Below, one piece after another: positions 1-64,000 of a DNA stretch of 64,000 nucleotides. The position numbers were made by a program, and so were the translations under genes. The notes beneath the pieces are model-generated. The model was not told where the DNA came from and made no database searches. It worked only from the letters and a program-made list of their open reading frames with translations. This stretch comes from Amphiura filiformis (taxonomy: Eukaryota; Echinodermata; Ophiuroidea; Amphilepidida; Amphiuridae). The stretch spans positions 60,119,776-60,183,775 of the forward strand of contig NC_092642.1 of NCBI RefSeq assembly GCF_039555335.1. The letters run 5' to 3'. Each line of letters starts with the position of its first letter. Position 1 is the stretch's first letter.

Positions 1-740
1 TTCAAATGCAATAAATTATCACTCAATGCATCAAAAACAAACCTTATGCTTATAGGAACAGCATATCGAACAAAACACGCTCAAATAAATGCTGATATTC
101 ACTTAGATGGTTGTAAATTAACTCGTGTTTCTACTGCAAAATTCTTAGGTATAACAATTGATGAGAATTTGACGTGGAAATCACAGATAAATGAAATTTA
201 TAAGGTGTGTTCGAGAAATATAGGTGTTTTAAATAAAGTTAAGCACTTCTTGCCAAAACAATCATTGTATCAATTGTACTGCTCCCTAATTTTGCCTTAT
301 ATGAGCTATGGAATAGTGTTATGGGGTAATGCCAGCAAAGAGTACCTTGTGAAAATTTCAAAAAAGGGCATGTATATAATTGGTTTAGGATTTGTTGAAA
401 CTATTTTTCTTATCACATCCGTAATTCTGACTTATTGATCAAATGAGTTATTTTTGTGAGTTATTTTCCTACATTACCTTGCTTTTGTTGCTTGAGACAT
501 CTGTTTGTGTGTGTGTGTGTGTAAATGTATGTATCTGTATTTGAGTGTAATTCTTAATTCTAGTATTATATTAATTAACCTATAATATTTCTTTTAAGGT
601 GGTGTAACGCTCAATTCAGGCTTTTGCCTTTTGTTACATCTCCGCCATCTTTTTTAAATTCTATTTTGCCGTTTTGTTAAATTTGCTTGCATGTATTTTG
701 ATATGATGGAAATAAATAAAATATGTATGTAAGTATGTAA
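1..740 (+). mobile_element. LINE (CR1/Jockey-like) 3' end, truncated by window edge
   Basis: An open frame runs from base 1 to 438 without needing a start codon, so the element enters from the left. It encodes the end of a reverse transcriptase: KLSLN with a following K-T-N, then FLGITIDENLTW, then a thumb-like stretch ending SLILPYMSYGIVLWGN, as in CR1/Jockey-clade LINEs. The usual 'LQK-A-RII' continuation is disrupted after KISKK, so the copy is decayed. About 290 bases of non-coding 3' UTR follow, with a short (TG)n run, ending in an AAATAAATAAAA / TATGTATG-type tail near 700-740. Clade assignment is from motif style only. Confidence 0.75.
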
Positions 741-1661
741 TATAAGAGTCACAGAAATGCAGTGAGAGTGCTCAATACAACTGGTGTAGAGCCTAATAAA
801 ATATATAAATATACACGTTAATTAAACATTGTTTAAAAGAGGCTTAAACGAAATTGGTTGTTTAACCTTTTTTATTATTCACATTGCACGTACCTGTGTA
901 CAGGACGTAGCTCTATCCAGGTACAGGCCCTGGCAAGGTGGAAATAGGGTCTATTGCCCCCTGCAATGTTTAATGTGCAATATGCTAATGTGTAGTTTCC
1001 ATGACCTCCGACGTTTTACTTTGGGAATCCATCATATCGGAAAAGCAGAATTGACAAAAATCATAGTCCATTTACTTTCCTCGAGACAGTGGCTTCCTTG
1101 ATGATCAAACACGCGCTGTCAAATGCGGTGCATCTGCAGTGCCGTGACCGCGCCCTATTTCCACCGCCTAACTCGTGGAGGACGCTGTCTCGAGGAAGTG
1201 ATGGTTCCAAGAATCAGGAGGCCGTCACAGATGCAAGAATCTAAACGGGTACAAACAATTCTTTATCATCATACAAGCTGTACCAAATTGATTGGTACCC
1301 GTCAGTTTTCGGTTTTTTGACAATTAAGCTTGCTTCTTCAATGTGCAATCTTCTTGAAATAGTTTTATGAACGTATAATTCTATCATTCACCTAAACATA
1401 AGGTGGCTTCTATGTTGCATTTTGATGTGGCAGTCTTGTCCATAATCACTGGAAACTGATGGATACTAATCATTTGTGTATTAAGATATGCAGCAGTAAA
1501 AAGAGAATAATTATGATAAATATCACCTGAATATCTAAAAGACGACATTGGCTAACATGAACTTTACGGTCAGTGCGATATCGGTTAAATCTACAATGTG
1601 CATGTGATGAATATGCTAATGTAGTTTTTGTATAATTATTTTCAATTTTTTTGCATGATGA
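741..1661. other. Intergenic; 3' flank of the GPCR copy
   Basis: I see no supported gene. Bases about 1370-1610 (beginning CTATCATTCACCTAAACATAAGG) recur at 9487-9660 and 10335-10410 and in the two later tandem units. They mark an ancestral GPCR downstream flank, and here the Penelope-like insertion is absent. The flank lacks the AATAAA seen just downstream of the sister gene. Short open frames at 829-1320 show no conserved motif. Confidence 0.6.
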
Positions 1662-2704
1662 TTACCGGCGTTCTGTGAGTCTTTTGAAACAAGAGATATA
1701 AAATTTACGTAGCTTACTTTCTGTAATTCCATACATTAGCGCATCAAATAATGACGTACAATACATCAGAAGCCCCAGATAATAGGCGATTATTGGTTTT
1801 AGGCAAGTTGGACAAATTAAACCAACAACTACCACGTATGATAAGTAAGGTAATACAGAAATACACATAGCGGTTACTAAAGCACCTAAAGTCATGGCAG
1901 GCTTTAAGTATCGATTTCGGCTCCGTTGCCATTGTTTTTCCGATGTCAGCGGACCTGTTGTACTAGCCACAGTGTTCTCATCTTCAGGTCCGACTCTCTT
2001 GATCTTCTGAAGTCTCAGATGTAATGCATGAAGAAAGGCTAGACTAAAAACAGCAATAAGAAACACAGGAGTAAATAAAAATGTAAACAAAAATACAAGG
2101 GATACTTCTGGAATCCACCTTGTCGGTGACATGCAGACAAAGTCAAAGTTGATTTGCGCAGCGATTAAGCTAGTAGATTTAGCATATTCCCAAAATCCTA
2201 TATCTATAATAGCTGCTGTTAGCGACAGAATCCAACATATAGATATTGCAAACAAAATCCGTGGTTTTGATTGGAACTTGATATATTTTGGATACTGAAG
2301 TTTGACGAGGAGAAGGCGATCCAGACTAATGGCGCAGAGAATCAGGAGGCCGTTGGTCACAGATGCGTAAGCCATGGCGACGTAAAACTTGCAGGCAAGC
2401 TCTCCAAAAATCCAGCGTCCGCCAAATATGCCAATAGACATATGATATGGGATTACTATCGATCCTTGAATAGGTCAACAAAAGCAAGACTCAATATCAG
2501 AAGATTCGATGGTTTCTCTCGTAAACCTTTGACCTTCCAGAATGCTATGATTGTACCAAGATTGGCTAGGACTGTTATTAGAGTAAGGCATATCGTCCAT
2601 ATGACGACACTGAGGCTAATTACTAAATTGCTAGTGTTCAAGACTGGGTTATCAGATACGTCCGAAACGTCTGAGAGCATGGAGATGTTCGAACTATTCG
2701 ACAT
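1662..2704 (-). pseudogene. Class A GPCR copy 1, single-base frameshift
   Basis: This is a near-duplicate of the intact receptor at 18904-19935; about nine of ten residues agree by eye. The amino-terminal frame (2704 down to 2456: N-glycosylation sites, TM1, TM2 with LAFVD) stops right after DLFK. The rest (TM2 end to C-terminus) continues in another frame down to the TAA at 1662. Aligning with the sister gene shows one T missing near 2464-2466, where the sister reads CCTTTGAAC and this copy CCTTGAAT. Downstream the receptor is complete: the TM3 cysteine, IDR-type SLDRLLLV, TM5 and TM6 prolines, DALMY in TM7 and helix 8. No other disabling change was noticed, so it is a young pseudogene, an assembly error, or a locus with a functional allele. 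Confidence 0.85.
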
Positions 2705-3031
2705 GTTGAAGCTTTTTTGCTATAGCGTACTGAGTTCGTTCCAGTAGTTCCTTCTGTTATACAGCTTGTTCACAAATATTACTGCCACTATATGATCCAA
2801 GTTCAACTGTTAAATAACATAATATATTGCACGCTCTTGAACTTCTCCCGTTGTCAAAACTAATGAGTTATGAGCAAACTCATTTAATACGCTACTCAAT
2901 TGCTTCAATCACGTGTCATGTGGTCGATAGATTAAGACAAGAAAATACTACTACCGATTACCGTTGGAACCGGGGTATCAACTTCAATGCTTTGTGAATT
3001 TTCTTTGCCATTATCTTCAATGGGTTTATTG
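2705..3031. other. 5' flank of GPCR copy 1
   Basis: This stretch aligns with the bases upstream of the intact GPCR (for example TTGTCAAAACTA, then TTCAATC). In-frame stop codons just upstream of the MSNSSN start show that the longer amino terminus possible in the sister copy is not conserved. No promoter element could be identified with confidence. Confidence 0.5.
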
Positions 3032-3315
3032 TATAGACGAATCCAACGAGCCAAGTTATTGTCAGGATTTGGTCGGCCATCTTTAAGCTTTGGGTCCCGC
3101 AACACCAAAATGCCGCTTAAAAATCGATGTTAGATTATTTTGTGTTGTAAACTGTCATCATTCTTTTGTCTACGTGTAAACATGGTTGATAGAATGCAGT
3201 TTAAAATACCCTCCAAGGCCGCATTATTTCACATTTTAGGTGAGATTGAGCCGACGGGGACCCAACTTTGGCAGCCATTGAGGTATATGAATGCGTGAAA
3301 TTGGATTCGTCTATA
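3032..3315. mobile_element. MITE with TATAGACGAATCCAA ends
   Basis: Inverted ends TATAGACGAATCCAA (3032) and TTGGATTCGTCTATA (to 3315) bound a 284-bp insertion. It interrupts the homology between the upstream flanks of the two GPCR copies. The same terminal word occurs at about 33325. There is no coding capacity. Superfamily unknown. Confidence 0.6.
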
Positions 3316-3327
3316 GAATACACTGTT

Positions 3328-3384
3328 AATTTGATTTGGTTCACATCGATTTGATTTGGTTCACATTTGATTTAGTTCACATCG
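3328..3384. repeat. Three tandem copies of a ~20-bp unit
   Basis: TTTGATTTGGTTCACATCGA-like units are repeated three times, the third slightly diverged (TTTAGTTCACATCG). Confidence 0.7.
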
Positions 3385-3496
3385 TTAGGAGGTATTTTAA
3401 ACAACACGTAGGATTTTGAACAACCTGTCGCGCGTCGCCGTGGAAACGCATTTGTGAATAATATAATGTTTCTAATTATTGTATCAGAGATATCAT

Positions 3497-3580
3497 TAAT
3501 AATAAATTTAGGTGAATATCTTTTATTTTCAAAAGATATTCACGAATAACAGATATTCACCTATATAAATTTATTATCAA
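3497..3580. repeat. Short AT-rich palindrome
   Basis: AATAAATTTAGGTGAATATC on the left is mirrored by GATATTCACCTATATAAATT on the right, with an inner TTTTATTTTCAAAAGATATTCAC. It abuts the left end of the fold-back element that follows. Confidence 0.6.
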
Positions 3581-3588
3581 TGATTTAA

Positions 3589-4070
3589 GGGATCTGGAAT
3601 GAGCGTTTCGACAGTATTTTTTGTGGGACATGAGAGCCGCATCAGACATATTGAATTGCATTCTGAATACGAAGAATGTCTTTCTGATATCAAATAATTT
3701 TCATTTTTTGAAATTCACGATATAATACAAATTTTATGACAAATTATTAAAATTTGATACCTTTCACATTTTTGATATATAACAGTCCTCGAAGTAAATT
3801 TTATAAATCTAATGATATATTCTTAAAGTGTATGTAGCTGGGAGGTAAAGCCGACGATCAATTGAAAATTTTGACCTTTCATATTGAAAATATGGATTTC
3901 CCCCCAAAAGACCTAATTTTTATTGGTGTTTTGGGGGAAAAATCCATATCTACAATACGAAAGGTCAAAATTTTCAATTGATCGTCGGCTTTTCATCCCA
4001 CCTACATATTACATTAAGTATAAATCATCAGATTTATAAAGTTTACTTCGAGTACTGTTAAATATCACTT
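3589..4070. mobile_element. Fold-back MITE, copy A (truncated right arm)
   Basis: Starts GGGATCTGGAATGAGCG after TTTAA. The two arms are long inverted copies around a centre near 3925: for example GCCGACGATCAATTGAAAA at 3850 against its complement at 3970-3990, and CAGTCCTCGAAGTAA against TTACTTCGAGTACTG. The right arm stops near CTGTTAAATATCACTTT, so about 170 bp of the outer right arm are missing compared with the full copy at 36085-36742. No open frame. Confidence 0.8.
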
Positions 4071-4199
4071 TAGGACGTGAAAACAGCGAGGCGCGTGTTG
4101 CCTGTTTAGGGTATTGTGTTAGCCAAGGGTTAAATCCTTGTTTAGGGTGCTTTTCAAAAGTTGATTATCGTGGATGGTGTACAGGCCACAATGGGAGTG

Positions 4200-4400
4200 A
4201 CCCCCCCCGGGGGTTAAAACTCATACATACCTATGGAAGACATGACTTGACCGTAATTTCCCACACAGGTGTAGATTTCAAATGGAGTCACCGATCAGGT
4301 ACCCATTTGAAATTCACATTCCCTGTGTGGGAGATTAAGGTCATGTCAAAGAGGAATTGGTCATTTCTTCCATAAGGGGTGTATGGGTTTTATCTGGAAT
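4200..4400. mobile_element. MITE of the CCCACACAG / CTGTGTGGG family
   Basis: An inverted pair GACCGTAATTTCCCACACAG and CTGTGTGGGAGATTAAGGTC flanks a core with ATTTGAAAT. The outer sequences GGAAGACATGAC and ATTTCTTCCATAAGGG also pair. A related copy lies at 28384-28590 inside an intron of the alpha-arrestin gene. Confidence 0.6.
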
Positions 4401-4861
4401 AGCTCATTATGTTAAGGGACTTATTCTGGCGATTGCAATGTCCAATCCCGTTACACAAAATAAAACACATGGAAGACTTGTAGGTATACAATGTTAGTGC
4501 TCCGGCTTTAATAAAATAATAATTAATATGTAGAAACAATTTTCCTGAAGATGGATGCAATTGATGATAATATGATATATGACGATTAAGTTGATGTTGA
4601 GCAGTTGGAGGCTCAGATGGAAGTGACATGTATATCACCATGGAAATAGTCTTATCTACTATTTCCACGATATCACAAACCCAGATAAACAAAATTAAAT
4701 TTCAAACTCTTCAACAGAATACCTCTAATCCCTAAATACTAAATATAATGCATATTAAAACTACTTTAAAATATTGTAAAAGAGTTGGTAGAGATGAGAA
4801 GCTCCCAGAAAGTAAATAAGGCCCTATTGTTGTTAGATAAGCAAAATGTAAATACCTTAAA
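4401..4861. other. No gene seen
   Basis: AT-rich spacer without a supported open frame, RNA gene or recognised repeat. Confidence 0.5.
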
Positions 4862-4929
4862 TCCCAGCCTATTCACTAAGGTCCTTCAGTAAACATTATT
4901 AAATTAAGTCCTAAAAAGTTTTCTCCCTC

Positions 4930-4985
<56 letters not shown>

Positions 4986-5179
4986 CCTCCCACTCTCCCT
5001 CTCTCTCTCTCTCTCTCTTATGTATTTCTATTATCTAACTATCTATTGTATTCTCTATATCAGTTATTCTAAATAAACAAACTTTTTCACCAGGTTCCAC
5101 CAGTGTAAATAATTAGTTATTCTTTCTTCCAAACATTTATGCTTTTATTATTAAGACCAGCCATCTGGCGCCGGTTACA
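4862..5179. repeat. CT-rich retroelement-like repeat, copy 1
   Basis: Starts TCCCAGCCTATTCACTAAGG, contains a long (CT)n tract (about 4922-5018), an AATAAA, and ends CCGGTTACA. Three shorter-tract copies in the same direction occur at 9222-9486, 12738-13000 and 16251-16515, all ending at the same GCCGGTTACA. The polyadenylation-like AATAAA followed by about 110 bases suggests an LTR or the 3' end of a retroelement. No primer-binding site or coding region is visible, so the class is unresolved. Confidence 0.65.
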
Positions 5180-5932
5180 TCCACCCCTGCTGCAAAGAAA
5201 ATGACGTCCTCGGCATTTTACATGAAATTTGTAAGATGATAATTTGAAGAATGTTGTAAATTTCATCAAAACAAAAACATAATGATCAAGGCACACAATG
5301 ACTAAGTGATATAACTTCTCTTTTCAATATAAACTGCCTTATAACTTGCTAATTTGGTGTGAAATCCAAAAGGTAGACTTTGCTGTAATCCTAACTATTA
5401 ATAAAAGAATCAATAAGTATTTAACTTTCATGGCCACATCTAAATCTGACTTTACAACAAAATACTTGAATTTGCAAAGAGCCTTTAAAGGAATGAATGT
5501 TTAGAAGTAAACTTATATTAATAAAACACTTTACACTAAAAATTGAGAAAGGAAGCCTACAGAAAACAACCACTATCTTGTAACATATACAACCAAATAT
5601 CAAGTAATGGAAATTAAGTTGTCGTATTATATTTGTATGATGAGCATAGTGATGGAAAATAATTCTGGAAAAGAAACCAAAGGCCTTCAAAATAAGGTAG
5701 AATACATTTTTTATTCTATTTCTTTAATTAATTAAGTCATGTGAAAAATAAAATAACAAAATCAAAATAAACAAAATAATAACTTGCGTGTAAATGATGA
5801 ATAGAAACAAGTGAATAACTTTGCATAATACGGTGGAAATCAAGAACAAAATAGGAAACACGATTGATGGTTTTACAAATAATTCTGCCTTATTATAACA
5901 AATTAATAAGTGTCAATATCATGATAATGTAA
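5180..5932. other. No gene seen
   Basis: AT-rich, no supported feature. The open frame on the minus strand at 5421-5690 has no recognisable domain or splice context. Confidence 0.5.
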
Positions 5933-6178
5933 GGGAACAAACCAAGAGATCGACGACGTCCTATAAACGTAACTGGTTTCGTTTAGGGGGAGGGGGTAAA
6001 AATACTCGATTACGTCTGTACAAAAACATCGGTCTGAAAAAAATGTGTCAATATTATTATTATTATGTTAAAATTTTCAACATTTTATTATTACGTTTCT
6101 GGCAGGGAGGGAGGGGGTCGGCTGAGAAGCGAAACCAGTTACGTTTAAAGGACGTCATCGATCTTTTGGTTTGTTCCC
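5933..6178. mobile_element. MITE with TAA target duplication (Harbinger-like)
   Basis: Left end GGGAACAAACCAAGAGATCG and right end CGATCTTTTGGTTTGTTCCC are inverted copies continuing inward through GACGTCC and AACGTAACTGGTTTCG (about 48 bp with few mismatches). The element is flanked by TAA on both sides. A 3-bp T-W-A duplication fits PIF/Harbinger. A fragment of the same end lies at about 61983. Confidence 0.8.
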
Positions 6179-6461
6179 TAAATGAGTGAGACATGATATC
6201 ATAAAATAATAAAACATTGGTGAATAGCTATTTGAAAAAAAATGTGATGACATGTTGCGCAAATTAAGATCATCTTTTCCTGTGATCCTCATGTCAAAAA
6301 CATAATTGAAATAAAATATAGGTTTAATTTATAAAACCTTCACTCCTCAAACAAAATAGTGAACCAAATAGGTCCTTAAATGTAAGCTTACATAACTTTT
6401 AAAAACAATCCTAGCAAACCATAATCTTTGTGATATGTTTTTGAACATAATACAGACTTGA

Positions 6462-6900
6462 CATTTAATATGGAATATTTTTTTGCAAAATTCCAAGACT
6501 GGTCTGGGTGGGGTCTGCATAAACCGCAGGGGCTAAATATTAATTGGGGTGTGTCGAGAGATGGTGTAAAATATATGTTTGATAGAAAATGTGCCTTCCA
6601 TGACTTTACATAATAGTGATTATAATGTATCGAATTTGCCTAAAATGGCGGATTTAGGGAGGTTGAATTTTAGCTTTGCGGGAGACACAATTTCGGACTT
6701 TGTGCAACATTGTTCTGATATTATGAAATTTATAGTGGTTTGAAGTGATATTTCTTAAACTTCGTCAGCAATTGGCATTCATTACAGCTGAAATACACGT
6801 GCAATGTAGGAATTTTTTGAACATGGGAGGAGCTTAAAATATGGCTCTTAAAAGTTGTACGTACTCAGAAAGTTTGAATGGCCCCACTGAGGTCAAATGT
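6462..6900. repeat. Left arm of a long inverted repeat
   Basis: This arm is the diverged reverse complement of 8151-8585. Matched words include ATTCCAAGACTGGTCTGG, TCTGCATAAACCGCA, GAGATGGTGTAAAAT and ACTCAGAAAGTTTGAATG. The two arms are separated by the LINE at 6985-8150. Confidence 0.8.
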
Positions 6901-6984
6901 TACAAACTTACGGTAAAAAACAACTACGCGGATTCTTGGTTGTCCAATGAACTCACGCTGTTTCTTTGTATTCAGTAAGATTAT

Positions 6985-8150
6985 AACATTTGGCCCCAAC
7001 TACAGATCATCTTCATGCACTAAATCAATTAATAGAAAAGGCAAATGAATACCAGTTAAAGCTTTGCGTTGGGTATATAGACTACGAAAAAGCCTTTGAC
7101 TCGGTAGAGCACAGAGACCTATTCACAGCTTTAAGAAAGATTGGAGTAAATGAAGGATATGTACAAATCATGGAGGACATATACACAGACGCAACAGCCA
7201 TTATTCATCTTGAAAATGATGTATCCAACTAATACACATCAAAAGAGGTGTAAGACAGGGTTATACAATTTCTCCAAAAATCTTCACAGCCGCCATGGAA
7301 GAAGTGTTCAAGAATTTAGACCTAAAACCGAGAGGAGTCAACATTGACGGAGATTATCTAACAGACCTGAGATTTGCAGACGATGTTGCATTAACAGCTG
7401 CATCAGTTGAGGATATAGAGGTGCAACTAAACAGCTTGAACAAGGAGAGTAAGAAGATAGGACTGAATATACACAAGGGGAAGACCAAATTCATGACAAA
7501 TTACCAGACAAACAAGTCCATTGAAGTAGAAAATGAGCAGATAGAACATGTAGAAAGTTATAAGTATCTAGGCCAGACAGTAAAGATGGAAGACAACACG
7601 AGAGAAGAAGTCATGCTAAGAATAAAGGCTGGCTGGAGTTGCTTTGGCAGACACAAAGAAATCCTATGTGACAAAAGACTACCAATGACACTGAGGACGA
7701 AAGTCTTCAACCAGTGCATATTACCTACAATGACCTATGGTTGTGAAACCTGGACAACAACTAAGTTTTTAGAACAAAAACTCAAGGTAGCACAGCATGC
7801 TATGGAGAGGAAAATGCTACATATCACCATACGTGACAAAGTAAAAAATGTGGAAATCAGGGACAAAACAAATGTCAAAGATATCATGGAAAGGATCAAG
7901 GAGGCAAAGTGGAGATAGGCGGGACACATAGCTCGTAGAGACGACAATAGATGGACAAAGAGGCTAACGGAATGGCAGCCAAGAACAGGAAAGAGAAGAA
8001 GGGGAAGACAAAAACGAAGATGGCGTGATGATCTCACATCCTATCTGGGTACAACCTGGGCAAGAGAAGCACCGAACAGAAGCAAATGGAAGCTACTTGA
8101 GGAGGGCTACATCCGACAGTGGGTGACACAGCCTGTGAGGTGAGGTGAGG
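6985..8150 (+). mobile_element. RTE-like LINE, 5'-truncated, frameshifted
   Basis: Reverse-transcriptase fragments in two or three frames. The first has TTDHLHALNQLIEKANEY then GYIDYEKAFDSVE. The next has an RGVRQGY-like turn, ISPKIFTAAMEEVF and the catalytic LRFADDVAL. After these come YLGQ, CILPTMTYGCETW, and past an internal TAG at 7918 the tail AGHIARRDDNRWTKRLTEW with a GRQKRRWRDDL block, ending WVTQPVR and TGA. This order is typical of RTE-clade LINEs. The 3' end is a short GGTGA microsatellite at 8136-8153. The endonuclease domain is absent and the frame is broken near 7230-7260, so it is dead. Confidence 0.85.
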
Positions 8151-8590
8151 AGGTCATTCAAATTTTCTGAGTGCATACCACTTTTCAGAGCCATATCTTT
8201 AAAGCCCCTCCCACTTTCGAAACTGGTAGATTACAAGTGAATTTCAGTTTTGACAAACACTTGTTGGTCTTTAGGTTCAGTAAATATCACCTCAGACCTC
8301 AATAAATTTGATTATATCAGAATTATGTTGTTCAGAAATTCAGAAATTTTGCTCCCATAAAAATTAAATTCAGACTCCTTAAATTCGCCATTTTAAGCTA
8401 ATTCACTACAGTATGAGCGCCATAATGTTAGGTAATGGAAAGCACATTTTCTGTCAAACAATTATTTTACACCATCTCCCGACACACCCCCATTAATATT
8501 TACCCCGTGCGGTTTATGCAGACCCTTCCAGACCAGTCTTGGAATTTTGAGAAAAATATTCCATTCTAAATGTCAAGTATGTAATAATAG
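8151..8590. repeat. Right arm of the long inverted repeat; start of tandem unit 1
   Basis: Reverse complement of 6462-6900. It is also the first 440 bases of each 3.5-kb tandem unit, recurring from 11660 and 15177. Confidence 0.8.
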
Positions 8591-9221
8591 AACACAATGT
8601 TAAGGTTCATAATTTAGGTCATAATAATTATTATCAAATGACATGCCAAGAAAAATAGATTATGAGATAAATTGGTTGGCAAATTACTCAAGATGGTATC
8701 ATGATGGAAATGAAAATGTTTTTTTAAATAACTGATGCCAAATACAAATATTCAGATGATTTGATGATAATTTTGGATTGATAATTGCATGCAAATTGGA
8801 TCACTTTTGGTAATGATTTAAAATATGCCAAAACACAAAATATCACAACAATAGGTTTAGTTTGGAAACCTGTTCAAATCAATTAATAAAACATTACTTA
8901 CTTACACTTAAACAAAGGATGAAAAAATGCAAAATGAAAATCATTAAACTTGTAAAATAACAGGAGAATATCAAAACTCTGTTTTGAAGAGAAATTGGAT
9001 GTGAGCAGTTATGATGCTCAACTTAACTCCTTTGGCCTACATAATACATGGATAATTTGTAAGAAATTGCATTGAAAGCAATAAAACAATTAAACCATGA
9101 CAAAAAAATAATACCAATTTTAAGAATACAAATTTTGGAGTTTAATACACTGAATATGATAATAAATATAACCAGCCAGCGGGTCGTGGTGGCGACTACA
9201 TACTCTTCATGCTCACCCCTA

Positions 9222-9486
9222 TCCCAACCTGTTCACTAAGGTCCTTCAGTAAACATTATTAAATTAAGTCCTAAAAGTTTTCTCCCTCACTCACTCTCTC
9301 TCTCTCTCTCTTATGTATTTGTTAACACTATTATCTAGCTATCTATTGTATTCTCTATATCAGTTATTCTAAATAAACAAACTTTTTCACCAGGTTCCAC
9401 CATTGTAAATAATTAGTTATTCTTTCTTTATCTTCCAAACATTTATGCTCTTATTATTAAGACCAGCCATTCTGGTGCCGGTTACA
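9222..9486. repeat. CT-rich retroelement-like repeat, copy 2
   Basis: Same family and direction as 4862-5179 but with a short CT tract. It is directly followed by the GPCR-3'-flank piece CTAACATTCCCCTAAAAATAAGG. Confidence 0.65.
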
Positions 9487-9703
9487 CTAACATTCCCCTA
9501 AAAATAAGGTGGCTTCTATTTTCATGTGGCAGTCTTGTCTATAATCACTGGAAACTGATGGATACTAATCATTTGTGTTAAGATATGCAGCAGTAAAAAG
9601 AGAATAACTAGGATATTAATAATGATCTAAAAGACGACATTAACTAACATGAACTTTAATTAAATATTTTACGAGAACAAAACCAAATTTTACTCACTAG
9701 TTT

Positions 9704-9740
9704 GACGGTTTCGCTTTTCATGGTCGAAAAGCATCATCAG
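9704..9740 (-). ncRNA. Hammerhead-ribozyme-like motif, unit 1 left
   Basis: On the minus strand: CTGATGA, then T, a perfect 7-bp stem GCTTTTC/GAAAAGC with loop GACCAT, then GAAAC and CGTC. This matches the hammerhead catalytic core. There is one extra U between CUGAUGA and stem II, and a minimal stem III as described for Penelope-like elements. Cleavage activity is inferred, not shown. Confidence 0.6.
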
Positions 9741-9794
9741 AATATTGATTGATGATCACTTCATTCGGTTGGAAGTGGGCCCCGTCGTCCCTAT

Positions 9795-10157
9795 TCATGA
9801 CGTTGGGTCCTCTCCTATTCCTTGATGCGTCTTATATGGGGTTGTTGCACGCTTTGCTAAGAATTTTGAATTGTCCCAATTTGTAACATGGTGTTCTTGA
9901 ACTGCATGGTTTGCGATAGCTGATTTTGATTGTTCAGTTTCTGACTGTTTGCGTGTTTGACGCGTGTAGTTTTGTTTTGTCTTTTCCACCCTCATAGTTT
10001 CTTTTTGAAGCTCTTTGAATCGCGTTGCAATTGCAAACTTCCTTCCGGTCTCACCAACATAAGTCAGTGGTTGCAATTGGTCAAGTGTGGTTGCCAACGT
10101 CATGAAAAAGGGACGACGGAGCCCACTTTCTAAATATGATCCTCTACTGAGTGACAA
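9795..10157 (-). pseudogene. GIY-YIG domain fragment of a Penelope-like polyprotein
   Basis: A 120-residue frame. Residues about 33-39 are YVGETGR, the central part of the GIY-YIG fold in Penelope-like elements. The later H-x4-H-V-x-N-W-D-N stretch matches the C-terminal half of that domain. Full Penelope proteins also carry an upstream reverse transcriptase, which is missing, so this is a dead remnant. The ATG is internal and not a true start. Confidence 0.75.
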
Positions 10158-10217
10158 TTCTACACCCTCTGTGGTCGGGATTCGTCCAACCGGAAGAAGT
10201 GATCATCAATCAATATT

Positions 10218-10254
10218 CTGATGATGCTTTTCGACCATGAAAAGCGAAACCGTC
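10218..10254 (+). ncRNA. Hammerhead-ribozyme-like motif, unit 1 right
   Basis: Same core on the plus strand in the opposite terminal repeat, so the two motifs face away from each other's strand. Confidence 0.6.
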
Positions 10255-10556
10255 AAACTAGTGAGTATATTTTGGTTTTGTTCTCATTAAAATATTTAAT
10301 TATTTATCTTCAAACCTGATGAATCTATTCAGTAACAAGAACTTTACTTACAGTTAGTTCAATTTATCGGTTAAATCTACAATTTGATGAATGTGCTAAT
10401 CTATCCTTCTAATACAGGTTTGACTATCATGTGACAAATCGAATCTGTGACGTCAATATTGATATCGATATCAATTAGGCTGTTCCAGTTAAATTACATA
10501 CCCATTGGCCATTGGCTGTTCCATTTAATTTACATACTCCCTGGCCCCAAAATAGC

Positions 10557-10700
10557 TGTTTCATTCATTCATTCATTCATTTATTATTTCACTCATCAAA
10601 TAGCAAAAAGCTAGAATACATACAAAATCATAATACAGTGAGAGTGAAGGAATCACAGAAAAGGCCAAGAAGAGGCCTGAAAATCTGTGATCCTTGATTG
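10557..10700 (-). mobile_element. LINE 3' tail (L2/CR1/Jockey style), unit 1
   Basis: A CATT repeat followed by TTATTATTTCACTCATC is the complement of a 3' tail reading GATGAGTGAAATAATAA plus (ATGA)n. Adjacent palindromic GGCCAAGAAGAGGCC and ATCACAG/CTGTGAT words look like a structured 3' UTR. No coding part remains. Confidence 0.55.
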
Positions 10701-11285
10701 ATTAATTCAATATTTCACATGGCAGCAGATTGTCACTTCAATAAAGTAACAGTAAGCTGCCATATCTTGATATGAATTAACCTAAATACATGAAAAATAA
10801 CAGTTAACAATATTAAATAAGAAATAGTATTTTCAGATAAAGTATAAGACAAAGTATAAACATTTCAGTTGAAAACCCGTAAGGTTAAATAAGAAATTAA
10901 ATTAAAAGAAATTAACATGATGCAGTCATGTCTACAGTTGAATTCACCACGACCTTTGCAGGACTTAAACCCCATTAAAAGCTATTAAACCAAGATAACA
11001 CTCATTGAAAACAGCTCAACTATGTTACATCAGATCTTCTCTGGTTAAATCCACACTACACATGTTTCTGTTTTACCTGTGCAATGAGCAATGAGCTGGT
11101 ATTATAGTTTCAGTTGGGTGAACGATTATAAAGCAATCGCAAGGTAAAAATACTGTGTGGGCCTTTGTTCACGAAATGAGACAATAGTGTGCATATTGTT
11201 AATCAGAATTCTTGAAAATGAGAAACATAATGGCTGTGGACCGTAAAATAATTTCTTCATATTTTTTGGTGTTATCTGTCGTTTA

Positions 11286-11640
11286 CATCCTTCCTAAAAC
11301 ACAAAAGTGCGAATATTTCCAAACACCTAAATTGGCTAAAATTTAGGACATGTTACAAAACTATATTTTCTAGAATTTCAGAAGAATACTTTAAATATTG
11401 GCCGGTTATTTTTCACACAGCGACGTTAACTAGGCAATGTCCTATTACCTATAACATACACTAAAACACCAAAGTGCGAATATTTTCAAACATCTAGATT
11501 AGCTAAAAATTTAGGACATGTTACAAAACTATATTTTCTAGAATTTCAGAAGAATACTTTACATATTGGCCGGTTATTTTGCACACAGCGACGTTAACTA
11601 GGCAATTGCCTATACTTCTAACATACACTATTTGTAGAGG
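11286..11640. repeat. Two tandem ~172-bp subrepeats at the end of unit 1
   Basis: Each subrepeat has AAGTGCGAATATTT, GGACATGTTACAAAACTATA, TTTCTAGAATTTCAGAAG and GCCGGTTATTTT in order, ending GACGTTAACTAGGCAA. The arrangement is repeated in units 2 (14806-15155) and 3 (18325-18675). Confidence 0.85.
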
Positions 11641-12737
11641 TTACGCGTCAGAGGTGAGGAGGTCATTCAAATTTTCTGAGTGCATACCACTTTTCAGAGC
11701 CATATCTTTAAAGCCCCTCCCACTTTCGAAACTGGTAGATTACAAGTGAATTTCAGTTTTGACAAACACTTGTTGGTCTTTAGGTTCAGTAAATATCACC
11801 TCAGACCTCAATAAATTTGATTATATCAGAATTATGTTGTTCAGAAATTCAGAAATTTTGCTCCCATAAAAATTAAATTCAGACTCCTTAAATTCGCCAT
11901 TTTAAGCTAATTCACTACAGTATGAGCGCCATAATGTTAGGTAATGGAAAGCACATTTTCTGTCAAACAATTATTTTACACCATCTCCCGACACACCCCC
12001 ATTAATATTTACCCCGTGCGGTTTATGCAGACCCCTTCCAGACCAGTCTTGGAATTTTGAGAAAAATATTCCATTCTAAATGTCAAGTATGTAATAATAG
12101 AACACAATGTTAAGGTTCATAATTTAGGTCATAATAATTATTATCAAATGACATGCCAAGAAAAATAGATTATGAGATAAATTGGTTGGCAAATTACTCA
12201 AGATGGTATCATGATGGAAATGAAAAATGTTTTTTTTAAATAACTGATGCCAAATACAAATATTCAGATGATTTGATGATAATTTTGGATTGATAATTGC
12301 ATGCAAATTGGATCACTTTTGGTAATGATTTAAAATATGCCAAAACACAAAATATCACAACAATAGGTTTAGTTTGGAAACCTGTTCAAATCAATTAATA
12401 AAACATTACTTACTTACACTTAAACAAAGGATGAAAAAAATGCAAAATGAAAATCATTAAACTTGTAAAATAACAGGAGAATATCAAAACCTCTGTTTTG
12501 AAGAGAAATTGGATGTGAGCAGTTATGATGCTCAACTTAACTCCTTTGGCCTACATAATACATGGATAATTTGTAAGAAATTGCATTGAAAGCAATAAAC
12601 AATTAAACCATGACAAAAAAATAATACCAATTTTAAGAATACAAATTTTGGAGTTTAATACACTGAATATGATAATAAATATAACCAGCCAGCGGGTCGT
12701 GGTGGCGACTACATACTCTTCATGCTCACCCCCTATC

Positions 12738-13000
12738 CCAACCTGTTCACTAAGGTCCTTCAGTAAACATTATTAAATTAAGTCCTAAAAGTTTTCTCCC
12801 TCACTCACTCTCTCTCTCTCTCTCTTATGTATTTGTTAACACTATTATCTAGCTATCTATTGTATTCTCTATATCAGTTATTCTAAATAAACAAACTTTT
12901 TCACCAGGTTCCACCATTGTAAATAATTAGTTATTCTTTCTTTATCTTCCAAACATTTATGCTCTTATTATTAAGACCAGCCATTCTGGTGCCGGTTACA
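12738..13000. repeat. CT-rich retroelement-like repeat, copy 3
   Basis: Identical in layout to 9222-9486. Confidence 0.65.
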
Positions 13001-13218
13001 CTAACATTCCCCTAAAAATAAGGTGGCTTCTATTTTCATGTGGCAGTCTTGTCTATAATCACTGGAAACTGATGGATACTAATCATTTGTGTTAAGATAT
13101 GCAGCAGTAAAAAGAGAATAACTAGGATATTAATAATGATCTAAAAGACGACATTAACTAACATGAACTTTAATTAAATATTTTTACGAGAACAAAACCA
13201 AATTTTACTCACTAGTTT

Positions 13219-13255
13219 GACGGTTTCGCTTTTCATGGTCGAAAAGCATCATCAG
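13219..13255 (-). ncRNA. Hammerhead-like motif, unit 2 left
   Basis: Same CTGATGA / GCTTTTC-GAAAAGC / GAAAC core as in unit 1. Confidence 0.6.
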
Positions 13256-13309
13256 AATATTGATTGATGATCACTTCATTCGGTTGGAAGTGGGCCCCGT
13301 CGTCCCTAT

Positions 13310-13672
13310 TCATGACGTTGGGTCCTCTCCTATTCCTTGATGCGTCTTATATGGGGTTGTTGCACGCTTTGCTAAGAATTTTGAATTGTCCCAATTTGTA
13401 ACATGGTGTTCTTGAACTGCATGGTTTGCGATAGCTGATTTTGATTGTTCAGTTTCTGACTGTTTGCGTGTTTGACGCGTGTAGTTTTGTTTTGTCTTTT
13501 CCACCCTCATAGTTTCTTTTTGAAGCTCTTTGAATCGCGTTGCAATTGCAAACTTCCTTCCGGTCTCACCAACATAAGTCAGTGGTTGCAATTGGTCAAG
13601 TGTGGTTGCCAACGTCATGAAAAAGGGACGACGGAGCCCACTTTCTAAATATGATCCTCTACTGAGTGACAA
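13310..13672 (-). pseudogene. GIY-YIG domain fragment, unit 2
   Basis: 120 residues, same YVGETGR signature and same length as unit 1. No reverse transcriptase. Confidence 0.72.
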
Positions 13673-13732
13673 TTCTACACCCTCTGTGGTCGGGATTCGT
13701 CCAACCGGAAGAAGTGATCATCAATCAATATT

Positions 13733-13769
13733 CTGATGATGCTTTTCGACCATGAAAAGCGAAACCGTC
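13733..13769 (+). ncRNA. Hammerhead-like motif, unit 2 right
   Basis: Opposite-strand partner in the right terminal repeat. Confidence 0.6.
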
Positions 13770-14071
13770 AAACTAGTGAGTATATTTTGGTTTTGTTCTC
13801 ATTAAAATATTTAATTATTTATCTTCAAACCTGATGAATCTATTCAGTAACAAGAACTTTACTTACAGTTAGTTCAATTTATCGGTTAAATCTACAATTT
13901 GATGAATGTGCTAATCTATCCTTCTAATACAGGTTTGACTATCATGTGACAAATCGAATCTGTGACGTCAATATTGATATCGATATCAATTAGGCTGTTC
14001 CAGTTAAATTACATACCCATTGGCCATTGGCTGTTCCATTTAATTTACATACTCCCTGGCCCCAAAATAGC

Positions 14072-14215
14072 TGTTTCATTCATTCATTCATTCATTTATT
14101 ATTTCACTCATCAAATAGCAAAAAGCTAGAATACATACAAAATCATAATACAAGTGAGAGTGAAGGAATCACAGAAAAGGCCAAGAAGAGGCCTGAAAAT
14201 CTGTGATCCCTTGAT
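14072..14215 (-). mobile_element. LINE 3' tail, unit 2
   Basis: Copy of 10557-10700. Confidence 0.5.
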
Positions 14216-16250
14216 TGATTAATTCAACATTTCACATGGCAGCAGATTGTCACTTCAATAAAGTAACAGTAAGCTGCCATATCTTGATATGAATTAACCT
14301 AAATACATGAAAAATAACAGTTAACAATATTAAATAAGAAATAGTATTTTCAGATAAAGTATAAGACAAAGTATAAACATTTCAGTTGAAAACCCGTAAG
14401 GTTAAATAAGAAATTAAATTAAAAGAAATTAACATGATGCAGTCATGTCTACAGTTGAATTCACCACGACCTTTGCAGGACTTAAACCCCATTAAAAGCT
14501 ATTAAACCAAGATAACACTCATTGAAAACAGCTCAACTATGTTACATCAGATCTTCTCTGGTTAAATCCACACTACACATGTTTCTGTTTTACCTGTGCA
14601 ATGAGCAATGAGCTGGTATTATAGTTTCAGTTGGGTGAACGATTATAAAGCAATCGCAAGGTAAAAATACTGTGTGGGCCTTTGTTCACGAAATGAGACA
14701 ATAGTGTGCATATTGTTAATCAGAATTCTTGAAAATGAGAAACATAATGGCTGTGGACCGTAAAATAATTTCTTCATATTTTTTGGTGTTATCTGTCGTT
14801 TACATCCTTCCTAAAACACAAAAGTGCGAATATTTCCAAACACCTAAATTGGCTAAAAATTTAGGACATGTTACAAAACTATATTTTCTAGAATTTCAGA
14901 AGAATACTTTAAATATTGGCCGGTTATTTTTCACACAGTGACGTTAACTAGGCAATGTCCTATTACCTATAACATACACTAAAACACCAAAGTGCGAATA
15001 TTTTCAAACATCTAGATTAGCTAAAATTTAGGACATGTTACAAAACTATATTTTCTAGAATTTCAGAAGAATACTTTACATATTGGCCGGTTATTTTGCA
15101 CACAGCGACGTTAACTAGGCAATTGCCTATACTTCTAACATACACTATTTGTAGAGGTTACGCGTCAGAGGTGAGGAGGTCATTCAAATTTTCTGAGTGC
15201 ATACCACTTTTCAGAGCCATATCTTTAAAGCCCCTCCCACTTTCGAAACTGGTAGATTACAAGTGAATTTCAGTTTTGACAAACACTTGTTGGTCTTTAG
15301 GTTCAGTAAATATCACCTCAGACCTCAATAAATTTGATTATATCAGAATTATGTTGTTCAGAAATTCAGAAATTTTGCTCCCATAAAAATTAAATTCAGA
15401 CTCCTTAAATTCGCCATTTTAAGCTAATTCACTACAGTATGAGCGCCATAATGTTAGGTAATGGAAAGCACATTTTCTGTCAAACAATTATTTTACACCA
15501 TCTCCCGACACACCCCCATTAATATTTACCCCGTGCGGTTTATGCAGACCCCTTCCAGACCAGTCTTGGAATTTTGAGAAAATATTCCATTCTAAATGTC
15601 AAGTATGTAATAATAGAACACAATGTTAAGGTTCATAATTTAGGTCATAATAATTATTATCAAATGACATGCCAAGAAAAATAGATTATGAGATAAATTG
15701 GTTGGCAAATTACTCAAGATGGTATCATGATGGAAATGAAAAATGTTTTTTTTAAATAACTGATGCCAAATACAAATATTCAGATGATTTGATGATAATT
15801 TTGGATTGATAATTGCATGCAAATTGGATCACTTTTGGTAATGATTTAAAATATGCCAAAACACAAAATATCACAACAATAGGTTTAGTTTGGAAACCTG
15901 TTCAAATCAATTAATAAAACATTACTTACTTACACTTAAACAAAGGATGAAAAAAATGCAAAATGAAAATCATTAAACTTGTAAAATAACAGGAGAATAT
16001 CAAAAACTCTGTTTTGAAGAGAAATTGGATGTGAGCAGTTATGATGCTCAACTTAACTCCTTTGGCCTACATAATACATGGATAATTTGTAAGAAATTGC
16101 ATTGAAAGCAATAAACAATTAAACCATGACAAAAAAATAATACCAATTTTAAGAATACAAATTTTGGAGTTTAATACACTGAATATGATAATAAATATAA
16201 CCAGCCAGCGGGTCGTGGTGGCGACTACATACTCTTCATGCTCACCCCTA

Positions 16251-16515
16251 TCCCAACCTGTTCACTAAGGTCCTTCAGTAAACATTATTAAATTAAGTCC
16301 TAAAAGTTTTCTCCCTCACTCACTCTCTCTCTCTCTCTCTCTTATGTATTTGTTAACACTATTATCTAGCTATCTATTGTATTCTCTATATCAGTTATTC
16401 TAAATAAACAAACTTTTTCACCAGGTTCCACCATTGTAAATAATTAGTTATTCTTTCTTTATCTTCCAAACATTTATGCTCTTATTATTAAGACCAGCCA
16501 TTCTGGTGCCGGTTA
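16251..16515. repeat. CT-rich retroelement-like repeat, copy 4
   Basis: Same as copies 2 and 3, with a slightly longer CT run. Confidence 0.65.
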
Positions 16516-16735
16516 CACTAACATTCCCCTAAAAATAAGGTGGCTTCTATTTTCATGTGGCAGTCTTGTCTATAATCACTGGAAACTGATGGATACTAAT
16601 CATTTGTGTTAAGATATGCAGCAGTAAAAAGAGAATAACTAGGATATTAATAATGATCTAAAAGACGACATTAACTAACATGAACTTTAATTAAATATTT
16701 TTACGAGAACAAAACCAAATTTTACTCACTAGTTT

Positions 16736-16772
16736 GACGGTTTCGCTTTTCATGGTCGAAAAGCATCATCAG
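16736..16772 (-). ncRNA. Hammerhead-like motif, unit 3 left
   Basis: Same core as in units 1 and 2. Confidence 0.6.
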
Positions 16773-16863
16773 AATATTGATTGATGATCACTTCATTCGG
16801 TTGGAAGTGGGCCCCGTCGTCCCTATTCATGACGTTGGGTCCTCTCCTATTCCTTGATGCGTC

Positions 16864-17190
16864 TTATATGGGGTTGTTGCACGCTTTGCTAAGAATTTTT
16901 GAATTGTCCCAATTTGTAACATGGTGTTCTTGAACTGCATGGTTTGCGATAGCTGATTTTGATTGTTCAGTTTCTGACTGTTTGCGTGTTTGACGCGTGT
17001 AGTTTTGTTTTGTCTTTTCCACCCTCATAGTTTCTTTTTGAAGCTCTTTGAATCGCGTTGCAATTGCAAACTTCCTTCCGGTCTCACCAACATAAGTCAG
17101 TGGTTGCAATTGGTCAAGTGTGGTTGCCAACGTCATGAAAAAGGGACGACGGAGCCCACTTTCTAAATATGATCCTCTACTGAGTGACAA
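16864..17190 (-). pseudogene. GIY-YIG domain fragment, unit 3, frameshifted end
   Basis: Identical to units 1 and 2 up to WDNSK, then diverges because of a one-base insertion. This is the only coding difference among the three copies. Confidence 0.7.
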
Positions 17191-17250
17191 TTCTACACCC
17201 TCTGTGGTCGGGATTCGTCCAACCGGAAGAAGTGATCATCAATCAATATT

Positions 17251-17287
17251 CTGATGATGCTTTTCGACCATGAAAAGCGAAACCGTC
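17251..17287 (+). ncRNA. Hammerhead-like motif, unit 3 right
   Basis: Same core as in units 1 and 2, on the plus strand. Confidence 0.6.
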
Positions 17288-17589
17288 AAACTAGTGAGTA
17301 TATTTTGGTTTTGTTCTCATTAAAATATTTAATTATTTATCTTCAAACCTGATGAATCTATTCAGTAACAAGAACTTTACTTACAGTTAGTTCAATTTAT
17401 CGGTTAAATCTACAATTTGATGAATGTGCTAATCTATCCTTCTAATACAGGTTTGACTATCATGTGACAAATCGAATCTGTGACGTCAATATTGATATCG
17501 ATATCAATTAGGCTGTTCCAGTTAAATTACATACCCATTGGCCATTGGCTGTTCCATTTAATTTACATACTCCCTGGCCCCAAAATAGC

Positions 17590-17730
17590 TGTTTCATTCA
17601 TTCATTCATTCATTTATTATTTCACTCATCAAATAGCAAAAAGCTAGAATACATACAAAATCATAATACAAGTGAGAGTGAAGGAATCACAGAAAAGGCC
17701 AAGAAGAGGCCTGAAAATCTGTGATCCCTT
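17590..17730 (-). mobile_element. LINE 3' tail, unit 3
   Basis: Copy of 10557-10700. Confidence 0.5.
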
Positions 17731-18812
17731 GATTGATTAATTCAACATTTCACATGGCAGCAGATTGTCACTTCAATAAAGTAACAGTAAGCTGCCATAT
17801 CTTGATATGAATTAACCTAAATACATGAAAAATAACAGTTAACAATATTAAATAAGAAATAGTATTTTCAGATAAAGTATAAGACAAAGTATAAACATTT
17901 CAGTTGAAAACCCGTAAGGTTAAATAAGAAATTAAATTAAAAGAAATTAACATGATGCAGTCATGTCTACAGTTGAATTCACCACGACCTTTGCAGGACT
18001 TAAACCCCATTAAAAGCTATTAAACCAAGATAACACTCATTGAAAACAGCTCAACTATGTTACATCAGATCTTCTCTGGTTAAATCCACACTACACATGT
18101 TTCTGTTTTACCTGTGCAATGAGCAATGAGCTGGTATTATAGTTTCAGTTGGGTGAACGATTATAAAGCAATCGCAAGGTAAAAATACTGTGTGGGCCTT
18201 TGTTCACGAAATGAGACAATAGTGTGCATATTGTTAATCAGAATTCTTGAAAATGAGAAACATAATGGCTGTGGACCGTAAAATAATTTCTTCATATTTT
18301 TTGGTGTTATCTGTCGTTTACATCCTTCCTAAAACACAAAAGTGCGAATATTTCCAAACACCTAAATTGGCTAAAAATTTAGGACATGTTACAAAACTAT
18401 ATTTTCTAGAATTTCAGAAGAATACTTTAAATATTGGCCGGTTATTTTTCACACAGCGACGTTAACTAGGCAATGTCCTATTACCTATAACATACACTAA
18501 AACACCAAAGTGCGAATATTTTCTAACATCTAGATTAGCTAATAATTTAGGACATGTTACAAAACTATATTTTCTAGAATTTCAGAAGAATACTTTACAT
18601 ATTGGCCGGTTATTTTGCACACAGCGACGTTAACTAGGCAATTGCCTATACTTCTAACATACACTATTTGTAGAGGTTACGCGTCAATGGTGAGAGCACT
18701 GTGTATTGTGTATAGGAAAACGGACAGTAACTGCAGTATGATGCAAACCAGCCCAATACAAATTCTGCAATACATGCATTTCCATAAAAAGGCTGCTTCT
18801 TATCTCACGCAC

Positions 18813-18818
18813 TTTATT
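18813..18818 (-). terminator. Candidate poly(A) signal of the intact GPCR
   Basis: AATAAA on the minus strand, 86 bases past the receptor stop codon. The broken copy lacks one at this place. Confidence 0.5.
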
Positions 18819-18903
18819 GAATAATAATAATAATAACCGTGTCCTATTGAACTGACACCAATTTTTTTCAGGAACATCTTGTTTGTATAATTACATATGA
18901 TGA

Positions 18904-19935
18904 TTACCGGCGTTCTGTGAGTCTTTTGAAACAAGAGATATAAAATTTACGTAGCTTACTTTCTGTAATTCCATACATTAGCGCATCAAATAATGACGTA
19001 CAATACAACAGAAGCACCAGATAATAGACGATTATTGGTTTCAGGCAAGTTGGACAAATTAAACCAATAACTACCACGTATGAAAAGTAAGGCAATGTAG
19101 AAACACACATAGCGGTTACTAAAGCACCTAAAGTCATGGCAGGTTTTAAGTATCGATTCCTGCTCCGTTGCAATCGTTTTTCTGATGTCATTGGACCTGT
19201 TGTACTAGCCACAGTGCTCTCATCTTCAGGTCCGACTCTCTTGATCTTCTGAAGTCTCAGGTGTAATGCATGCAGAAATGCTAGACTAAAGACAGCAACA
19301 AGAAACACAGGAGTAAATAAAAATGTAAACAAAAATATAAGGGATACTTCCGGAATCCACCTTGTCGGCGACAGGCAGACCAAGTCAAAGTTGATGTGCG
19401 CAGCAATTACGCTAGTAGATTTAGCATATTCCCAGAATCCTATATCTATCACAGCAGCTGCTAAAGATAGAATCCAACATATAGATATTGCCAACAAAAT
19501 CCGTGGTTTTGACTGAAACTTAATGTATTTTGGATACTGAAGTTTGACGAGGAGGAGGCGATCCAGGCTGATGGTACAGAGAATCAGGAGGCCGTTGGTC
19601 ACAGATGCGTAAGCCATGGCGTCGTAAAACTTGCAGCCAAGTTCTCCAAAGATCCAGCGTCCTCCAAATATACCAAAAGACAGATGATATGGAATCATTA
19701 TCAATCCTTTGAACAGGTCAACAAAAGCAAGACTCAATATCAGAAGATTCGATGATTTCTCTCGTAAACCTTTGACCTTCCAGAATGCTATGATTGTACC
19801 AAGATTGGCTAGGACAGTTATGAGAGAAAGGCATATCGTCCATATGACGACACTGAGCTTAATTACTAAATTGCTAGTGTTCAGGACTGAGTGATCAGAC
19901 TGGTCCGAGATAGAGATGCTCGATCCATTCGACAT
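18904..19935 (-). CDS. Class A (rhodopsin-like) GPCR, intact, single exon, 343 aa
   Basis: Seven hydrophobic segments are evident. TM1 (about residues 25-48) contains LANLG, TM2 contains LAFVD, and TM3 starts at C-K-F-Y and ends SLDRLLLV. TM4 has ICWILSL, TM5 (about 190-215) has LFTPVFLV, TM6 has VSTLPYFSY, and TM7 ends SLFDALMYG, followed by helix 8 ESKLRKFY. Cysteines before TM3 and in ECL2 (VCLSP) can form the standard disulfide. The amino terminus has NGS and NTS glycosylation sequons. DRY is replaced by DRL, there is no CWxP, and NPxxY is DAxxY, so G-protein coupling may be atypical. Ligand unknown; loosely aminergic-like in style. I chose the ATG at 19935 because the sister copy starts at the matching MSNSS and has stops upstream. 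An in-frame ATG at 20037 would add 34 residues. Confidence 0.88.
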   Translation of the reverse strand: MSNGSSISISDQSDHSVLNTSNLVIKLSVVIWTICLSLITVLANLGTIIAFWKVKGLREKSSNLLILSLAFVDLFKGLIMIPYHLSFGIFGGRWIFGELGCKFYDAMAYASVTNGLLILCTISLDRLLLVKLQYPKYIKFQSKPRILLAISICWILSLAAAVIDIGFWEYAKSTSVIAAHINFDLVCLSPTRWIPEVSLIFLFTFLFTPVFLVAVFSLAFLHALHLRLQKIKRVGPEDESTVASTTGPMTSEKRLQRSRNRYLKPAMTLGALVTAMCVSTLPYFSYVVVIGLICPTCLKPIIVYYLVLLLYCTSLFDALMYGITESKLRKFYISCFKRLTERR

Positions 19936-20999
19936 GGTGAAAGTTTGTTTACTGTAGTAGATTGATGCTCTCCCGGGTTCCTCTCCTTCTGTTAGCTTGT
20001 TCAAATTAATATTGCTGCCACTATGTTCCAAGTTCAACTAATATCACAATATTTTTATCGTTCTTTAACCTCTAGCGTCAATTGTCAAAACTACTCAGTT
20101 ACATGAAGGAGTAAAATCGTTACACTCGCTTCAATCTTGTGAAAAAGCCACCTGTCAAGTAGCATTAGAATCGCTTTATTGAATTTCTATCCCATCTTCA
20201 TTGGGTTATAATATTTGTACAGAATATGTTGTTAAAAAATTCAATTTGGATATCCTTTATTACTTTTTGTGTCATTGTTTAGGATTGCAAATAACCTACC
20301 AACGCCTCCGTGTTTATCTCTTACTAGCAAATCAATGTTGACATAGGTCGCCATGGAAACGCATTTGTGAATTACTATTTCTCATTATTTTCAGGTTTGT
20401 CATATTTATATAGAAATCGTAAGTAATAAATTTGATTTAACAATCCTTTATTACATCATTTGACATTTATATGAGGTATTCCAAACAACAGACCGACGAC
20501 TTCGTGTTTATTCATCATGTTCATGGTCACCGTGGACTTGTGAAGCCTGTGTCTCGTTGTAATTTTACATACAATAAGCATCATTGAATTTGATTAGACT
20601 TCCTTTTGTTAAACAACATGTCGAAAAAAATATATCAAATATAAAATAAAAAACGAAAGCTTATGGTACATTTTATAAAATAAAAAACGAAAGCTTATGG
20701 TACATTTTATGAAATTGGTAGTTTTTGATATTGCGTAAGGACATAATTCCTATCTATTGCATACCGTTAGAGTACTGGGAGTCACTGTGTTTTCAAAAAA
20801 AAAATCGTACCTTCATAAGATAACTGTAAAATGTTAATTCATTACCTTTTTGTACACAATATATTTTCCAAGTGCAAAACTGCTGATTTTGCATTATTAG
20901 ATTTTACATTGCTCAGCCTATAAACCCATGCCTTCTGAAATAAATTTCACAAACTATGATGATTATATTAAAATCCTTCACTTAAAACGATCGCCTTAA
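19936..20999. other. 5' flank of the intact GPCR
   Basis: Homologous in patches to 2705-3500, for example the GGAAACGCATTTGTGAAT word at 3440 and 20355. A related word cluster recurs near 20510, so part of the flank is itself duplicated. No gene seen. Confidence 0.5.
20641..20709. repeat. Two tandem copies of a ~35-bp unit
   Basis: AAAACGAAAGCTTATGGTAC with flanking ATAAAATAAA and ATTTTAT is present twice in direct succession. Confidence 0.8.
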
Positions 21000-21185
21000 T
21001 TTATATTGGGTGCCCCGATCCTTCGCCTATCCCAACTCCCACAACCGATTTTCTATTCCGCATCCGCCCATCCGACCACTTCGCTGATTTTCACTCAGCT
21101 GGGGCCCGGGAGGATATGCAGGATTGGCAGGAGGATATGCAAGATTGGCAGGAGGATATGCAAGATCACCACTAGTAGTTCACAG
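21000..21185 (-). pseudogene. Decayed duplicate of the alpha-arrestin terminal exon
   Basis: The sequence matches the end of the real last exon and its 3' UTR (21410-21625). Shared words include TTATATTGGGTGC, CTATCCCAACTCCCACAACC and CATCCGCCCATCCGACC. On the minus strand it reads GDLAYPPANLAYPPANPAYPP and then leaves the original frame. No polypyrimidine tract or convincing acceptor precedes it, so it is unlikely to be used as an alternative exon. Confidence 0.75.
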
Positions 21186-21502
21186 CATCTTTCGAATGGT
21201 AGTGAGCTTTGGCAAAAATTGCATTGCTCAATTCATACCGAGCGTGTAGAAGAATTCAAATATCACAGATATACTTTTGTAGGTCCTGTGGTTCTTGAGT
21301 TATGTTGTAAAAGGGATGAAACAACATCACTTTAACAATAATAATAATATGAACATGAACATCAAAGTATTATTTTACAATAATATATTAATTTAGATAA
21401 TGAAATTTATATTGGGTGCTCCTTTGTCTATCCCAACTCCCACAACCGAGTTGTTCTGTTTTTAATTTTCTATTCCGCATCCGCCCATCCGACCGCTGGT
21501 TT

Positions 21503-37733
<16,231 letters not shown>

Positions 37734-37975
37734 TTTTATATATCCAAAAGTAACGGTTCCTGTACTTCCAGAAGTTCCAGTTGCTAAAGCAGTTTAGTCA
37801 CAGTGTCTTTTCTTTAGTGTGTAGCCCTATATCTAGGCCTATTTGTATACATTATATATCCGTGAACGCGATAAGCATGTCAACCTGTGAATGTCAAGGT
37901 TCACCCGGAAGAACAGTTCAAAGATTATTAAATGGAAGCATGTCCTGTAGCCAGGATTTATTTTCGGGGTAGTTA

Positions 37976-38462
37976 GGGGTGGTGCAATAATTATGTGTAC
38001 CCCGGGGGGGGTGAATTCTCAAAATGGTCTGCCAAAAATCGCTCCCCCCCCCCCTTTGGCCGTGCCAAAAAATCGCTGCCCCCCCTTTCGACGTGCCAAA
38101 AACCTTTGCCCCCCCTTTTGACGTGCCAAAAATCTTTGCCCCCCTTACACATGCAAGATTTTGGGGAACCCGAATTTAAAACATTATCTTATCTTAAATG
38201 CGAGCGCAGCGAGCAGGAAATTTTGCATATTTGAATGTGTTCCTAATGTTTTCCTACGCCTTTTTAGGGCGTAATATAGAAACAGTACTCAAAATATCTG
38301 TGCCAAAATTGCTTGCCCCCCCTTTCGACCTGCCAAAAATCGCTTGACCCCCCCTTTTGACCTGCCAAAAAATGCTTGCCTCCCCCTTTTGGCCGGCCAA
38401 AAATCTTTGCCCCCCCTATAATTCACCCCCCCCCCCGGGTACACATAATTATTGCACCACCC
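37976..38462. mobile_element. TTA-flanked MITE with C-run repeats, copy 1
   Basis: GGGGTGGTGCAATAATTATG and CATAATTATTGCACCACCC are inverted (the right copy is one G shorter), flanked by TTA on both sides (Harbinger-like). The interior is a series of TGCCAAAAATCTTTGCCCCC-type units of about 30 bp on each side of a unique middle with GCGAGCGCAGCGAGCAGGAA. Confidence 0.85.
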
Positions 38463-38569
38463 TTAAAAAGTGCCATAAAGTGGACCTAAAAAGCCTGAGG
38501 TCGTAGGCCTGTTATTAGGGCTCGGATAGCAACGTTTGCATAGTTTTTTTCTTCTTCTACTTCTTGAAA

Positions 38570-38800
38570 GCACATTATGCCTATTGAACTGCATTATGTA
38601 GGCCTACCGAGCTGAATACGAGGGATGTCCAGTCCCACTTCATATTAAATAATAATTTTGATTTTTTTTTTTTAAATTCGCGATAGACCTATTAATTATG
38701 GCAAATTATGTTGAAGACTTGGTATTCTTGATATTTAACAGTCTTCGAACTTCGAAGTAAACTTTATAAATCTTAAAGTGTATGTTTAATTCAATTGCCA
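38570..38800. mobile_element. Degenerate arm of the fold-back MITE family
   Basis: GAACTGCATTATG, GAATACGAGG-ATGTCC, TCAAATA-like and CTTCGAAGTAAACTTTATAA follow the order of 36120-36320. No right arm. Confidence 0.5.
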
Positions 38801-39435
38801 TCTAGTAGGTAATAGGTATATATACGTGTAATTGACAGGAGGTATTGCATGAATGAAAGTTTGCTGAATTGTTCTTTTTTTCAGCCACCGGTTGCAATAC
38901 TTTTGGCCAGTGTGGGCTTGCCCATAAGCTTTTGTAACACAATAAATTGCAAAAAATATATAAAAAAGGGTTTTTATGTGGCCAAAATACCAAAATCACT
39001 AAAAACATTCATTCTATGCCCATTTATAAATTTCAATAATGAAGAGATCCCATAGGTCAAAACCGGGGTCAAAAACCATATAGGTACGTACCGCAGCTTT
39101 TGTGATCTAAAAGCTTCTAAACATCTGCCTCAATAAATACTTTTCATGACGCATATTTTTTCAAACAAATTCCCATCCAATACAAAAAGGGTTTATTTTC
39201 GCGAAAATGGGCGGCTCCCCAAAACGCATCTTAATTATACCATGTATACCCATTCATTATTTCAAGAGGTCATAAGACAAAAACCATAGGTGATTTTTGT
39301 AATCCGAACATCCGCCTCAATAAATACTTTTCATACGCATAAATAAATTGTCAAATTCCTTGTAAAACTTTTTTTAAAGAAATTAAACAACCACACCAAA
39401 TATGAACTTTCTACTAGTTTATATTTAGAAATAGC

Positions 39436-39925
39436 CTCGGAGGATTTCGTGATCCTAGCATCCTCTTTTTATGACATTTTTCAGTATAGATGCCCGGGTA
39501 TAGATGTCAACGAAAAAAGCTTATTCACAAAATTGCAGTTGCTTCCGATTTTGCGTTTGCGACTTATGAGCTGTTATGCATGAATATCACAGTGTGTATG
39601 TATTACACTGCTCCATTGGCCACTGTAATTCGTAATTTCGTTCTGTTGTACCAGAACGAAATTCAAATTTGACGATATTTTTGCTAAACGAATTAAATGA
39701 GGATTTCGTGATCCTAGCATCCTCTTTTATGACATTTTTCAGTAGATATACACGAAAAAAGCTTACTTCCCAAATTTTCAGTGGAATCCGATTTTGCGTT
39801 TGCGAGTTATGCATGATTATAAATGTGTATTACACTGCTCCATACCATGCATAGGCCACTGTTGTAATTTCGTTCTGGTATACCAGAACGAAATTCAAAT
39901 TTGAAGATAGTTTTGCTAAACGAAT
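39436..39925. repeat. Two tandem ~240-bp units with a perfect 30-bp palindrome
   Basis: GAGGATTTCGTGATCCTAGC starts at about 39438 and 39700. Each unit has GAAAAAAGCTTA, CCGATTTTGCGTTTGCGA, TTACACTGCTCCAT and ends with an AATTTCGTTCTG / CAGAACGAAATT palindrome. In unit 2 this is perfect (39866-39895, half AATTTCGTTCTGGTA). Confidence 0.8.
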
Positions 39926-40053
39926 TAATCAGCAAGATAATTTTGGTACATAAACATTATGTAGCCAGAGGTTTCCAGTGGTATAAAAATCTCAACTTTT
40001 TTTGAGAAAAGTGGGGATGAGGCTGTGGACCACGAAATGCCCTTTTAATAAAA

Positions 40054-41056
40054 CTAGCGGGACACCCGCGCTACGCGCGGGTCCCCGCTAGGTGAGTAAA
40101 TGGGAGCGTTCACTAAAACGGGAGGAATTACTGAACAGGTAGAATCATTGAAAAGGTAAATTTCATTTATCTGAGTCTGACCCTCGTTAAGCCTAAGTTT
40201 CCATTTTAGCTTCTTTCTTTCTTTTTAGTTTCTTCTACATGGGCCAATTTTGTTCCATTTTTTAAAAACATTTTGCTGCTAAGCTTGCAAATTTCCGTTA
40301 CCATGTTTTTTATTTACTCAATCCCGTTCCCATTATTTTCTAAATCTGTCCTTTCTTACATTTCCCTGTTGACTTCATTTTTTATTTGCTGCTTAGCTTG
40401 TGATTTCCCGTTTTTATGTTATTTATTTAGTTCTGTCCTCAGTTTAATAGCTTTTTTTATTTAAATCATCTAATTTTATTAGATTTTATTATTCTTTCCT
40501 TCTTTAGCCTATTTTATTCCCGTTTTCATTTTCTTACTGTGACTAACTATAGGCTAACCCACATACTCGTAGGCCTACCTGTTTGTCCTCATTTTGTTTT
40601 CTTTTTTAATTACAGTAGGCCTACCTCTTCATGTTGTTTGTACTTTTTAACACACATCTTTTCCCCGTATTTATTACGCCTACGGTCGGTCGTTCACCCG
40701 TATTATCATTCATTGCGCGACTCTGCGTCGTTTACGCGCGACATGGCGTAGTGCTGCGTTACCCGCGCGCTATCGCTGCGCTACGCGAGCGACTTGGCAT
40801 TAGATACGCCCGTAAAACGCGCACGGGCTAGCTTTACAACTGACTCCCTTTTTTGTTTACCCAGCATAGCAACGTACCACATTTTCACTGATTTTGAGGC
40901 CAATTCTTGACCGTTTTCAACCAAATAAAGTTTAAACACGTTCCCGTATATTCATCGATCTCCCGTATGAATTTGGCGACATTTGGATCGAAACTGACAG
41001 AGCCTTTATAGCATACATAGATAGATACATACAACATTTCCCTATTTATAGTAAGA
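40054..41056 (-). mobile_element. Non-autonomous Helitron 1
   Basis: Read on the minus strand it begins TCTTACTATAAATAGGGAAA and ends with the hairpin ACCCGCGC-GTA-GCGCGGGT, six bases, then CTAG. The base after CTAG is T (host). Its 5' TC is joined directly to the CTAG of the next element. It is about 1.0 kb, T/A-rich, with a (GATA)n patch near the 5' end and no Rep/helicase frame. Confidence 0.87.
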
Positions 41057-41482
41057 CTAGCGGGACACCCGCGCTACGCGCGGGTCCCCGCTAGATGAGT
41101 AAATGGGAGCGTTCACTAAAACAGGAGGAATTACTGAACAGGTAGAATCATTGCAAAGGTAAATTATATTTATCTGAACCTGACCCTCTTTAAGCCTACG
41201 TTTCCATTTTAACTTCTTTCTTTCTTTTTAGTTTTTTCTACATGGGCCAATTTTGTTCCATTTAAAAAAAATTCTGCTGCTAAGCTTCCGATTTTCCGTT
41301 ACCATGTTTTTTATTTATTCAACCCCGTTCCCGTTATTTTCTAAATCTGTCCTTTCTTACATTTCCATTTTAGCTTCTATTTTATTTGCTGCATAGCTTG
41401 TGATTTCCCGTTTTCATGTTATTTATTTAATTCTGTCCTCAGTTTAATAGCTTTTTTATTTAAACTTCCTGATTTTTATTTA

Positions 41483-42505
41483 CTAGCGGGACACCCGCGC
41501 TACGCGCGGGTCCCCGCTAGATGAGTAAATGGGAGCGTTCACTAAAACAGGAGGAATTACTGAACAGGTAGAATCATTGAAAAGGTAAATTTTATTTATC
41601 TGAACCTGACCATCTTTAAGCCTACGTTTCCATTCGAACTTCTTTCTTTCTTTTTAGTTTTTTCTACATGGGCCAATTTTGTTCCATTAAAAAAAAATTC
41701 TGCTGCTAAGCTTCCGATTTTCCGTTACCATGTTTTTTTATTTATTCAACCCCGTTCCCGTTATTTTCTAAATCTGTCCTTTCTTACATTTCCATTTTAG
41801 CTTCTATTTTATTTGCTGCATAGCTTGTGATTTCCCGTTTTCATGTTATTTATTTAATTCTGTCCTCAGTTTAATAGCTTTTTTATTTAAACTTCCTGAT
41901 TTTATTATAGCTTTTTTTCCCTTACACATTTCCTGAAGAGTTTCATTCTTTCCTTCTTTAGCCTATTTTATTCCCGGTTTCATTTTGTGACTTAGTATAA
42001 CCCACATACTCGTACAGCCTGTTTGTCCTCATTTTGTTTTCTTTTTTATTTATAGTAGGCCTACCTCTTCATGTTGTTTGTACTTTTTAACACACATTCT
42101 GTTTCCCGTATTTATTACGCTACGGTCGTTCACCCGTAATATCATTCATTACGTGACTCTGCGTCGTTTACGCGTGCCATGGCGTAGTGCTGCGTTACCC
42201 GCGCGGTATCGCTGCGCTACGCGAGCGGCTTGGCATTAGATCCGCCCGTGCGACGCGCAGGAATATAGCTTAGTAACGGACTCCTTTTTTGTTTACCTTG
42301 GATAGCAACGGACCACATTTTCACTGATTTTGAGGCCAATTCTTGACCGTTTTCAACCAAATAAAGTTTAAACACGTTCCCGTATATTCATCGATCTCCC
42401 GTATGAATTTGGTGACATTTGGATAGAAACTGACGGAGCCTTTATAGGCATACATAGATACATAGATAGATAGATAGATACAACATTTCCCTATTTATAG
42501 TAAGA
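41483..42505 (-). mobile_element. Non-autonomous Helitron 3 (nested)
   Basis: Same hairpin and CTAG end; the host base after CTAG is T. Its 5' TC is joined to the CTAG of Helitron 4. Confidence 0.87.
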
Positions 42506-43494
42506 CTAGCGGGATACCCGCGCTTCGCGCGGGTCCCCGCTAGATGAGTAAACGGGAGCGAAATGAAATAAAGGATAAAAAGGTACATGAGTAAACGGGA
42601 GCGTTCACTATAACAGGAAGAATTACAGAACAGGTAGAATCATTGAAAAGGTACATTTTATTTATCTAAATCTGTCTCTTCTTACATTTTCTTTATTAGT
42701 TTCTTCTGCTTAGCTTGTGATTTCCCGTTTCCATGTTATTTATTTATTTAACCCCGTTCCCATTATTTTCTAAATCTGTTCTTTCTTATAACATTTCCCT
42801 TTTAGCTTTTTTTTAATTTCCCGTTTTCATGTTTTTTATTTAATTCTGTTCTTATTATTTTAGCTTATTTTTTTCTTACAATTCCTGATTAGTTCCCTTC
42901 CTTCTTTGTTTCGTTCCCATTTCATTTAGTTACTTTAACCCGTTGGCCTATTACTCGTACCTTTTTTGTCCTCATTTTAATCTCATTTTTCTTTATAGTA
43001 CCGCTTCATGTTGTTTAAAAACATACATCTTTTTCTCGTATTTTTATTACGTCCTCTCATAGCGTGTCTGCGGACGTGTTTACCCGTTATCATAATCCCT
43101 GGACCCGTCCATGTACCTTTTCATCCTTTATTTTTCCTTCTTTTATCATGTCCGTCCACTGGTGGATCTGCGTCGCCGTTTACGCGCGCATTGGCGTAGT
43201 GCGCATTACGCACGCAGCGTCGACGCGCTGCCTTCCAGCTGCAGTGACGCGTAGGCTGATAACCGATTTTTATAACAAAAATACCGTTTTTACCCATATT
43301 TTCACTGTTTTTGCAGCCAGTTCTTGACCGTTTTCAACCAAATTTTCGCATAACCGTTTCGGTATATTCCTCGATCTCCCGTATGAATTTGGCGACATTT
43401 AGATCGAAACTGACGGAGCCTTTATACACGATACATACATAGATAGATAGATAGATAGATAGATACATACAACATTCCCCTATTTATAGTAAGA
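42506..43494 (-). mobile_element. Non-autonomous Helitron 4 (nested, diverged)
   Basis: The hairpin reads ACCCGCGC-GAA-GCGCGGGT followed by ATCCCG and CTAG. The 5' end TCTTAC is preceded by host A. The interior is more diverged than in the others and has a longer GATA run. Confidence 0.85.
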
Positions 43495-44449
43495 TTATAG
43501 CTTTTTTCCCCTTACATTTCCTGAAGAGTTTCTTTCTTTCCTTCTTTAGCCTATTTTATTCCCGGTTTCATTTTGTGACTAAGTATAACCCACATACTCG
43601 TACAGCCTGTTTGTCCTCATTTTGTTTTCTTTTTTATTTACAGTAGGCCTACCTCTTCATGTTGTTTGTACTTTTAACACACATTCTGTTTCCCGTATTT
43701 ATTACGCTACGGTCGTTCACCCGTAATATCATTCATTACGTGACTCTGCGTCGTTTACGCGTGCCATGGCGTAGTGCTGCGTTACCCGCGCGGTACCGCT
43801 GCGCTACGCGAGCGGCTTGGCATTAGATACGCCCGTGCGACGCGCAGGCCTAGCTTAGTAACTGACTGCTTTTTTTGTTTACCTTGGATAGCAACGGACC
43901 ACATTTTCACTGATTTTGAGGCCAATTCTTGACCGTTTTCAACCAAATAAAGTTTAAACACGTTCCCGTATATTCATCGATCTCCCGTATGAATTTGGCG
44001 ACATTTGGATCGAAACTGACGGAGCCTTTATAGCATACATAGATAGATACATACAACATTTCCCTATTTATAGTAAGACTAGATTTCGCGGTTCTCGGGT
44101 TGGGTGGTTCTCGTGATAGGACTTTCTCTAATTACGCAACACCCGTTACCCATTATGATAGGCCTACCTGCCCTGACCTTTTAAACTAACTATGATATAC
44201 GTCTCTCAATGATGAAGACTCAATTTGACACAATAATCAACTTAGTAGTTTTGTAGCTGTGACGTTTACTTGGCCGTAATCTGAAACCCATCGTTCGCCT
44301 CTTCCAAGCCCTGTCCTGCTACCACATATGAGCCCCCTAAAAGAATACCCTGAAATAGCCATGTTCTGAGTAATAGGCCTCTGCACGTGTGTGTTGAAAA
44401 TAGGCCTATTGATCCGATCAGATGCACCTGCACGATTAGCCACACTGTA

Positions 44450-45458
44450 GGGGAGAGCGGGGAGTGTTCGCCCTAGGGGTAGGTTCGCCCACCCCTTGTT
44501 TCTCAGCACTACGGCTATCGGGGAATTTGGTGATGGCAAAATTAGGTGACAAAGGTCACTATAAACTTCTCATATTAGCTACGTGACATATACAGACGTG
44601 TTCATCGAACTGCAGCCAAAACAAAAGATTTACACAAAAACGTAACTTTTTCTTGCATTAATAATGTTGTATTATCATTGATACATAAATATAGATGGTT
44701 TTAATGGAAATCTGTATTGGGAACATATGGGATTTGTCAAAGATTAAATGCAGTTATAAACTCTTTATTCGATTTGTATTTTGCATACCCTTAAGAAAAT
44801 ACAAAAATGTGCACAAGGGCATGTTCGCCCTTTTGAGGATGGGGCTTGTTCGCCCTATATCTTCCCCTGGCGGACTTACCCCCAATCTGGAGGGCGGACC
44901 TGCCCCATCCGCGTATTATGCAAAATATTGATAATTATACCATTAAACAAGGTAAAACAACTGAAAAGCATGTTTTTTAAAGTTATGTGGTATCAGTATT
45001 GCTCATACCACCGTTTATTTCCTAATCCATAATCTCCCCGAAGTTGTAAACATGATACGTTTAAACTCACTTTGGACCCCTACATTTGACCCTGACCCGA
45101 CCCCTGCAACAAATTTAGTGACTCCCCAGAAGAGAATGAATGCCCTGTATACCCTTGCTAAATGTTTGCATTGAATATGTTATTGTTATGCAATGTTTAA
45201 ACCTTTTTTTGGGATTAGGGTGAACTTACCCCACCATATGGGCGAACCTGCCCCAATATGGGGCAAGTTCGCCACTTTGCAAAACTTTTTTGTTTGCTCT
45301 ATCCTGTTGATATTGTGAGCCCTATAGTTCTGGGATTGTGGCCGTATATAGCTAAGACATAGGGCTTTCACATGGGCTAATCAGGTCATCCCTAACCTTA
45401 AAATTGACATCGCTAGGCTGGTCAGAAAAAAATAGGGCGAACACTCCCCGCTCTCCCC
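44450..45458. mobile_element. TA-flanked 1-kb element, GGGGAGAGCGGGGAG ends
   Basis: 26-bp perfect inverted ends (GGGGAGAGCGGGGAGTGTTC and complement), TA on both sides. Subterminal GTTCGCCC or GGGCGAAC words recur at 44467, 44484, 44825, 44848, 45240, 45265 and 45436. No transposase frame. Confidence 0.9.
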
Positions 45459-45607
45459 TAATGCTTTCTGATGCTCGCACTGCGCCCGTTGGTACTCTGC
45501 GAACTACGTGATAGCGCACCGCGCGGACGCTCGCGATGCGCACCGCGAGCACGCGATAGCGCGCGGACAGAGGACGGACGGACGGACACGCCATAATTAG
45601 TATTAAG

Positions 45608-45924
45608 CACAGAGGAGTAAGATAGACAGAGCGCGTATCACCAGTCAAAGTCTCCGCCTCATCCGATAATGAGGGCCGATTGTTCCATGAAATGCGACAG
45701 GCGAGACTGCTACGCAATTACCGCGTATTTTCATGGTCTATTGCGTAATCGCGAAAGCACGCAACGCTCTATCGCGTCTATCGCGAAGGCACGCAGCGCT
45801 GGCGTGATTGTTAGACACAGCACGATCGAACAATCGGCCCTCATGAATATGCGAGAACTGGTAGCATACAATACACGGGGACTTTGACTGGTGGTACGCG
45901 CTCTGTCTATCTTACTCCTCTGTG
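45608..45924. mobile_element. hAT-like MITE with exact 8-bp TSD
   Basis: CACAGAGGAGTAAGATAGAC and GTCTATCTTACTCCTCTGTG are inverted for about 45 bases. GTATTAAG lies at 45600-45607 and again at 45925-45932. The 8-bp duplication and CA..TG ends fit the hAT superfamily. A second inner inverted pair is GAGGGCCGATTGTTC / GAACAATCGGCCCTC. Confidence 0.92.
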
Positions 45925-45968
45925 GTATTAAGATGTGACATTTTTTGTAAAAAAAATCGAGAAAATTA

Positions 45969-46878
45969 GGGGCTGTGCAATAATTATGTGTATATACCCC
46001 CATGGTGAATTCTCAAAGTGGTCTGCCAAAAACCGCTTGCCCCCCCCCCTTCATGCCAAACAATCTTTGCCCCCCCTTTCGACGTGCCAAAAACCTTTGC
46101 CCCCCCTTTCGAAGTGCCAAAAATCTTTGCCCCCCCCTTACACACTAAGATTTTAGGGAACCCTAATTTATAACCTTAAATTGTCTTATATCATATTAGC
46201 TCGTGATCAGAGCCCTCGCAGTACCTTTGAAGATCCAGTGATCCCCAAGTAAAATAAACCCAAGCAAGTGACTGGTTTATTAAAAGAAAATTACATGGTT
46301 TAGACCATTCTGTAAAAAATTAATACCACTCCAAGCAGTACATGTACAAGGTACAGAGCTTGCCGAAGGCAAGCTTCACTATTGGCAAGCTACATAAGTC
46401 ACCAACAAGTATATGGCCACTATGATGCAGTAAAAGACTATGATCACTGTCTCCCTAAGATATTGGTCTACAAAACCCACCAACCGCGAAAGCCCACTCA
46501 CCGAGCCGTAGTGTCAGAGGGCATATGGCATGGTTTTTCATTTTTTCTTTCAATTGAATGGAAAATAGGTTGGCTTTGGAGCAAAGCTAATATCATATAG
46601 GCTATTGCGAGCGTAGCGAGCAGGAAATTTTGCATATTTGAACATGTTCCTAATGTTTTCCTACACCTTTTAAGGGCATAATAATAGAAACGATGCCCAA
46701 AATATCTGTGACAAAAATCGCTTGCCCCCCCTTTCGACCTGCCAAAATTGCTTGACCCCCCCTTCAGGCGACCTGCCAAAAATGCTTGCCCCTCCTCCCC
46801 CAGTTTTGGTCTGCCAAAAATCTTTGCCCCCCCCTATAATTCACCACCCCGGGGTACACATAATTATTGCACCACCCC
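45969..46878. mobile_element. TTA-flanked MITE with C-run repeats, copy 2, with insertion
   Basis: GGGGCTGTGCAATAATTATG and CATAATTATTGCACCACCCC, TTA on both sides. The same TTTGCCCCCCC units as copy 1. About 430 extra bases (46170-46600) in the middle are not found in copy 1 and hold no recognisable gene. Confidence 0.82.
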
Positions 46879-47323
46879 TTATTGCACTGTATGCCACGGT
46901 ATTGCCACCTGCGCGAGCCACCTGCTCACTCAGCCGGCACGGGAAGGGTAACTCTCGGTAGGGAGCGTGTCTTTTTAAAAGGTTTTTTTTTCGATTACAG
47001 AGGAAGTGCGTAACATCATCATACAGATCGACAGAGTTCAGTACAAACAACATACTCTAGTGTAGTTTTTGGTCACGGTGAAAATTGGAGGGATGGTGTG
47101 GATGTTCACCACAAGGGCGCAGAATTTTGAAGCTTGGTTACTTTTGTACTTTCATGCTTTTCGAATTTTAGCGAAAAGATCATAGGCTTGGATTATTGAA
47201 AATGGTGAACGCGTTTCTTTTATTAATCCACGCTTTTATTCGAGAAGGACAAGCAATTGCAGAGAGGCGAAAATCGTGTCAATGGTAAGCCTAAATCTAA
47301 ATTAATTGATGTTTTTTAAGCTT
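46879..47323. other. No gene seen
   Basis: No supported coding, RNA or repeat feature. Confidence 0.45.
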
Positions 47324-47325
47324 TA

Positions 47326-48293
47326 AGGGAGCGCACCACCATTAAACGCGCCCATTGAAATACACGGTAAAAGGCCTACATTTGGATCTCGTTTTGGCAC
47401 TTGAATTACGTATTTCAACTATAAAGCTTGGTATCAGATTAAAGCTGATCATGTGTAGAATATTATTCTTTCAACGGAATATATTGCTAACCACCGACTT
47501 TTTCTGTTATTTTGCCGCAAAGAAAAATTCATGAATTGTGCAAATTTAACCCTAAAAAATCACTCAATTTTGGAAACCGGACGTTGTTCAAATTCGCGCC
47601 AGAACTTCAACTCTGAAATAAAAAATTGGGACTTTTTCTCCGAATTCTTCATGCATATACTAATTAGGTATCCCAGGCAAACTTTAGTTAACACATTTGC
47701 TAGTCAGCGAAATTCGCCGAGACCGGGGCCCAAACACAATGCATATTTACATAGAAATTTGAATTTTTTTCGAGAACAGGTCGGTGAAGGAAACCTACAT
47801 AAATATGTTTTCTATACTTCACTTGACCCAAATATATGATTTTTATGGTGATAATCAAGTCGCACATGGAATTTAAGAGGGATTTTGATAGCAGTTCCAT
47901 TAAAAAAAGCTGCTATATCGCCATGAGATTAAGATCTAGAAACACCCCTAAATGCCGCTTTTGGGGAATTTTGCTAGCAGAATCTTTTTGATGAAAGTCA
48001 ATCTTTGACAAGATGTAACTTTGTTACGGAAAGTGCTATGACAAAAATGTTTTCAGTTTTGGCTTTCTTTACTCAAGGGCTTTAATTTGATATGTAAAAT
48101 GATGCAGTTTGATGGCAAATTTGAATTCACCTAGCATACCTATATACTTGTTGGAAGCAAATGAGCTGAAAACGGGCAAAATTTGACTATACGTTTAGAA
48201 AATAAAGCGAAACAAGCTCAAATAAGCGGTGGACTATTTTAACCGAATTTCACTGTTACATAAATCGTGGAGTGATTTGGTGGTGCGCCCTCT
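47326..48293. mobile_element. TA-flanked MITE, AGGGAGCGCACCACCA ends, long copy
   Basis: AGGGAGCGCACCACCA and TGGTGGTGCGCCCTCT are inverted (one base offset), with TA on both sides. It is 506 bases longer than the copy at 48925. The extra block, about 47660-48145, is the inverted relative of 52540-52985. Confidence 0.85.
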
Positions 48294-48924
48294 TATAAAC
48301 GTCAATAGTTATCAAAATCCAAATTTTTACTTTTTAAAGTAAACTAGAGATAGTTTCTAGTCATTTTGCAAAATTTCATCCCGCTCTGCGACATTCCGCT
48401 CGGAAGAAATGATGTTTTAAAACTCAGCTCGAATCACCAAAAGACCCAAATTTCATCATGTTCATCAACATGCAGAGTTTTGCAGAGGTTGGACAGAAAA
48501 TTGAATGATTGATGCAAAAGGGCACTTTCTAACTTAAAATTTCTAGTTAAGAAAAGTACAAAATGTGTGTATTCATGTTTTGAATATCTTTAATATAGGC
48601 CTATTTACTTAATTATGTCAAAGTACCCCCCCCACCTTCTTCTTCTCTGTCTTCAAAACAAGGCCTACTGATATTGGCAATTTAAGCAAAAATACAAGTT
48701 TTATGCGTTATTCTGATCTGGTATAAATTTACAGCAAAAGCACTCAGAGACCTGTATTTTTGGGTAAATTTTAAACAAATGTTCCTAAAATTAATCACAA
48801 AAGTTATTTAAAGCATTTGTGACTGAAATAAACTGATTTTTTAAGACTTCCGCCCTTATTTGATGTCTTTTTGTACAGAAGCGCGAACATAGTAACACAT
48901 CTTGAAAGCCTCTTACATTGTATA
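48294..48924. other. Spacer between two MITE copies, no gene seen
   Basis: AT-rich, nothing supported. Confidence 0.45.
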
Positions 48925-49386
48925 AGGGAGCGCACCACCATTAAACGCCCATTGAAATACACGGTAAAAGGCCTACATTTGGATCTCGCTTTGGCACTTG
49001 AATTACGTGTGATTTCAACTATAAAGCTTGGTATCAGATTAAAGCTGATCATGTGTAGAATATTATTCTTTTAACGGAATATATTGCTAACCACCGACTT
49101 TTTCTGTTATTTTGCCGCAAAGAAAAATTGTGCAAATTTAACCCTAAAAAATCACTCAATTTTGGAAACCGGACGTTGTTCAACTTCAACTCTGAAATAA
49201 AAAATTGGGACTTTTTCTCCGAATTCTTCATGCATATACTTGTCGGAAGCAAATGAGCTGAAAACGGGCAAAATTTGACTATACGTTTAGAAAATAAAGC
49301 CGAAACAAGCTCAAATAAGCGGTGGACTATTTTAACCGAATTTCACTGTTACATAAATCGTGGAGTGATTTGGTGGTGCGCCCTCT
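48925..49386. mobile_element. TA-flanked MITE, AGGGAGCGCACCACCA ends, short copy
   Basis: Collinear with both ends of the long copy, in the same direction, TA on both sides. Confidence 0.87.
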
Positions 49387-50738
49387 TAATGTATTCTGTC
49401 GGTCGAACATCCGGGCTATCTCTAGTCTTGGGCCCAAACTGCATGTGGCGCACGGTTTGTTGTGAACAACAGAAACCGGCTGTGAAGGAGGCTACATAGC
49501 GATGTTGCTGGAGTGGCATTCAATTTCGGAAAAAACGACACTTTCGACCATGGAATTTAATTTTAAATTTGTCAGTATATAAACGGTAAATCAAGTAAGA
49601 TTCTTTCACTCTTAAGACTTAGAAACGGTTGTTTGATTCCACTGACTATTTGAGATCGAAATTTACATATCACCAATGACAGAAATCATCAACAAAAATC
49701 GAATCGGGGACTTGTTTTCACTCGAACATCATCAACCGGAAGTGACGTGACACGGACCGACAGAATAGTAGGTTTAGTCTAGTACAAGGAACTTATACGA
49801 TGTCCTCATTCACAAACTGATACTCTCTGTCCATCGTATAAGGTTATTTCCGCACGGCAACTCGTTGAAGGAATATTACACAGTCAAGAATAGGCTCCAT
49901 CATTTTTTTGGTTCTGAACCCTCCCAGTCTCCCAAAACATCAAAAGCGTTGCTCGAATACTTACTTAAGACTGTCCTTTTTCACATAACGCAGACAAAGT
50001 AGGGCCAACTTGCCTAGAGATGGTCAAATTTTGGCCAAAAATATCTCTGTGTAAATCCTATGAGTCTCCTATGCAAGTCCACTCGGTAATCCATGTATGA
50101 TGTATTCCATCCGTTCAAGGTAGTCTATGAATAATTAAGCAGATGACGATGTTACCAACTCTATGAAATTGATCGAATCCAGGTATACTTTCGGCAGCGG
50201 AAGAACCTGACGTCATAGCATAAATTATAAATTGCAGCGATAAATCAGCCAATAGGCGATGTGCTACGGGCTGCATCTGCGAAGTATACAGGCTGTTGAT
50301 GGAACGAATTGCTGTTGAAAATATTCTAGTGCCGTAGAGTCGTATGGGCACGTACTTTTCACTGAAATTTCTCCGTAATGAGAATTTGTTTTATTTTGTG
50401 AAGTAGCAGGATATATTAATGACTTTCTTTGGAACACCTGTGGACTGTATGTGAGTACCAAAAAACATCAACCACCTGGAAATACGGAATGACAGTAAAC
50501 TTAATGGCGAGCGGTCCGAATTTTGAGCCATACAAGTTTACGTGGTGAACTAGGTTTAGTCTAGACTAGCTTGCCAGTCTCGTGTCCGGTCTCGTGTACG
50601 CCGTTTGTACACTGAGACTGGCTTATGCCATTTTGTGTGTCAATGAATGGGATTTACACACTAACGTTTTGCGCAGCTCAAACATTTCAACTATTTTTTT
50701 TGCAATTCAGTCAATTTATATGAAATTGGTACTCACAT
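49387..50738. other. No gene seen
   Basis: Contains GC-richer, non-repetitive patches (49390-49560, 50150-50350) but no frame or splice pattern that I can defend. A GGTTTAGTCTAG word recurs at about 49773, 50552, 53438 and 53750. Confidence 0.4.
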
Positions 50739-50740
50739 AT

Positions 50741-52491
50741 TGTCATTTTCACGGTAAAGGGTGTAACTTTGGATTTTTAACATTTTAATCCGTAGTGTTT
50801 TAATAAAGCCACAGAATTCCATGATTTTTGGCCACATAAGTCATCTAGTTAGCAGCTACCTTGGGTAGCATAATCATCTTCGGGAGTTACTGCGTTCAGT
50901 TTTAGCAGGCTTAAATGTACCTAATATTGCCATTTTGAAAAACTATAAAAACAGTAACATTTTTGTAAAACCCTGTGTTTTCTTCAGTTAGTTCATGGAT
51001 AATTTTTCTTATCCTTAAAATACGGTCATATGTTCAGTAAACACTGCCACATTAGATTTAATTGTGAACAGCCCTGTATTTTTGAGAACCGGACTTGAGA
51101 TTTGTCGCTTCGAGGCTTCATTTTCCGTTAACAATTGTTAACAAACTTTGTGGGTATAGCTTTGGTTCATAATTCTTGGTTATTTCTTCACTTCTTCTTG
51201 ATTCATAACAGTTGATATCTTAACATGAAATGGGTAACAAAAATTAGTCGATTTGCAAGCTTTTAAAATTTTTATAAAATCTTGACTTCAAAGAGCTATT
51301 TATCAAAATGTAGCAAAGTAGATCCTCAAGTCACTTGTTTTTAAATCGTGGAGATATACATCACCGTTTGAAAATGGGACCCAATACAAACTTTCCGTTA
51401 ACAATTGAAGCCTCCGAAACAACAATAAGGTTAATTATCATCTATGCATATCTAAATTGGTGTTTTCCATATTGATATCTGCATTGTAATTGTTACCGTA
51501 CATGATATGTGCAGAATGTCATAAATTTAAAAAAAAATTGATATTATGGTTAATGTTTGAAAAATATACTGATACCCAAGAAAGCCCGCTTTGGAGGCTT
51601 CACATGCAAATAACACCATACTTAACAAATGGGTGAAAAATTACCATGTTATAAATCTACAATATCTGCCGCATAGAATCATTGATTCAATACACGCAAG
51701 AAAATAACAGCTTAGATGATCCCAACAGTGTTGTTTTCAAAAAAACTACTTCTGCAATGTTTAACCATTGTTAACATGAAGCCTCCGAAACAAACAAAAT
51801 GACTTGCTGTGATAATTTAATTTTTGTCACAACAGAAATTCAATACTTAGAAGCAAAGCATGAAAATTGGTAATTGTGATATTTTTTACCTATTTTTTCA
51901 TGTCAACTTGTAGTAGTTAGCCAAATATTTTACTTTATGATCACCTGTGTTGTTAACTGAAGCCTCCGAAACACAAATCGCTTGAATTGCCAATTCTAAA
52001 AAATAACTCCAATTTCTGTGAAACTTGGCTGGGAGGTTCCTTTCATCAAGTAGTATTTGTACATGAAGTTAGACATTCAAATTATTTTAGGAACCCAATT
52101 AAAACTTAAAAAATATGTTTAAGGTTGGGAAATCTCCATTGCAAATGACCCTTGATGTTAAAAATTTTCAAAATTGCAATTACAAACATAGCAAAACATG
52201 GTATAAAATTTAACTTATATCTGTTGACTTACTTTGGAATGGGATTTCACATATATTCCAGCTTTCATGTCATAATTTTCTGAGCTTATGTAAAAGACAT
52301 TTTTTCTTAGATTTTAACCAAAATGTTATGGAAATGTCAATCAGAAATCAAAAGGTTTAAGCCTTGAAACATTATTTTACTGGAATTTAAGTTGCTTCTA
52401 TGCATGATTACAGTAAACAGAAACATATTTAAGTGGTTTGAAATTTTGACCCTAAAAATCAAAAGTTACACCCTTTACTGTGAAAATGACC
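50741..52491. repeat. 1.75-kb fold-back region with a recurring GAAGCCTCCGAAAC word
   Basis: TGTCATTTTCACGGTAAAGG with GTGTAACTTT at the left pairs with 52462-52491 at the right, with one mismatch in about 30. GAAGCCTCCGAAAC occurs at 51407, 51778 and 51959, with looser complements at about 51106 and 51592, usually beside GTTAAC. No coding frame. Confidence 0.6.
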
Positions 52492-52539
52492 ATATCTGAT
52501 CTCCAAATCATAGTTATTTTATTCAATGTATAGGTATGC

Positions 52540-52985
52540 TAGGTGAATTCAAATTTGCCATCAAACTGCATAATTTTACATATATTAAAGCCCTTGAGTA
52601 AACAAAGCCAAAACTGAAAACCTTTTTTTCATAGCACTTTCCGTAGCAAAGTTACATCTTGTCAAAGATTGACTTTCATCAAACAATGTCATAAAGATTC
52701 AGTTAGCAAAATTCCCCAAAACGGCATTTCGGGGTTGTTTCTAGGACTTAGTTTCATGATGATAGCAGCTTTTTTTAATGGAACTGCTATCAAAACCCCT
52801 TTAAAATTCCATGTGCGAGTGACTTATCACCATAAAAAATCATATATTTGGGTCAAGTGAAGTATAGAAAACATATTTATGTAGGTTTCTTTCTTCGGCC
52901 AGTTGTTTTAAATTTCTATGTAAAAATGCATTGACATTGTCGGCGAATTTGGCTGACTAGCAAATGTGTTTGCCTGGCATACCTA
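52540..52985. repeat. Inverted relative of 47660-48145
   Basis: GCTAGGTGAATTCAAATTTG, CAAAGTTACATCTTGTCAAA and GGTCAAGTGAAGTATAGAAA occur here and, reverse-complemented, in the long MITE copy. Probably a piece of a larger mobile unit. Confidence 0.75.
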
Positions 52986-53210
52986 CAATGTATCCAAGTA
53001 AATTAAACTTGGAATTTCTGATACTTTCCAAGCCGTCGACCCCCCTACGTCCGACGAGCGTGATCGGTGGTGAAACAATGCAAGTCACGAGATGACCCAC
53101 CTCATCTACAGCCGGTTTCTGTCATCAAGTCGTGTTCGCGATACAGCCACGTGCACAAGTGAGGTCGAGACTAATTGGTGACGTTGATAACAACAAATAC
53201 GGTAAACAAA

Positions 53211-54904
53211 ATGGCTGGGAGAACTGATGAGAAAGTCGTGTTTTTTTTTTTAATGTACATCAAAAAACTTTTTTTGACTGCACTTGATATGCTAACGATA
53301 TACAGGTACATTGAAGGATATAAATTGGATGGTAAATAAGCCAAATATTACAAGAAATCTACTCGCTAGAATCCTAGCGAGCCCGCAAAAAAATGTGCGT
53401 CCATGCGAAAGTAATATTGACAACGTAAAATCGTGACTAGTTTAGTCTAGACTGAGGAACTCAGTCTTCAATGATAGTCAGTAATTTATCTTTTGGACAT
53501 TAAAATGACTATCATTTGAAGACTGAGTTCTTATGATACATCTTCCGAGGAGCAGTTTCAGACAATAGCTCGGGATTATTGGGGCAGAGGTTATCTTTTG
53601 AATTCACTGAAGCAGTCACGCCTGACAAGGACACTCGTCATGAATTGAAAGACCATGTCGTTCGCCACAAAAGAATGTCATAGGTCATAAGACACCAATT
53701 TGGTGTACTTCCGCGCCTCGGAATATGATGTTTAAAGTCTCGGACTAGGTTTAGTCTGTAGCGTGTACTACGCTCGCCGATCGTAACATGTAATACCTCA
53801 CGCAGCACCGCGCTCGACGTGTGTACACATAGTCATAAGCTGACATCCACAGGAGATGTTAGCAAGCAGTCGATAAAAAGTTAAATTTTACTGTTATTAA
53901 AGCACTTCAGGCTTAGTCTTTTACGTGTTATTTTAGTACACTACTGGGCATTATAATTATGCAAAAAGTAGAAATCCGAGTAAAATTGAGGGTGTCGCTG
54001 TGAAGCAAATCATTATATACATTATGGCTTTAACTCCTGAACTCATGCAAGATCTTTGTAGTTCGCATCTTATGAGCTACATGTAGCACTGAATGAGAGT
54101 TTAAATTTAATATTCAAGATCACATATAGCTGGTAGCTGGTAACAAAAATGTTGGTTGTGCTAAAAGTATTCTATTACTAAAATAATAGAAGTCTTTATG
54201 TACATTGTAGACCTAATAAGATTTAAGATAATGATTATCCCTGCAGAGTTGTACTGGCTAGTGTAAAATGTTTTACATTTGTACAGAACAAAAACATAAC
54301 GCAGTAAGATCTGGTCATGCTTGTTGTTTTCTTTGATAAAAATGGATATTGATCATTCTTGAAGTTCTTTATTATGATTGTATGCTCTTATAAATTACTC
54401 CAATACCCTAATTTACACAGTGATTCCCCTGTTTAAACTTTGATTTTGAGATTTGAATGAAAATTCCCGAATATTCCTGAAAATTCCCGTTAATTCCCAT
54501 TTATTCCCAAAATGTCCGGTGGAAACTTCTCACTCCGAAAATTCCCGGGAATTTTAGAACCCTAGTCTGGTCCCTGCAGACCCCCCAGTTTTTCAATCTA
54601 GCGCTATTGCAGACATACTATTTATGCTGCATTTGTGCAACTCGGACTCACCAAACTCTACTCCGGACCCCCTACTTGGTAATTTTCTGCAAGTTCATGG
54701 GTCCCTGCGGACAATGGAGTGTTTAGTTCTAGCGCTACCCCTGATAGGGATGAGGCCATTGTGGTCCAGTAACTGAACGGTAATTACTTGACTTTTTCTG
54801 TTTGTCTATATTTTTACAGGTGGGTGTCTGGAAGAAGTGCCGATGGCAGAACTAAACACTACTTGCTTCAGTTAACAGACAATGCCATACAATCCTTCAT
54901 CTGA
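53211..54904 (+). CDS. Weak candidate two-exon small gene, unknown product
   Basis: ATG at 53211 is in a good Kozak context (AAAATGGCTG). Exon 53211-53305 ends TACAG|GTACAT. A second exon with a strong acceptor (TATTTTTACAG) runs from 54820 to a donor at 54923 (AAAG|GTAATT). Joining them keeps the frame: 59 residues, from MAGRTDEKVV to QLTDNAIQSFI, stop at 54902. The first exon contains a T11 run coding FFF, which is unusual. No domain recognised. It may equally be a non-coding RNA or chance. Confidence 0.2.
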
Positions 54905-55384
54905 AGGATTTGTGTGTCAAAAGGTAATTGCATTGAAAAATAATTACAAGGCTAAACAAAATTTTGTTGCAGAAGTCCGCACGTATAGCTTGTAAAATAA
55001 AAATTGCACTTTTTTTTTTGTGTACAACAATCAGATTTCAGGCTGGTTTGTTTTTTACGATGTGATGATAAAATTGGTGTTGAAGTTGGGAAACAAACCC
55101 CATATAGTTTGCCAAAGAGGCAATGAAAAAATCCTGCAACCGCTTAGAATTGCTGTACGCAACGAGGGGCTTTTATTTCTCCTCACAACTCCCTGTTTTG
55201 CGCCTTCAGGTCCATAAAAGCTAAGGGACTGGCAGTAATGAATAATAACTAGAAAAGTAAAACAAGACCTCAGGTTTATAAGACCTGTGCCATAACTGAA
55301 TTACCCACTTGGCATTCACATCAATCATGTTTTTCCACGCCTGAAAATTGTCTATCAATTAATTGCATTGTTTTCCCCAATTAA

Positions 55385-55730
55385 GGGGTACTACACCCTT
55401 AGGGCAATTTTGTGCCTATTTTTGCATTTTCTCAAAAATTATAGCGCATTGGTGACAAGTAAGATATGTATATTATAGGGCAAGGACTACAACTACTGCA
55501 CTGAAAATTTTATTTCAGCACAGACAACAGTTGTGGAGTTACAGTCAAAAATGAGGGAAACCAATATTTGATCAATAAATCAATAACTACTTGTCTTGAG
55601 TCACTGAAATTCCAGTGTAGTAACTGGATTCCTTGCCCTGTAATATGTATACTTTTGTTACCAGTGTTTTATTGGTTTTTGAGAAAAATGCAAAAATAGT
55701 CACAAATTTATCAAGGGGTGTAGTACCACC
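55385..55730. mobile_element. TTAA-flanked MITE, GGGGTACTACACCC ends, copy 1
   Basis: GGGGTACTACACCC and GGGGTGTAGTACCACC lie inside TTAA on both sides. The inner TTTTTGCATTTTCTCAAAAA pairs with TTTTTGAGAAAAATGCAAAA. TTAA targets fit piggyBac or Kolobok; TA is the alternative. Confidence 0.82.
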
Positions 55731-56417
55731 TTAAAGCACCAGCCAAAATGTTTATATTCTATAATGTAATGAAAATAATACTACACCCCCGATGGAATAA
55801 TGCATGATGGGACATAGACTAACTGCATCAGTCGTCTACACTGCGCATGTACTTGTTTTATGCTTCATAGTGACGACTGAATAACTTACAGTTCATATTG
55901 TGTCGGACTTATGAAACTATTCTCTTGTGACTTTGGTTGTGCACCATACTGACTAGTGGGCTGGCACCTGTGTACCACGCTGTTGTGACAAGATCACGCT
56001 CTGAAGTTCTAAAAACAACAAACTCGGTCAAAAGGTCAATTTGGACATAACTGCGCAGTCTCAGTGCAACCAGAAAGTGGTTGCAAAAGTCCGTCACTTT
56101 TTTCCGCATGTTTTCTCAGTCATCAAAACAGACTGTTGACAAATGAGGGCAGCAGTCTAGATGGGACATAGGGAAAAAGTTCTGTGAAGTGCTTCAGCTT
56201 CATGGTGAAAATGTTATTAAATATCAGGTTAAAATAAATCATGTGGTCATTTTAAAGTTGTAAAAGGTTTGAGATTTGATTTAACGTAACATAACTAGTT
56301 TTGATATATAAGCCCCTTGCTCATGAGTGAAATTGTTATTAAATAACTGGTCAAACCATTTGGTCATTAAAGTCATGAGATTCGATTTTAATCAAGTAAC
56401 TGTTTGCTCATTGACAG

Positions 56418-56555
56418 ATATTATCTGAAGATACTGATGAGGTTGATGTAGGAGATATATGGAGTGCCCCACGGTGACACCGATACACAGCACACCCTCA
56501 TTCTCATTGTGTTTGCGAAGGAGATGAAGGATTGGAACTTGAAGCCTACCATACG
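56418..56555 (+). other. Possible non-coding or UTR exon
   Basis: 138 bases bounded by TTGACAG and CG|GTAAGT, both good splice sites, but every frame has a stop. It could be a 3' exon of the candidate transcript starting at 53.2 kb. Confidence 0.2.
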
Positions 56556-56617
56556 GTAAGTGTAGTATCTATAAGACTGTTTTGTTGGCATAAAATGGCA
56601 GCTGTTATTTTGTAAAG

Positions 56618-56742
56618 GCAGTGGTGGCACTGGGGTTTTTTTCAGGAGGGGGGGGCAAAGTTGCCGCAAAAAGTGGCAATTTACGTAATTTGGGAGTTTT
56701 TGCCTCAAAAGTGGGGGGGGGCTCCCATAGCGCTGCCACTGT
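56618..56742. mobile_element. Short CAGTGG-ended element with G-runs
   Basis: GGCAGTGGTGGCACTGGGG at the left and AGCGCTGCCACTG at the right, with G-runs inside both ends. Confidence 0.5.
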
Positions 56743-57294
56743 GTAAAGGTACAAATATATGAATACCAACCATATTTTTGTTGAAAAGAAAAGCAACTAG
56801 CTGTTATTTTTATCAGAAGTCGCAGTGTACCCATCCTAGCGTTTAAAATCGCTAACGCCGTAATGGTTGAATTCAAGTCAACTTAGGAACAACACAAATC
56901 ACAGTTGCTAGCAACAACTTAGATATGTGTAGCATTTGCGCAATTACTACCAACGTATACTGGGGAGGGGGGCACACTTGACATTAGCAAGGGGTATCAC
57001 CTGTGAACGTGGACTTTCAAAAAGTACCCTAAACATGTATAGCCAGGGGGGCAAAGGGGGAAGCTGACCCCCTGGGACAAGTCAAATATTCCAATAATGA
57101 GCTGTATCTGAAGCACCAATCACTGGGCATGGGGCATCTATTAACATTTTTTGATATTTGGAGCCAAGCCAGGGATGTACTTAACATCCGTCCGAGCACC
57201 GGCAGGGGCGGGTGACTTTGCTGTTGGGCAGGTAGATTTTCAAAAGTACAAGCCTACCTGGCGGGTAAGAAATTGAGGATGATGAGCTGGTAAT

Positions 57295-59935
57295 ATTGCA
57301 ATGGCTGACAACATTTCTATTAACAGGTGGAAGCATACAAAGGTGAATGAAATGAAACATGCTTTTCAAAGAGCTCTAGACTTGGTACAAATTGACAAAG
57401 CATTGTCTGCTTTGACAGATATCTTTGCTTATGTAGGGAAAGCTATGCAACGCCCTTTTATGAACAACAAAAGTAAGGCACATTGTAAGTCTACGTAGTT
57501 TGACGATGAGTGTATCAGGTTTAAAAATAGAGTTCAATACAAACTCAGATTATTCAGATTAAGTCGCTCTGAAGAAGCTTTAACTGATTACAAAAATACG
57601 AAGCATGAATATAAAAACTTCATTGAGGAAAAGAAAACAAAATTCAAAAACCAGCAACAAAAAGAACTTTTGGACTGTTTGAAAAATCGCGACAGTAAAG
57701 GTTTCTGGTCAAGATTGAAGGGAAGTCAAACATCAATTTCCAGTGAGATTTCATCAGACAATTGGTTTCAATACTTTGAAAATCTATTTCGAGTTGATAT
57801 ACCAGGTGGGGAGCCCACGTTGCAAAACCACCAAGTTGAGGGTGAACTAAATCACCATCCAGATTGGACTGCATTTTTTGATGCCGAGATAACACCCGAG
57901 GAAATTTAATCGAGTATTGATGCTCTTAAAAATGCCAAGGCTCCCGGTATTGATGGTTTTCCACCCGAATTTTTCAAAAACAGTCCAATTAATGAGTTGA
58001 GTGATATTTTGGTGAAGTTTTGCAACCTGATCTTGACCACTGGTCCGGGGGCACTGGATCATTTCCACTCCAATGGGCATCCAGTCTTATTATTCCTATT
58101 TTTAAAAAGGGGAATAAAACTGATCCAGCAAATTACCGTGGTATTTCTTTACTTCCTATAATGAGTAAAGTTTTTTTTTTTTTTTGCTCGAAAGGTTAAA
58201 CTTTTGGGCTGAGGCTGAAAATGTTTTCCATCAAGAACAGGCCTGATTCCGTAAAGGTTTCAGAACCACAGATAATGTTTTTATATTGGATACAGTTATC
58301 AATAAATATCTTTCATGGAAGCGTGGAAGGGTCTATATAGGCTTTGTAGATTTTCGTAAAGCTTTTGATTAAATAAATCATGATGCTCTATTATTTAAGC
58401 TGAAACGATATGGTATTACTGGTAATGTTCTTAATGTTTTGAGTTCAATGTATATGCAATTAAATGCTTGTGTCAGAACATCTACTTACAAATGTTTTTT
58501 CTTGTAAGGCTGGAGTTCAGCAAGGTTCTTTGCTGTCACCATTTTTATTCAAACTTTTTATAAACGATTTGAGTACACGACTGAACTCTGACGACACTGA
58601 AAAAGTGCAGATAAATCAATGTTTTATCAGTCATCTACTATTTGCTGATGACTTAGCTCTTATAAGTGGCACTATCTTTGGTCTACAAAAAACATGTTCT
58701 AGCAGAATATTGTCATGAATGGGGCCTTTCAGTAAATATAGATAAAACTAAAATCATGGTATTTAAACGAGGTGGTGTTCTTAAACGTACTGAGAAATGG
58801 TTTTATAAGGGAACAAGAATAGAAGTGGTCAATACCTTCAAGTACCTAGGTAATGTGTTTTCAAGTAATGGGAACTGGCTTAATGCACAGAAATCCACTG
58901 CATCGCAAGCTAACAAAGCTTTCTTTGGTCTCATAAAGATTTTGAAAAGCTATAGTCCTCTCCCTGTGGATGTTCTATTCAAGATTTTTGACACAAAAAT
59001 AAGGCCTATACTCCTTTTCGGTAGTGAACTTTGGGGAACATCTGAGTCCCAGATAATTGAAAGAGTACATATTAAGTTTTGTCGTTATGTTCTTGGTGTA
59101 TCTAAATCATGTAAATCTATCCCACACTGTGCCATTCGTGGTGAACTTGGTAGAAATGCACTGTTGGTAAATTCACTTATTAACTGTATTAAGTATTGGT
59201 TTTACATTTTATCACTGGATAATAACAGGTTTTTAAGACAAAGCTATGAGTTTCTATACAAAAGGCAGAGAATGGTAAAGAATGCTGGGCTATGAAGATC
59301 AAAAATATTCTGTACTCTTACGGTTTTGGTGAAATATGGATTGCTCAAGGTGTTGACAATGTAAATTATTTTATTGATGTTTTCAAACAGAGATGTAAAG
59401 ATATTGATATACAAAATTGGCGAAATGCATTAAGTACATATTCATCACTTACTTTTTATACTCAAATCAAAGAAAATCTAGTGGTGGAAGACTATTTATT
59501 GTGGCTGGAGAAACCATTTCATAAAATACTTCTGACCAAAGCCAGATTGGGTGTTCTTGAATTAGAATATGTTCGTGGAATATGGTTTAAGGTTCCTCGA
59601 AATTTACGTATTTGTAAAATCTGCCACACTGGTGAAATTGAAGATTTGTATCATTTTGTATTAAAATGTCCTGCTTATGCTAATGAAAGAAATCGCTTAT
59701 TGCCAGAGTGTATTCCAAATTTCAATTATTGTATTACTCTATTTCAGTCTAGAAATCAACAAACTATAATTTCATTATCAAAATTTATTTTTAATGCTCA
59801 TAAAATCAGGCAAACTCTTTTGCCCCCTGGTGATGGGTAAATACATGTATATTGTACTGTACTTTATTGTATTGTAAGGCCGAAGGCCTATATATACTGA
59901 GAAATAAAATCTCTCCATATGGAGAGAACTGAACT
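57295..59935 (+). mobile_element. LINE, 5'-truncated and decayed (RT and C-terminal zinc-binding domain)
   Basis: Pieces in changing frames: a pre-RT helix-rich region (FWSRLKGS at 57700), ITPEEI then a TAA, then LKNAKAPGIDGFPPEFFKN at 57927. Next come YRGISLLP (58137), VDFRKAFD followed by a stop (58345), GVQQGSLLSPFLF, the catalytic LLFADDLALI (58637), and the thumb with FKYLGNVF. Then DTKIRPILLFGSELW and, in the last frame (59292-59840), a CKIC-x8-H-x4-C zinc knuckle. At least three stops and several frameshifts make it inactive. The 3' end (AAGGCCGAAGGCCT, then GAGAAATAAAATCTC) is structured. Its order resembles CR1/L2/Ingi-group LINEs; the clade is uncertain. Confidence 0.85.
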
Positions 59936-60100
59936 GATTAGGCTGGTAACTTTTATGAGTTACCTGCCCGACTAACTAGTGGCCAAAATATTTAGAGTAC
60001 ACCCCTGTTTGAAGCCATATGGAACGGATTGAAAATGAGATATTTTTGTAAAATTATTATATTTCACAAAGCGGTAAATTATCAAATTTCAAAAAGTATA

Positions 60101-60348
60101 CGCTGGCGATAGGTGAAAACAATTTTTGAATATACCGACTGCACTGGTATGTTCACATGGTACCTCTGCATTGCATATCCCCTGTAAGATTAGTATCTTT
60201 GAAAAGACCGGTATTGTATTCAATCTATGATTGCAAACATACAGAGTCGAAGAGTGCAACCTGGTTGTAGTGCAGCGCGATGTATTTGAAAATTGTTTTC
60301 ACTTATTCCTATGGTAGTTAATCTGATTATTACATCACTTCACCAGCA
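60101..60348. mobile_element. CGCTGGCGAAG-family MITE, copy 3, left arm shortened
   Basis: CGCTGGCG joins directly to ATAGGTGAAAACAA, lacking about 35 bases of the arm present in copy 1. The interior (GAAAAGACCGGTATTGTATT) is shared. Confidence 0.82.
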
Positions 60349-60817
60349 TATGTGATTGCTGTTTTATTCCTCAAGTTTAGTTAGCTTTGCTTCAGGCATT
60401 AATTTCCCCAAAACGTTAAAGTTTACGATGATACAGTTCTTGCGGGGACACTCTGCAAGTTACTTTTGAGCATTATCAATTTAGGTAAATAGGTTCACTG
60501 GAATTCTGGAATCATGTGTGTTTGATTTGTTCATAAATCTCAGCTCTGAAATCATTGATATTTTATAATTACTGATTGATTTACTTATACACCTTATGTT
60601 CTTTTTAAATGCAGGTTTCACAAATCAATGGAGGTAACCACCAACTGTCCTTGGCAAGATAAAGGCAGGAGATGAGGCTTCAGGAAACCAAAGTTGTGTG
60701 AGGAAACGCCCACGGCGTCAGCAGGATATCATTATGCATACTCGTCACTTCCACCAAATATTTGAAGAGGAACCAACACATGACATCTGGAAATGTAACA
60801 TGTTTATGTCCATTTAA

Positions 60818-61174
60818 GGGGGTACTACACCCCTGTGGTTAATTTTTGAGTATTTTTGCATTTTTCGCAAAAAATAATTACACACTGGTAACAAAAGTTA
60901 TGTATATTATTGGGGCAAGGAATCCAATTACTACACTGAAATTTCAGTGACTCAAGAGAAGCGGTTCTGTATATATGATAGGAAACGAGGTACATCCTAG
61001 CGGTACCTTATTTCTGATCATAAATAACAAAGCGCTTGTCTTGGGTCACTGAAATTCAGTGTAGTAATTGGATTCCTTGCCCCTATAATATACATAACTT
61101 TTGTTACCACTGTGTTATTAGTTTTTGAGAAAAATGCAAAAATAGACACAAATTTATTGAGGGTGAAGTACCCC
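60818..61174. mobile_element. TTAA-flanked MITE, GGGGTACTACACCC ends, copy 2
   Basis: Same ends and interior as 55385-55730, TTAA on both sides. A GTACATCCTAGCGGTACC segment is extra. Confidence 0.8.
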
Positions 61175-61428
61175 TTAATCCAATAGCTGTACTTTAATGA
61201 GGACAGATAAGTGACATCCACCAGCTAGACTAGACTGGATCCTTCAGTCTTTCAACAACTACGCATACGGCCATTGGGTTGTACAGCAATGTGAAGGATT
61301 GTGGGTAAAAAAGGCCGCCATTAGAGGCCAGAAGGATTCAGGCTACAGCTAGACAGGGATTTGATTGCAACATATCCCACAATGCAAATTGATTCAGGTG
61401 ACCATTATGTGCAGGTGGTGTTTACTAA

Positions 61429-61690
61429 GGCCTAAACAAATTGTTTGATTGGCGTAAAATTAAAAAAAATTAAGGTAGGTAGGTCAGGATTTTGTTTTTT
61501 ACTTTTTAAGCTGTAAATTTCATTTGATAAAGGCTTTGGAACTTTTTTCTTCTTTATTTTTTTAAATTTATATATTTAAATTTATTTTTTTAAATTTTGT
61601 TATTTTTATTGCAAAGAAAAAATGTCAGGGTTGGGCCTAATTTTAGGGTCAGCCAGGTTACGCCAATCAAACAATTTTTTTTAGGCAGGC
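61429..61690. mobile_element. MITE with GGCCTAAACAAATTGTTTGA ends
   Basis: The left end followed by TTGGCGTAA pairs with TTACGCCAATCAAACAATTT at the right. Confidence 0.7.
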
Positions 61691-62264
61691 CCAAATGCAA
61701 AATATGTGTAGATATAGTGGGATATTATCTGAGATTGAGATATCTTGTTATGTGGTTGGTATTATGTTACAACTTACCACAGTCGTTGCCTAGAGTTGGC
61801 CTGGCCAACAATTTCTTCCCATTAAGGAAACCAAAGTTGTGCGATGAAACGCCCACGGCGGGATATGATATGAAGCCTCATCAATTCCTCTATATATGTA
61901 AGGAAACCACATTGAAGGATAATTAGTACTACTAGTTATTAGTTATTAGTACTACTAATTATTAATTAGTAACATCTTAGAGGACAAACCAAGAGATTCA
62001 TGAAGCCGTATAAATGTAACTAGTTTAGTCCCGCACAGGCAGGTATGTCCGAGTTTTTACTCTGGTTTATCTGCCTAGATGCATGTTATGTTTCCACTTG
62101 TAATTTAATGTTTAATTATGCTAGTGTGCGATGGGTGATTCTACTTTCCCCTGTATATTGATATATTAAGAATTAAGCATCATGAACTTGTGCTAGTTTG
62201 TAATGTTTGAAAGTTTCTATGTTCCAGTGTATGATGCATCATCATATTCCCTTGTTTGTAACTA

Positions 62265-62595
62265 CCATATTTAAGTCAAATAAACGCTGAGGCGTTACAT
62301 TTCCAAGGGGGGCGTTTATTAGAGGTCATTTTAGCATGACAATTCCCGTTAAAATCATTAGGTAAGCTTAAAAGTCACGCTAAAATGACGAACTATGAAC
62401 TTTTGACACTGACTTTTGGTTCACTTCCGGGTTTACGATGCAGATTTTCGCCATTTATTGCTGCTATTTACGACCATGTGGACAACTTGGTAAGCTTACT
62501 ACACAAGATAGCGTGGAAATATCGGAATTTTTGAAACATCTTGGTTGAAAAAAGTGGTGGGGCGTTTATTGGGGCGACTATTTGACGAAATACGG
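62265..62595. mobile_element. TA-flanked MITE, AAATAAACGC / GCGTTTATT ends
   Basis: CCATATTTAAGTCAAATAAA at the left against GCGTTTATTGGGGCGACTAT, TTGACGAAATACGG at the right, with inner GCGTTTATTAGAGG and GTCATTTTAGC / GCTAAAATGAC pairs. TA on both sides. Confidence 0.65.
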
Positions 62596-62824
62596 TAGTT
62601 GTAACAAAGCTACCCCCCAGTCGGGTCAGTACACCTCTGAACTGGAAGTGGGTCAAAATAATCACATCAAAAGTTATTTGTAACTGCCTGTAATTACTTG
62701 GAAATCAGTAAATGAAGAAAAACATAAATGCAGAATGTATCTACTAGTCAAGTTTGTTGATGCTCAGCTTGGCTCATTATTAGGCGTTTGTAAAATCCCA
62801 CGATTTGACAAAAAACAAATACGG

Positions 62825-62998
62825 ACATTTTTTTTATTTAAAAAAAAAAAGAAAAAATCGGCGAAAATCAGACTTTTTTCTCAAAATACCATGAAAAAAA
62901 GTCGGAATAAAAAAAAAAAAAAAAAAAAAAAATCGCATTTTGCATTTGTTTTTAAATTTCTCGTGAGCTTTGAGACAAACCTTTTTTTTTTTTTTTAG
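62825..62998. repeat. A-rich and T-rich homopolymer tracts
   Basis: Runs of A (62840, 62911-62931) and T (62980-62996). The Lys/Phe-rich open frames here are not genes. Confidence 0.9.
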
Positions 62999-63294
62999 TA
63001 GCATTGCCAGGAGGAAATTGCCCCCCTCCTCCCCGAAAGAGGGTACAATTGGAACAGCAAAGAGTAAAGCGCCATTAAAATGAATGAAAATGGGACAAAA
63101 AATTAACAAATGGGGACAAAAATTTGACTTTTGTATCCCACAATGAGTCAAAAAATTAACGAATGGAGACAAAAATGTGGCTTTACACTCACACACACAC
63201 AAAAAGGCTGCGTACGCCACTGACTTTGAGAAATATCATGTATGTATGCCACATTTGTTGCATTTGTTTGTTTTTTGCGCCTCTGTGGAGCAGT

Positions 63295-64000
63295 TAAGGT
63301 GGTACGAAAGGCAAAATCAAGTTATGTTCTCTTCAGTTTTGTATAGCCATGTTGTATTCAACTGGCGCCTTTGATCACCTCAACTAGATATTGCTTTCAT
63401 GCAACTTTGTTGAGTATTTATGTAGATGTAGAAGTTGCTCTGATTGAGATGCAAAATAATCTTAATTCCAAAATTTGAGCCAAATCGGACAAACGGTTTT
63501 TGAGATATTGCTCTTGAAAGATTCTTTGTATTCTATTGTTTTTTTCCAATATATTGATGAAGTTAATGAGGAAAATTGGCAAAATGTGCTCATTAATATT
63601 AATTTTTGCCAATAGTTTCCCAATATTTTATGAATAAACCTTCATACTACTTTTTACCTTTAAAATTTTGACCTGAAACTTTGCCAATGTGTCTCTATGA
63701 CCTAAACCTTTAACATGTGATTTTTCCCGCCATCTAATTTGCATATTTGCATAATTAATTAGCTTTAAGTATAATGCTAATTAATTATGCAAATATGCAA
63801 ATTAGATGGGTGGGAAAATCACATGTTAATGTTTTAGGCCATAGAAACACATTGGCAAAGTTTCATGTCAAAATCATATAAAATAAAAGTTGTATGAAGG
63901 TTTATTCATAAGATATTGGTATAATATTGGCAAACATGAATATTCATGAGCACATTATGCCAATTTTCCTCATTAACTTCATCAATATATTGGCAAAAAA
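63295..64000. mobile_element. Large palindromic element running off the right edge
   Basis: 63545-63766 is the near-perfect reverse complement of 63775-63997, centred at about 63771 (inner arm GCATATTTGCATAATTAATT). The outer left sequence from AAGGTGGTACGAAAGG would have its partner beyond base 64000. No coding frame. Confidence 0.85.

Follow-up and report, generated by a model that had tools for sequence, protein, structure and literature searches.

Our analysis has shown that the array of short repeats at 40054-44078 (minus strand) of an Amphiura filiformis sequence consists of four related elements of about 1 kb, not three, and that one head-to-tail pair of them (B|C) sits inside a unit (A) that itself belongs to an outer pair (A|D). 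The window, meaning the whole stretch of DNA that was analysed, comprised 64,000 nt of the forward strand of NC_092642.1 (60,119,776-60,183,775), and all positions are given within it. Judging from their sequences, the cluster represents non-autonomous elements of the Helitron1 type that have diverged from one another and were probably assembled by consecutive insertions. Exact CTAG|TC junctions have been taken as footprints of rolling-circle read-through, and a preliminary description of this DNA had explained the array in the same way, as a head-to-tail array. The nested pair, however, serves as an internal clock, with the interrupted unit being at least as old as the pair within it. This clock speaks against read-through at one of the two junctions; thus, the precision of a junction alone is no evidence for concatemeric replication. 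The clock is also a simple test that can be applied to every tandem Helitron pair in a genome.

Read along the minus strand, the array is composed of the 5′ part of unit A, unit B, unit C, the 3′ part of unit A and unit D. All four units start with TCTTAC and end with CTAG; TCTTACTATAAATAGG opens each of them, and a 38-nt palindrome that includes the CTAG closes each of them. The 5′ ends lie at 44078, 43494, 42505 and 41056, and the 3′ ends at 42506, 41483, 41057 and 40054 (all minus strand, as are the following coordinates). The 5′ part of unit A (43495-44078, 584 bp) runs from TCTTAC to an insertion point at ...GCTATAA and is colinear with the 5′ part of unit C (97.6% identity over 583 columns). 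It is followed by the TCTTAC of unit B (42506-43494, 989 bp), which represents a diverged subfamily, is the first of the nested pair and ends in the 3′ hairpin and CTAG. An exact CTAG|TC junction links it to unit C (41483-42505, 1023 bp), the second of the nested pair, whose 3′ CTAG is followed by the rest of unit A. This 3′ part of unit A (41057-41482, 426 bp) extends from TAAATAAAAATC to the hairpin CTAG and is colinear with the 3′ part of unit C (98.6% over 421 columns). Unit D (40054-41056, 1003 bp) stands head to tail with unit A, again with an exact CTAG|TC junction (41057/41056). When joined, the two parts of unit A give 1010 bp that are colinear with unit C (98.0% over 1004 columns), and the breaks fall exactly where B begins and where C ends. 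Unit A is therefore one interrupted unit. The alignment among all four units is end to end and covers their whole length. Within unit B, a CGCTCCCGTTTACTCAT segment is duplicated beside the hairpin of the 3′ end, and the stretches 43110-43133 and 42566-42589 form an inverted repeat of 24 bp (96%).

The preliminary description had reported CTAG|TCTTAC joints with zero bases between them at two sites, and both are present (41057/41056 and 42506/42505), as is the CTAG that it placed ahead of the first TC (44079/44078). Its unit size of about 1 kb holds for the four units found here (989-1023 bp) but not for the intervals set by its own junctions, which measure 1003, 1449 and 1573 bp. It had overlooked two ends, a 5′ one at 43494 and a 3′ one at 41483, and hence also the interruption of unit A by B and C; with one pair nested inside another unit, the array is not a simple tandem.

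The last 38 nt of each unit form a 16-bp stem, in whose outer part the terminal CTAG lies opposite an internal CTAG. In each of the four units the 3′ end folds to about -20 kcal/mol (z -5.8 to -6.4), and none of 200 shuffles was as stable; these four tests are not independent because A, C and D have identical 38-nt ends (41057-41094, 41483-41520 and 40054-40091, respectively). The palindrome of B (42506-42543), which also runs from CTAG to CTAG, differs from them by two substitutions, one in the loop and one in an unpaired bulge. A scan of the 64-kb window for segments of 30-45 nt that close in CTAG and have perfect outer arms of 8 bp returned these four places and no other, the pattern having been picked after the units had been seen. 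The hairpin, six bases and CTAG given by the preliminary description can be recognized in that a hairpin with CTAG does close the array at 40054, but it is really one longer stem that includes the terminal CTAG. This differs from canonical Helitrons, whose palindrome is placed about 11 nt from the 3′ end in the available parts of two sources (PMC4067079, PMC4778049); we do not claim the layout as new. Over the last 47 nt or so, even B shares 94-96% identity with the other units, and the first 17 nt are identical across all four units, the diverged B included. Within the palindrome of B, 2 of 38 positions are changed, compared to about 23-24% of aligned positions over the whole of B. Since B keeps the same ends, a Rep/helicase of the same kind presumably moved it as well.

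Helitron1 elements are defined by a palindrome of 16-20 nt located about 11 nt before the 3′ end and by insertion between A and T without target duplication. The units described here are most likely non-autonomous members of this group, with hairpin position and target matching the definition only in part. They resemble Helitron1 in their 5′ TC, their 3′ CTAG (CTRR), the single 3′ hairpin, the inner A^T target, the lack of any coding capacity found and the lack of asymmetric terminal inverted repeats (ATIRs) and of a 5′ hairpin, whereas the outer 5′ flank is G and not A. ATIRs were sought by comparing the first 16 nt with the reverse complement of the last 200 nt; the best ungapped agreement was 9-10 of 16 positions, which 264-458 of 500 shuffles equalled. 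A 5′ terminal hairpin was likewise absent from the first 40 nt, which fold to 0 kcal/mol in all four units. Membership in Helitron2/Helentron was rejected on these two grounds. An internal microsatellite and a 3′ terminal hairpin are shared with Helentron/Helitron2/DINE-1 elements as the available text describes them (PMC4067079, PMC3627910), but the inner target is A^T here rather than T^T.

The window contains 108 stop-to-stop, unspliced ORFs of at least 75 aa and at least 14 residue types, and 105 of these were scanned against Pfam (E 0.01). Those left out were 13313-13717 and 16867-17235, which are copies of 9798-10202, and 21391-21675 (all minus strand). The scan for a Rep/helicase partner yielded eight Pfam families among the 105 ORFs, none of them Helitron or helicase, although a spliced or decayed gene could escape such a scan. 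Four short HUH-like strings were also noted. The earlier assignment of the array to non-autonomous Helitrons with exact CTAG|TC junctions is borne out by the ends of the units, the 3′ hairpin, the inner A^T target, the lack of ATIRs and of a 5′ hairpin, and by the finding of no Helitron protein in the scanned ORFs.

One explanation is that each head-to-tail pair is a single rolling-circle product, copied beyond the 3′ terminator and integrated as a tandem; this would account for the exact CTAG|TC junctions, which lack a host A. Helraiser circles carry the same precise head-to-tail junction, according to the available portions of two reports (PMC4778049, PMC5876387). The divergence among the units nevertheless makes this explanation very unlikely. 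In ungapped columns, A and C are separated by a K2P distance of only 0.020, while A and D are 92.4% identical (K2P 0.080) and C and D 91.8% identical (K2P 0.087). For unit B, identity amounts to 77.0% with C (840 columns), 76.8% with A (828 columns) and 75.9% with D (844 columns), with K2P distances of 0.28-0.29 (0.276 for B-C) and 19-23 gaps between it and each other unit. Thus, the two members of the nested pair lie 0.28 apart, while the older, interrupted unit A is 0.02 from C. Relative rates were also uneven, with private changes numbering 182 in B and 7 in C when A was the outgroup (chi2 162), and 160 in B and 23 in C when D was the outgroup (chi2 103). The units of one read-through run start out identical, and A predates B and C. 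Had B and C been the same on entering A, both C and A would be expected to have diverged about as far as B, yet B and C have accumulated such unequal numbers of changes. B|C therefore did not come from one read-through event, unless the rate of change in B was about 7 to 26 times that in C. The rolling-circle origin proposed in the preliminary description is left unsupported by these distances and rates.

At the outer junction the evidence is more even. With B as outgroup, the relative rates of A and D are equal (22:25), as expected of units of the same age, and read-through and consecutive insertion both allow this result. Among 19 sites at which two units share one state against the other two, A agrees with C at 17, with D at 2 (where B also agrees with C) and with B at none; 9 sites of at least three states were left out of the count. 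An AU test on the four sequences, whose alignment contains long gaps, rejected the (A,B) tree at p = 0.012 and the (B,C) tree at a modest p = 0.041. Because A and C have 17 states in common against B and D, read-through at A|D would mean that C was copied from A at a late stage and then entered A again. Based on these comparisons, we consider read-through a less likely, though still possible, origin of the A|D junction (92% identity).

In the consecutive-insertion scheme that we favour, D would have been present first, and A would have inserted at the 5′ end of D to give the outer pair. A C-type element would then have entered unit A between an A and a T, at GCTATAA^TAAAT, leaving a new A^T at its own 5′ end, made up of the A of the target and the first T of C. 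Insertion of the diverged B at this new A^T would have produced CTAG|TC with nothing between. With every canonical insertion, an A^T is re-created at the 5′ edge of the new element, and an array can thus extend 5′-ward without any terminator being passed. The inner pair fits this route with no need for a non-canonical step. The order of C and then B is the one we infer, and it is also possible that B came first and C inserted at CTAG^T. At the inner site, unit A has 5 extra nt relative to C, and TAA is present on both sides; the empty site is therefore not perfectly clean, and there may be a 3-bp target duplication.

A comparable explanation has been put forward in maize, where, as far as the available text of Du et al. 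2008 (PMC2267711) goes, a CTAG|TC pair of dissimilar Helitrons was ascribed to consecutive insertions. An AT formed by the host A and the T of the element is one route proposed there, and insertion at G^T is the alternative. Some of the maize lines surveyed in that study carry the left (5′) element alone. Its authors note that this agrees with the G^T route and would otherwise call for a clean excision (PMC2267711), and the finding speaks against our scheme.

B and C may instead have been paired elsewhere and then moved into unit A as a piece of about 2 kb, reaching from the TC of B past B's terminator to the CTAG of C. A single A^T insertion would then be enough at this locus. There are precedents in the available parts of the literature, in that Helraiser bypasses its 3′ end and transduces flanking DNA (PMC4778049), and composite or nested Helitrons with multiple termini have been proposed for maize (PMC3288121) and Fusarium (PMC5148889). 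However, an intact hairpin would have to be bypassed, and the pair itself would still require consecutive insertion. A second copy of B|C was also not found by nhmmer within the 64-kb window with the array masked (best E 0.71), although one window says little on this point. Taken together, we regard such transfer as an unlikely origin of the nested pair.

Unequal recombination or gene conversion between the near-identical 3′ hairpin ends of neighbouring units could also create precise junctions, and both the similarity of these ends, even in B, and the unusual likeness of A and C would accord with it. We reason, however, that a crossover in the hairpins of an A5|B|A3|D precursor (A5 and A3 being the two parts of A) predicts a D-like copy after B, whereas 17 sites place C with A and none places it with D alone. 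At least two precise exchanges would also be required. This origin appears highly improbable, and consecutive insertion remains our preferred reading.

The outer pair does not show the A^T route, because its 5′ flank is CTAG (44079-44082, minus strand). This CTAG lies immediately 5′ of the whole array, with CGCGAAATCTAG ahead of the 5′ end at 44078, so that the outer target is G^T and not A^T. Base composition gives a probability of 0.0033 for CTAG at any four given bases, and the motif is rarer than this in the window, with 132 occurrences observed versus 214 expected. A remnant of a lost unit beside this CTAG was not detected, as the nhmmer search of the whole window with the array masked gave nothing below E 0.71 and BLAST of 700 bp of each array flank against the units gave nothing below E 0.45. 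For Helraiser, the available text reports 46 of 1,751 insertions at sites other than AT, with TT, AC and AA as the most prominent alternatives (PMC4778049); G^T is thus not one of the exceptions named. Compared over the 11 nt that follow the cut, the host site of the outer pair (CTAG^TTTTATTAAAA) and the joined end (CTAG^TCTTACTATAA) agree at 8 positions. In the window, 249 of 40,754 T-starting 11-mers (0.6%) reach this level, and the comparison is weak and post hoc. The outer CTAG may go back to a lost unit, to a G^T insertion or to preferential use of CTAG^T. It is quite unlikely that the transposase prefers its own end junction as a target, with arrays growing by self-targeting at CTAG^T and not by read-through; if it did so, a 3′ hairpin with the nick site in its stem would perhaps help.

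Adjacent or tandem Helitrons have been reported in other organisms, and the following comparisons are limited to the parts of those sources that were available. The adjacent Helitrons at maize r1 (PMC2267711) similarly have CTAG joined to TC to make G/T, and their paired units differ. The units described here, in contrast, belong to one family with measurable divergence, and the nested pair sets bounds on their relative ages. In Metarhizium acridum, three Helitrons occur in tandem (PMC5148889); these belong to a fungal, non-canonical group, and the available text makes no mention of a nested pair. The Helibat arrays of Myotis lucifugus (Pritham and Feschotte 2007, as cited in PMC2267711 and PMC4067079) have perfect head-to-tail junctions that lack the host A, as observed here. 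They have been read as tandem repeats, whereas the joined units of our array, at least B and C, were non-identical at insertion. A multi-step nested intermediate has been proposed for maize (PMC3288121). In the literature searched, available in part and mostly without subscription papers, we found no description of a Helitron pair nested in a member of another pair.

Further copies of the family were sought by pattern. The exact 17-nt 5′ end matched 4 contigs of viral_contigs, and an 18-nt junction pattern matched 5 contigs of genome_contigs. When the units were compared with these loci by BLAST (E up to 1), none of the alignments listed exceeded 24 nt. Those at the pattern sites spanned only 14-18 nt and came from 8 of the 9 loci, the remaining one (L006) being absent from the list. 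A profile of the units run with nhmmer against the 9 loci also gave nothing at E 1. With only short matches by BLAST and none by nhmmer, all 9 were rejected as chance. Three further scans of viral_contigs returned 0, 1 and 0 contigs, and the single match (L010) was rejected since the second arm of the palindrome is missing.

Other repeats are present in the window. An element of about 1 kb at 44448-45460 is bounded by identical 28-bp inverted repeats (44448-44475 and 45433-45460), each consisting of TA followed by GGGGAGAGCGGGGAG, and it has the appearance of a non-autonomous cut-and-paste transposon that targets TA. A repeat of about 119 bp occurs in about four tandem copies at 23024-23500 (98-99% identical). 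At 8142-18694, a segment of about 3.5 kb is present in three tandem copies that are 99.5-99.6% identical, reflecting either a recent duplication or an effect of assembly. The copies carry matching ORFs on the minus strand at 9795-10202 (135 aa), 13310-13717 (135 aa) and 16864-17235 (123 aa). This triplication is flanked by two related receptor-like ORFs, one on each side (1662-2474 and 18904-20037), and the DNA at 1655-2870 is 88% identical to that at 18897-20101. The longer of the two (18904-20037) gave matches to 7tm_1 (E 1e-28) and, in PDB, to aminergic receptors; 7tm_1 matches were obtained for 2 of the 105 scanned ORFs, the second of which is not named in the tally. The Pfam tally also includes one Arrestin_N and one Arrestin_C match among the 105 ORFs, again without the ORFs being named. 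The matches to rhodopsin-family receptors and arrestin domains point to an animal host. From its sequence, we take the ORF at 27248-27586 (minus strand) to be an exon of an arrestin-domain protein.
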